A model generated the notes under the pieces. It was not told the DNA's origin. It did not search any database and saw only the letters and a list, made by a program, of their open reading frames with translations. Positions 1 to 64,000 of a stretch of DNA of 64,000 bases are shown one piece after another. A program made the translations under genes and the position numbers. Every line of letters starts with the position of its first letter. Position 1 is the first letter of the stretch. The DNA is from Molossus alvarezi. Taxonomy: Eukaryota > Chordata > Mammalia > Chiroptera > Molossidae. The DNA lies in contig CM073889.1 in the NCBI GenBank assembly GCA_037176705.1, positions 105,107,890 through 105,171,889 of the forward strand, in the 5' to 3' direction.

Positions 1-602
1 TGTCCAAACCTAGACATAACCCAAGTGTTAATCTCTCTCTGCGAGACTTCTCTTCCACCGGTATATTTAGGGAAAGGTGGGTTTATCTCACATTTCCCTT
101 AGTTATTTCTCTGTAGCGCATGTTCTCGCTCATTTCTCTCAGCTTGGGGTGGGGCTCCATTTGTTTTATAAGCAGCCAGTGTCTGGACACTACAGCCACT
201 GTCCTCATGAGAGGATGCTGCTACTTTAAGGCTGGCTTCGGCTGAATGGTGATACGGAGAAGGACCCACTGTCTTCTACTGCTCTGTTACTTTATTCTTT
301 ACCATGTCACCAACACAAAACAGTCCCGAAGGAATAAACTGGAGGTTATCTTTGTTTGGATATAGGTTTAATTGTGGAAACAAAGAGACCCAACATTACT
401 AATGGCTTAACTGTGATGGGAGTTTGTATCTCTACCACATCAAAGTCTTCAGATGGCTCTCCTTCATGTTATGATGATGGCTCTCTTTCATGACAGGAGC
501 AGGGGCCAGACTTCTATCTTGTTGCTTTGCCATTTCAAGGCGGCTGCATGTAAGGGCCAAGGGTGCACCAGCTTGTCTGTATCCCAGGAGATTCTTTTAA
601 AC

Positions 603-849
603 TTTTTTTTTTTTTATTCTCACCCGAGGATGTTTTTCCATTTATTGTTCAGATAGAGTGGGAGGAAGAGAGAGGAAGAGAGAGAGAAACATCGATGTGA
701 AAGGGACACATAGAGTGGTTGCCACCCGCACGACCAACCCGGCTGGGGACAAACTGCAACTGAGATATGTGCCCTTAGTGGGAACTGAATGAACCAGGTC
801 TCTCCGGACCGCAGGCTGACGCTCTACCACTGAGCCAAACCGTCCAGGG
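603..849 (-). repeat. VES-type SINE
   Basis: It begins with poly(T) and CTCACCCGAGGA and ends at the tRNA-like head (CCAGGGC read on +). It is flanked by imperfect target duplications, cccaggagattcttttaaa (583-601) and cccaggagagtcctttaaa (850-868). Confidence 0.93.
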
Positions 850-1440
850 CCCAGGAGAGTCCTTTAAAGGAAAGCCTGGGAGTTGCACACATCACTTTCA
901 CAACCATCCTGTTGGCCAAAACGTAATTGCACTTTCCTGTCTAGCTGCAAGGGAGGCTGGGATGTTCTGGGTGGCCAACTAGCCAGCTTCAACTCAAAGG
1001 TCTATTGTTATGAAAAGAGGAGAATCTATACTGAAGGATAGTTAGCAATCTCTGCGTTAGAGGGAGTTATAAAAAAGGAGAAAACTAGAAAACTTAAATG
1101 ATAAATATGACTGTTCCCAGAGTCCAACAGAAAAGACAAAACTATTAGAATCTCTTTGGGAGGAATGCTGTCCCCTAGCAGACATTGTCCAGTTCCAACT
1201 TTGCTTTCCTATTTCAGGTGTGCCTTCTTCTATTAAAGGAAAATGTGCACTTCCTTCCACAGAAGTAGTTCTCACCTTGGGTCCCTTCTCCAGCGCTATT
1301 AGATGCAACAACCTGTAGCTGTATCTTTGCCAAATTCTGAGTTGTTTTACCCACAAGTGACATGAGCATAAAACCCCAGAGTCAGCTTTTGTTGAGGTGA
1401 ACTCGTGCCTCTTTATTCTCCAGCAGACCGTAGTTAATGG

Positions 1441-1492
1441 GATGTGTGTGCACGCGCATGCACACGCACACACACACACACACACACACAGC
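1441..1492. repeat. (CA)n microsatellite
   Basis: An interrupted GTGTGTG/CACGCG start leads into about 12 pure CA pairs. Confidence 0.95.
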
Positions 1493-2294
1493 CCACTCAC
1501 AGGGATCAAAGTTATCCTTAGATTCAATTCAGCTTGACTCTAAATAATGAAGAGGAATGCCTTTTAAGGGCCATAACTGCACAGACACTGCAGCCTGCAG
1601 CACGGAGGGGCTGATGCTTTACGTGGAGTAGCGTGAGTTTCTCCTTGCTCACGGGAGACTCATTGCTCTGTTCAGACATCAGGACCTAAGGACTCCTGTT
1701 TGGCTATTGAAGGACCTTTGGAAATTACACTTTTCCTCCCTTTTAGGTTAGATAAAAGTTTTACTTAAGGTGTACTTCTGTCTCCCCAAACTAACCTATG
1801 TAGGTCATAATAAAACAAAATGTAAATATATACTTGTCTGTTTTCAGAGTAAACCCAGTGTCTGCTGGGTGTGGCAGTGAGGGCTGGGTTTCTAATTCTG
1901 GTTGCTTCAGCGTTCTCTGTAGTTTGAGAATTCTGAGCCTGCGCATCTTCCAGCCAGTCCTTTGCACTCACTTCTCTCTGCTTTGCCCACGTCGGCTCCA
2001 GCTCTGCTGTCACGGAGAGTGGGCTGCATCCTGCTCGCGGTGAATAGCCCCTTGTCACCGAAACCCTGGCTTGCCTTTCTCCAGCAGCTCCGCTCCTCAG
2101 AAGTGCCCTTCTAGACTCAGCATGAGTATCTAAGGGAGAAGCGTACAGAAATACAGAACTTCTAAGTTATCGAGGTGAATACCCCCCATTCTCGTCTCTC
2201 CTTGCACCTTTCTAAGCAGATGAGACATTTAACTGCAAAGAAGTTTTCAGAATGTATATATAATTTGGGTCTAGAAGATTATGTTATTAAATTC

Positions 2295-2410
2295 AAGTTG
2301 AACAGGGCGGGTGGGAGCAGGAAGGAGGGAGTCAATGGGGAAAAAAGAGGGACATCTGTAATACTTTAAACAATTTAAAAATAATATGCCGGAATAATTC
2401 AATAAAATAA
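2295..2410 (+). repeat. Bat LINE-1 3' end fragment
   Basis: GGTGGGAGCAGGAAGGAGGG, GTCAATGGGGAAAAAAGAGGG and ACATCTGTAATACTTTAAAC match the terminal part of bat LINE-1 3' untranslated regions as I know them, followed by an A-rich tail. Confidence 0.65.
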
Positions 2411-4802
2411 AATAATATTGGATTATAACTCAAAGTATGAAATAAATATCAACACTGACATAAATACATGATTAATAAATAAATAAATGGATGGAGACTA
2501 AGCAAATCTGTGCAGAAGAATCTCAAGGAATTCCAAAGTCCGATCCATTTTTCAATCCCAGGTCAAGAAAGAGTTTAATGCTAAACAAAAGAAATGTTAA
2601 TTTAAAAAAGAACCCAGGACATCCTAAAGAAATCTGAATGTCTGATGAATTAACATCGGAGAGGTGAGGCATGTTACAGGGAGACATTCTGTCTTCAAAA
2701 ACAATTAAAACAATGTAGATAACTTTCTGTCTTAGCAAAGGGCTGCCCGTGAAGTTCATTGTTTTAAATGATTTCCAATCCTGTAGTCCTATACTACAGT
2801 GTCGGCCCATCCTTCAGAGCCCTTTTACCTCTCCCTTAGAAAAATGAGGCTGGAGTAGGTGTGTTTAGCTGACTTCGAGGAGGGTAGACTTTGACAATGT
2901 CATTTTTCCTCTTTCTTCCCATCCTTACCCACCACCCTCCCTGAATATCATTTTAGGGGTATTTAAAAACTATCCCTTTAGCTAAAAGACAAATGAAAAG
3001 TATGTTATTTATTCCCCCAGGGCTGTTCCTATTCCCCTTTGGCAAGCCCTGGAAAAGGTGGATACATTCGAAGGTGTGAAAGGGATCAGGGGAGGACCCG
3101 GGTGAATTGGGTGTATTGGGGATTTCCGCTCTCCTTAAGCCAGGCCTTGCCATCACCACCTCTCACTTACCTGCTTCTGTGCCAGAGAATCATGTTTATC
3201 CAGCAGCTTTGCACCCTATCGCCGGGCCTGTTGGAGGGGTATATTTGCATAATGCTTCTAATGCATGCTTTCAACCGTGCTCACCTTCATAGCTTCAAGG
3301 ATCCAGTCTTGTTAAATCTTGTCTCCTGTGAAAGAGTTTAGCGTTAACGCCGTACTAACTTCCAAGACCTAGGAGCAAAAGAAGTGCGGCAGGTACATTA
3401 TCAGCTGCGCGTTTACCCTGTATTTCCCTCCCTTCTCTGTTCCAGGCAGATAGCTTGCTCTAGGTTTTGTTTTTTTGGCTCAGAGATATTTGTGGGATGG
3501 AAGGGAGAAGCAGCCTGACCTTCCCTCCTTCCCTTTCTTCGCCCTACTTCCCTTCCTTGGAAAAGACTCGACAATTTAACAGTTGAGGGGGATGTTCTAT
3601 CAGGGGAAGAGAAACAGACACGGCCTTTGAGGGCCTGGAGAAACGGAGGTGGAAGATTCTTCCCAAACTGATGCGAAAGAGGTCTCAGGGAGTGAGAGTA
3701 AATGCATCACGTTGGGGCCACGTCTGAGGAAGCGGGAAGACCCCGGGAAAACAGCATCTGGATTAAGAGAAATCTTGGGCGTGAGGACTGCCAGCCCAAG
3801 GGAAGCTCCGCTAATGGTCACTCGTGCCAGAGTGACCAGTGCTCAGAATGAGGACGTTCACCTCGGGCTCTCCTGCCTGCTCTGCTCTCCACGCGACCCC
3901 GTCGCTTCTGGTGACTAGGATCAAAATGAAGGCTTGGTGCCATATTAAGTTGATTAAGAAGCAATAAAACAGCAATATTTCCTAAACACCTGAGCTTCTG
4001 GACTGAGAGTCAGAGCTGCTGCACTAGAACTAATTCATGACTAATTGATTGGAGGGGAGAACATTGATTTTCACACCACAGGCAAATGTTGGAGGAAGCC
4101 CCCGCAAAAGCAGAAACTGGGTGTAGCTTCCTGTAGTACGGAAGAAGGGAAGGAAGAAGTCTCAGTAGATATACAGGATTGTTTTCAAGAACCCTAGCCA
4201 GGGTTTCTTTTAGAGAATATGCACATTTTGAGATCTTAGTTGTGTAAAATCATTCCGGGCACGAGTGGGGAGAGAGCCAGTGACCCCCAGGTGTCCTGTC
4301 CCTTCCACATTCAGCGGATACACTTTCTCTTCTCCGGAAAGAGTCCTGGGCAGGGAGTCAGGGCCCGGACTCCACACCTGGGCCTTGGATAAGCCATTTA
4401 CTCCTGAATGCATAGACTCAGGGGCCTGGCATACCCGAGAGTCCCCCTAAAATAAAGGTGCATCTTTTATTTTGAAAATTTGAGGATGGGGAGCCGGCTG
4501 TGGGGAGTGTAGTGTGAATAACACTAGGCTCACTCTGAGGACCAAGTCTCAAAAATTATGTCATCAGAGTAAATAAAATCAATGTTTCACCAAGTCTTCT
4601 AAAGTCCACCAAAACAAATGCAGACACAGCTTCTTTTTTCAATTTTTATCTTTTTCTGGGACTTTATATATCCTAGCAGCAAACAATTTCCATCCTAATC
4701 CGAGAATGCAGACAAACTTCTCTGGGTGACAATCTCCATTCTGTTCAATCTTAGACCAGTAAAGATTCTTACTTTTTTTTGATTTCTTGAAAGTGGCTTG
4801 TT

Positions 4803-4975
4803 AACCTGTTTATTCCTCACCACAGTCTAGGAGTTAGGTGTCGTTATTATCCTCAGTGTCTCTGTTTTATAGAGAAGAGGCTGAGGCACAGAGGAATTAA
4901 GTCCAAGCAGCTGGGCCAGATCCTGAACCTGGGTAGCCTGACTCCAGGGCCTGGCACTTAACCAGTCTTCTGCAC
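4803..4975 (-). repeat. MIR-type SINE
   Basis: TTTTATAGAGAAGAGGCTGAGG, CACAGAGGAATTAAGTCCAAG and CTGAACCTGGGTAGCCTGAC match the complement of the MIR consensus. Confidence 0.8.
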
Positions 4976-5394
4976 TGGCGCCAAGACACTGAATCATCTC
5001 TGACTCTTAACCTTTGCCAACAATGTAATTTATATGCTGTACAGGGTAGAATGCTTCGGGTTCTCAAGGACAATTTCATTGTTTTACATCATTCAAAGTG
5101 ACAGTGTCTAGGACAGTCTGTTACCAGTGTTGGGACAGTGAGTGAGGACAATGCCCCAGGAATACTAGTACTTTCCTTTGTGCCTAAACTCACATGCAAG
5201 TGACAATTAGAAGAGGGAAAAAAAAAAAGAATGGAAAAAGAAAACAAAGAAGAAAACCCTGAATGAGGTCTTGAAAAAACAGAGCAGAAAAACAGCATAT
5301 CTCAAATTTATTTTAATATAACTCACTTGAATTCAGTGCATGATGTACACAGTTTGTACTGAGATATTTGCGTTTCCAGGGAATTTTTTTCTGT

Positions 5395-5800
5395 TAGTGC
5401 ATTCTTTCTTTCTACTAAATTTATTGGGGTGACATTGGTTAATAAGATTATATAGGTTTCAAGTGTACATTTCTGATACATGATCTGTATATTGCATTGT
5501 GTGCCCACCACTCAAAGTCACATCATTTTCTGTCACCATCTATTTGGCGCCCTTTACCCTTCACTGACCTCCTCACCCGCCTTCCCTCTGGGAACCACCA
5601 TAGTGTTGTCTGTGTCTGTGAGTTTTTGTTTGTCTTGTTTGTTCATTTATTACTTTCAGTTTGATATCCCACAGATGAGTGAAATCATATAGGTGTTAAC
5701 TTTTTCTGACTTATTTTGCTTACATATTTTCAAGGTCCATCCATGTCACCACAAATGTCAGTATTTCATCTTTTCATATCCTTTCATTTTTTCAAATTTT
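5395..5800 (-). repeat. LINE-1 3' region fragment
   Basis: AAATTTATTGGGGTGACATTGG, TGCCCACCACTC and ATGAGTGAAATCATATAGGTG, then CAAGGTCCATCCATGTCACC, are typical of the complement of L1 3' sequence. No open reverse transcriptase frame remains. Confidence 0.75.
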
Positions 5801-5958
5801 ATGTCAGGTATTTGCATGCACAGAAGTAGATACCTATGAAATAAGTTGTATAGCAAACACCTTGCACAAAAATGTTCAGTCTTTGGACAGAGGATTCTAT
5901 TCTTGATTAATTTTTATATGTTAACCAAACTTATGTGTAACTATAAATCATTAAAAAA

Positions 5959-6139
5959 TTTTTTTCTTTAGTGATTTTAAAGAGAGAGGAAGAGAGAGAT
6001 AGAAACATCGAAGAGAGAGAACATGGATTGGCCGCCTCCTGCATGACCCCCACTGGGCACGTACCTTGACCAAGAATCAAACCAGTGACCTCTTGGTACA
6101 TGGGTCAATGCTCAAGCACTGAGCCACACCAGCTGGGCA
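5959..6139 (-). repeat. Bat tRNA-derived SINE, short type
   Basis: The copy contains GAGAGAGAGGAAGAGAG, CACTGGGCACGT and a degraded tRNA-like head (GAGCCACACCAGCTGGGC). Target duplications tataaatcatt lie at 5942-5952 and 6141-6151. Confidence 0.9.
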
Positions 6140-7204
6140 TTATAAATCATTTTGAAAAAAATATAGAGAGCTATGGTAAAACTATGACATGAGTAACAAT
6201 AATAGAATTTTACAGTTCTGATGGTTGGGTGTTTTATTTCTCAGTTAAGCCCTACACACCTTTAAACATTTAGGCCACCTTTTGAGGAATGAGGAAATTG
6301 GGTAGCACTTCATGGTAATTATATTACATCATCAACCCCTATTTGATGATGATACTGAAAAAAATTACAATACAAGGTGGCAAGTTTAGATGGAGAAACT
6401 GGAGTTTGCTTAAGGAGAACTAGATGGACTTTCAGAAAATTTGAGAAGTCTGGTAGTAAACATTCCCATTTCATAATCACTTCCTAAACACACACACAAA
6501 CAGCCAGCTTAATCTCCCTCCCTTCCTCCCTTTGTTCCTTGCTTTCTTTAGCACATGTTTATTGAGTGCCTACTATATCCCAGTCCTTGCTTCAGGCACT
6601 CAGGGTGCAACAAGACCCACAGGACCATGACAATGTCTCTTCACTGCGGTTCCGTTTTCTTCATTTTCACTGCCGTCTCTCATCCATGATGTGGGCTACT
6701 GGAACTAGACCTCTAACCGCTTTCCTGTGCTTCAGCTTCTCCCTCTATTCTGTTGAGCATATGGCTACCAAATAAATCTTTCTAGTATGTTGCTTATCTG
6801 CATTCTCCATGCAGTGAGGGCCAAAATATTACCTACCCTCGTAGTTCAATGCATCTTGCAAGCAAAGACTCAACACAGTGAGTTCCCATTAAATATTGGT
6901 TCATGTGGGTATTCCCGGGCCCCCACTGGCTTCTCCCTCTCTACGGGGGAAAGGTTAGCTTCTCATCCATCATTTGTGCTCCCGCAAGATTTTGTTTAGA
7001 ACTTGACATGTAACATATTAGTGTAGTTCTGTTTGGTTCAAGGTTTATAGTATGGTTAGGTTTATGATACGCACATAAAAAGTATTCGGTCCTCAGGGTG
7101 ATGATCCTTCGTGGATAACAGGGGGATGGTGTGTGTCCGAGTACCTTTAGTGTTTCAGATTCAGCTCAGGCTGTCCATATATGGGGCATGGTTACTCCTG
7201 CTGT

Positions 7205-7297
7205 TATGCTGATGCAACACTACGGCTCAGGGAGACTGAGAGGGTCTAAATAACTTTCCTCAAGGCACACTGTGGCTGAACTGGGATTCACCCTGGG
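7205..7297 (-). repeat. MIR-type SINE fragment
   Basis: GGCTCAGGGAGACTGAGAGG, AACTTTCCTCAAGGCACAC and GAACTGGGATTCACCCTGG match the complement of MIR core sequence. Confidence 0.6.
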
Positions 7298-7378
7298 AAA
7301 TTAAAAATAGCAACAACAAAAAACCCTAGATCTGTCCCTACCCCTGAGAGATTCTAATTCAAGAAGAGGGTATGGGGC

Positions 7379-7421
7379 GGGTGTGTGTGCGTGCGTGTGT
7401 GTGTGTGTGTGTGTGTGTGTT
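7379..7421. repeat. (GT)n microsatellite
   Basis: GTGTGTGTGCGTGCGTGTG followed by a pure GT run. Confidence 0.95.
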
Positions 7422-7481
7422 GAGTATAAGTTAACTGCATTGTAAATGGATACATTTAACATTCCAGAGTAGTGTTTTTGT

Positions 7482-7738
7482 ATTTTTTTTAATCCTCACC
7501 CGAGGACATTTTTTCATTTTTGTTTTTGTTTTGTTCAGATAGAGTGGGAGGGAGGAGAGAGAGAGAGAGAGCGCGAGAGAGAAACATGTGAAACGGACAC
7601 ATTGAATGGTTGCCACCCACACGACCCAACCAGGGCCGGGGACAAACTGCAACCGAGGTACGTGCCCTTAGCGGGAACCAAATCTGGGTCTCTGGACCGC
7701 AGGCTGACGCTCTAACTGCTGAGCCAGACTGGCCAGGG
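7482..7738 (-). repeat. VES-type SINE
   Basis: A full-length copy with CTCACCCGAGGACATTTTTTC, GA-rich tract and tRNA-like head. The target duplication ccagagtagtgt lies at 7464-7475 and 7739-7750. Confidence 0.94.
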
Positions 7739-8822
7739 CCAGAGTAGTGTGTTTTTTGAATTATTTCCATATAATTCAGTCTGGTCTTTATAAAACTCTG
7801 AGTTTGAGTCCCTCCAAGTATTATGGTGGATGGCTGGATTGACTGGGTCTAAACCTGAGAAATTATATAATAAAAAAATATAGAAAATGAAAATTCCTTA
7901 TTAGTAGTTACTTTATTTCATTTAAAAAAGGGCAAAGAAAAAAAGAATGACAGAAAGTAGATGTTGCTTATCTCAACTAATGAAAACAGAAAACACGGAA
8001 GGAGAAATATAAAATACAAAAGCAAATTTCAGTTTACCTACAGCAATAATGTAAATTGCATCCTAAATAATATGTCCCATTTTGAAAACAGTATATATTT
8101 GCAAGTTCTAAAGTGAAAGTTACCTATTCCAAGTTACAAAATATGCATCCAGCTTATTTAAAACAAAGGCAGGATGACAGATTCCACACGTGAGAATTTT
8201 TAGCAACAGCACAGAATTCTAACACTGCTTTTTGCAAATCAGGGAATTTTTTTTTGGCAACATAGGGCACCATGAAGCAGGAACATATTAAAGAATTCGT
8301 CTACAAACTGACTGCATTCTTGCAAATGCCAGACGCTTACTGAAGGTATTTGCTATTTCGCAGAGCTGGTGAAGGGATTTGCTTTCTCTCTCTCTTGTTT
8401 CTTTAGTTCTCTTCCCGCCCAGCCCAGCTCCTGAGAAGTCAAACTTGCCAGGCGTATCTTTCATTGTCTCGGTCTCCACAGAGGCTCTTCCTGCATCAGC
8501 AGTTAACGTTGTGTTGTTGTTTTTTTGTTGTTTTTTTGTAGAAGGCAGATAAGAAATATTCATTTGAAGAATGAATCAGAATAACTGCAAAATTGCAGTC
8601 AAAGATATTTTCTTTTCTTTTATTCCATTAGAAGGATTGAAATGATATTTGTTCTTCTTGAAAGGTAATATATGTGTCCCAAGCCCAGGGCCTAGCAAGA
8701 GTGGACACTCACTAAATGGTAGTAAATTTTAAAAATCCCTTTTAAGATTTATTGCCAGAAAAATATTTGACCGCCCTAAGAAACTTGTTTGCTTTTTTAA
8801 AAAATGAATAATGAGAATTATA

Positions 8823-8940
8823 CAGGGTGGGGCAAAAGGAGGTTTGCAGTTGTTCATATGGAAAATAATATAGTAATTAATAAATAATAAACTTTGTTTC
8901 ACATACTCACAACTGTAAACCTACTTTTGTCCCCATCCTG
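8823..8940. mobile_element. 118-bp mariner-like MITE
   Basis: Inverted ends cagggtggggcaaaag (left) and the complement of cttttgtccccatcctg (right) continue inward as an imperfect palindrome of about 30 bases. TA dinucleotides flank both ends (8821-8822, 8941-8942), as expected for Tc1/mariner insertion. There is no coding capacity. Confidence 0.88.
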
Positions 8941-8979
8941 TATAATCTCACTTGTTTACCTATTTTATTTATTTAAAAA

Positions 8980-9191
8980 ATCTTTTTTAAATCCTCATCC
9001 AAGGATATGTTTTTATTGATTTTAGAGAGAGAGGAAGGGAAAGGGAGAGAGAGAGAAACATTAATCTGTTGTCTCTGGCACATGCCCCAACCAGGGACCC
9101 ACCCCGCAATCTGGTTGTGCCCTGCCTGGGAATTGAACCCGTGACCCTTTGGTGCATGGGACGACCTTCAACTGAGCCACACCGCCAGGGC
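8980..9191 (-). repeat. Bat tRNA-derived SINE, short type
   Basis: Tail TTTTTTAAATCCTCATCC, GA-rich tract and a head ending CGCCAGGGC. The target duplication acctattttat lies at 8958-8968 and 9193-9203. Confidence 0.9.
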
Positions 9192-9203
9192 TACCTATTT
9201 TAT

Positions 9204-12200
9204 ATAACTTATAGAACCTCAAAACTAAGTCTAGTGCTTAACTTCAATAATTATCTTTTTCTCGATACTTATACCTATTTCTAGTCATTTTACAATTGTA
9301 AAAAATCAGCCGTCTTATTTGGGTTTGAACATACTGACCAGCTTCAGTTGGATTTTGGAAGATAAGGAAGATGGAAACAAGAAAGAATGCTGTCAGGCCT
9401 CCAACTACGAAGACTTTTCAGACCTAAGGAGGCATCCAAACGAAATACAGAACATTCTATTAAAAATAAAACCGTCTATATGCCAACAACATGTATAATT
9501 TATTTTTCTTACTCTAGTGTTGAACGTTTAAAATATTTAAACTGTCACAGGGGAAATGGTGTGGATAACTGATTGATGCCTCAGTTAAAAAAACAAAACA
9601 AAACAGAAACCAATTTTTTACAAAGGTAAGAACTTTCCTGTTTTGTAAAGAGAATTCCGAGGGAAACAAAATGATTAATTTGTGCTGTGTTAGAACACTT
9701 CTGGGCGTCACGCTGCAGACATGGGTACACACGGACAGAGCCCGGCCCTGCACGCTGATCCTGTGGCGCTGCTTCCTGCTGGTGATCTTTGCAGAGTTAA
9801 TCAGCTCCTCTGTGCCTCCTTCCCTATTTGTAGACTCAAGAAACAACTCCTACCATTCGCAGTTGTAAGGATTTATAGAAATGTCTGCAGCCCGTCTGGT
9901 ACCGATGAAACGTTCCATAGTTAGGAGCTGGTGGATTAGTAACAACCAACAGCACACGCCTCTGCTAGCCTAGAAGTGTGCAGAACACGGGCCCCCCGGG
10001 GTCTCGCTGGACAGAGCTGCGTGAGCGCAGTAGGACCAGCAGCGAGCAAGCTGCCGCTTCCTTCCCAGGCGACCCTGGCCTTTCCTCGGCTCCACGAAGC
10101 TGGGCGTGAAGGGGAGGCTTGACCCTCTCTTTAATAGCAAGGGTTATGAAGTATTGTTTTTTGACTATATCAACTATCAAAAGTAGCACCCAGAAATGAA
10201 CATTGTATTATTGACGTAGAAAACACTTCACAGTTTTTTTTCATAAGGAAGAGAAAAAATACTTTAATTACCTATAATAATCACGATGAACGCGTTTTTC
10301 AGGCTGTGAGGTGGTTTTTCTACAACACCCTGGAATAATTACTGACTTTTGCCCCAAATCTGTCCTGGGTTAATTGCGTACATTTTCTGAGGATTCCCTC
10401 AGAGGTGTGGCAACATTCCGAAAGGCGGAATTGGCCCAGAACGTGATGCACGAGTTGAATGTGGAAACTGTGCCTGTCGGAGGAGCGGTCTCGATGCAGG
10501 TGGGGGACTGCAGGTGACTATAGGAAACAGCCTTTTCACCTGTTAGACTCCGTAACTGTACGTTTTTGCTTTGGAAGAAACTGATAATTTGATTTTCAAT
10601 TTGTCAAGGCTGCATAGATCCACTCATATAACAATTTAACTTTGGAACTCAGCATTTTTGCCACTTCTTATTGGTAAAAATGACCACGGCAGAGTCATGA
10701 GTTAAATGTGTATCAGTATTGACCCCTTAACTTTGTTTTCTCTAGGCAGTATGAAAACAAACAACTTTACCTGTAAATTGGTCTCCATCTATGAAAATAT
10801 AAAGGACAGAAACCCACTATATGTACCATCTAGATTTGTACTACCCAGAAAAGCAGGAGTTTTACTGCAGTGTAGCTATAAAGTCTAAATCGCACCACGT
10901 TTGACTCTGTCAGGACACCAGACAATGGCTGCACTTGACCTGCTGGGAGAAGGTTCCCTGGAGAGGGTAAGAACCGGTGGAAGGTGTCTGTCCAGACTGC
11001 ACGGGACCGGGTGGCCGTGCGGATGCAGATGCGTGCCTCCCAGGTATGAAGCTCAGGATTATTTCTTCCAGGGTGGGCCGAAGGCACGAGTTTACTGAAT
11101 GAATACCAAAGGTACAAATCACTGGAGGCCATGCATTGCACATGTGAGTGTGTGTGCAGGGGCTGGTGGAAAGGCTGTTTAATGCACTGCAGTTACTGCT
11201 GTTTTGCACTCTAGTGAAATATGCGTGGCTACCGAGGGACAATACCTTGGACTTTCATGCATGTCACTGAGCACCCCATGTATTTTAATGCACTATCATG
11301 TGGTATGTGTCTGTATTTTCAAAATATGTGGTCATCTGATGAGTCTCTCATCTCTGAGCAGCCGTGACCAGGGTGACCAACTGGCCTTATTTACCCAGGC
11401 CGATGGACTTTTTCAGAATCAGGACTTTGAGTTTTAAAGTGAGTAAAGTTCTGGGAAAAGCTGGACCAGTCAGTTACCCTGTGAAAAGCTCGGTCAGTAT
11501 ATGCCACTTCGAGTAGAAATAATATAGGAAATATAAAATCAATGCAATTTCCATAAAAGCGTGGCAGCCACGCTCGCCACAATAGCTGTGATTCTTTAAG
11601 TCTCACTGTGATTCTGCCCGCCGTTTCCTGCATGGTGTTGGGAACACGCAGCCGCGAATGCTGACCGACAGCCGAGGATTTCTGTACCAACTCAGCAGTG
11701 TATCAACAGAAGCAGGATTGATCCTGTAAGGAGTTGTAAACCACTTTCTCAGACTTGGAGGGACTCTGTAGGAAGTATTCAACAGAACAGGTAAAGGGCA
11801 GTATAACCCGCTGCGAAGGATCTTCGTGGTCTGTGACTGCCTCCTGTCGCATGCAGGTGTTTTGATGAGCCCAAGGAACACAAGGCAAAGAGCAGGGCTC
11901 TGGAGTCAGGCAGGATCCGGAAGGAACCCTACCTCCCCGACTTCTTGTCTGTGTAACCTTGATCAGGTTGCTTAACCTCTCTGAGCTTCTGTGACCTCAT
12001 CTCTGAAGCAAGATGTCTTTATTCTAGAATATTATTCTAGAGTATAATCTATTATACTCTCAGAGAATTATATTCCTTTCCGTTAGCCGCAGAGCTCAGT
12101 GGTGATCATTCGCTCATTGCCAATCTCCCTGTGAGCTCTGGGAGAAGTTTTAACTGGGTTGCTGTAATGGGCACGCGATCATTTTTGTTGAATGGAGAAA

Positions 12201-14399
12201 TGAGGACTTTTGGTGAGGATTGCATGAGGTAATTTACATGTAGGGTTCCCGGAACCTCATTTTCTCCCTGGCTTCCCAAGTCAAACTTACCCAATCCTTC
12301 ACATTTTGGCTTTGCTTCTGTATTTATAGAAAGGGGTTTAGTTACTATCATATATTTTGTAAGTATGTAAAGAAACTGAAAACCCAAAGATCAGGTGGTT
12401 TATCTGCATGTTTATCAAAGTCACCTATTTTGTGAAATGTCAATTCCTGTCCTTTCTATTTGAGAGCATGGAGTTGTGACCTTGGAGAATGGGAGGTTTA
12501 TTTGGTTGTGACGAGTGGTTCCTATTTCTATGGTAAGGATGAACTGATTACCAAAAAGTTAGATGGATTTCATGGATTTTCAAACATATTTGTTTATGCC
12601 CATTTTGAGTCCAGTTATTGCGTCCTAAACAAGAATAGTGTCTGAGAGGGGAGGACGGCAGGGAGTTTATTCCCTTTATCCAATCAGCTCAATATTTCAG
12701 CTGTATGTGATTTTCTGTCCAAATTATGTGGTTGATTGCTTCAGTTTTTTACTTCTGCATGTCTAGACACATCATTAGAACTGGCAAAGAAGATGAAAGA
12801 ATTTAAGTGGCGTGACTGTCAGTGCAGCACAGCCGTGTGAGAAGGATAATCTTAGAACTTACTCCTTTCTAGAACAATTCCGATGAAGTAGGCCAGGCCG
12901 TTTATTTTTACAAGGAGCACTGTTCCTTGTGCAGCTCACCAATAAGTTAATATGGGGCAGATGGGAGCTGTGACCTTATCTCCTGCTTTTGTAGTGGGCC
13001 TAAGGGATGTTCAGTGCCCTTTCAGGGAGTCCTTCGATTTTGCGTGTGTTCTTAAAGAGTTATCTAGATATAACCATTCAAAAATTGTATTGTTCTATGG
13101 GATGATCCTTAAAAACCCACAGTGGATGGTACCCTCACTATTGTCCTCTGTTATTGCCGTTATTTTTGCCTCACCGAACACTCTGTTCTTCCTGAATATA
13201 TTACTCTCAGCTGTACTTTCTTCAATGTTGAAAGTAAGGATGAAATTACAAACATACAAACCAAACAAATAAAAAACCTTGTGAATAATCATTTCATGCA
13301 TAAACCTAATAAGAAGGTGAAATACAGGCGGCTGTTAACACAGACATCCTTGTGGTGTGCCACAAAGGCCATCTTAGATTCTGCGTAGTTGATTTCGAAG
13401 GGGACACCCCTTCCTGTACCCATTTTCAGGTTCTCCAACTGGGGTTCTGTCCACTAGACGGGCCAGAGCAGATTAACAAGAGAAAACAAGCATGCCTATT
13501 AACGTGTGCATGCATCCCGTGGGAGCACCAAAGATGAGAAACCCAAAGGTTTGGTGAGCTTTTCAGCAAAGGAACAAGACATTTTTAGAGAAGTGACAAG
13601 ACAAAGGGAAGGACCTCGGGTCGCTAGGGGCAGCACACTGTGGGAAGGCACACACGTGGGAAGCTAAGGGAGGAGAGGAGCTCGTTAGTAAGATTTGTCT
13701 GGAGATCCCGCTGGTGCCATCTCTGGTGATGAACTGTTTCCCTTCTGGCAGAGAGGGGAGGAGGGATCCCTCTGTAAACCATGTCCTGGTTTAGGTAGCG
13801 GAAGGACAGAGCGCTTTTCTGTATCTGCGTTTCTTTTCTTTCTTTCTTTTTGTATCTGCTTCTTTTCCATTTCCTTCAGCTCAAAGTAATCCTTATGCCA
13901 AAGTGATATATTTCGGGATGGTTTATTTTGCTACCCTATAATACCATTTGCCCATTCCTATGCTGCTTTTGTGTGTGTTTGTTTTGTTTCTTTTTTAACT
14001 GTAAAATGAAACTGACAGTTAAGGGAACCTATATAACACTTACTGGCATAGTTAGCGTTCAAATTAGATACATATACTTTGTAGAGAATTTTATAGGATA
14101 TGTGAAAACTAACTCTAAATGACTTTGTAAAACAGAAACGCATACCAAGATCACCTCTTTTACTCACTGTATCAATTCATTCTCATAGTTTAGGGCCAAA
14201 TTAAAAAATATCATTTGGCAAATAAAATTTCTACAATAAATATAGGTGAGAGAAATTTAGACATAAATTAACGTCAAGATGTACCACCCATTAAGGACAG
14301 GAATATTCCCTTTTTAAGATGTGCATTTTCCCCAAAGGAATCCTAGTAAGAATCTTATTAGGAACATCTTTAGTTTTATAGATACTACTCTGCACTTGT
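9204..14399. other. Intergenic, no gene seen
   Basis: One MIR lies at 11891. The block 13430-13690 looks like an old interspersed repeat that I cannot name. Open frames are at most 110 codons and overlap on both strands. Confidence 0.55.
11891..12025 (+). repeat. MIR-type SINE
   Basis: AGCAGGGCTCTGGAGTCAGG, GTGTAACCTTGATCAGGTTGC and TTAACCTCTCTGAGCTTCTG follow the MIR consensus. Confidence 0.78.
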
Positions 14400-15135
14400 T
14401 AGAATATATAAAATAAATATAAAACGGAAAACACCTACCATACGACTGTTGACAAAGTTGTGGAGTCATTGGAACTCACACACACTGCTTGTGGGAATGT
14501 AAATCTACAGACTTTGGAAATCTACATGACAGGTCAGCCCAGTTTCCCAGGAGAACTGTTTGAGTTTGGCAGGTTTTGATAATTAAACACCTTCTTACCA
14601 TAGCCATTCTACTCATAGACATTAACTCAAGATAAATGAAAGTGTACGTATGTAGGAAGACTCGTACATAAATATTTATAGCAACTTTATTTGTAGTGTC
14701 GCCAAACTGGAAACAACCCCCAATTTTTATCAACAGGTGAATGGATAAATTATTATAGTATATCTATACAATTAAACCTACTCAGCAATAGAAAGGAATT
14801 AACTTTTGATACATGCAATGACATGAATCTTAAACTTACTATACTTAATGGATAAAGATAGATAAAAATGCAGGTACTGTATGATTCCATTTATATAATA
14901 TTACAGAATATAAAAAGTAATCTATAGTAATAGTAATCAGATCAGTGCTTGTTCGGGAACGCAGCAGTGTGGGAAGGAATAGGAGGGAGGGATTAAAAAG
15001 CTTCTCACGGAAATTTTTGGGGTGGTGGATATGTTCATTGTCTTCATATTAATGATGGTTTGACCAGCATATACAAACTATACCCTTTAAATATTTGCAG
15101 TTGTTTTATATCAATTATATGTCCATAACACAACT
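14400..15135 (+). repeat. Old LINE-1 3' region fragment
   Basis: The order CTTGTGGGAATGTAAA, TAGCAACTTTATTTGTAGTGTC, CAACAGGTGAATGGATAAA, GCAATGACATGAATCTTAAA, GATTCCATTTATATAA and GGTGGTGGATATGTTCAT is that of the sense L1 3' region. Frames are broken. Confidence 0.8.
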
Positions 15136-18100
15136 TACATATTCCTTATACTCTTAGCTATTAAAAAATGATTGTTTTAACGCATGAGTAGAAAGTCCCT
15201 CCCATTTTTCGAGAAGGCTGTTGCAGGCGCTGTGGTGACTGAGACAGCAGGCCTCTGTGTTCTTGTTTTGAGTGGGGGTGTCTTCCTGTGGGACCCGTGG
15301 GAGTGGAAGCAGATGTCCCCTCTGCGCAGAAACAACATCCCTCATTCTTTTATGTTCAGAATTACTGATATAAGAGGACCACCTGGGAGGTTTTCATTCT
15401 TTGTATATCCTTCTGTTTCTACCCTACGAAACAGTAAGGTGGTAGTTTATGTTGACTCCTGTTTAAATATCATTTTCTTCAAATTTTAAACTCTGAATGT
15501 TTATGTTTTGTGTCAAGAGAAGGCCAACAAGCCAGGCTACTTCTCCTGGCAGTGTCCCATGGGTGGGTGTAGGTTGCAGGGACCTGGGTAGCATGTGGGG
15601 TGTGAGTCATTCACAATAGCCAGAAAAGGATGGAGCCAAAAGACAAGGACCAAACTAGATCTGAAGAGGACAGCCAGGATCAGAACTGGAAATGGCAAAT
15701 TGGTCATTAGTGAGAGAGGGTGGAATGGTGTGGGGTCAAATGTGGGTGACTTTGCAGAGTTTCGTAGCTAGAAGAAACAGCCTGAAGCAGAAATGAGATG
15801 AGAGTCAGAACATTGGTCATGAATAGGGACGGGTTGCCTGGAAATGTCATTAGGTGTTGACTGCATGATGCATGTGTGTGTCACTTGGGTTAGAAGGCAC
15901 AGGGTTTAAGGCCTGAATACCAGATTGAAAGCATGTGGTCAGTGTTATTCCTTCTGAGTAATTGAAGTTATTCATCCTCATCTAGAGGTGAAGTCATTGC
16001 CTTCTCTGTTTCTTGCTTTTGAAAAATTTCTGGATAGGACATGATTACTTCTTTTTTAATAAGAGGGAATTCTCTCTTAAATATTTGAATCCATTTTTCA
16101 TAATAGAAGGAAGAGATTAGAAATGGGAAAGAGAACAAGAAGAACATAAGAACAAGAAATAAAAGTTACAAATATTTAAATATGTACATTGTGAAATATA
16201 TTATATAAATGTAAAAAAGTGGAAAAATGTCACCCAGATATTATTTAATTAAATAATTATTATTTAATTAAACAATAATTAAAATATCTTACATTTGTAG
16301 TCTTTTTGGGACCAAAGTAAAGAATTATACACCTATTTCTTTAACCAGGAGGAAGAACTTGAGAAAATCCAGGGCGGAACATTCCAACATCTGTAAAATC
16401 TTGAAATTTAAGTCATAAAGATGTGAAAAACAACCACAGACCAGTTTCTTCCCCCATTAGTTTTGACTTTAGTTCATCAGACTGAATGGTATGCTTCGCT
16501 CCACGTGACACACCGTCCTGGCCTGTGCTTTCTCTGCTGGTGCAAGTGAAGGAAGAGAGAGTTGTAGGAAAGTCAGCCCTTGCACGCCACGCCGTCACAC
16601 TGTTGCTCCAGAGGCTTGGCAACCTGTAAAAGGTCTATGTTATAACTCACGGTTGTTTTTGAGCAATGTGTTAATACAATCTTTCTCAGATTTAAATACT
16701 ACTTGAACATTTTTTAATGAAAAAAAAAATCTCATCACCTCTGAATGTGGAAAATATTTTTATTATAGTGTTACTTGAAATGTACAAATATAGCATTACT
16801 TATGTAGTCCTTATCCTCTTAGCTAGTAATCAAATATAAGACCAAAATTAATTTATAAATTAAGTATAATCAGGAGGAAGAACTTTAAAACCAACACAAT
16901 CCAAATGAACACACTTAATTGAATGTGATGGATGATGTTGCCTCTGGTAATGAGACCTTTCCGACCCCAGGCACACAGTGTCAGCTAAGGGGTGCCTTAC
17001 AATAGTGCTGTGATCCTCTTCATGCCCTTCCAAGGAGGAGTGGATTCCATGTGGGACTTAGGGACCTTCAAACCTCAGTTTGAGTACCTTCTCCGATTGT
17101 TCTTTTGTAAGTAGTGTGACCTTGGACAGGTTAATTTAACTTCTTATGCCTCATTTTTCTCATCTGTGAAAGGGGGTGGTTGGGTGGATAATACCCATCT
17201 TTCAGGTGTTGTCTGAGGATTTAACGAGATCATTTAGGATGTGCGGCTCATAGAAGGTACTCAATAACTATTCTTTTTCTCTAATCTAGTTTTTTTATTT
17301 TTTTTATTTTAAAGTTCCTCACAAGTTCGGATTTCTAAAAAGAATTACAGCCTATCAGACTATTAAAAACCAAAGAACTAAGAATTCATTTTTGGAATCA
17401 CAGAACAATCAAAACTCACCCTCTTCTCTCCTTTGCTCTGTGGTTGCTCATCCATCCCTCCAACCGTAATGTCCTTCCAGGAGTCACCACATGTCCACAT
17501 CCAGCTTCGACTCTGAGTTCCAGATCAAGTGCGCTGCTGTCCAGACAGCGTTTCTAAATTCGTGACTGCAGCGATCACTCTTTTCTTCTAACACCCAAAG
17601 CGCTTTGTCTGTCCCGCTCTGTGTCCGGCGAATGTGAGTAAGACAGCCGAGTGCGCCTACCTGAGGGCAGAGCCTGAGGACCGGCTGGGAGAACAGCCTT
17701 CCCATGACCAGCCCAGCCAAGGACTGCTGGCAGCCAGCTGCACACAGACCCACCCCACGGAGAGCCACGGGGCTCCTCGCCCTCGGGGGGGTGGGCAGCA
17801 TCAGAGCTGTGAAAGGGGCTTTTGTTCCGGGAATTCCTGGCCTCCCCAGCCGCTGGGGCCAGTCATGCTGCAGAGAACAGTCCGCAGCAGCCTGACTCTT
17901 CCCAGGGAAGAAGTGATGCTCACGGGATGCTAGATCAGGGTGCGTGAAGCAGGCTCAGCTCCGTGGATTTCTGGGAGATTCTCTGCTGGCCAGTGGCTTG
18001 ACCGCTGCAGATTTGGACAGGAAGCTGAGTCAGCTTGTGTCAGTCTCTGAGGGGTGGTTGTGAGGGAGAGTCACACACTAGGGCCAGGGAGAGGTGGAAG

Positions 18101-18258
18101 AGACCCGAGAACAGGCCGCTGCCTAAGGAGACCCAACCACGGGGGAGCTGACATCAGCTAAGAAAGGAGTGTTGTCAGGCCACACTGGATTTTGCTGCCT
18201 ATGGTGAGGACAACCAGAGCTAAACAAATGTGCTGTTGACCCTGTTTCCCCAACCAGG
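15136..18258. other. Intergenic, no gene seen
   Basis: It contains a MIR (17075), an AT-rich palindromic patch near 16240-16285 and a GC-richer stretch at 17490-17960 without CpG-island character that I could confirm. Confidence 0.55.
17075..17275 (+). repeat. MIR-type SINE
   Basis: GTGTGACCTTGGACAGGTTAA, TTTCTCATCTGTGAAAGGGG and CATAGAAGGTACTCAATAAC follow MIR order to its 3' part. Confidence 0.8.
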
Positions 18259-18627
18259 TGCTGTTGACCCTTGCACCACGCGGATTGGAACTGCTTGGGT
18301 CCACTCCTGTGTGGATTTTTTCAGTGAAGATACAGTGGGCCCTCTATTAGCCTGGGTCCCCATCTGTGGATTCGACCGACTGAGGACGGAGAGCATTTGT
18401 GTGGATCTGCGGCTGGGAAAGTGGGGTGCGAAGGGTAGGCGGTGCGCATTGTTCCACACCGTTTCACAACATGGGGGACGTGAGCACCCGAGGATTTTGG
18501 TATCCACAGGGGCCCTGGAACTGATCCCACATACCCAGGGATGACTGGGGAGTAAACAGTTACATGTGGATTTTGACCTGGGCGACCGCACACTCCTAAA
18601 GCCTGGCTTGTTCAAGGGTCAACTGTA
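18259..18627. mobile_element. Tigger-type (pogo) DNA transposon relic
   Basis: The left end CTGTTGACCCTTGCACCACG and right end TTGTTCAAGGGTCAACTGTA form imperfect inverted repeats of the Tigger kind. Internal GGTCCACTCCTGTGTGGATTT and CATCTGTGGATTCGACCGAC are also characteristic. It is non-autonomous, with no transposase frame. Confidence 0.8.
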
Positions 18628-18804
18628 CGTGCCAAGAAAGGCCCAATGTACCCTGTTTGGACTGGAACAGGCCAGTCCTCGTGCAAACACTGAGCCCTTG
18701 TCTAATTTAATCTTGCTATTTGAAAACCCAGTAGAGACTGAGAATAATTATTTCTCTATATTGTAAGTATTGCTCTCTGGGATATATGTGATTGTGTTAG
18801 CATT

Positions 18805-18960
18805 TCTACAACTGACCCACTCATAAAAATCACCTGGAGAACTTTAAAAAATACAGATTTCCAGGCTCTGTCTCAGACCTGCTGAATTAGAATCGTCAGG
18901 GAAAAGGCTGGTCTGGAATTCAGAATTTTCCCCAGCCCCCCAGGGGATTCATCCAATGAG
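18805..18960. mobile_element. MER5-type hAT MITE relic
   Basis: AATCACCTGGAGAACTTTAA, ATACAGATTTCCAGG and CAGACCTGCTGAATTAGAAT match the MER5-type consensus as I know it. The ends are degraded. Confidence 0.6.
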
Positions 18961-20989
18961 ATGAGTTGGGGACGCCCTGTTGTGAATGGAAGGGCTCAGA
19001 GCTGGGAATCAGGAGGTTTGGATTTGGACTTGAACGCTCACTCGTATGAGCAGCATGACTTCTTTTCTACCTGCCTCCACCGCTTGTGAGGCTCAAATGC
19101 CTTCAGGTATGTAAAATTACATGGTAAATTCAATCTGCTTTCCCCAAACTGTCAGTAAAACAGATTAGTCGTGTACGACCAACGTGTGCCTTGATTTGCA
19201 GCATATTTCAGGAGAAGCAGTCATGTAGGTGATCAATGCCCACATGGCGAAGGGGCTTTGTCTCCTCTGGCTCTTTCCGCCCGCTCAGCGTGCACCGGGC
19301 GAGGAATTTATGTTTCTCTGGGGCTGCTTGGGTTACCACCCCTACTTTAACTGTCCTTTGGGGGTTGGGAAACATGACAGGTCAGCCCGGTTTCCCTGAA
19401 CTGCTGTCCTTTGTCTCCTGCTGAGGGTGGGATGAGAGCAGACTATAGGATGCAGAATGAGATGAAGTGGGACCACATGGTCAGCTGTTTCTTCCAGAAC
19501 CAAGAAGGGAAGTTACTGGTCAGGAATTCCATTGTGGAGGTATGTGAATATCTATTTATTTTTTCACAGTAGGATCACAATTTTAAACAAATCAGTGTAC
19601 AAGAAAACATTATTTGTAATTCCATTACCTAGAGCTAACAATTGTTCATAGTTGGTATATGTTTCCATATGTATATGCATACATACACACATATATAGAC
19701 ACATATATGCACATATAAACAAAAGTATATATGTAAAATTACATATATATAAAAAGTAAAATTAGGATTAAAATTTTATTTTTCAGATAATAACGTCTTG
19801 AGAGCTTTCCAAATTAAATACAGATTCATACAATTATTTGTAATGGTTGACTACTAACAATTTGATGGCTGTGTCACAGTTAACCAGTCCCTATAGTAGG
19901 CACCTGGAATGTTTTCTAAATGTCTGTTAACATAAATACTGCCTCATGCATATATTTCCTTCTCTAACTATTTCCATAGGAAAAATACCTAGAAATGGAA
20001 TTGCTGGGTCAGCGACTATGCACATTTTTAAAAACTTTTGATATATTATTTCAAATGGTTTTCCAGAAAACTTGCACCGATTTATATTCACACTAATACC
20101 TTCTGTGTTCTAGTCCCTACCCTCCAAGAAACCACAGTCTAACTATTTATACCTTGGGATATTAACCCTTTTAACAACCTTATATATTTGGAAATCTTTT
20201 CTCAGTGTTTTTATCCTTCTTGCTGTCTGATTGGACTGGGTAAATCCTTGATGTCCACGTAAGTTTCATAGTGCACCCTGTGGTTTGAAAAGGGGTTGAA
20301 AACTGTCCTCTCACGCGGATCAAACATAAGCAGGAGGCTATGGCTATCCTTGGTACTTACAAGTGTGGTCACATCATTTCAGATACTCAAGTTCAGTCTG
20401 GGTTGATCGGTAGGACCTTTCCTTCATCATTTATCCATTTATTTCATCAAACATTTATTGAGAGTCCTAAAGGTTTGTAGGTGTTAAATATGTACTCTTA
20501 AGTCTAACATGATTCTTAACTCTGAAGAAGGTGGCAATCCAGTAGAAAAGACAGACGAATAAATCCACAATTCTCGGGTAATATGAAGGGTGACAAGTGT
20601 TATGATATCAGAATGCACAGGATGCTGGGAGAACACATGGTGAGGAAATCTCTAGTGAGATGGGATACTCAAGGAATGCACTTGGGCTATTTTGAAATTT
20701 AGTAGGGTTTTCGTAGGCCTGGAAGGGCATTCAGACAGAAGGAACAGTATGAGCAAAGGTGCCGAGACACACTGCACATTGAAACATTTGGGAACTATGC
20801 GGTGTTTTTGTTTGAATCACAGAGTGTTTAGTGGCAGGAGGGAAGCTAGAGATGAAGTTGGTGGCAGAATAAAGTGGGTCCTTTGTGGGCTAAGTTAAGA
20901 ATGTTGAAATTTACCTTGAAATCTGGGGGCGGGAGGGGGGAGAGGAGAGGAACTGCAAAGGGAACAGTGGGAACTATTCTTTGTTTTTG
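18961..20989. other. Intergenic, no gene seen
   Basis: An AT-rich tract lies at 19660-19760, and an old interspersed repeat with CATTTATTGAGAG lies near 20445-20640. No exon was recognised. Confidence 0.55.
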
Positions 20990-21520
20990 TTTTTTTGAGA
21001 AATAATTTTAGATTTAGATAGAATCGCAAACTTGAGTTCCCACATGCCCTTTAACCAGCTTATGTTTACATTAACACCTTACCTAATCATAGCACATTTA
21101 TCTAAACTAAGAAATTAACGTTGATACAATACTACTGATTAAAGAACAGAACTTTATACAGTTTCATCAGTTTCTCTGCTAATGTTCCTTGTCTGCTTCA
21201 GAATCTAATCTGGTATCCCTTCATTTTCTTCAGTTGTTATATTACCTTAGTCAGTTATAGCTCCTTGTCTCTCATGACCTTCACACTTTGGAGGAATGAT
21301 GGTCAATCATTTTGTAGAGTGTTTCTTAGTTTGAATTCATCTGTTGTTTTCTCACAATTAGATTGACGTTATGCATGACTGGGATGCTAACTCAGAAATG
21401 ACATGCCCTTCTCAAGTGTATCATATCAGGGTGTATATTAATTGTTTAAATTACTGTTTGGTGATGCTAACTTTTATCACTTGGCCAGGGCAGTGCCGCT
21501 AGGCTTCTCCACCATAAACT
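20990..21520 (-). repeat. Probable old LINE-1 3' region
   Basis: TTAGATTTAGATAGAATCGCAAA, CATTAACACCTTACCTAATCATAGCAC and GTGATGCTAACTTTTATCACTTGG resemble the complement of old mammalian L1 3' untranslated sequence. The family is not certain. Confidence 0.5.
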
Positions 21521-21691
21521 TAACGTGTTGCCTTGGTAATTACTAATTATTTTGGAAGTGTCAACTAAAAATCGAGGAACAGCTTCTTGGAGATTTGGAC
21601 ACATGGAAGAAATGATATCATTGTCATTATTATTTTAAATATATGCTGTGCTTTCTGAGCTGGTAGTCTGTGTCTCATTAAAGCTCCAAGC

Positions 21692-21933
21692 TTTTTTTTT
21701 TTTTATCCCCACCCAAGGACATTTTTCCATTTTTTGGTAGCGTGGGAAGGAAAGAGAGGAAGAGAGAGAGAAACATCAATGTGAAAGGGACACATCGAGT
21801 GGCTGCCACCCGCATGACCAACCAGGGCTGGGGACAAACTGCAACCAAGGTACGTGCCCTTAGCGGGAACCAAACTTGGGTCTCTCTGGACTGCAGGCCG
21901 ACGCTCTAACCGCTGAACCAAACCGGCCAGGGC
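21692..21933 (-). repeat. VES-type SINE
   Basis: Full-length copy with poly(T), CCCACCCAAGGACATTTTTCC and a head ending AACCGGCCAGGGC. The target duplication gctccaagc lies at 21683-21691 and 21934-21942. Confidence 0.94.
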
Positions 21934-22936
21934 GCTCCAAGCATTCTTAACAAGGGGAGGGCATGATTGCTCAGTGAAGACTAAGCCAACTTGATAGATA
22001 CTGTGGCGTAGCCTACGGGCACTTACTCCACTCAGCCAAATTGCCTAGATCTTTAATCTCTCCTCCCCTCTCTCAAATGTTTCTTTCTGCTCATCACACA
22101 CATCTTCTTAAGTCTCTTTTACATTAAAAAAATAATAAAAAAACTCAAAAACCTCTTTGGACCCTATGACTGTCCCCCTAACTACCACCCTTTCTACATA
22201 CTCTCTTCACAGTCAAGCTTCCAAAATATGTAATTGACACTCTGTGTCTACTTTCTGTAATTAGCCCACCCTATGGCATTCTGGCTTTGCTCCATCAGTG
22301 AACATCACTCTTGTTAGTCATCAACACCTTTCATGGGCACTTTTCAGTAACTGTCTTACTTTGCTTCCTGTGGCATTTTGGACATTGCTCACCTGCCCTC
22401 AGTCCTGCAATCCCTTTGTCCTGATGACATGGACAGGACTCTCTCTGGTGTCCTTTTCCTCTCTGGTTGCTCTTCCCTTATTTTCCTCTACATTATTTTA
22501 AATCTGTCTGCTTCTGAATAATGTAGGAGTCACACTTACATTAAAAAGTAATACATTTACAGTGAAGAACCTGACAGCACTACCTTAGCTTGAGAAAATG
22601 TCCTCATCAGAACAGGTGGGAAAGGCTGAGCCACACCATGAACCCCACCCCTAGCACAGCGCCTTATGTTGGGAGGGAACCCCAACTCTCAGCTTTTCCT
22701 TGAGGAGCACTTCCGCCACACTCATAGTCAAGACTCCCGCCAGAGGGACCAGCTCCCAGAACACCCACTCTGGAGGCCAGGGCTTATGTTCAGGGGACAA
22801 GGCTGCCGCGAACTGGAAGCAGTTCCCAAGGAGCGAGTCAGCAGCGCCAGGGCTGCCCTCCCAGGGCTCAGCGCTGGGAGCAGACATTGCCCTTCCCCCA
22901 GCCTCCCCAAAGGAGCTTCATCTGCATACTTGAAAA

Positions 22937-23022
22937 GCCCTGGCCAGTTTGGCTCAGTGCTTGAGTGTCGGCCTGCGGACCAGAGAGTCCCAGATTCGGT
23001 TCCCGCTAGGGGCACGTACCAC

Positions 23023-23057
<35 letters not shown>

Positions 23058-23067
23058 GTAAATAAAA
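22937..23067 (+). repeat. VES-type SINE head with (AAAT)n tail
   Basis: Only the tRNA-like head (GCCCTGGCCAGTTTGGCTCA to GGGGCACGTACCA) is present, followed directly by an AAAT run of about 45 bases. The body and CT-rich part are missing. Confidence 0.88.
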
Positions 23068-23429
23068 GGCTGCCTAAGGGGAGCCTTCTAACCAATAGGC
23101 ACTAGGGGTAGCTTGTGATCCTTCCATCCTTTGTAGAGACCAGGGAAGCAGGGGGACACCTCTCCCAGCTGCCAGCTGCTCCTTCCAACTTGCTCTAAGT
23201 CAGCAGCTTGTCCGTGGAAGGAGCTGATACGCACCTGTGCCCCAGCTTTGGGGCTGCTGTGGAAAGGACAGGCCAGATTACCTGCCTCTGACACAAAGAG
23301 GCTTTTCTTCCCAGGCCGGAAATAAACCAAAGGACAGTCTTTGGGATGCCTATGGTAAGACTGACTGGTAGGTGACAGTGTAGGTGACAGTATGCTGTGT
23401 AGATGCATTGGATAGGTCTTTACTATTTT

Positions 23430-23890
23430 TGTGTGTGCGAGAGTACCTAATATCTACTCTCAGCAACTTTCCTGTATTACTAACGATGGTCACCATGCTG
23501 TACATTTAGCTCTAGAACTTATTCATCCTACATACCTGTAACTTTGTAGCCTTGACAAACATCTCTCCATTTTCCCCACTTACCTGCTCCTGGTAACCGC
23601 CAGGATACTTTCTGCTTCCATGAATTAGACTTTTCTAGATTTACATATCAGTGAGATGGTGCAATATCATTCTTTGTGTCTGGCTTATTTCACTCAGCAT
23701 AATATCCTCAAGGTTCATACATGGTTGCAAATGGCAGCACTTTCTCCTTTATTACGGATGAATAATATTCTACTGTATGTATATGCCATGTTTTCTTTAC
23801 CCATCCGGCCCCTGGTGGACACCTAGATTGTTTCCAGAGCTTGTCATGTGCTGCAGTGAACGGGGGCACAGAGCTCTCTCTTTGAGGTAG
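23430..23890 (-). repeat. LINE-1 3' region fragment
   Basis: TGGCTTATTTCACTCAGCATAA, GGTTCATACATGGTTGCAAATGG, GAATAATATTCTACTGTATG and CCATCCGGCCCCTGGTGGAC give the well-known complement of L1 3' sequence. Confidence 0.82.
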
Positions 23891-24699
23891 TGTTTTTCTT
23901 TTTTGTAGTGTTTAGTACAGCTGTTATCAAACATTTATTTGTGTGTGCTTTTGCTAAGTTCTAAGCTCCCGGAGAGAAAAGACGGAATCTTGGTTCTTTG
24001 CTTAGTTTCTGAGACTCAGCTTCGTGGCTGACAGTGAGAAGGGCACGGCAGATAGTCATCTCACGAATGAACGATGCAAATGAAATGACCAGCAGAGGAA
24101 GGTACCAGAGGATGTTTGATACTTTAGTCACTATGAAAAGACTCTTCAAAGATTTTGTGGAGATACACAGAGACCTCCCACATGAATACAAACAGAGGCT
24201 CGTCATTCCAAACTGACTGTGGTATCAGTCACCATCCCTTGTGTTTGTCCGAGACCCAGAGGAGGCAGGGGAGTGGGAAGCTTTATATAAGAGGAAATGA
24301 CGATTGGAGACTGTTGGCACAGGAAGCTGGAAGGGGGCTCACTAGAAGCAGGTCGCCTCTGGTTGGTTCTGAGTTCAGAGACGGAGCAAAAATTAGAACA
24401 GCTGTCAGTCACTGACCAGGTCCTGACCATTCTAGGGCGATTGTGGTTTGGCTGACCTGGCTAGCTGCTGCCAGAGGTTAAGGGTCCGAGTTCTGTTGTT
24501 ATATATGGTCTACCCATAGTCTATTTGTATATTAAGTCTCTTAATTTAGTGGTCCTCAAATATTTGACAGTTGGAGAGCCTCATTTGAGTTTTCTTCCTA
24601 AATTTTACCTCTGGTACCAGATATATGGTAGGTGCTTAATAAATATCTGTGGGATGGTGAGTAATGGGAAGAGACGAAGACTAAAGTTCTTTCTCTGTT

Positions 24700-25030
24700 G
24701 TGTCCCAAGATCGTGCTGGGCTATCCACTCAGCAGCCACTGGCCACACATAGCTGGCGAGCCCTGCTGTGCACCCAGTCTGAGAGGTGGTGTAAGTGGAC
24801 AATACACACTAAGCACCCAGGACTTCATATGAATGAGGGCAAACTATCTTAGTAACAACTTTTAAAACAGCTACGAAATGTTCAAATGATACTTTTTGCA
24901 TATATTAAATAAAATAAATGCATCATTAAGTTAATTTCACTCTTTTTACCTTTTTCTAAATGTGGCTACTAGAAAATCTAAGATGACATATGTGATTTGT
25001 GTTCTATTTCTACTGGACAGTGCCGACCCA
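24700..25030. mobile_element. Possible old DNA-transposon relic
   Basis: CAGCAGCCACTGGCCACACATAG at the left and AATGTGGCTACTAGAAAATC with TTTCTACTGGACAGTGC at the right resemble a mammalian MER element with complementary ends. I cannot name the family. Confidence 0.4.
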
Positions 25031-25494
25031 AGGTAAACTTTTTGTGCATGAAAAGTTTTCTCCTCAATAAAATAAGGCAATACTTTCTAGAGCATGCTCC
25101 TTTTTTATTGCCTCAATATAAAGGTCTTTGAAAAAGGCTAGAAACAAATTTGCATGTTCATTTATTCGTTCATCAAAAATATGTTTTGTGTTTACGGTGT
25201 TCCAGACAATAAGTTAAGGTTGCTCACTCTTGAATAATTCCCACTCCTTGCCTTTGCCGACCTGGGGACAGAGACTTCAGTGTCGCAGTGTTTGGTGCAC
25301 GCGTGAAACTGCTTCAACCCAAGAAAGTGTCCTGGGGACCTGCGCTTGCTCTTGCAGCCTGATTTTCACAGTTATGTACCAGTAATGTTATAGCTCGCTT
25401 GTCTGAAAGAGTGAAACCAACACCAAAGATATCTGAAGATTCACCTTAGGAAGATTTCGTTTTCACATTTTCATGAACCACAACCCATTTCAGT

Positions 25495-25690
25495 TCTGAT
25501 CCTTCCCCTCTTACAAGCTACGTGACCTTGATACGCCCCTGGGCCATATGGGATCATAGTGTCCTCCCCTGTAAACTGGGCTGACCTCATGAGATCGCTC
25601 TGAGGCTCAAACAAGATAATATGTGTGAAAAACCAATATAAATATGAAGGATAATTATGGTTATTCTTAGAAGCAATTATGGTCATTAGG
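25495..25690 (+). repeat. MIR-type SINE
   Basis: CTACGTGACCTTGATACGCC, CTCCCCTGTAAACTGGGCTG, GAGGCTCAAACAAGATAATA and TATGTGTGAAAAACC follow the MIR consensus. Confidence 0.7.
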
Positions 25691-26129
25691 TTAAAATGAG
25701 GGTGCTGGGAAAAGAACAGTTTGGGGACCCACAAAATAATTTTTAGCGAATAGAGTCTAATAAAACCAGAAGGGGCCGAATAAAGAAGCAAAGCATAACT
25801 CATGGCAGTAAGATTGAACCCTTCACAGGCTTCTGAATCATTTCTTTGAACTGCCTTCAGTCTCCTGGTGGATGACAGAACTCTCAGGAAGAAACTGCTT
25901 CAGGCTGCATTTTTGATGAAAGGTCTAGCTTTTCACTTTGTTTCTTCTAGGAGTCAAATGAAAAAGAGAAAATTAATGCTCCTTGTTAACTCTGGTGGCC
26001 TTTTGATAAATTTGGGTTATTTCTCTTCATCTAGCTGTATGAAGATAATAAGCTCCTTGGCTATAGCACTGGGTTATAGCAGGGTGGGTGTAAATGACCA
26101 GTCCAGGAATATGTAAGGGACTAGCCTCC

Positions 26130-26490
26130 CTATAGATCTCCGCAGTCCAACATGTAGCTCCAAGCTGTGTGTAGCTATTAAACACTTGATAGGTGGCTGG
26201 TCTGAATTGTGATGGGTAGTAAGAGAAAAATACACACTGAATTATGAAGATTTAGTATGAAGGGAAAAAAAAGAATGAAAAACATTTCATTAGTAATTTT
26301 TCATATTGACTGCATGTTAAAATAATATTTTTGGATATATTGAATTAAGTAAATCTATTATTATAATTAATTACACTTTTATTTCTACCTTTTTTTTATT
26401 GTGGTTTCTGGAAAATTTAAAATAACATAGGTGCCTTACGTTTGTGACTCATATCGTGTTCCTATTGGCTAGCGCTCCCCAACACCCTTC
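26130..26490. mobile_element. Possible old DNA-transposon relic, same kind as at 24700
   Basis: CAAGCTGTGTGTAGCTATTAAAC at the left, and ATTGTGGTTTCTGGAAAATTT with TTCCTATTGGCTAGCGC at the right, echo the 24700-25030 copy. Confidence 0.4.
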
Positions 26491-29324
26491 TCGTGTATTT
26501 TAAAGGCTCAAGTCCTTCCCTGGATGGGTTTTGGTATCTGTCTCCTTTCCTCACCTGTGGTTGCCCCTGCTTTCTCCTAGAAGACGTGCACTAGTCGGCC
26601 AAAGCAGAGGTCAGGTGCATTACCTGGAAGATAAGACCCCAGACAGTCTTTTCTCTGTCCTTGTAGGCTTTCTTCACTGCCACCCCACACCCCCTTCCTT
26701 GGGGAGGAGACACACTTTGGTCTGAAATTCCTCTACAATTCCTCCAGTTAACAAATAGTTGGAAACCGAAGATGATTTCTCTCTGCTAGTCCCTTGCTTT
26801 CAGTGCAGGTTGAGGTGATCTGTCTCTGCTCCTATCTGCAATGCACAGAACTTATGAGCGCTTTTCAGGGACCAGTTGTCTCTTCCACTGAAGTAACTTG
26901 TCTGACTTCAAATCTGCACCAAGAAGTAAGTCTCATGGCAGAAACAGGTCACTTCCCTTTCTTCCCCTGTGTGCGCCCCACACCACTTTACTAGGAAAAA
27001 GCAGTAACAGTCAAAGAGGAGCAGAGAGATACGCGGTCATGTTTAAAAGTCAACAGAAGGAGGGAAGATGCAAGGTGATTCAGAATTCCTGCAAGTGGGG
27101 CTCTCAGTTTCCGGGTTGTGTGCACTGTGCCGGGGATGCTGCAATCACTGGTTACACTGACGGAAGTCCCCTCCCTCGTGCAGCTCCTAGTCTAACGGGA
27201 GCACGCAGGCAGCGCACAGAGTGTCAAAGTATAATTTTCAAGAGGGTCGTATAATGACTCTCTTGCAACCATAAAATGGACACATGTCAAAGATTGTATT
27301 CAACTCATTAATTAGCAAGGGAACAAATAAGATGCTAAAATAATTTTAAAGATTAATTGAGAAGTTAGGTATTCAGCCAATGTTAGAATTGTATGGTGGA
27401 TTAGATACAAAACTGGTTAATGACCAATGGGGACATAAACTATAAACTTTTGTTTTATCTTTTCCACTAGACTGGAAGTTATTGACATCTTTTCTAGACA
27501 GAAATCTTCAAATTAACCTCCGCTTCTACAGAATATTAAAATAGTTTATACAATAGAGAAGCAAACTCTGGGACTTCATTAAAAGAACACCCAGAAATCT
27601 TTTGTCTATTTCCAAGTTTTGGATAACATTCTGATACAAGTCACTAAGTAAAATAAATAGTATTTTGGATGGCGGCAGTTACTTTAGAGAGCAATAAAGC
27701 AGATACGCAGACGAAGGGGCATATTTGTGCATGTGTTGGCTCAACTGTAAATCAGGTCAGTTGATGTCTCTCTGAGACATTGACCTTCGCATAAATATCT
27801 CAAGAAGTGAGAAAAGTATTGAGTATATCTCACGGGAAACAACATCAGGGTAGATGGAATAGCGAATGTAACATCTCCGAGATGGGCACGTGATCGCACG
27901 TTCTCAGAACATCAAGGAGGCCGGTGTGGACGGACCGGAGCCAGGGAGAACAGTGTAGGAGCTGCTGCATGGAAAACGGGGTGAAGGGGGTGAGAGTGAA
28001 AAGCAGGGCAGCCAATGAGAAGTGATGGCGCCCAGAAACACGACGGTGGGCGGGGCTGTGAGAAGACAGATTAAACTTCAGATGTATTTTGAAAAAGAAA
28101 AAAAAAGACAAAGATTTTATGTTGGATCACATATCGTGTATAATTGAAACCGAGGAGTCAATGATGACATCGAGGTTTTTGACCCGAGCACGGGGAGGGC
28201 CTGGGGTTGCCATTAACTGAGAGCCATACTCTGAGAAAATAGATTCTGAGAAAATAACTAACCCGTAATTACTGTTTGCTCATTCTATCTAAGGAATACA
28301 AAATGCAGATGAACGCGTGTTGCTAAACCAAAGTCTCAAAGGGGATATTTTTTGTTCTTCATTTTTTTTTGTTTTGTTTTTCCCAATCATCTTTCAACAG
28401 ATAAAATGAACAAAGGTCAAACATCAACGAGGTGACATCCCCTTCAGCTAGGAGAAGAGGACAGGAAGGAAGAATCTGAAATCTAGTGACTCATGTAACT
28501 TACATTGTAAAACAGTATATACTCATAATTAGCAAAGCAATGCAGAGGTGGATTTAAAAAAATAAGGACAATCTTCCCCACTCCCACACTGTTGAGGAAA
28601 CGGTTAGCCATCTGCTGTGTGTTCTTTTACCTTTCTTCATGCTCATGAATATGCTTATGTAAATGTTTTCAATCCTATACACTTTTAAAAAAGCGGAACA
28701 TATTCTAGATTTTAAGCAGAATAACACTGTGAGGTTTGCACTTGCTACGCATGGACATCCTTCCCAGCCACATGCAGGGCTGGGCAGAGTCGGTGGCACA
28801 TGCCTATGGCCAGTGGAGGGCCGGGTCCATCTCCTCCTGTCCTGAGAGCTGCCTGCCTCCGTGTCTTCCCAGTTCTGCACTCAGTGACATCACTTCGGTA
28901 GATTGAAATTGACCTTGGTCTGAATATTTGCACTCTGTACATTGTCAAAAGTTAAAAATCAGGCCCCCTCTTCCAAAAGCCAGTTGTTAAACATCCCATC
29001 AACTGGACCAAGATGGCCGGGACATTGCCCTCCGCTAACTAAACTTTAGACAAACTTCCTGACTATAGGTTCCCGACTTCCCTTTTATTAGAGCATTTAC
29101 TTTAGAAAGTTTTCTATTTTAAACACTTTCTCTGCTCCTCTGGGTTGTTTTCCCAGCCTCTTGCTAGTTGCACAACTCAGGACTATCTTTCTCAAGGACC
29201 TGGGAGCCATCCCTTTAAAATGTTATCAAGGAAAATAGCATCCCTACCTCCCAGTCTCTGTGGGAGGGTAGGAGCCTAACTTCAGTTATAGCCAACTTGC
29301 CAACACAGATTGCTAATCATCATT

Positions 29325-29571
29325 TTTTTTTTTTTATTCTCACCCGAGGACATTCCCCCCCCTTTTTTTTGTTCAGATAGAGTGGGAGGGAGGGAGAGAG
29401 AGAGAGAGAAACATCGACGTGAACGGGACACATCGAGTGGCTGCTACTAGCACGACCAACCAGGGCCGGGGACAAACTGCAACCGAGGTACATGCCCTTA
29501 GCGGGAACTGAACCCCGGTCTCTCTGGACCACAGGCCGACGCTCTAACCGCTGAGCCAAACTGGCCAGCGC
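29325..29571 (-). repeat. VES-type SINE
   Basis: Full-length copy. The target duplication agattgctaatcat lies upstream and agatggctaatcat downstream (from 29573). It sits inside an older unclassified repeat-like or unique block. Confidence 0.93.
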
Positions 29572-29867
29572 AAGATGGCTAATCATCTTGACCAGTCTCC
29601 CCTCACCATTGCAGAGGTCTCATCTATTCCCCCTTGGGTGTTTACTCTGATCCCCCTGAGGCCATTGGGACCCAAGATGATGCCTTCATGGGAGCTGTGG
29701 CTTCAATGCCTGTTTTCTCTCCTAGTCTAGAGTCTCCCCATTCTATTGCCCCCATTCTATGTGTCATTTCTTGGTGTTTTATAGTGGGAGGGATTTTATG
29801 AGGTGTATAGTCAACCACCTGAGTACAAAAGGCTGCTGTCTCTTTATTGTGTAGACCTAACATTTCT

Positions 29868-30079
29868 TTTTTTCTTTATTGATTTTTAGAGAGAGAGGAA
29901 GAGAGAAGGAGAGAGAGAGATAGAAACATTGATGAGAGAGAACATCAACTGGCCATCTCCTGCGCGTCCCCCACTGGGGATTGGGCCCACAACCTGGGCA
30001 TGTGCCCTGACCAGGAATCGAACCAGTGACCCTTTGGTGCATGGGTTGACGCTCAGCCACTGAGCCACACCATCTGGGC
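29868..30079 (-). repeat. Bat tRNA-derived SINE, short type
   Basis: TTTATTGATTTTTAGAGAGAG tail and a head ending CACACCATCTGGGC. The target duplication tagacctaacattt lies upstream (29852) and agacctaatattt downstream (30081). Confidence 0.92.
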
Positions 30080-30325
30080 TAGACCTAATATTTCTTCCAA
30101 CAATTTCCTTCTTTACATTTAATTTTGCTATTGAGTTTGGTATATTTTAGTATATGATGTGAGGTAAGAATTCATTTATTTTTCCAAGCAGTTATCTATT
30201 GAAATAGAACCATTTAAAATTCTGTTTGTCATATGCTAAATTATATATACTTAGGTCTTCATTCTGCTCCATTAAATCTGTCTCTGTATTTGGGAGCAAG
30301 TAACATGCAAAATATTTTTGAAAAC

Positions 30326-30593
30326 ACCCTGGCCGGTTTAGCTCAGCAGTTAGAGCATCAGCCTGCGGTCCCAAGAGACCCAGGTTCGGTTCCCTCTAGG
30401 GACATGTACCTCAGTTGCAGTTTGTCCCTGGCCCTGGTTGGTCATGTGGGTGGCAGCCACTCGATGTGTTCCTTTCACGTCAATGTTTCTGTCTCTCTCT
30501 CTCTTTGTTCCTCTCTCTCCCTCCTACTCTACCTGAACAAAAAATGGAAAAATGTCCTTGGGTGAGGATAAAATATATATATATATATATATG
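30326..30593 (+). repeat. VES-type SINE with (AT)n tail
   Basis: Head ACCCTGGCCGGTTTAGCTCA, body and GGTGAGGATAAAA, then an AT run. The target duplication tatttttgaaa lies at 30313-30323 and 30594-30604. Confidence 0.92.
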
Positions 30594-30604
30594 TATTTTT
30601 GAAA

Positions 30605-31848
30605 TTATGGCTTCATAATACTTTCATGACCTGCTCAATAAAATTTTCAAAACTTTAATGCTCTTTTCATTGATTTATTCCTCCAGATACATCTTAGATT
30701 TTGTTCTAAAGTATATATTAAATTATAAATTAATTTTGAAATATTGGTAGCTTTATAATCTTTACTTTTAGGACCCTATTCAAGCATATAGAACATTTAA
30801 GCCAAGGAATTATTTTAGAGATACACTTTTTAGATAGTTTAGCCCAAAGTTACCAGGTGGAGAAATTTTAAAAGGAAATATAATAGTGGGTTTTCTCTCT
30901 GCTAATAGTGTTACCTTTGATTTAGTGTAAAGATTAGAGAGGAAAAGAGAAGAAAAAGAGGGAGGAAGAACAGGGAAGAAAGTGTTTTGATACATCAGAA
31001 TCAATTGATAGATTTTAAATTCCACTTTGACTATCAATTTCAAATTTTAGTTTCATCAAATTCTGATAAAAACAACGTATAAGCAATACATTTGACGAAC
31101 ATGAAAATTGCCATCTCTTCTTTCCTCTCTCTCTGTGGGGGAGGAGGGCCCACACGGTATCTGAGCAGTCGTCCATCTGGCCAGCTGACCTTGGAACAAT
31201 CATGAATCCACTGAACACTGCCGGGATTTTATCCAGTGCAATGCGCTAGTGATAGTTCTCTGGTAGCCCACCAACGACAGGGGTCTTCATAAGGAGCACA
31301 AGATTTTGGTGTAATGATTTAATTATAAATTTGATATTGATAACTTATGGGGGCCCCCTAGTCATTAATATGATCTAAGTTATGTTTTGGAAAAGGATTG
31401 TGTAGAAGGTTCTGATTTTTAACTCATAAGTGAGGTTTGCAGGGCCCTTCTGTTGCAGCTTATAATCCACCCCAGGCTATATCCAGGAGCTTTGGGAAGC
31501 ACCAACACCCCCTTTTGTTACTTTACCCTCAGACCATAACCGGGGGGCTGCACTCCTTTGCTGAATTCCAGAGGTTCAGCAGGTGGTCGCTAAACATCTC
31601 TGGTTACAGTGGAGGTTCCTCTATGCTCCTCGCTAGTGCGGCGTTCAGGGGACTATATTCCTCTGTCACTGTGTGGCATAGGAGAGAGGACAGGTGTTCA
31701 AGTGCATCTCCACGGCCTCCCTGGGGCTGCTACTTCTCTGTATTAAGGTAGCAAGACCTTGAAAATAAGATTTTCCAGCAGAATGAACATTATTATCTTA
31801 CTGTTGTAGAGAAGAAGAGGAAAAACTGAAGAATCAACTTGGATATCC
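30605..31848. other. Intergenic, no gene seen
   Basis: AT-rich unique sequence with no repeat or exon recognised. Confidence 0.55.
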
Positions 31849-32125
31849 TCTTTTTTTTTTAGTTTATTAAAATTTTTTTTTCTATTTGTTGGCACTACTG
31901 CAGATGTCCCCCATTCCCCGTCTTTGCCCACCTCCGCCCAGCCCCGCCCGCCTCTCCCTTGGCCCTCACGGCTATTGTCTGTGTCCAGGGGTATGCGTGT
32001 GTTCTTTAGCTACTCCCTTCACCTTCCTTTTTCCAGCCCCACCCCCTCCCCTCTGACTGTGATGAGCCTTTTTAGGTCCTGTCAGTTCTTTGAACCCATC
32101 TCAAGTCTCCGCAGCCCCCACCCCT
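31849..32125 (-). repeat. Bat LINE-1 3' end fragment
   Basis: Poly(T), then TTTGTTGGCACTACTGCAGATG, C-rich CCCGCCTCTCCC and ATTGTCTGTGTCCAGGGGTATG, as in complements of bat L1 3' ends. The right-hand boundary is uncertain. Confidence 0.65.
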
Positions 32126-33147
32126 CTGGTGGTTTCTCTGGCATCTCCACTTCCTGTGTCTTCTCTCCTGATGCTCATCACAGCACAGTGGAGTTTCTGT
32201 AATTCCGGGGCTTCATCAGGGGCAGGGGCTGCAGCCGATCCTCATCGTTCTTGGGCTCCATGGTTGCGGATTTACCTGCTCGGTGAATTTACTGGTGACC
32301 CCAGACCAGCCCTTGCAGCACTTTACCAGTCATTTGTGGACGTCAGCAGAGCGGTGAAGATTTGAAGACTGTTTCTCGACGTGCATGTTTATAGCTGCGA
32401 CTGAACAGGGAGACACTTTGCCTTGTTAGTTCATCTATCATCCTGTTGAGTGTACTTTTCATGGTCTTTCTATTGCCCGGCTCTTTCTGGCATCCCTGTG
32501 ATTTTCGTCGGTGATTACATCGTTTGAAATGGTTCCCGAGTGCTAAGTGCTGTCGGGTGTTTAAGTTCAAGCAGGCTGTGGCGTGCCTTGCGGAGAAAGT
32601 GCGCGTGTTAGATCAGCTTTGTTCAGGCATGATTACAGCGCCGTGGGCCATGAGTCCACTGTTAATGAGCCAACAATATACATGAAGCAAGAAGCCTTTG
32701 AACAAAAACACACATAAAACAAGGCTATGTATTGATCGGTTGATGAAAATGTGACCACGGGCTTGCAGAAAGCTAACCCTTGATTTCTTCTGGGAGCAGT
32801 AGGTCAGTGTGTGCTAATTCAGTGTTTGCAGTGACGTCACGGAACATAACTACTGTGGAAAACAAGAATCGGCTGGAGCTGTTTTTATATCTCGAGGGCC
32901 CGCGGAATGTGAATCTCAGTGCTTGTTATTTCGTACATCCTAAATGTAAGGCGAGTCAGTGAAATGTCGGGATGTGGGACAGGTGCCGCACCGGGAAGGA
33001 GCTCTTCTAGGTCCAGCTTGGGGAGCTGTCTGTCTGGCGGGAGATTCACTGCGTGTGGGGAAGGCCCCGTGCAATGAGCTAGTTAGACCTCCCTGGCGAG
33101 GCAAGGAGCCCGGAGAGTAAGGTAGAAATGACCCTGGGATGAAGGGG

Positions 33148-33275
33148 CCCGGATCCTAGCTGGGCTTTGCCACTGTTTACGTGGGCAAGTGAGGGAAAAT
33201 AATTTCACCTCTCTGGATCTCAATTTTCTTATATGCAAAAGGAGGCAACTGGGCTAGGTTACTGTTTTAAGTCCC
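33148..33275 (+). repeat. MIR-type SINE fragment
   Basis: GGATCCTAGCTGGGCTTTGCC, TCACCTCTCTGGATCTCAAT and TTTCTTATATGCAAAAGGAGG follow MIR. Confidence 0.7.
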
Positions 33276-33569
33276 AGTGAACTTAGAATGTGAAAATAGG
33301 GAGTTGGCACTGCTTGCGATGCAACAACAGCTCACACCCCACATCATATTCTTTCCGTGACGCCCAAATGCAGAAATACAAATAACCACAGATATTTCCG
33401 TGGATGGAGTCTGCCTTCAGCTGAGTGCCACCTTGTTCAAACAATCTGATGGACAGTTCAGCAGAACGTGTGTTCTGATCACACCTTTTGACACAAGCAA
33501 GGCCCGCTTCAGCAGACCTCTTGGCAAAATCTGCCTGGTGCTTTCAGTCACATTTTGTTTGAAGTTTGT

Positions 33570-34330
33570 AGTTCGGGTCAAATGAAATATTTTCAAAGCT
33601 CACTATGTAGTCCCCAAACAGCAATAAATCACTCGGAAAGTTGTGTGCTCATTTGCACATGGCTTCAAATTACTGATTTAGCCAGCTGAGGGCACACATT
33701 ATGGTTTTTCAGCATATGATTTTTTTATTTCTGGTGTTCTGATCATCCAGTAATTAGTGGATACAGATGAAATTACAAGCTGCTGCCATTGCCTCAGATG
33801 GTCAGGTTTTCAGGATGCCAACTCCCAGCTCCTCTGGAGTTGACATAAATATTATGGAAGCAAAAAATTATAGTCATTTGCAGGGAAATCATGTGTTTAA
33901 TTGCCAAGTGAAGCAGAGGAAAAATAGCAGAAGCACACATCATGTATCAGTTAATGTGAGCTCATTATTGCATGTTGCAAAGGGGTCTAAAAGGACTTTC
34001 AATAGCAAAATGAAAACAAAACTATTCTAAAAAATACCATCTGTGAAGCCTCCAGATACATCTGACTGGCTCATTTCCTTTCAAAAATAGTCCCTGCATT
34101 CCAAAAGCTGTTAATAATGAATGGAAATAATACAGAATAAAAATGGACCATGGCTGATGGAATGGGACTTAACGTAAGGAGTTGTTATCAAGATAAACAC
34201 GGAGAGGAATATTCCACAGACACGTTTTGTGCAGATATTTCAGTGTTTTCTGCAGATGGCACTTTAACACAACATAAGACTCTCAGCTCTGACACACAGT
34301 CAGATTATTTTGACAATTAATTTCAAACTC
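33570..34330. promoter_or_regulatory. Repeat-free block, candidate conserved non-coding element
   Basis: About 760 bases carry no recognised repeat, no CpG enrichment and no usable long frame. Homeodomain-type TAAT/ATTA cores recur (CCAGTAATTAGTGG, TGTGTTTAATTGCC, GACAATTAATTTC) with ATTTGCA/CATTTGCAGG octamer-like words. Conservation itself cannot be seen from one sequence. Confidence 0.3.
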
Positions 34331-34849
34331 AGAATTTACTTTTAAAATTTTATTTCTAACTAAATATTATTTATAAAAATGTATTGACCCCCACCACCAC
34401 TACCACCATTTTTCCTTTTTGTTATTTGGTAGACTTGTCATCATGGGACAGATAATTGATAACCATATGAAGTTTTATAGGAGGCCAAAAATGAATCTAA
34501 TTTGGAAAGACTGTTATTATATTTCTATATTGGTAGACCACCAATCACCTTAGAAAACTTAACCTAATAATATGCCACATGTTTTAGTCCTATTTTTATA
34601 TTCCTCATCTATTCTTCTAAAAGCACAGGTAAAGCTCTGTTAGTTTCTACCACTGTCAAGTGATTAGCGTAGTATAGTGGTCAAGGCCATGAACTCCGGA
34701 GTCAGATTCTCTGGTTTTAATTTTTATTCTGCCATTTACAAACATGTGACCTTGGGAAAGTCTCATATTTACATATACTCCAGTATCTTCATTTATAACA
34801 CAGAGATTATACTGGTACCTACTTCATAGGTGTTAAGAATTACATGAGA

Positions 34850-35093
34850 CGCCCTGGCCGGTTTGGCTCAGCGGTTAGAGCGTAGGCCTGCGGTCCAGAG
34901 AGACCCGGGTTCGGTTCCTGCTAAGGGCACGTACCTCGGTTGCAGTTTGTCCCCGGTCCTGGTTGGGTTGTGTGGGTGGCAGCCACTCGATGTGTCTCTT
35001 TCATTTTCATGTCGATTTCTCTCTCTCTCTCTCTGCCTCCCACTCTATCAGAACAAAAAATGGAAAAATGTCCTCAGGTGAGAATAAAAAAAA
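34850..35093 (+). repeat. VES-type SINE inserted in a MIR
   Basis: Full-length copy with target duplication aattacatgaga (34838-34849 and 35094-35105). The flanking MIR sequence resumes directly after it. Confidence 0.94.
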
Positions 35094-35136
35094 AATTACA
35101 TGAGAAAATATGCATAAAGCAGTTAGCCTGATCTTT

Positions 35137-35406
35137 ATTTTATTTTATTTTATTTTTTTTATTTTTTTATCCTCACCCAAGGACATTTTTCCATTTTTTG
35201 TACAGATAGAGCAGGAGGGAGAGAGAGGAAGGGAGAGAGAGAGAGAAACATCGACATGAAGGGACACATCGAGTGGCTGCCACCCGCACGACCAACCAGG
35301 GCTGGGGACAAACTGCAACCGAAGTACATGCCCTTAGCGGGAACCAAACCCGGGTCTCTCCGGACCGCAGGCCGACGCTCTATCCGCTGAGTCAAACCGG
35401 CCAGGG
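35137..35406 (-). repeat. VES-type SINE, second insertion in the same MIR
   Basis: Opposite orientation to the neighbour at 34850, with a (TTTTA)n tail at 35137-35165. The target duplication gcagttagcctgatcttt (35119-35136) has a one-base variant beginning at 35406. Confidence 0.93.
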
Positions 35407-35699
35407 CAGTTAGTCTGATCTTTGACACGTATGAAGTGCTCAAGAAAGGTAAGTTCTCACTATTATGGTAGCATACAGCCAGAAGCTAGAAGGTGACATT
35501 TTCTGTTATCCAACAAGTTTTTAGGTAAGATGATGAAGAGAGCTGTTTTATTATGTGGGTCTCTTAATGTCCTATTTATGACATTGGAGGTGATTCTCTT
35601 CCTGTAATAGGGAGTCGTAGCAGTTGCCCTGGTACTACGTGGTACACAACAATCTCATGCACTGTTTTGAATGCTTTACTTGTGCTTGTCATGTGGTGC

Positions 35700-35800
35700 T
35701 TGTGCTATGAGGTAGGCACTGTTATTATTCCATTTTACAGAGGAGAGACCTGAGGCACAGAGGCTGAATTCACTGCCCTGAAAAAAATCTCTTGTGGAAA
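35700..35800 (-). repeat. MIR-type SINE fragment
   Basis: ATGAGGTAGGCACTGTTATTATTCC, TTTTACAGAGGAGAGACC and TGAGGCACAGAGGCTG match the complement of MIR. Confidence 0.68.
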
Positions 35801-36332
35801 GTCAAGGATCTAACAGGCAAGAAGGGGCATTCTCAGACTTGGGATGAGTATATCTGAGGATGTGCTACTTAAAAACCCAGATTCCCTGAGTCTCCTGGGC
35901 TGGCTTGCTTTAGGAAGCAGCCTTCCATTTCCTGAGGTAATGGCTTGGCGAGGCGATGCTTTGCCTCCTTGAGATAAGCTCCCACCTCCTCCTTGCTTTG
36001 TGTAATAAGGTCAAGTCTCGGTGGGTTCTGATTGAGCGACTGTTGTCCCTGTATGGGCGGGAAAGAATTATTCACTCGAAGGGCTGTGGGGCCTGCAGAA
36101 CTGGGAGAACGTGCCTGGGATGGACCCGAGGGCGCTGGACCAGGGAGGGCGTAAGGCTGGAGATGATTGTTATGGGTCACTCTCTGATGACTCACGATTG
36201 AACATCTTGTCAGGGACACTTGGAGCCGGTCTTAATACCCTGCTGGACAGTTTTGAGAACATTGACACATGATCATGACTTTGCAAATTCGTTCACTGAG
36301 TCCGGTAGTGGACCATTAAAAATGTTGCTACA

Positions 36333-36595
36333 GCCCTGGCTGGTTTGGCTCAGTGGTTGGAGTGTCGGCCTGCGGTACAGAGAGACCCGGGTTCGGTTCC
36401 CGCTAAGGGCACGTACCTCAGTTGCAGTTTGTCCCCAGCCCTGGTTGGTCGTGCGGGTGGCAGCCACTCGATGTGTTCCTTCACATCGATGTTTCTCTCT
36501 CTCTCTCTCCCTTCCTCTTTCTCCCTCCCGCTCTATCTGAACAAAAAATGGAAAAATGTCCTCAGGTGAGGATAAAAAATATAAATAAATAAATA
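36333..36595 (+). repeat. VES-type SINE, first of a tandem pair
   Basis: Full-length copy ending in an AAAT-rich tail. It is preceded by aaaaatgttgctacag (from 36318), a sequence that recurs after it. Confidence 0.93.
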
Positions 36596-36609
36596 AAAAT
36601 GTTGCTACA

Positions 36610-36848
36610 GCCCTGGCCAGTTTGGCTCAGCAGTTAGAGCATTGGCCTGTGGACGAAAGAGTCATGGGTTTGATTCTGGTCAAGGGCACGTACCTCGGTT
36701 GTGGTTTGGTCCCCGGCCCTGGTCAGGGTCCTGTGGAAGGTAACCATTCGGTGTGTCTCTTTCACATCAATGTTTCTCTCTCTCACTCTTTCTCCCTCCC
36801 ACTCTGTCTGAAAATAAATGAAGGAATATTCTTGGGGGAGGATTAAAA
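36610..36848 (+). repeat. VES-type SINE, second of a tandem pair
   Basis: A diverged copy (ATTGGCCTGTGGACGAAAGAG head) preceded by the same aaaaatgttgctacag and followed by aaaaatgttgct (36849-36860). Confidence 0.92.
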
Positions 36849-37439
36849 AAAAATGTTGCTCTTCATTCTTTTATTAGCAAAAAAGAAATATGGACAAGAT
36901 TTAGTACCATCTACTTGTTCATCAACATTGAAATAGCTTAATAAAATATGCTGCAGTGAAACCCTGTGCAGTGGCGAATGAGAGAAGTTCATAGGGACAG
37001 TACTGGACAGTTGTCTGTGCTGCGGTGTAAAGTAAAACATGCACGCTCCTGGCTGGTCCTCCTCACCTTCCTCTCCCTGGGCCGTGACCACACAGAGGTG
37101 TTTGGAAGGGTACCTGCCTATTACCTGCAAGACTGCTGTCAGTGGTTATTAAACGTTGGAAATGAAACAGAAAAGGAGAACTTTAAACTTCTATCAACTT
37201 CAGTAAACAAAGGAAGGGAAGGGAAAGAAAATTGATGGAATCATTTTGGTGGTGGTTTAATTTTTCCTGTTTCCAAATTTCATATAATGAACGTGTGTTC
37301 TTTTCATAATAAAAAAGAAACAGAAACAGAAATGGTATCACTATTAAGATCAGTACTTTGTAGTTTGAATGCTCTTAGTATAATTTCAGTACCTGAGGCC
37401 TTCCTGGTGGCAATTTGGCATTACTATTGAGATAAAAAT

Positions 37440-37890
37440 ATTGAGACTTTGGCTCAGCAAATCTATTGTGTAGACAATTAACCTCCTAAAATTCTCAGGC
37501 ATGTCTCCAAAGTTATACATTTAACTGATGTGCATTCCAGTATTGCTTATAACAGTAATTATCTAGAAAGACCCAACCATCTACCAACAGGTGATTGGTT
37601 AAGTAATACTCCAGTAGATTGGAATACTGTAAGGCCACCAGAAAGAATGAGGTCGATTTATGCCATAGGAAATTGTTCTAGCTATATTTTTAAGAGACAG
37701 ACCTTAGCCTCAGCATACTGAGGTGGTATTAATGCAATTTTGCAAAAATTTCCAGGGGAATATGTGCTAAATTGTAAATATGTAACCTCAGAGATTGGGA
37801 TCTGGGCAAGAATTTTACCTTCTGTATTTTCCAGTTATATATTAGAAATTTTTGCAACCAGCATGTTTTCCTATTATGACTGAAGAAAAA
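37440..37890 (+). repeat. Old LINE-1 3' region fragment
   Basis: AACAGTAATTATCTAGAAAGACCC, CCAACAGGTGATTGGTTAAGTAA, CTGTAAGGCCACCAGAAAG and ATGAGGTCGATTTATG correspond to old L1 3' sequence in sense orientation. Confidence 0.7.
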
Positions 37891-38046
37891 AACAAGGAAA
37901 AAAAAAAAGTAAAGTAAATTAGGGAGAAGAACAAATCAAAGAGTTTACTACTTGCTAAGAATTTGAAGAGAATTATCCAAAAATTTCTAGTAATAAGTGA
38001 GGTAAGATGAATCAATTGACAAGGAGTGATACCTGGGATAGCATCA

Positions 38047-38048
38047 AG

Positions 38049-38082
<34 letters not shown>

Positions 38083-38083
38083 A
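38047..38083. repeat. (CAA)n microsatellite
   Basis: About 11 CAA units after AAGA, without interruption. Confidence 0.95.
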
Positions 38084-39202
38084 TAGGGCTAACATGTATT
38101 AATAACTTTCTAGCATCATGCATTTGCTACGTAGTTTTCATGAGTTGGTTCCTTTAATTCTCCAAACCCTATGAAACAGATACGGTCATACCCACTTTAC
38201 TGACCAATCTACAGCGTGAGACATTCAAAAATTGTCGGGCAAGATGAAGAGGAATCCACATCTACACACATTATAGTGAAACCATCAAAATTCAGAAATG
38301 AAGAAGAATCATATAAACAGCCAGAGATAAACGATGGTAAAATAATGACATTCAAGACGAAAACAGCTTCGGTCACCACAGACGCTAACGGATATTCTTC
38401 AGGGAGAAGAAGTTACCCTAGAAGGAAGGTGTGCGGTGCTAGGAGGGATGAAGGACACAGAAGGTGGCAAATATATAGCCAAATGCATCAACACTGCTTG
38501 CATAGAACAGTGGGATTGAGACACACTCCCACAAGCTATAATCAAAATACCAGAAAACAATGGTGTAGATGTCAGGAGGGGAGGGAATAGAATTAACTGG
38601 TTCAATTATTCTTACCTTTTCTTGCAGAAGGGTAAGGGTTTGAATAAGCTAGACTTCGATAAATTATAAATTATAGGATAAGTACAAAACTTTCCAATCT
38701 GTGGAGAGACAAAGTTGGAGTCATAAAAGTTGTTGTGACTTGCCTATGTGTATATAGAACCACAAAGGGAAACAGGGAAATAATTACTATAAAAAGAAGA
38801 ATGGTGGTTGCTCTGAAGGTTGAGAGTTACGGAGAGATTCCACTCAGAGCCTGGGTTTTGGCTTGCTTGATGCCCAAGCCCAATCTGTTGGGTGAGCAGT
38901 AATTCAGGAAGTGGTTCTTGGGTAAGGAGTTGGTGGCTTCCGGAGAAAGTTGATGAAGCCCAGAGTCTCGCACCGAAAGAGAGATTTCCCGATCCCATGG
39001 TCTGAGGCCATTGGGAATGCCCTGTCCTTGTGCTGTCACGTGTCTCCGTCTGGGTGATTTTTCCTCCTCAAGCCTGTCCCTGATCAGCATTTTAATTCAC
39101 TCTCAATCATGTAAATGTGCCGGAGAACAGACAGTTTACTAAAGAAGAAACCCCCAAAGTTAACAGGTATATAAAGAGATATTTAAAATCATGAGTAATC
39201 AG

Positions 39203-39409
39203 TCTGGACAGTGTGGCTCAGTGGTTGAGCGTCGACCCATGCACCAAGAGGTCGCTGGTTCGATTCCAGGTCGGACACATGCCCAGGTTGGGGGCCCGAT
39301 CCCCAGTGGGGGGATGCAGGAGGCGACCAATCGATGTTCTTTCTTATCGATGTTTCTCTCTCTCTCCCTCTCCCTTCCTCTCTCTCTAAAAATCAATAAA
39401 GGAAAAAAA
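39203..39409 (+). repeat. Bat tRNA-derived SINE, short type
   Basis: Head with GTGGTTGAGCGTCGACCCATG, CT-rich stretch and AATCAATAAAGGAAAAA tail. The long, perfect target duplication aaaatcatgagtaatcag (39185-39202, 39410-39427) marks a young insertion. Confidence 0.95.
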
Positions 39410-39507
39410 AAAATCATGAGTAATCAGAGAAAAAAGGCAAATTAAAACAGTAAGTAACTTTTATAGTAGAGATTCCCAGTTCTAGCTTTGCTTTAAAATG
39501 ACCTGCA

Positions 39508-39750
39508 GCTCTGGCCGATTTTGCTCAGTGGTTAGAGCGTCGGCCTGTGGTCCAGAGAGACCCGGGTTCAGTTCCCGCTAAGGGCACGTACTTCAGTTGC
39601 AGTTTGTCCCTGGCCCTGGTTGGGTTGTATGGGTGGTAACCACTCGATGTGTCCCTTTCACATCGATGTTTCTCTCTCTCTCCCTCCCAGTCTATATGAA
39701 CAAAAAATGGAAAAATGTCCTTGGATGGGGATAAAAAAATAAAATAAAAT
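39508..39750 (+). repeat. VES-type SINE
   Basis: Full-length copy with (AAAAT)n tail and perfect target duplication aaaatgacctgca (39495-39507, 39751-39763). Confidence 0.94.
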
Positions 39751-39763
39751 AAAATGACCTGCA

Positions 39764-41177
39764 AAGATTTAAAAAAACCCAGCACTCAGATCTCACCCTA
39801 AGAGATTCAGATCCAAATGCTCTGGGTGGGGTTGGGCAGGGGTTTTATTGAGAAGTTCTCAAGCTGTTTCCCAGAATGGAAGGCATAATAATTGGCAGGA
39901 GGCACAGAGCTGGGATGGGGCTGGCACTGCTGAGTCAAACCGAGGACGTGGAAATCCATGCCTCAGCAACTCTGCTCCTAGGGAGGTGCATTTCTCCTTG
40001 GCTCCCTCAAGGGACTTGTACAAGGTGCTGATTGCAACATCATTGGGAGGGACCAGAAGCTGGAGACAACCTGGACACCCACCTGGGAGAGTAGATGCTT
40101 CAGTGGCGTGGGGGGAGGGTGGCTTCCCAAACAGCAGTTGATGTGCTGAGTACACTACCCATGGATTTTAAAAGCATGGTGAAAACAGCAACCATCTAGA
40201 ACAGTCATACTTATTTTGCAAAACCACTCACAGAAAACATGTTAAAATCTACAAGGTGGAAGAGAATGGGAGCAAGTCGTGGAGATAATGTGAATAAAAT
40301 AAGAGAACAGCCACGCAAGGGCCAGTGATGCTGTTGTGCTCTGACCCGAGGAGTAGGTCTCACCCAACGCTCTGCACCTCCTTTAAAAGAAGGAAATAAA
40401 ATATATGCGTGGAGACAGCAATGAGTGGCAGGGAGAGCAACAGAGTGAGAAAGGAGCACACACGGAGATTTGACTTCAGGACAGACCAGTTTGAGACTGA
40501 ATGCCGGATGCACACTTGGAAGGAGACCAGCAGCAGTGAGAGGTTGAAATGTGAGTCCATTTGTGCATGATTGGAAACTGATCCAGGCTCCCAGGTGGAT
40601 TTCCAGTCAAAGGAAACTCAAGGACGCTGAGGCTTTGGGAGAAATCTCCATGGGTGGGCCTTCACAATGGGTCAGAGTGAGCAGATGGAAAAGCAAGGCC
40701 ATCCCGGGCAGTGCAAAGGAGCAACACGAGGGAAAGAACTCAAGTGGGACCAAGATGAAGGGCGGTCTCCACGCACAGAGGAGAGGGGCTTGACTTGGCT
40801 GAAGGACGCATATTGTAGGAGAGGCGGTCATGAGAAATGCAGTTGAACAGATGAGAAGGGACCACTCGGCAGCCAGGTAGGAAGAGTCAGCCTCAATCCC
40901 TGGAGTAACACAAAACTGGTGATGAAGAAGATTGTATGTGAGAAGCAGGAAAGTATCTGAACAGAGGCTAAGAGACAGTCATCTGGGAGTGTCTGGGGCT
41001 GCTACAGGAAACCCTGGGCGAGGTGCAACCTTGAGCTAGTGTGCAGGCAGGGGGTGAGGGCAGAAAAGGCCAGTTTATAGGGCCTGGCAAACCGGCTAGA
41101 TTTAAAGAATCATTAGAATTGTTGCCAGTTTTGGAATGGAGGACATTATATGAATATGAAAATAGTATGCTGTTTTA
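39764..41177. other. Intergenic, no gene seen
   Basis: The sequence is unique by eye. Several frames near 100 codons overlap on both strands (39848-40155), which argues against coding. Confidence 0.5.
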
Positions 41178-41405
41178 GAATATGAGGCAGCATAATCTAG
41201 TGGTTAAAAGAACGGCCTCCGAAGCCAAACTGCTTGGCTACGTATTTGACTCTATCACTTCCTAGCTGTGCCTCAAAAATTGTGCCTTATCTGTAAAATT
41301 GGGAAAATACCTCCTAGGATTGTTCTGAGAATTAAATGAGATAATATTTGTGAAGTGCTTAGAACATTTGTCTAGCACTTAGGAAGTACTCTTAAGTGTT
41401 TAAGT
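41178..41405 (+). repeat. MIR-type SINE
   Basis: CATAATCTAGTGGTTAAAAG, ATCACTTCCTAGCTGTG, GAATTAAATGAGATAATATT and GAAGTGCTTAGAACA follow the MIR consensus nearly full length. Confidence 0.85.
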
Positions 41406-42087
41406 AAATATACGTAAACAGCTCTTTTGCTAGGTTTGGGATATAGATGCCTTTTTTTCCTATTTACAAATGGTGCCGGGGGGCTTCTACCATGGAGATG
41501 TGTTGGTGTCTGAGCATCTGGAGATGAAGGATGGCTTGGTCACCTCCATTTTGGATCGAGAGACTGGAAGCCTCTAAGAGACGTATTTCTAGGACCTTTA
41601 GCCTGAACACCCAAACCTGTGATAATTCTTAGTTCTGGATGTTCTCTCCACAGCTCGTCCCGTAATCCCCGAAGCAAGCTCTCTCTGCAAGGCTGCCCTG
41701 GACTGTGCGGCGAGCGCCCGTCCCTGCAGAGAGCGTGCAGCTCCGCCCTCTGAGACAGGCGGCTCAGGTTGGCAGGGGCTGGCAGCGTCCAGATGCCTGG
41801 CCTTGGCCCCGAGGGTAGCCTGGGCGTGGGCGAGGCAGCATTTGCTTGGTGCCTGATAGTCAGAGAAGTGAATGACCTGAGGTCATTCAGCACTGTACCC
41901 AATGAGGCCCATTTTTCTCTCTAATTTGAATCGTATTGCATTTCATACATTATTTAAGCCTGAATTATTATTATCAAAGATAGGAGAGAAAAAAGAGCTT
42001 TCTCCATTACATTTCCTGGCCTTGTAATGTCAAGTGTTTGCACTTCCTATCTTTAGTTTGCTACTTTTTTTAGCTAAGAGATAATGG

Positions 42088-42109
42088 TAATAATAATAAT
42101 AATAATAAT
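42088..42109. repeat. (TAA)n microsatellite
   Basis: A short run of about seven TAA units. Confidence 0.85.
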
Positions 42110-42244
42110 TCTCCTCCATTCCTTTCCTTGAGGAGCTCAAATTTTGGAAATAAAAAGAAATGTAAATAGATAACCACAAGTCACTGACTGGGGGGGCTGC
42201 TGGGTTTTGAAAGAGGAAAAGTTTGCCGGCAGGAAAATGGGGAC

Positions 42245-42410
42245 CCAGCTACTCACTCTTTGTATGACCTTGAGCAAGTGACACTTCAGAATCTCAGTTC
42301 CCTTAGGAGTGAAAACTACTATTGCCTAATTGTTAATGGAGTTGTGAAGATGAAATGATAAAGTGCTAATGAGGTGTTTAACGCAGGGTGAAGGTCAGCG
42401 AATCTTTGTT
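42245..42410 (+). repeat. MIR-type SINE
   Basis: TATGACCTTGAGCAAGTGACAC, AGAATCTCAGTTCCCTTAGG and GAAGATGAAATGATAAAGTGC follow MIR. Confidence 0.72.
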
Positions 42411-42914
42411 GAACGCATGAATGCACGGATGGATGAACGAGCGTGCCTCGGTGCACAGTCATGGAAGGCCATGGCAAAGCTGGCAGTACAGGGTCACTGC
42501 CTAATTGTTGTCTAGCTAATTAGCTTTTACCCAGTATGCTTAATTTAAAAAATATAAATTATGAATAACCCCTGACATTTATCCTTTCACTTAAAGGGAA
42601 AAATTAAAGAATGCTAAGATTCTTTGTTGTCCTGCATTCCAGTCCTTTTTTATTTTGTGACTAAGCCTTAGGATTTTACCTCGATCACTTCTGGTACAGG
42701 TTTGGATGCTGTAGTCAGTGGGTCTCTGTCAATTCTGGAAGATGGTGAATGTGAGCTGCAGAACTCCTAGCTTCTTTAAAGGCATGAGCTGTTGAGGAAG
42801 GAGTTATTCATTGAGAGAGGGTAACTATCAATAAGAGTTACTCCCAGAGGTTCTGCTAGAAATGGTTCATGAATGACACCAAGCCACAGACCTGAGTCCC
42901 AGGATCAAATCACT

Positions 42915-43010
42915 GGTGCTCAAGTTCCAAATCTGCAACTTAGTTGCTGTGTATCTTAGGTAAATGATTGAACCTCTCTGAACTTCAGTATTTTTTACCT
43001 ATAAAAATTG
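42915..43010 (+). repeat. MIR-type SINE fragment
   Basis: AGTTGCTGTGTATCTTAGG, TGAACCTCTCTGAACTTCAG and TTTTTTACCTATAAAAATTG follow the MIR core. Confidence 0.65.
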
Positions 43011-46000
43011 TTGCAGGCATTTGGAATTCTTTGTGTTTATCCTACAAATACTCATTGGTCCACCATATACAAAGGACTGCAAATGTTGGGGATATAATGA
43101 TAAAACTGCACAGTTTCCATCCTTGTGGAAATATGAGACCCAAAGGGATAATAGATATTAAACAAGTAGTCACAAAAATGAATATATATTAACCAACAAT
43201 GAAGAGAAGCAAGAAAGAATACAGTGCTGGAAAGATTACAGCGGTAGAACCCATTTCAATCAGAGTGTGAGATTTAAACAGACCTGAAGGATGGTGAATT
43301 TCTATGGCTGCTATAAGAAATACAAAAGACTTTGTGGCTTTAAACGACACACACTATCTTACAGTTCTTAGGTCAGAAGTCCAACCTGGATCTCATTGGA
43401 TAAAAATCAAGATATTGGCAGGCTATGTTCCCTCTGGGGAACTTGTTTTGTTGCTTTATCCATTTTCTAGAGTCTTCCCACATGTCTTGGCTTGCGGTTC
43501 CATTCCTTCTTCTTCAAAGCCAGTGAAACTGCCTCTCTCAGACCATTTTTTCCAGAGTCACATCTCTTTCTCTGATGTGACAGTGGATATAGTAAGTACT
43601 GAATAACCACTTCTTGGGTGAATGAGGAAACACAAACTTATCCTCGGATTCATAAAGTGTCACTCAATGATTTAGCATTTCGTCAGGAAAATAGGGTAAC
43701 AATACTTAATTCAGGGAGGTATTAGGGGGATTAGACATGATCAGTGTGGTATGCACTAGAATAGGCATCCCTTTACAAGAAATGTCAATAATGTTAATGA
43801 CAATATGTGGCTGAGTGAGAAGCCACCCAGATGCAGAGTAGCACTCATTAGTGTGCCCCAGTGACACTCTTCACTGAGGGATGAAACTTGTGTTTTCTTA
43901 CCTCTCGCCTACCTTGTGACCTGCCCTCCTGCAGCCTTCTCCTGATGTGAAGGAAAACTGATCCTTTAATTTATTTAAATTGTTGTTGTTGTTTTGTTGG
44001 GAGGGGCAAGAGAGGGCAAGAGAGGTGAATTCTTGAATAAATGTGCAGATAGTTTTTTTACTCTCCCACTTTATTTATTTATTTTTGCATAGTCATTGCA
44101 TTGGTTTGATTTTGATTTAACACTTCAAAATTTCTTTTACAACTTCACTGCATTATGAAAGATTATCTTATCAAGTTTAAATTAATAGGAAAAGCAAACC
44201 TAAATACTGTCCTGAAGCCTTTGAAGTCTGGTCTCTGTTTGGTTATCATTTGAATCACTCAACACAACATGATGAACTATAATAATGTTCTAAACATTTT
44301 CTGAAGATGAGAGAGCTGGGACCGTCCTGCTGGTTGCCATCACACCGAAAGACCAAAGCAGAAATGCAATGATGTCTTGATTAATATCAGATCTTGGTGA
44401 AATTTCAGTCACTGAAGTGTTTGAAGTGGGTAACTTGATCAATAAATTAATTTTGTTGTAATCTTTAGACTACAATGTGGTTCCTTTTAGAACAGGTGAC
44501 ATGTTATGGTCTTGTATTCTTTTGGCTAAAATAATTACCAGTTGTTAAAGGACTGTCAACCACTCTCAATTAGTAGAGAGTTCCAAATTCTTTTGGCTCA
44601 GAATTCTGCAGATATCAAAGAGTTTTTCTAGGAGCTATTCAGCACAGCAATGAGAGTTACCTGGGTTTCTTTGTACATTGTAATAATTCAGGTGCAGTCT
44701 ACTCCAGCAGTTGATTTGTGATGGAGTAGGTGCACAAAAAATGTTTGTTGGAAAACAGAGAAAGTTTGAATTTTATACTGAAAATTTAAGTACACAGTAA
44801 TTTACTCATTCATTCTTACTTTGATTCTTGCAGCAGTTAATCAATTAATGATAGTGAGGATGAAACTTTGATATTATTTTGTCAATGACTTAATGATATA
44901 AATTGTAGAATTGTACCTATTCAATGGTTATGAAACTCCAGTGCAAAATTTCAATGTGGCTTAGTACCACAATGCCATAATTGATTTTTATAAATATCTC
45001 AAGTAAAAGATGTATTCTATTCAGTTGAAATAAGTGTGCACTATGAATATTAAGTTGACTTTTAAATTCATTGGCTTATTCAGTTGGGTCATGGTTAGTA
45101 CTAGTGAATCTTCTAGTTCACATGGGTTTCTTATAACTGTGTGGCCACATGTCCTTGTTTGCATGGGATTGTGAAATTAAATTATTAATACTGCTTTCTT
45201 TTGCTCACAAAAGCATTTTGGTTTGGAGCGATACATTATATGCTCACTCTACTCACACAGTCGCAGAAGTCACAGGTTCATTGGCTTAGTTTTGGCATAG
45301 AGTAGTAAAGCATTGTCTCTTACTTCTCCTTAGAACAGATCCTTCCTTAGATTTCTCATGCCTTCTATGTTCTGTAGACCTAGGGCCATTTCACTTTGCT
45401 TCGAGCGAGTAATGGGATGCCAGTGGAAACCTCTAGCTAAAGAATGAATTTATGAGAGAACTTCAGGAATGATAAAAAATATTTTAGTACATGGGATGCC
45501 AGTGGAAACCTCCAGCTAAAGAATCAATTTATGAGAGAACTTCAGGAATGATAAAAAATATTTTAGTACATAATCAATATATGTTTTTACTATACTACAG
45601 GAGGGCAGGAATCTTGACCTTTTTATTCATTGATTACTTAGCACTTTGTTCTATGCTTGAGTATAGTAGAGATTCAATAGTGCTGGTTGAATGAATAAGC
45701 AATTTAAAAACTTACCCATTTTTTTTTTTAACTTAAGAAAATTGAGGTTGCTTCACATACACAATTTTCTTCCTAAAGATAAGAAGACACTCCATGGGCA
45801 CCATTGGAATTATTGTTTGTTCAAGTATTCCTCAAACGTCGTTTGAATAAGGATTACTTCGCATCTGGCCAGTCAGACTCTCAGATCCTGCTCCTGAAAG
45901 TTGGGTTAGTGAGCCTCAGATGCCCCAGGGTATCATGGGCATTTCATGTGAGACTGTTTCCAAATCCGCGTCTGAAAGTTTTGTTTCACTTTGTTTTCAA

Positions 46001-46506
46001 GTGGACACTTGCTTGACTTCCTACCAGGCTGTCCATCTTTCTACACAATCACTGGTTATGGAGAGAATATTAAACTGAAAAGGAAACCGAGTTCCACTAT
46101 ACAACTGATTATATCACTTCTCCTCTCTGGACACAAATTCCTCAACCTTAAATCAACAGGCTGAACAAGATCTCTTAGACTTCTTGCAATTTTGTTATCA
46201 GGTAATTCTTATCTTTGAAACCTGATAGATATGTGGTCAGATAAAAAGTGCTACATGAGACATTTTCAACAAAAAAGCATAAGGACCTTGTCTTTGTTGC
46301 TTCACTTGCCAGTAATTACCTATGGATTAATTACTACTGAAAAGATAGTTTTAGACTTTTAGGTTATGTAAGCACCACTTTTCATCAAAAACTTTCTGTG
46401 CCAATTTTATTTGGGATTTTCTGGATATATATGTTGGTAGCTGATTGATAACTTCTCATTTGAGGTAAAAAGTTATTTCTTTAAGTATTGCTAAATTGTC
46501 TTAAAA
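43011..46506. other. Intergenic upstream of DYNAP, no gene seen
   Basis: The 43040-43270 and 43300-43600 blocks look like old interspersed repeats of unnamed type. The remainder is AT-rich unique sequence plus the 79-bp duplication. Confidence 0.5.
45412..45569 (+). repeat. 79-bp direct tandem duplication
   Basis: Copies 45412-45490 and 45491-45569 begin atgggatgccagtgg and differ at two positions (cctctag/cctccag and gaatgaat/gaatcaat). There is no coding role. Confidence 0.93.
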
Positions 46507-46718
46507 TTTTTTTTTCTTTATTGATATTAGAGAGAGAGAGGGTAAGGGAGAGAGAGATAGAAACATTATTGAGAGAGAGTATCAACTGGTTACCTCCTGC
46601 ATGCCCCACACTGGGGATCAGGCTCACAACCTGGGCATGTGTCCCGACCGGGAAACGAACCGGTGACCTCTTGGTGCATGGGTCGATGCTCAACCACTGA
46701 GCCATGCTGGCTGGGTGC
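46507..46718 (-). repeat. Bat tRNA-derived SINE, short type (first of a pair)
   Basis: TTTCTTTATTGATATTAGAGAG tail and a head ending GCCATGCTGGCTGGG. It is preceded by aaattgtctt (46493-46502) and followed by aatttgtctttt (46720-46731). Confidence 0.9.
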
Positions 46719-46732
46719 CAATTTGTCTTTTA

Positions 46733-46973
46733 AAAAAAAAATTTTTTTATCCTCACCTGAGGACACTTTTGCATTTATCCTGAGATGGAGCAGGAGGGAG
46801 AGAGGGAAGAAGAGAGAGGGAGAAACATCAATATGAGAGAGACACATGGAGTGGTTGCCACTGGGGCTAGGGACAAACTGCAACCGAGGTACGTGCCCTT
46901 AGTGGGAACTGAACCCGAGACCCTCTGGTCCACAGGCCGATGCTCTAACTGCTGAGCCAAACCGGCCAGGGCC
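46733..46973 (-). repeat. VES-type SINE (second of a pair)
   Basis: CTCACCTGAGGACACTTTTGC and a head ending AACCGGCCAGGGCC, followed by aattgtctttta (from 46974). The same short sequence therefore brackets both elements. Confidence 0.92.
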
Positions 46974-46987
46974 AATTGTCTTTTAGA

Positions 46988-47729
46988 TCTTGGTAAAGGT
47001 ATTTCTACAGATAATAAACATGTCCTTTGCTTTTAAGTAAAACTCACAGAAGTTAAAAGAGCTTCACCTACCCACGTGTTCTGTTCCTAAATTGTAAGCA
47101 TTATCATAAGTAACCTGGGGAACCATGCCAAATAGATTCCACAGAAGGGAACAGAAATGGACCCTGGTTAACACATTCACAGAGATTTGTTCATCAGGTT
47201 AACTCTCTGTATTTTGGGGCTTGAGGAAGCACAAACCTGGTTAGATCAATTTTTTCCAGAGGCAGAGAGAGAGAGACTAGATTGAAAAATGTTTAGAGCT
47301 GGAGAGGCACCGAGAAGTCAAGACTGATGAACAGGGAGTCATGAGTGCCTGAAAGTCACCACCAATAAGAGGGGAAGGATGTTCATGCCCAGTTAGTAAA
47401 GAAGCAACAGCAACATGCCCGTATTTCAGAATTCTGTCTTGGGCCATTGCTGGAGTTGGAAGGAAGGGTTCTGTGAGTGATGTGATGGGGGGAGAGCAGG
47501 AGTTGTATTCTGATGGTTCTTTCTACCAGGCAGGCTTCCTAGTGGAGTAGTCCTGAGAGTGTATTCATAGGGGTGGGATTGAGTTTCTGGTATTCTTATG
47601 TTATTGCTTAACACCCCACTTCTTCCTTAAGGTGGATCCCATATAAAGAATAATTATTTATTATTTTGTCTTAATCCACACACCGATGTCTCATAGTGAA
47701 TTTCATATTAATGAACACAATTACTTCTC
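46988..47729 (+). other. Sequence just upstream of DYNAP exon 1
   Basis: It may hold the end of an upstream intron or the promoter side of DYNAP. I see no convincing TATA box or CpG island. A weak acceptor-like ACTTCTCAAG ends at 47732, next to the former amino-terminal segment. Confidence 0.4.
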
Positions 47730-47807
47730 AAGGTTGCAGCTATAAAGGACAATGAAAAGGCTGGAAAATGTTTCTGGAGTTGAGTTTGAAATATTGGCAG
47801 CGGAAAC
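47730..47807 (+). pseudogene. Decayed former amino-terminal coding segment of DYNAP
   Basis: Read in the frame of the ATG at 47808, this stretch gives K-V-A-A-I-K-D-N-E-K-A-G-K-C-F-W-S, stop, V, stop, then N-I-G-S-G-N before Met. It aligns without gaps to the first 26 residues of human DYNAP as I recall them (VA, IK, NE, K, W and GS positions match). The human start codon position is AAG here, and TGA codons fall at 47781-47783 and 47787-47789. The former coding part is therefore likely 5' untranslated now. An out-of-frame upstream ATG at 47711 would open a 14-codon frame ending at 47755, if this part is transcribed. Confidence 0.75.
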
Positions 47808-47864
47808 ATGGACAGAAAACATGGGAAATACATAGTGAATATTGAACACTCTGGAAACCAGCCG
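47808..47864 (+). CDS. DYNAP: DYNAP coding exon 1 (start codon)
   Basis: Nineteen codons, starting MDRKHGKYIVNIEHSG, end at a consensus donor gtgagt (47865). I chose this ATG because it has A at -3 and G at +4, and because the frame upstream is closed by TGA at 47787 and 47781. In human DYNAP the equivalent Met is internal, about 26 residues from the amino end, so this exon is shortened in coding terms. The exon itself probably extends upstream as 5' untranslated sequence, since similarity to the human amino terminus continues back to about 47730. Confidence 0.9.
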
Positions 47865-50800
47865 GTGAGTACTGGGGACACCACGTGGTCTGTTCTGATA
47901 AGCTCAGAGTCTTGTTTTCAATATTTATAGAACTCTAATTTTTTTTTTTTTATTACAACATGGTTCTTTCCCAAAAGAAATTCTTAATCAATGTTTTTAC
48001 GTAGAAGCCAATTTTTAGCTATTACTCTTAATTAGAACATTTGTGTTTTTTCCTACATAGCAATGTATGCATAATTGGGACATTTATTTTAACACTAATT
48101 TAAGATATTAGCAATTTCTTGGGTAACAATTTAATAGCCTATTCAAGTAATTCTCTACAGTCATCATTATTCAGACGTAAGCCAACACTCTCATTTGATT
48201 GCATTAACAGATTATGTTTTTAAAATGTGACACATAGAGTTTTGTGTTAACTGTTTAGGTTTTTTAGTGTAATATGTAGATTTGTTAGAACTCAAAGATT
48301 TCTACATATCTTTGAAAGTCATAAGATAATCTTGCAAGTGAAGGTTAGGCCTAGGAATCAAATTATCTAGCAAATCCTTTAGCCTAGTCTCTACTTAACT
48401 ACTTCTGAAGTTCTTTTCTTGGTAAAGAATTGTATTAAGGCACAATTTTAGAGTTCATTTTTATACAATATTGACTATTGCTTATGTTTTTAAAAGAAAA
48501 AAATTAGTACTGTGTGTTTGGGGTTTGCCTTTTATATAACTGTGCACGTCTGACTAGAGCCCTTGATAATTAGAAATAGAAACGGAAATGTGCTGAAGGA
48601 GACCAGTATACATTTGAATGGACAATTAGATTTTGTGAGGACAAATATTTTTGTCTCCACGCACTAACCAGGAAGCACAGGGCAGAGACATTGTTCTCTT
48701 ATTCTAGATCAGCATCCTCTTCCCCTGAAGATGTTCTCCAAGGTCCCTCTGGCCTTGCGAATCTTTCACTGTGTCTTCAGTGTCAAGGTGCTCAGAGGAA
48801 AAGTCCCCTTTGGTAAGAAGTTAGCCATCCCGAAGATTTTGCTAGACAGTTCGCAGAGTTTTCAAATAAAAAAGCATGGATCTTGACCACTAACCGAATA
48901 CTTCATTTTATATCCGGATATTTGAACATACATTGAGGACCATTTTCACCAATGGATTAAAGTAGTAGTTGAAAGCCACATAAAAAAAAGGATAATTTAG
49001 GAGTTTGTTTTTCCCTCTTAGGAAATACAAAATGGTAAATTAATCTCTTTTCAGTTATGAGCAGAGAATTTAAAATGATATTCCATAAACATAGCTGATA
49101 CATATTAGATATATGTAATGGAGATTATGGGCTTCTACCAAGATCTAATTAACTATAATTCAGAGCTCTCCAACTCCTCAAAATTTTAACTTTGAGGGAT
49201 TCTACTTTTATTAAGATAGAGGGGGAACTAAGACGGTGAGGATTAGTTACCCCTACAGCTGCGGTATCGTGGGCTCTCCACTCAGTGTAGATACCCCCCA
49301 TCTTTCTTCAATCAACTCTGGCAAGTTAGTGTGGACAATTTTTATTTAATTGCAAATGTTCAAAAAATGTCCAAGTTTATCAGCCACAAACAAACTGAAT
49401 AGCTAAATAACAGCTATACTAATGATACGTAGAAATACGAAGTTTTTATAAAACATACATATTTGCGATTTTCTCAAAGTTACCTATTTAAAAAACATAG
49501 AGAGCATGGGGGCAGGGCTGGATGGAGGTGGGAAAGTGGGAGGGGTGAATGAGGACATCTGTAATAGTGTCAGCAATAAAAAACAAAGTTTGAGACGAAG
49601 AGTGAACCCTAAGGTAAAGTATGGACTTTGGGTGGTTATGATGTGTCGATGTAGTTAATCGTGATAAGAAAAATGTACCACTCCGATGAGTGATGTTCAT
49701 AATGGGGAGGCTGTGCATGTGTGGAGTCTAGGGGCGTACAGGAAATCGCTGCATTGCCCTGTGTCTCCCTATTCATGTTGTTGTAAACTCAAAACTGTTC
49801 TAAAAAAACTTAAAGAAGGGAAAAATGCAACCCAGAAATACAACCCAGAAATTTGTGAAAGTGTCTGTGTCATATTTTTCTTATTCATTGCATAGCTATT
49901 CTCTTTATTTCTTTGGCATGACATTGTCTCTTTAGCAAAATAGACACTGACTAATTCTTTATGCCCCAGTATATTCCTTGTTGACCATATTTAATTATAT
50001 TACTTTTCATTCTTAGTTATAGTTGCTCAATCAATGGCCGGTATGCATACACATATTTAGTTTGATTAATTTAATAGAGATTGCAATGTCAATAGCCTTT
50101 CTAACAACCATTTAGAATTGGGTATTTAATCAATATAATCAAGAGAGATTACATTTAAATAATACTTTTGCTGTCCCATTAGGAAAAAAATTCTAGGTAA
50201 TTCTATAATATATTTTTAGCTATAACAAAGTTACATGTAACAATTGACACTCCCATTAGTATGTAACACAGATTACTCTCCTTTTCCTTAAAACTGAATC
50301 TGGGTTATTTTTCTAGTAACCTCACTTCAAAAAATAATAATAATAAAAAACTTAACCTCTCAAACCTTCCTTACTTGAATTTTATTTGAACCTTGTTTTT
50401 ATTTGAACCTATTTCTTATTTGAACCTTTTAATTAATTTACCTTTTAAAATTTCAAAATATATTTAAAAGTTTTAAAGAATAATAGGATTCCTGTACGAA
50501 ATACCAAGTTTAAAAAATAAAACATTACAGATATAGTTGAAGTCTTTTGTTTATATCTTCCCAACCTCATTCCATCTCTCCTTTGTGCTGCCCACCCCAC
50601 GGCGACTACAGTGAATGTGGTTGTCCCCAAACCTTTTCCAGCTTCTCATTCTTATTATATTTCCCTGTTCACGTTTTGTCAACTTCAAACACATCTGTTG
50701 TGCCTCACCAATGAAGTGTAGGATGTGTAAGAGTAGAAGATTCAAATAGAAAGTAGAAAAATGCATGTTGAGAGACTGCTAAATTGCTGGTCTTCCATGG

Positions 50801-53800
50801 TTCTTTCACAAACTGCCTAGTTCTTTTGAAAAGGGGATGGCATGAATAATATTAAGGTCACAGAACCCATATCATGAAAAATAACTGTTTTGAATGTTAA
50901 ACTAACTTGCATTCCTGGGGTATACCTTACTGGGGTATACGATTTTATTTATTTATTTATTTATTATTTATTTATTTATTTTATTTTTGTTACAGATGTT
51001 TCTCCTTTTTTTCCCCATTGACACCCTCCTCCCCATCCCCTCCACCCCGTCCCTGCTTTGTTGTTCATGTCCATCGGTTATGTGTACATGCATGTAAGTT
51101 CTGTGGTTTATCTCTTCCCTCCCCCCACCACCCCCTCTTCTGAGGGTTGTCAGTCTGTACCCTACTTCCACGTCTCTGGGTCTACCCTGTTCCTCAGACT
51201 GTTATGTTCATTATATTGCACAAATAAGTGAGATCATGTGGTATGGTCACGATTTTTTAACCTGTTTATATTTGTGGTGGGGTGGGGGGTCGATTTGCTC
51301 TTCTTTTGTTTATAATGTTTGTACCTATGTTCTTGAGAGACTGGCCTTTGGGGGTTTCAAAGTCAACCCTTTAGCTTCCTATGCCAGGCAGCCTCAAAAT
51401 CTGACAAATGTCCTTAGTGGGGAACCAGCTGCCACTAACTGGCTGTGTGAATTCTGAAAGCATCTGGACTTCCCGACCACTCTTCTCCCAGCAGGACTTT
51501 ATCTCCAGTCCCTGTGATGCTGCTGGAGTCTTCACGCTGACTTTCCTTTCCAGGCCCAGCCTCCTGAACCAGCCCAGAACCTTACACTGGCCTGTCGCTG
51601 GGGCTCCGCTGTTTTTCAGTCTTTCATACGCCAGACTGAACACCAAGAGTTCTGCTCACTTCTTTTGGTGGTCAGGCCTCAGCTCCTACTCAGAATCAAC
51701 AAACGCCCCCAGAAGAGAAAATGGCCCATGATAGCTGGATCACTTGGTGAAGCTCGTTCAAACTCCTTTAAATTTTAAATAATCTAAATTTCACATCTTT
51801 CAAAGCTCTTCAGTTATTTTTACTGATTGATTGATTGCAGTGGGTGAAGTGGCCTATTGCAATTTACTGTATCCTGATTCTCACTTCAACTCTTTAGATC
51901 TTGGTTTTCTCATTTTTAATGTGATCCAAAAAAAAAAATGTTCTGTTTTTAAAATGTTTATTGATTTGAGAGAGAGAGAGAGAGAGAGAGAAACATTGAT
52001 TTGTTGTTTCACTTTTATGTGCATTCACTGGTTGCTTCTTCTATGTGCCTTTACCCTGACTCAAACCCACAGTCTTGGTGTATTGGGACAATACTCTAGC
52101 CAACTGAGCTTACCTGGCCAGGACCAAAAAAGTATTATTATTATTTTTTTAATTCTCATTTGAGGATGATGTTTATTGATTTGAGATAGAGATAGAAAGA
52201 GAAATCTCAATTGGTTACCCCCAACCGTACGTGCCCTGACTGGGGATTGAACTTGCAACCGAGGTATGTTCCCTGACCAGGAATCAAACCCACAGCCTTT
52301 TGGTGTATGGGATGATGCTCCAACCAGCCTAGTCACTGGCCAGAGCCTAAAAGGTTGTTCTTGGTAAGCATTAAGGTCTCTAAAATTTTCACTGTGAGAC
52401 GTTTTTTCTTATATATATATATAAAACCTCCTTATACTAGCTTGCCATATAATAATATTTAACAAATGCATTAAATATGATAAGGACAAAAGATAATGAT
52501 TATTCCTGGACTTTAACATCAATAATTGTATAAAATAATAAACTGTAACTTGTGATGATTATATTGTTTTGAGAAAAAATACAGTGAATGTATTAATTCA
52601 TTCTTTCAGTTAGGTTTCAAATAAATTTATTTGATCAAGTATGTCATAATATGTTAATATCTGATTTATGTTTGTCAGAATGATTTACTATAACCATCAA
52701 ATATACTAGCTCCTATTTTTCTCCATTCTTTTCATATACAGCCATTTCTGAGTACAAAAAACCATGAAGCTCATAGTTCAGCATATCAGTTTCCAGCATC
52801 AACTGATGTAGCTGGTGATGTTGATACCAATTTAACTGCTGTCTGCACCAATACAGGGACCCTTGGACACTCAGAATTTCCAAACAGAGAATTACAACCT
52901 TGTCAGGTAATGTTTGGGGCAGCACTGTTTCTCTGGGTTATGATGTAATTCACATGGAAATACTCTTGATCTGATATTTTGAAGGAAAACTATTCAGTTA
53001 ACAACACTGTCCTTTGAAAATCTACAGCATATTTTAAACATGTTAGGTCACTGAGAGGGAGTGCAAGAAACATAGATTTATGGGGCTCTTCATTTAGAGA
53101 GTTAATGATTGTGATGGAGAGACAAACACATACACAACTTAGAGAAAATATGTAAGGGTCAAAGAAAATAAAGCTTTGGGCTCTCTGTTTTATTTAAGGA
53201 CTTGAAAAGGTGATGACAGCAATTGCATTGGCAGAGAATGACACTGTAACCTTTGCTCAGGTGGGGGATGAAGTCATGTGTTAAGGCCCTGGGGCCCCAG
53301 TCTGTGGGTAATCTGCCTCACTCTCCTTCCCACCCTACCTCTGAGCCAGCTGTGGCCTTCTGTTAGCCCTCCTGGTTCTGACCTCATGTGTTTTCAGCCT
53401 TGACTTAGAAACCATTTAGCACTATTGGTTTGGTACCCAGAAGCAGATTTCCCATATCCATGACCCTTTTTCTTGTTATTCTATTTTCTTCACCTTAAGG
53501 TCTGACCTCTGAGCAACCCCCTGACCCCCCACCAAGGTGAACACTTGACTTTGATTGATCGATAATGATGCTGGGCAGTTTGGTTCAATACTTCTAGCTC
53601 TGATCTACACCCCTCCTCTTGTTAATCCTATTATCGGGACAGTTTGGAAAGACTCTGACAAAGTAAAAGAGGATAAACTCTTTATGTCGAGGGATATTGT
53701 GGAAGAGTGCATTGGTGGATAGGAATTATTTAGAGACCATGTCTCTGATGACCTCAAACAAACAAACCAGACCAATCAGAGAGCTGCAAGTTATTTTAGA

Positions 53801-56800
53801 TGCATTTACTTAGTAGAAACAGATGAAAAAAAAAGTGGTCTGGGAATTTGGAATGATTTAAGAATACACACCGCTGGGTAGTGGCAGAGGTAGCACCAGA
53901 GCACAGGTCTCAGGGCACGTTACCATGTGTTTTTATTAATCTTGCTCCTCTTTTTAATGATTCAAACCAAAAATGAGGGTAATCACCTCCCTTGGATGTG
54001 AGTATGGTCCTTCCTCTCCTTCCCTTTTGACTTCCTTTCTAAGACCTGAATGCCATAGGGTGGGAGGTACCATTCGTCCTTGGGATCTCTCAGTTGGTGC
54101 CCTGAGTCCCCTTGTCCTTAGTACCCAATGTCCTTGCACTGCTTCTGCCTGCCTGGTGGGTGCCCCTCTCGACACCCAGCACGAGGTTTATTTACCATCC
54201 GAGACAATGTTCCATATTTCCCAACACATAAGAGCTACTCTACAGGCTCCAAAGACATTTGCTCTGTGTTTGTTTCCTCTAGTGATGTTTCAGTTCTAAG
54301 AAAGGGGATAATAATGAAGCAACTAGTGGACTCATATGTTTTTTTTGAATACTTAGTAAGTGTAGGGAAACATTACCCATATTGTTTTCTTTTTTACTAT
54401 TTACAGCAACACTATGTAATAGGTCATAAGATCCACATGAGGGAATCGTGGCTTTGAAATATAATGCAAATTTCCAAATATCATCATCCATCTAGTGAAA
54501 GGTGGAGTTAAAATTTAACCCAAAATCTTTTAGACTCTGTGCCTATGCTCATAATTACTACAATGAACTGCCTTTGGCAAGAATTTAATTATGGAGGTTA
54601 TTTCTGATTTTAATTTTCTCAACAACACTTTGAAGTAGATATAATTAGCTCCACTTTTGTTGTAAGGCAAATTGAAAATTAGGTTAAAACACTTGCTCAT
54701 ATTAATGGTATGGGATTTAAATTCAAGACCTTCTGACCTGAAGACTTACATATTTTACACTATGCAGTGTTTCCTCTACAATAACAAATTATATATAGAG
54801 AAATATATAAATTATATGTATATAAACTACATATATTTATATATAATTTATTATATATAATATTAGAATTTAAAAAGTAATTTACTGACATTAATCCTTA
54901 TTCTCATAATTAATCCTTATTCTCATAATCTTATCACGTACATTTTTATGGATGAAAGAATAAGGCCAAAGAGGTGAGCTTCTCACCCAGTGGAAATAGT
55001 TGGTGGCGATAGAAGTGGGGTTTCAGCAAATGTTTTCAGACTCTAAGACTCATCCTGCCAAATGCTAACCTGTGTGAAAGTCAGCTAGGGAATTTGATAA
55101 GCCATTAATGCACTTAACATGGAAGGCTCTGAAATAGCTATATGTCTGAGAGTTGACAAGCCAGAAGGGGAGGAAAATTTCATCAGAATGATCTCTTGGG
55201 TTACGCAAATCACTGCGTGGTCTGCACATGCAGAGATACTGCTTTTGATAGTGGGAAGAATAAAGAGTTTCTGAGAAGATATTCATTACTTTTCTTTTTA
55301 TAAATTTTATTTGAGATACAGATATAGGAAAAGAAAGCATGGGAAATAAGTGGAAATTTTTTTGTTCCTATATTAAAGACAGTAAGAAGACCAAGTCTTT
55401 CCTAGATGAAATCTTAGAGTCATTCTTTCTTATGAGAAACCATTAACAGTGTTTTATGTATCAATGCATTAATTTTTTGAAAGATTTGGTTTTATCTTAA
55501 GTAATTCTGTGTAAATCCTTTCCAGGTGACACGAAATTTCTTTAGTGACTGGTCTCTGTGGAAGATTTTCCTGGCTTGTCTGTTAGCCTCTGTGATAACG
55601 ACAGCGATTGGAGTACTCATAATGTCTTTGGTGTCTAACAGGAAAAATAATGCCCCCATTGTTATCCAACTTCCCTCCAATCATGGGACAACCTCATCTG
55701 CAAGTGAAACAGGTTCTGAGCCTTCACTCCCCACTGCCACATCAGCTTCAACCGCACCATCCACTTCAACTACCATGGCCACAACCATGGGGGGCACTGC
55801 AACGGGAGGGGCCAGCACAGCCACCACGGCCCAAACAAACACTGCAGCAGCGGGAGGCTCCACTGCGTCTGAAGCAACCACAATGACTGCAGGTGCTACA
55901 CCTGCAGCTACGACCCAAACGGCCAGCACAGCTGCTTCTGCTGCATCTGCAACCACAGCAGCAGCCACAGCTTCCGAGGCAGGAACGGCCACCGAGGCTG
56001 CACACACACCTGACACCACTACTGCTTCTGAGCGACGTACAACCACCACAGCAACAGATGCCACTTCGACAGAAACGTCAACAACGGCAGTTCCCACTCC
56101 AAATGAAACTACTTCCACCACTCCTGCTAGCACTACCACTGAAGCTACAGCCCCTACAACCACGACTTCTATGGAACTGGCAACAACCACAGCTGGCACA
56201 ACGTCACCTGAAACAACTACCATAACAACAACCAGCACTACCACTGAGGCTACAGCCCCAGTTACCACTACTTCTTCTACGGAAACTGCAACCACCACAG
56301 CTGGCACACCTTCAGCAGAGCCAACTACCATAACAACTACTAGCACTACCACTAAGGATACAGCCCCAATTACCATGACATCGTCTACACAACCTGCAAC
56401 CACCACAGCAGGAACAACTTCATCTGAACCTACCACTCAGGCCACAACCCCAATTACCACAACTTCTTCTATGGAACCTGCAACCACCACAGCTGGCACA
56501 ACATCACCTGAAACAACTACTATAATACCTACCAGCACTACCACTGAGGCTACACCCCCAATTACCATGACTTCTTCTACACAACCTGCAACCACCACAG
56601 CAGGAACAACTTCATCTAAACCTACCACTCAAGCCACAATCTCAATTACCACTACTTCCTCAATGAAACCTACAACCTACACAGTAGTCACCACTTCACC
56701 AGGGAAAACTAGCACAACACCTGCCAGCACTACCACTAAGACTACAACCTCAATTACTACTAATTCTATGGAACATACAACCACCACAGCTGTCACAACT

Positions 56801-59800
56801 TCGGCAGAGCCAACTATCATAATGACTACCAGCACTACCACTGAAGCTGCAACCCCAATTACCATGACTTCTTCTACAGTACCTGCAACCACAACAGCTG
56901 GCACAACATCTCCTGAAACAACTACCATAACAACTACTAGCACTACTACTGAGGCTACAACCCCAATTACCAAGACGTCTTCTACACAACCTGCAACCAC
57001 CACAGCAGGAACAACTTCATCTGAACCTACCACTCAAGCCACAACCCCAATTACCACAACTTCTTCTATGGAGCCTGCAACCACCACAGCTGGCACAACA
57101 TCACCTGAAACAACTACTATAACTACAGGCACCACAACTGAGGCTACACCCCCAATTACCATGACTTCTTCTACACAACCTGCAACCACCACAGCAGGAA
57201 CAACTTCACCTGAACCTACCGCTCAAGCCACAACTTCAATTACCACAACTTCTTCTATGAAACCTGCAACCACCACAGCTGGCACATCAGCAGAGCCAAC
57301 TACCATAACGACTACCAGCACTATCACTGAGGCTACAGCCCCAGTTACCATGACTTCTTCTACACAACCTGAAACCACCACAGCAGGAACAACTTCATCT
57401 GAACCTACCACTCAAGCCACAACCTCAATTACCACTACTTCCTCAATAAAACCTACAACTGACACAGTAGTCACCACTTCACCAGGGAAAACTAGCACAA
57501 CACCTGCCAGCACTACCACTAAGACTACAACCCTAATTCCCCCCTCTTCTTCTACGGAACCTGCAACAACCACAGCAGGCACCACTTCACCCGAACCAAC
57601 TACCACAACTCCTGCCAGCACTACCACTGTAGCTGCAACCCCAACTACCACGACTACATCTACAGAGCCTGCAACAACCACAGCTGGTACCAAAGCACCT
57701 GAACCAACTACCACAACACCTGCCAGCACTACCACTGAGGATACAACCCCAGTTACCATGACTTCTTCTACGAAGCCTACAACCACCACAGCTGGCACAA
57801 CATCACCTGAAACAACTACCATAACAACTACCAGCACTACTACTGAGGCTACAACCCCAATTACCATGACTTCTTCTACACAACCTGCAACCACCACAGC
57901 AGGAACAACTTCATCTGAACCTACCACTCAAGCTACAACCCCAATTACCACAACTTCTACGAAGCCTGCAACCACCACAGCTGGCACATCAGCAGAGCCA
58001 AGTACCATAACGACTACCAGCACTACTACTGAGGCTACAGCCCCAACTACCACGACTACTTCTACAGAACCTGCAACAACCACAGCTGGCACCACTGCAC
58101 CTGAACCAATTACCACAACTCCTGCCAGCACTACCACTGAATATCCAACCCCAGTTACCATGACTTCTTCTACGAAGCCTGCAACCACCACAGCTGGCAC
58201 AACATCACCTGAAACATCTACCATAACAACTACCAGCACTACTACTGAGGCTACAACCCCAATTACCATGACTTCTTCTACACAACCTGCAACCACCACA
58301 GCAGGAACAACTTCATCTGAACCTACCACTCAAGCCACAACCTCAATTACCACTACTTCCTCAATAAAACCTACAACTGACACAGTAGTCACCACTTCAC
58401 CAGGGAAAACTAGCACAACACCTGCCAGCACTACCACTAAGACTACAACCCTAATTCCCCCCTCTTCTTCTACGGAACCTGCAACAACCACAGCAGGCAC
58501 CACTTCACCCGAACCAACTACCACAACTCCTGCCAGCACTACCACTGTAGCTGCAACCCCAACTACCACGACTACGTCTACAGAGCCTGCAACAACCACA
58601 GCTGGTACCAAAGCACCTGAACCAACTACCACAACACCTGCCAGCAGTACCACTGAGGATACAACCCCAGTTACCATGACTTCTTCTACGAAGCCTACAA
58701 CCACCACAGCTGGCACAACATCACCTGAAACAACTACCATAACAACTACCAGCACTACTACTGAGGCTACAACCCCAATTACCATGACTTCTTCTACACA
58801 ACCTGCAACCACCACAGCAGGAACAACTTCATCTGAACCTACCACTCAAGCTACAACCCCAATTACCACAACTTCTACGAAGCCTGCAACCACCACAGCT
58901 GGCACATCAGCAGAGCCAAGTACCATAACGACTACCAGCACTACTACTGAGGCTACAGCCCCAACTACCACGACTACTTCTACAGAACCTGCAACAACCA
59001 CAGCTGGCACCACTGCACCTGAACCAATTACCACAACTCCTGCCAGCACTACCACTGAATATCCAACCCCAGTTACCATGACTTCTTCTACGAAGCCTGC
59101 AACCACCACAGCTGGCACAACATCACCTGAAACATCTACCATAACAACTACCAGCACTACTACTGAGGCTACAACCCCAATTACCATGACTTCTTCTACA
59201 CAACCTGCAACCACCACAGCAGGAACAACTTCATCTGAACCTACCACTCAAGCCACAACCTCAATTACCACTACTTCCTCAATAAAACCTACAACTGACA
59301 CAGTAGTCACCACTTCACCAGGGAAAACTAGCACAACACCTGCCAGCACTACCACTAAGACTACAACCCTAATTCCCCCCTCTTCTTCTACGGAACCTGC
59401 AACAACCACAGCAGGCACCACTTCACCCGAACCAACTACCACAACTCCTGCCAGCACTACCACTGTAGCTGCAACCCCAACTACCACGACTACTTCTACA
59501 GAGCCTGCAACAACCACAGCTGGTACCAAAGCACCTGAACCAACTACCACAACACCTGCCAGCACTACCACTGAGGATACAACCCCAGTTACCATGACTT
59601 CTTCTACGAAGCCTGCAACCACCACAGCTGGCACAACATCACCTGAAACAACTACCATAACAACTACCAGCACTACTACTGAGGCTACAACCCCAATTAC
59701 CATGACTTCTTCTACACAACCTGCAACCACCACAGCAGGAACAACTTCATCTGAACCTACCACTCAAGCCACAACCCCAATTGCCACAACTTCTTCTACG

Positions 59801-62416
59801 AAGCCTGCAATCACCACAGCTGGCTCATCAGCAGAGCCAAGTACCATAACGACTACCAGCACTACCACTGAGGCTACAACCCCAATTACCATGACTACTT
59901 CTACAGAACCTGCAACAACCACAGCAGGCACCACTTCACCCGAACCAACTACCACAACTCTTGCCAGCACTACCACTGTAGCTGCAACCCCAACTACCAC
60001 GACTACTTCTACAGAGCCTGCAACAACCACAGCTGGTACCAAAGCACCTGAACCAACTACCACAACACCTGCCAGCACTACCACTGAGGATACAACCCCA
60101 GTTACCATGACTTCTTCTACGAAGCCTGCAACCACCACAGCTGGCACAACATCACCTGAAACAACTACCATAACAACTACCAGCACTACTACTGAGGCTA
60201 CAACCCCAATTACCATGACTTCTTCTACACAACCTGCAACCACCACAGCAGGAACAACTTCATCTGAACCTACCACTCAAGCCACAACCCCAATTGCCAC
60301 AACTTCTTCTACGAAGCCTGCAATCACCACAGCTGGCTCATCAGCAGAGCCAAGTACCATAACGACTACCAGCACTACCACTGAGGCTACAACCCCAATT
60401 ACCATGACTACTTCTACAGAACCTGCAACAACCACAGCAGGCACCACTTCACCCGAACCAACTACCACAACTCTTGCCAGCACTACCACTGTAGCTGCAA
60501 CCCCAACTACCACGACTACTTCTACAGAGCCTGCAACAACCACAGCTGGTACCAAAGCACCTGAACCAACTACCACAACACCTGCCAGCACTACCACTGA
60601 GGATACAACCCCAGTTACCATGACTTCTTCTACGAAGCCTGCAACCACCACAGCTGGCACATCAGCAGAGCCAAGTACCATAACGACTACCAGCACTACC
60701 ACTGAGGCTACAGCCCCAGTTACCATGACTTCTACAGAACCTGCTACCACCACAGCAGGAACAACTTCATCTGAACCTACCACTCAAGCCTCAACCTCAA
60801 TTACCACTACTTCCTCAATGAAACCGACAACCGACACGGTAGTCACCACTTCACCAGGGCAAACTAGCACAACACCTGCCAGCACTACGACTGAGGCTAC
60901 AACCTCAATTACTATTAATTCTATGGAACCTACAACCACCACAACTGTCACAACTTCAGCAGAGCCAACTACCATAATGACTACCAGCACTACTACTGAG
61001 GCTACAACCCTATTTACCACGACTTCTCCTACAGAACCTGCTACCACCACAGCAGGTACCACTGCACCTGTACCAACTACCATAACGACTACCAGCACTA
61101 CCACTGAGGATACGACCCCAATTACCATGACTTCTTCTACGAAGCCTGCAACCACCACAGCTGGCACAACATCACCTGAAACAACTACCATAACGACTAC
61201 CAGCACTACCACTGAGGATACGACCCCAATTACCATGACTTCTTCTACACAACCTGCAACCACCACAGCAGGAACAACTTCATCTGAACCTACCACTCAA
61301 GCCACAACCTCAGTTACCACTACTTCCTCAATGAAACCTACAACCGACACGGTAGTCACCACTTCACCAGGGCAAACTAGCACAGCTCCTGCCAGCACTA
61401 CCACTGAGACTACAACTCTAATTACCCCCTCTTCTTCTACAGAACCTGCAACAACCACAGCAGGCACCACTTCACCCGAACCAACTACCACAACTCTTGC
61501 CAGCACTACCACTGTAGCTGCAACCCCAACTACCACGACTACTTCTACAGAGCCTGCAACAACCACAGCTGGTACCAAAGCACCTGAACCAACTACCACA
61601 ACACCTGCCAGCACTACCACTGAGGATACAACCCCAGTTACCATGACTTCTTCTACGAAGCCTGCAACCACCACAGCTGGCACATCAGCAGAGCCAAGTA
61701 CCATAATGACTACCAGCACTACCACTGAGGCTACAGCCCCAGTTACCATGACTTCTACAGAACCTGCTACCACCACAGCAGGAACAACTTCATCTGAACC
61801 TACCACTCAAGCCACAACCTCAGTTACCACTACTTCCTCAATGAAATCTACAACCGACACGGTAGTCACCACTTCACCAGGGCAAACTAGCACAGCTCCT
61901 GCCAGCACTACCACTGAGACTACAACTCTAATTACCCCCTCTTCTTCTACAGAGCCTGCAATGACCACAGCAGGCACCACTTCACCCGAACCAACTACCA
62001 CAGCTCTTGCCAGCACTACCACTGTAGCTGCAACCCCAACTACCATGACTTCTTCTACAGAACCTGCAACCACCACAGCAGGCAACACTTCACCTGAACC
62101 AACTACCACAACTCTTGCCAGCACTACCACTGAGGTTACAACCTCAATTACCACGACTTCTCCTACAGAACCTGCTACCACCACCACAGGCACCACTTCA
62201 CCTGAACCAACTACCATAACGACTACCAACACCACCACTGAGGATACAACACCAATTACCATGACTTCTTCTATGGAACCTGTAACCACCACAGCTGGCA
62301 CAACATCACCTGAAACAACTGCCATAACAACTACCAGCACTACCACTGAGGCTACAACCCCAATTACCACATCTTCTCCTACAGAACCTGCAACCACCAC
62401 AGCAGGCCCAATTTGA
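47808..62416 (+). CDS. DYNAP: DYNAP orthologue with giant mucin-like tail (whole gene, three coding exons)
   Basis: The coding sequence is the join of 47808-47864, 52742-52906 and 55526-62416, giving 19 + 55 + 2,296 = 2,370 residues and a TGA stop. All junctions are phase 0 with GT/AG sites (gtgagt, gtaatg; ...acag, ...ccag). Identity rests on exon 1 (MDRKHGKY start), exon 2 (EAHSS, NLT, VC in register with human) and the membrane block WSLWKIFLACLLAS followed by AIGVLI, compared with human DYNAP as I recall it. Human DYNAP is a small single-pass protein reported to associate with dynactin and to promote Akt activation. The predicted order is a cytosolic amino part (1-87), a membrane segment (about 88-110) and a Thr-rich carboxyl part that would have to be extracellular or luminal to be O-glycosylated, hence type II. 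No signal peptide is visible. Intron 1 is 4.9 kb and holds LINE-1 and SINE copies; intron 2 is 2.6 kb. The tail is about 50 times longer than the human one. Whether the full transcript is made is not shown by DNA alone. Confidence 0.92.
49505..49825 (+). repeat. Composite LINE-1 3' ends in DYNAP intron 1
   Basis: A bat L1 end (GAATGAGGACATCTGTAATAG, to about 49582) adjoins an older L1 3' region (AGAGTGAACCCTAAGG, GTGATGTTCATAATGGGGAGG, GTGTGGAGTC). Confidence 0.7.
50942..51245 (-). repeat. Bat LINE-1 3' end with (ATTT)n tail in DYNAP intron 1
   Basis: An ATTT run (50944-50985) is followed by TTGTTACAGATGTTTCTCC, CCCCATTGACACCCTCCTCC, CATCGGTTATGTGTACATGC and GCACAAATAAGTGAGATCATG, the complement of an L1 3' end. 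Confidence 0.78.
51955..52123 (-). repeat. Old tRNA-derived SINE in DYNAP intron 1
   Basis: GAGAGAGAGAGAGAGAGAAACA tract, CCTGACTCAAACCCACAGTC and a degraded head ending CTGGCCAGGA. It diverges from the younger copies. Confidence 0.75.
52144..52346 (-). repeat. Old tRNA-derived SINE in DYNAP intron 1
   Basis: TTCTCATTTGAGGATGATG, GAGATAGAGATAGAAAGAG, GACTGGGGATTGAACTTGCA and ACTGGCCAGAGCC. It lies about 20 bases from the preceding SINE, in the same orientation. Confidence 0.8.
52742..52906 (+). CDS. DYNAP: DYNAP coding exon 2
   Basis: Fifty-five codons lie between an acceptor (tttcatatacag, 52730-52741) and a donor gtaatg (52907). Length and phase equal those of the human exon as I recall it. 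Conserved points include P at the start, EAHSS, an N-L-T sequon followed by VC, and the final Q before the junction. The human CWC motif reads Y-Q-F here, so those cysteines are lost. The segment is hydrophilic and belongs to the amino side of the membrane segment. If that side is cytosolic, the sequon is not used. There is no frameshift or stop. Confidence 0.9.
54605..54775 (-). repeat. MIR-like SINE fragment in DYNAP intron 2
   Basis: CAACAACACTTTGAAGTAG, GGCAAATTGAAAATTAGGT and TTCAAGACCTTCTGACCTGAAG resemble the complement of a diverged MIR. Confidence 0.5.
54785..54865. repeat. AT-rich low-complexity tract
   Basis: Imperfect TATA/ATAT runs lie between 54785 and 54865 in DYNAP intron 2. 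Confidence 0.9.
55526..62416 (+). CDS. DYNAP: DYNAP terminal exon: membrane segment plus about 2.2-kresidue mucin-like domain
   Basis: The exon opens after the acceptor ttccag (55520-55525) with GTG as an internal Val codon, not a start, and runs 2,296 codons to TGA at 62414-62416. Exon residues 1-50 hold N-F-F-S-D-W-S-L-W-K, the membrane helix and I-V-I-Q-L, all matching human DYNAP. From about 55688 the protein is Thr/Ser/Ala/Pro-rich with no Cys in the tail. One typical 36-residue unit contains 19 Thr, 4 Ser and 3 Pro. Acidic residues (Glu, some Asp) recur about once or twice per unit and Lys or Arg is rare. N-glycosylation sequons occur at NET (56102), near NTS (62084) and near NTT (62227). 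The chain ends T-A-G-P-I without a second membrane segment. An unbroken frame through 6.9 kb of repeats argues for a maintained protein or a very recent expansion. Confidence 0.9.
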   Translation: MTRNFFSDWSLWKIFLACLLASVITTAIGVLIMSLVSNRKNNAPIVIQLPSNHGTTSSASETGSEPSLPTATSASTAPSTSTTMATTMGGTATGGASTATTAQTNTAAAGGSTASEATTMTAGATPAATTQTASTAASAASATTAAATASEAGTATEAAHTPDTTTASERRTTTTATDATSTETSTTAVPTPNETTSTTPASTTTEATAPTTTTSMELATTTAGTTSPETTTITTTSTTTEATAPVTTTSSTETATTTAGTPSAEPTTITTTSTTTKDTAPITMTSSTQPATTTAGTTSSEPTTQATTPITTTSSMEPATTTAGTTSPETTTIIPTSTTTEATPPITMTSSTQPATTTAGTTSSKPTTQATISITTTSSMKPTTYTVVTTSPGKTSTTPASTTTKTTTSITTNSMEHTTTTAVTTSAEPTIIMTTSTTTEAATPITMTSSTVPATTTAGTTSPETTTITTTSTTTEATTPITKTSSTQPATTTAGTTSSEPTTQATTPITTTSSMEPATTTAGTTSPETTTITTGTTTEATPPITMTSSTQPATTTAGTTSPEPTAQATTSITTTSSMKPATTTAGTSAEPTTITTTSTITEATAPVTMTSSTQPETTTAGTTSSEPTTQATTSITTTSSIKPTTDTVVTTSPGKTSTTPASTTTKTTTLIPPSSSTEPATTTAGTTSPEPTTTTPASTTTVAATPTTTTTSTEPATTTAGTKAPEPTTTTPASTTTEDTTPVTMTSSTKPTTTTAGTTSPETTTITTTSTTTEATTPITMTSSTQPATTTAGTTSSEPTTQATTPITTTSTKPATTTAGTSAEPSTITTTSTTTEATAPTTTTTSTEPATTTAGTTAPEPITTTPASTTTEYPTPVTMTSSTKPATTTAGTTSPETSTITTTSTTTEATTPITMTSSTQPATTTAGTTSSEPTTQATTSITTTSSIKPTTDTVVTTSPGKTSTTPASTTTKTTTLIPPSSSTEPATTTAGTTSPEPTTTTPASTTTVAATPTTTTTSTEPATTTAGTKAPEPTTTTPASSTTEDTTPVTMTSSTKPTTTTAGTTSPETTTITTTSTTTEATTPITMTSSTQPATTTAGTTSSEPTTQATTPITTTSTKPATTTAGTSAEPSTITTTSTTTEATAPTTTTTSTEPATTTAGTTAPEPITTTPASTTTEYPTPVTMTSSTKPATTTAGTTSPETSTITTTSTTTEATTPITMTSSTQPATTTAGTTSSEPTTQATTSITTTSSIKPTTDTVVTTSPGKTSTTPASTTTKTTTLIPPSSSTEPATTTAGTTSPEPTTTTPASTTTVAATPTTTTTSTEPATTTAGTKAPEPTTTTPASTTTEDTTPVTMTSSTKPATTTAGTTSPETTTITTTSTTTEATTPITMTSSTQPATTTAGTTSSEPTTQATTPIATTSSTKPAITTAGSSAEPSTITTTSTTTEATTPITMTTSTEPATTTAGTTSPEPTTTTLASTTTVAATPTTTTTSTEPATTTAGTKAPEPTTTTPASTTTEDTTPVTMTSSTKPATTTAGTTSPETTTITTTSTTTEATTPITMTSSTQPATTTAGTTSSEPTTQATTPIATTSSTKPAITTAGSSAEPSTITTTSTTTEATTPITMTTSTEPATTTAGTTSPEPTTTTLASTTTVAATPTTTTTSTEPATTTAGTKAPEPTTTTPASTTTEDTTPVTMTSSTKPATTTAGTSAEPSTITTTSTTTEATAPVTMTSTEPATTTAGTTSSEPTTQASTSITTTSSMKPTTDTVVTTSPGQTSTTPASTTTEATTSITINSMEPTTTTTVTTSAEPTTIMTTSTTTEATTLFTTTSPTEPATTTAGTTAPVPTTITTTSTTTEDTTPITMTSSTKPATTTAGTTSPETTTITTTSTTTEDTTPITMTSSTQPATTTAGTTSSEPTTQATTSVTTTSSMKPTTDTVVTTSPGQTSTAPASTTTETTTLITPSSSTEPATTTAGTTSPEPTTTTLASTTTVAATPTTTTTSTEPATTTAGTKAPEPTTTTPASTTTEDTTPVTMTSSTKPATTTAGTSAEPSTIMTTSTTTEATAPVTMTSTEPATTTAGTTSSEPTTQATTSVTTTSSMKSTTDTVVTTSPGQTSTAPASTTTETTTLITPSSSTEPAMTTAGTTSPEPTTTALASTTTVAATPTTMTSSTEPATTTAGNTSPEPTTTTLASTTTEVTTSITTTSPTEPATTTTGTTSPEPTTITTTNTTTEDTTPITMTSSMEPVTTTAGTTSPETTAITTTSTTTEATTPITTSSPTEPATTTAGPI
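55565..55633 (+). other. DYNAP: Predicted transmembrane segment of DYNAP
   Basis: About 23 residues, I-F-L-A-C-L-L-A-S-V-I-T-T-A-I-G-V-L-I-M-S-L-V, are bounded by W-K on the amino side and S-N-R-K on the carboxyl side. This is the only hydrophobic span in the protein. The charge difference across it is small, so topology is inferred from the Thr-rich tail needing luminal exposure. Confidence 0.88.
55688..56112 (+). other. DYNAP: Ala/Thr-rich non-tandem start of the mucin-like tail
   Basis: About 140 residues of Ala/Thr/Ser with some Gly and Pro (T-A-T-G-G-A-S-T-A-T-T, A-A-S-A-A-S-A-T-T-A-A-A) do not follow the later repeat consensus. The segment lies next to the membrane segment and contains the only dibasic pair of the tail (E-R-R-T near 56030). 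It may be the oldest part of the extended tail, because it is irregular while the following array is homogenised. Confidence 0.7.
57412..58329 (+). repeat. Higher-order repeat, 918 bp, copy A
   Basis: This 306-codon block contains one V-V-T-T-S-P-G marker (GTAGTC at 57467) and several basic units. It is followed head to tail by copy B. By eye only two substitutions separate the two: actacatct (57651-57659) against actacgtct, and cagcact (57725-57731) against cagcagt. Confidence 0.88.
58330..59247 (+). repeat. Higher-order repeat, 918 bp, copy B
   Basis: This is the second copy, with its marker at 58385, exactly 918 bp after that of copy A. A third copy begins at 59248 (marker 59303) and follows for about 516 bp with a few changes, for example gcctgca for gcctaca, before passing into the 513-bp series. 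Confidence 0.88.
59764..60660 (+). repeat. 513-bp higher-order repeat, nearly two copies
   Basis: The block 59764-60276 is repeated from 60277 to about 60660 with no difference that I can see. It includes the distinctive C-A-A-T-T-G-C-C and G-G-C-T-C-A-T-C-A variants (Ile-Ala-Thr and Gly-Ser-Ser). The 513-bp period can also be followed back to about 59450 with minor changes (ctcctgcc against ctcttgcc). It ends where the unit switches to A-G-T-S-A-E-P. Confidence 0.85.
60784..62040 (+). repeat. 513/510-bp higher-order repeats with Gln-type marker
   Basis: Three V-V-T-T-S-P-G-Q-T-S-T markers lie at 60839, 61352 and 61862, spaced 513 and 510 bp. The 61297 and 61807 blocks are very similar for about 230 bp, with changes P to S, T to M and T to A. 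The 60570-60783 and 61590-61806 stretches are also near copies, showing repeated exchange over longer distances. Confidence 0.8.
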
Positions 62417-62522
62417 CCTGACCATTTAATATGAAGAGTCTCTATTTTTTGAGGTTTTAAATAATACAATTTTCATACAAAGTAAATCCAATCTATTTAT
62501 TTTTGTTGGAAACTTACGTTTT

Positions 62523-62528
62523 AATAAA
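62523..62528 (+). promoter_or_regulatory. Poly(A) signal AATAAA for DYNAP
   Basis: A canonical AATAAA lies about 107 bases after the stop codon at 62416, and it is the first one downstream. Further AATAAA motifs lie near 62892, 63609 and 63623, so longer 3' ends are possible. Confidence 0.65.
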
Positions 62529-63927
62529 ATGTTACCAAATATGAATATAGTCATTATTATTCCAAAGTTTTAGTCTTTAATACACCAATTCTACATGTAA
62601 TAGGGAATGGATATTCTATATGGTGAGGGTATGTTAAATACATGTATGTATTACAATATTATTTTAAGGTTTTGTAAAATTATTTTATTTCATTTTCTCT
62701 ATAAACTATTTTGATTTTAAGTGATATTTGTAGATGTGTTATTTTCAATTTAATGATTTTTGTTTTCTATTTTTTGGCAGTAATCTTACAAACCTACTTG
62801 ATTTAATACGTTAAGCAAATATTTATTTGTGCCCCCTATCTGCTGAAATGCTGGAGAATATTTAGAAAAAGAAAATAGTAATGCAGATAGTAATAAACTT
62901 ATCAATTTCTATTATTTGGAATTCTTGGTAATTGAGGTTACAGGTAGTATTATGGCATTTGCATTCCAATCCACACCCACTCAATCAGAATCACCGAGAA
63001 TGAGCCATAAATCAGATAGGACTGATAACCACTAGTTGAAGCCATAAACTCAGAAGGGCATTGTGACATGTTACATCTTTTGGGTGCTGTTAATGCAGTT
63101 GGTAGAAATCAGGAAATATATATATATTTTGAACATTAACAAAAGACAGCTGCCATCTGTTGGTGTTAATTGTACCTGTAAACAAAGTAATGGCTGATTA
63201 GCGTGTAGACACATGCACAGGTGGCTGGGAGTAGGCAGAAAGTGCTTATCTTACCCAAAAGGAGAAAAGGGTATTTTCAGCAATTTAAATAGCTACTATG
63301 CTAATTAGAAATAATTTGTAACTCTTTTTTCAAGTCAGTTCTACAGAGGTGCTTTCTTTTTTGCTAGCCTACTTTACTGTAATTACATGCTATAAATGTA
63401 ATAACACTGCATTAAAACCTTTTAATTTTATTTCCCTCCCCATTATTTTTTTCAATTAGTGATACTTTGTATTATTTATTGAAAGTCTCACTACTGGACT
63501 CTTCTCTTTTTGTTAAAGAAGACACAACTTTCTATTTTCCCAGTTACACATCGCATCAGTGACCTGGATTCTGCTCAACCAGTGTGTGTACCTGGCAACT
63601 AGTAGATAATAAATATTTGTTCAATAAATGAAAATAGCAACAACTATAAGAATTTATTATTAAGTGAAATTTTTAGAATTAAATAATCTATTAATATACT
63701 TTTTTTTATTTTAACCTATTCTAATGAGTATTTTTCTAGAATTTTTAGTTGAGTACAACTTATGTTCAGAAATTGCACCAATCATAAGTTATAGCTCAAT
63801 GAATTATCATTAAATGTACACACTCATAAACAAAAAAAAGAATGAAACATTATTTGCACTTTAGAATTCTCTTTGTCCACACCCAATCACTATGTCCGTT
63901 TTTCTTCCTCCAAAGTGAAACTGTCCT
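62529..63927. other. 3' flank of DYNAP, AT-rich, no gene seen
   Basis: The stretch is AT-rich with short open frames only. I recognise no repeat family with confidence and no exon. The next gene expected from the human order (RAB27B) is not reached. Confidence 0.6.
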
Positions 63928-64000
63928 GCCCTGGCCGATTTGGCTCAGCAGTTGGAGAGTCGGCCTGCGGTCCAGAGAGACCCGGGTTCGGTTCCCGCTA
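63928..64000 (+). repeat. VES-type SINE cut by the window edge
   Basis: Only the tRNA-like head (GCCCTGGCCGATTTGGCTCA to GGTTCCCGCTA) is inside the window, close to the family consensus. Confidence 0.93.

What the first reader, a model, noticed from the sequence alone, without database searches (positions are those of the whole stretch)
55526..62416. DYNAP turned into a giant membrane-anchored mucin-like protein
Exons 1-2 and the membrane helix are those of the small protein DYNAP, yet its last exon encodes about 2,200 further residues of Thr/Ser/Pro/Ala-rich tandem repeats in one open frame. Human DYNAP has only a short Thr-rich tail at the same place, which looks like the seed. The domain would project a long, densely O-glycosylated, mostly acidic brush from the membrane. 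I know of no description of DYNAP as a mucin. This is the strongest candidate in the window for an undescribed system.
Basis: partly seen in the sequence, partly recalled or inferred. Interest (0 to 1): 0.93.

Follow-up and report, generated by a model that had tools for sequence, protein, structure and literature searches.

The report
DYNAP-family gene with giant mucin-like tail
In this bat-like genome a gene of the small membrane protein DYNAP carries a single-exon tail of about 2,250 residues, almost half of them threonine, mostly in 61 tandem repeats, so it probably makes a giant sugar-coated, mucin-like surface protein anchored the opposite way round from ordinary membrane mucins.

Summary
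Exon 3 (55526-62416) is one open frame of 2,296 codons: a CLLAC-type membrane segment, then about 2,250 residues (T 46%, S 12%, P 10%, no Cys), of which 2,070 form 61 units of 27-36 residues. Exon 2 is 55 codons, the size of the human exon skipped in dynAPb. Synonymous changes between units are in excess (90 against 66.9 +/- 6.8), so the frame looks constrained, weakly. The human-type start is AAG here and exon 1 has two in-frame stops; the first usable start seen is 47808. The genome holds four CLLAC loci in a row, one a dead DYNAP-like copy 25 kb downstream that is at least as human-like, so orthology with human DYNAP is unproven. Papers put human DYNAP's C-terminus outside the cell with a modified T/S-rich tail. 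Best reading: mucinization of a type II protein, giving a mucin-like brush without SEA or VWD domain. Expression, glycosylation, array length and distribution in other species could not be tested.

The parts
47733..47807 (+). Exon-1 homologue upstream of the usable start: the place of the human MVA start codon reads AAG (47730-47732) and two in-frame TGA stops follow
   Evidence: aligned to human exon 1 recalled from memory
47808..47864 (+). Proposed coding part of exon 1 (MDRKHGKYIVNIEHSGNQP), ATG context GGAAACATGG, donor GTGAGT, ends in phase 0
52742..52906 (+). Exon 2, 165 nt = 55 codons, phase 0 both ends; same size as the 55 residues human dynAPb lacks
   Evidence: PMC8329785
55526..55669 (+). 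Start of exon 3: juxtamembrane segment, single transmembrane segment (Pfam CLLAC) and short flank
55670..56182 (+). Ala/Thr/Ser-rich stalk of 171 residues, not clearly periodic by eye
56183..62392 (+). 61 tandem units (27-36 aa), PTS/mucin-like array with higher-order repeats
57374..59209 (+). Two adjacent 918-bp higher-order copies, 2 mismatches in 918, no gap: recent duplication (or assembly duplication)
62393..62416 (+). End of the frame (TTTAGPI, TGA)
62417..62434 (+). In-frame codons after the stop read PDHLI*, resembling the human C-terminus (end of the human frame taken from a primer in PMC8329785); only suggestive of the ancestral exon end
   Evidence: 72 of 2000 shuffles score as high
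62523..62528 (+). First polyadenylation-signal hexamer after the stop

Best explanation
A DYNAP-family gene whose last exon gained an in-frame tandem array and so became a giant mucin-like protein. The N-terminus (about 85-90 residues, shorter than in human) lies in the cytoplasm, one helix crosses the membrane, and about 2,250 C-terminal residues stand outside as a Thr-dense, Cys-free, acidic stalk that the Golgi would O-glycosylate. Because the protein is type II, the free C-terminus is the outer tip: new repeats could be added in one terminal exon without disturbing a signal peptide, the helix or any folded domain. Likely role: glycocalyx brush on stratified squamous epithelium (mouth, oesophagus), where human DYNAP keeps company with MUC21. 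Shown: the frame, repeats, exon structure, CLLAC helix, weak constraint. Inferred by homology: topology, surface location, glycosylation. Inferred only: tissue and function.
For: Open frame and repeats. CLLAC at E 4e-16 and no other Pfam family at E up to 0.1 in 2,296 aa. Exon 2 size and phase match human. 223 inferred changes among 43 distinct units: synonymous 90 against 66.9 +/- 6.8 expected (0 of 2000 simulations as high), S/T losses 59 against 70.9 +/- 6.9 (4.6% as low), stops 0 against 2.9 (5.6% as low); overall pN/pS 0.61 and a parsimony ratio of 0.67. No GTAAGT, GTGAGT or GTRAG donor inside the exon. 2,122 of 2,197 windows of 100 aa have S+T >= 40% and P >= 5%. Human DYNAP: type II, C-terminus outside by flow cytometry, runs at about 43 kDa instead of 22.5 because of the T/S-rich region, O-glycosylation thought most likely by its authors (PMC8329785); glycosylation of the T/S cluster listed in a review table (PMC11976392, passage). 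MUC21 correlates with DYNAP, and likewise with KRT4, KRT13 and CRNN, at R > 0.7 in TCGA data (PMC13056625, figure legend).
Against: No RNA or protein evidence. Human-type start lost, two in-frame stops in exon 1, and two out-of-frame ATGs (47752, 47768) open frames overlapping the 47808 start if exon 1 is transcribed from upstream. Constraint is weak: pN/pS is about 1.05 for the closest 103 unit pairs, S/T gains are as expected by chance (19 against 18.1), and the simulation ignores the tree and gene conversion. Three AATAAA/ATTAAA hexamers (57445, 58363, 59281), two CAGGTR sites (55890, 61053) and 11 loose acceptor-like sites lie inside the exon. A duplicate in the same locus is dead. Orthology to human DYNAP unresolved.
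Confidence: 0.62

Rival explanations
1. A decaying or untranslated gene: N-terminal start lost, and the last exon holds a coding-derived minisatellite that grows by neutral slippage and unequal exchange and happens to be open because each new copy comes from an open unit.
For: Start codon lost and stops in exon 1; nearby copy dead; pN/pS near 1 among the youngest pairs; near-identical higher-order copies show that copying alone can spread open units.
Against: Synonymous excess 90 against 66.9 +/- 6.8 and position-2 changes lowest (54 against 70 expected); zero stops over 61 units; an in-frame ATG in good context remains; GT and AG splice dinucleotides intact.
Confidence: 0.25
2. The array is real and expressed but its length here is an assembly artefact: the true tail is shorter, or of another length.
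For: 918-bp copies with 2 mismatches; 513-bp copies with 1 mismatch.
Against: The window lies in a contig of 120.6 Mb and has no N; 43 of 61 units are distinct; taking out one copy of each near-identical block (918 + 513 bp) would still leave about 1,770 residues.
Confidence: 0.1
3. The tail is made but acts as an intracellular or secreted Thr-rich polymer, not as a surface mucin.
For: Topology here is inferred by homology only; R and K follow the helix on the side called outside.
Against: Human DYNAP C-terminus detected outside cells by flow cytometry; the helix segment is alike (33 of 55 residues at the start of exon 3 against recalled human).
Confidence: 0.05

Closest known systems
Human DYNAP (C18orf26), dynactin-associated protein
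   Same: Three coding exons, 55-codon exon 2, CLLAC-type transmembrane segment at the start of the last exon, T/S-rich C-terminus
   Different: Human protein is 210 aa with a 38-residue T/S-rich C-terminal region; here about 2,250 residues follow the helix region; the human start and the codons up to 47807 are not usable here
Membrane mucins (MUC1, MUC3, MUC4, MUC12, MUC13, MUC15, MUC16, MUC17, MUC21, MUC22)
   Same: Single-pass, long PTS tandem array, expected surface brush
   Different: They are type I with an N-terminal signal sequence, most with SEA cleavage (PMC9578598, passage); this one would be type II, with no SEA, EGF or VWD hit
Mucinization of non-mucin genes by exonic repeats (Pajic et al. 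2022, not held; seen only as described in PMC12776774, passages)
   Same: A gene outside the mucin families gains a repeated T/S-rich exon
   Different: The described precursors are proline-rich proteins (secreted, as I recall the unread paper); here the precursor is a type II membrane protein with a T/S cluster at its free end

Membership tests
DYNAP family | CLLAC domain (PF15675) | tested here: met
   E 4e-16, 58.7 bits against cut-off 25
DYNAP family | 55-codon exon 2 and TM plus T/S-rich tail in the last exon | tested here: met
DYNAP family | Intact human-type N-terminus (MVA start) | tested here: not met
   AAG at 47730-47732 and two in-frame stops; of the 7 ATGs listed only 47808 is open to the end
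DYNAP one-to-one orthologue | Closer to human DYNAP than any other copy in the genome | tested here: inconclusive
   identity to recalled human: window gene 81 of 152, dead copy 78 of 133; window gene to dead copy 58 of 131
DYNAP one-to-one orthologue | Synteny between C18orf54 and RAB27B | tested here: inconclusive
   no RAB27B match in the 194 kb joined around the window (recalled query); 14 LAS2-family and 4 RAB27B whole-genome requests did not complete
Mucin in the sense of Lang et al. 2006 | PTS domain | tested here: met
   2,122 of 2,197 windows pass S+T >= 40%, P >= 5% (thresholds chosen by me, not the PTSpred program)
Mucin in the sense of Lang et al. 2006 | VWD or SEA domain | tested here: not met
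   only CLLAC found in 2,296 aa at E up to 0.1; criterion, with MUC7 and MUC20 as exceptions, seen in PMC1552070 (passages)
Membrane mucin | Type I topology with N-terminal signal sequence | tested here: not met
   all 19-residue windows with hydropathy above 1.6 start between residues 84 and 94 of the gene model (no signal-peptide program run); human homologue is type II; criterion in PMC9578598
Mucin-like protein | Dense O-glycosylation | not testable with these tools
   composition only; argued or listed for the human tail in papers

The most novel reading that the evidence does not exclude
A new class of giant membrane mucin: type II, with the C-terminal tip outward and no SEA or VWD domain, born from a DYNAP-family gene by repeat growth in its last exon, forming a lineage-specific glycocalyx of the upper digestive epithelium and coupled inside the cell to a dynactin-binding tail.
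Probability: 0.4. Interest if true: 0.8.

Novelty: new variant of a known kind. Interest (0 to 1): 0.62.

Why it matters
It would be a clean case of a mucin-like protein arising from a gene outside the mucin families, with the precursor state (a short T/S cluster in human) and a dead relative in the same locus still visible. It would also show that a membrane mucin can be built in the type II orientation, where repeats grow at the free end of the protein. It is testable at once with RNA from oral epithelium and long-read alleles.

Tried and rejected
Considered and rejected: chance open frame; repeat spliced out through a strong donor (none of GTAAGT, GTGAGT, GTRAG in the exon; two CAGGTR sites exist); a second known domain in the tail. 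Led nowhere: human exon 0 in the window (19-mer from a primer in PMC8329785, 0 matches with up to 3 mismatches); neighbouring genes by Pfam on 10 of the 44 frames of 110 aa or more listed (0 of 10 with a hit); exons 1-2 of the short paralogue by simple motifs (nothing printed); the C-terminal end of the dead copy (best match lies at the edge of the searched stretch). The C-terminal PDHL match of the window gene is only suggestive: 72 of 2000 shuffles and 126 of 9,697 windows score as high. Frame-keeping of unit lengths is partly circular, since units were cut on the protein; of seven DNA comparisons, two had no gap, three had gaps of 3 only, and two had gaps of 4, 1, 3 and 3, which I take as alignment jitter.

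Papers: PMC8329785 parts 1 and 2 of 3; PMC4540312, PMC12776774, PMC11976392, PMC1552070, PMC9578598 and PMC13056625 passages only. Searches for print: DYNAP with mucin (2 papers; passages read in both; neither passage describes a mucin form of DYNAP), dynactin-associated protein (9 papers, listing), 'type II transmembrane mucin' (none), and (listings). Only open-licence papers are covered. Pajic et al. 2022 was not held.

Full report
What is there. The window is part of a 120.6-Mb contig of a 2.5-Gb genome (G000:C12:105107890-105171889). Its end carries a tRNA-like SINE of a type I recall from vesper-type bats, so the bat reading is plausible but rests on recall. On the + strand a three-exon gene can be drawn. 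Exon 3 begins after an acceptor at 55526 and runs 2,296 codons to TGA at 62414-62416. Exon 2 is 52742-52906, flanked by AG and GT, 165 nt, phase 0 at both ends. Human dynAPb lacks 55 residues through absence of exon 2 (PMC8329785). Exon 1 lies at 47733-47864 with donor GTGAGT.

The N-terminus differs. Where human dynAPa begins MVA, this genome has AAG, and two in-frame TGA codons follow. The next ATG in frame, 47808, corresponds to human Met27 (human sequence recalled). It is the first ATG in the stretch with A at -3 and G at +4 (GGAAACATGG; 47821 has the same context but another frame). If transcription begins upstream, two out-of-frame ATGs at 47752 and 47768 open short frames that overlap this start. 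An unseen first exon spliced straight to exon 2 is not excluded. The model protein has 2,370 residues, 234 kDa before sugars (the first join, left out the last codon of exon 1).

The tail. Counted from residue 49 of exon 3 there are 2,248 residues: T 1,026, S 273, P 228, A 247, E 125, no cysteine, three N-glycosylation sequons, net charge -103. The first 171 are Ala/Thr-rich and not clearly periodic. Then come 61 units of 27 to 36 residues, in higher-order repeats of about nine and five units. Two 918-bp copies differ at 2 sites and two 513-bp copies at 1 site, so the array is growing or was so recently; the same fact makes its exact length uncertain.

Is it coding? Zero stops in 2,070 codons against 15 to 328 in the other frames is expected of any repeat that began open, so I tested changes between units. 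On a tree of the 43 distinct units, 223 changes were inferred. Placing as many changes at random with the same base spectrum gives 66.9 +/- 6.8 synonymous; 90 were seen (0 of 2000 as high). Stops: 2.9 expected, 0 seen (5.6% of simulations). Losses of S/T: 70.9 expected, 59 seen (4.6%). Gains of S/T: 18.1 expected, 19 seen, no difference. The ratio pN/pS is 0.61 over all pairs, but about 1.05 in the 103 closest pairs, 0.72, 0.68 and 0.50 in the more distant classes. I read this as weak constraint, as one expects of a mucin-like tail; it does not show that the youngest copies are under selection, and the test ignores gene conversion.

The locus. A Pfam CLLAC search of the whole genome found four places (a lower bound by the tool's own warning), all on C12 and the same strand within 133 kb: 105078440 (L004), the window gene, 105188560 (L005) and 105211786 (L002); no hit in 14 control genomes. 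L005 is a dead DYNAP-like copy: exon-1, exon-2 and exon-3 relics at 105181737, 105184637 and 105188536, with an in-frame stop in exon 1, a frameshift in exon 3 and stops in a T/S-rich tail; the 1 kb that I read there shows no long array by eye. L002 is a short intact frame with an AG-GTT start like that of exon 3 and a Pro/Ser/Thr tail. Across 131 alignable sites the recalled human protein agrees with the window gene alone at 25, with the dead copy alone at 28, the two copies agree against human at 9, all agree at 49 and none at 20. So it cannot be said which copy is the orthologue. Both copies here have a stop codon at the same place in exon 1 (TGG AGT TGA and TGG AGT TAA), where the recalled human protein reads on: a point for a common origin after the human branch left, or for a derived state in human.

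How it works. Human DYNAP is type II; an antibody to its C-terminus labels cells in flow cytometry; it sits in Golgi and plasma membrane; its T/S-rich end makes it run at about twice its mass, most likely through O-glycosylation (PMC8329785; PMC4540312; PMC11976392). Carried over to this gene, the array would be an external, O-glycosylated brush of a few hundred nanometres (estimate from recalled mucin dimensions). Human DYNAP expression is reported as limited to oesophagus and spleen among normal tissues (PMC8329785), and MUC21 correlates with DYNAP, KRT4, KRT13 and CRNN in TCGA data (PMC13056625, legend), so wet stratified squamous epithelium is the likeliest place.

Against what is known. 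In Lang et al. mucins need a PTS domain plus VWD or SEA, MUC7 and MUC20 excepted (PMC1552070): the first is met by composition, the second not. Membrane mucins are described as type I (PMC9578598): not met. It works like a membrane mucin; it is not a member of those families. Gain of exonic T/S-rich repeats by unrelated genes is a known route (PMC12776774). What would be new is the precursor (a type II DYNAP-family protein) and the orientation. I found no print on a mucin form of DYNAP in the searches named under Tried and rejected, which cover open-licence papers only.

Limits. No bat or other mammalian relatives were available: the protein database was switched off and the species genomes held are, by the tool's description, prokaryotic.

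Noticed in passing
L002:1489-1827 (C12:105211774-105212112): A short intact CLLAC paralogue exon (112 aa, E 1.2e-17) about 41 kb downstream of the giant exon, with a Pro/Ser/Thr-rich tail; its upstream exons were not found.
   Followed up: partly
L005 and C12:105181737-105189300: Dead DYNAP-like tandem copy with relics of all three exons and a decayed T/S-rich tail.
   Followed up: yes
L004:1489-1700 (C12:105078428-105078639): A further CLLAC exon upstream of the window, apparently with a GTATGC donor after about 70 codons; gene not worked out.
   Followed up: no
window:63930-64000: tRNA-like SINE at the window's end, of a kind I recall from vesper-type bats.
   Followed up: no
window:55684-62472, minus strand: Long antisense open stretches (up to 251 aa) arise as the mirror of the repeat; no sign that they are genes.
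   Followed up: partly
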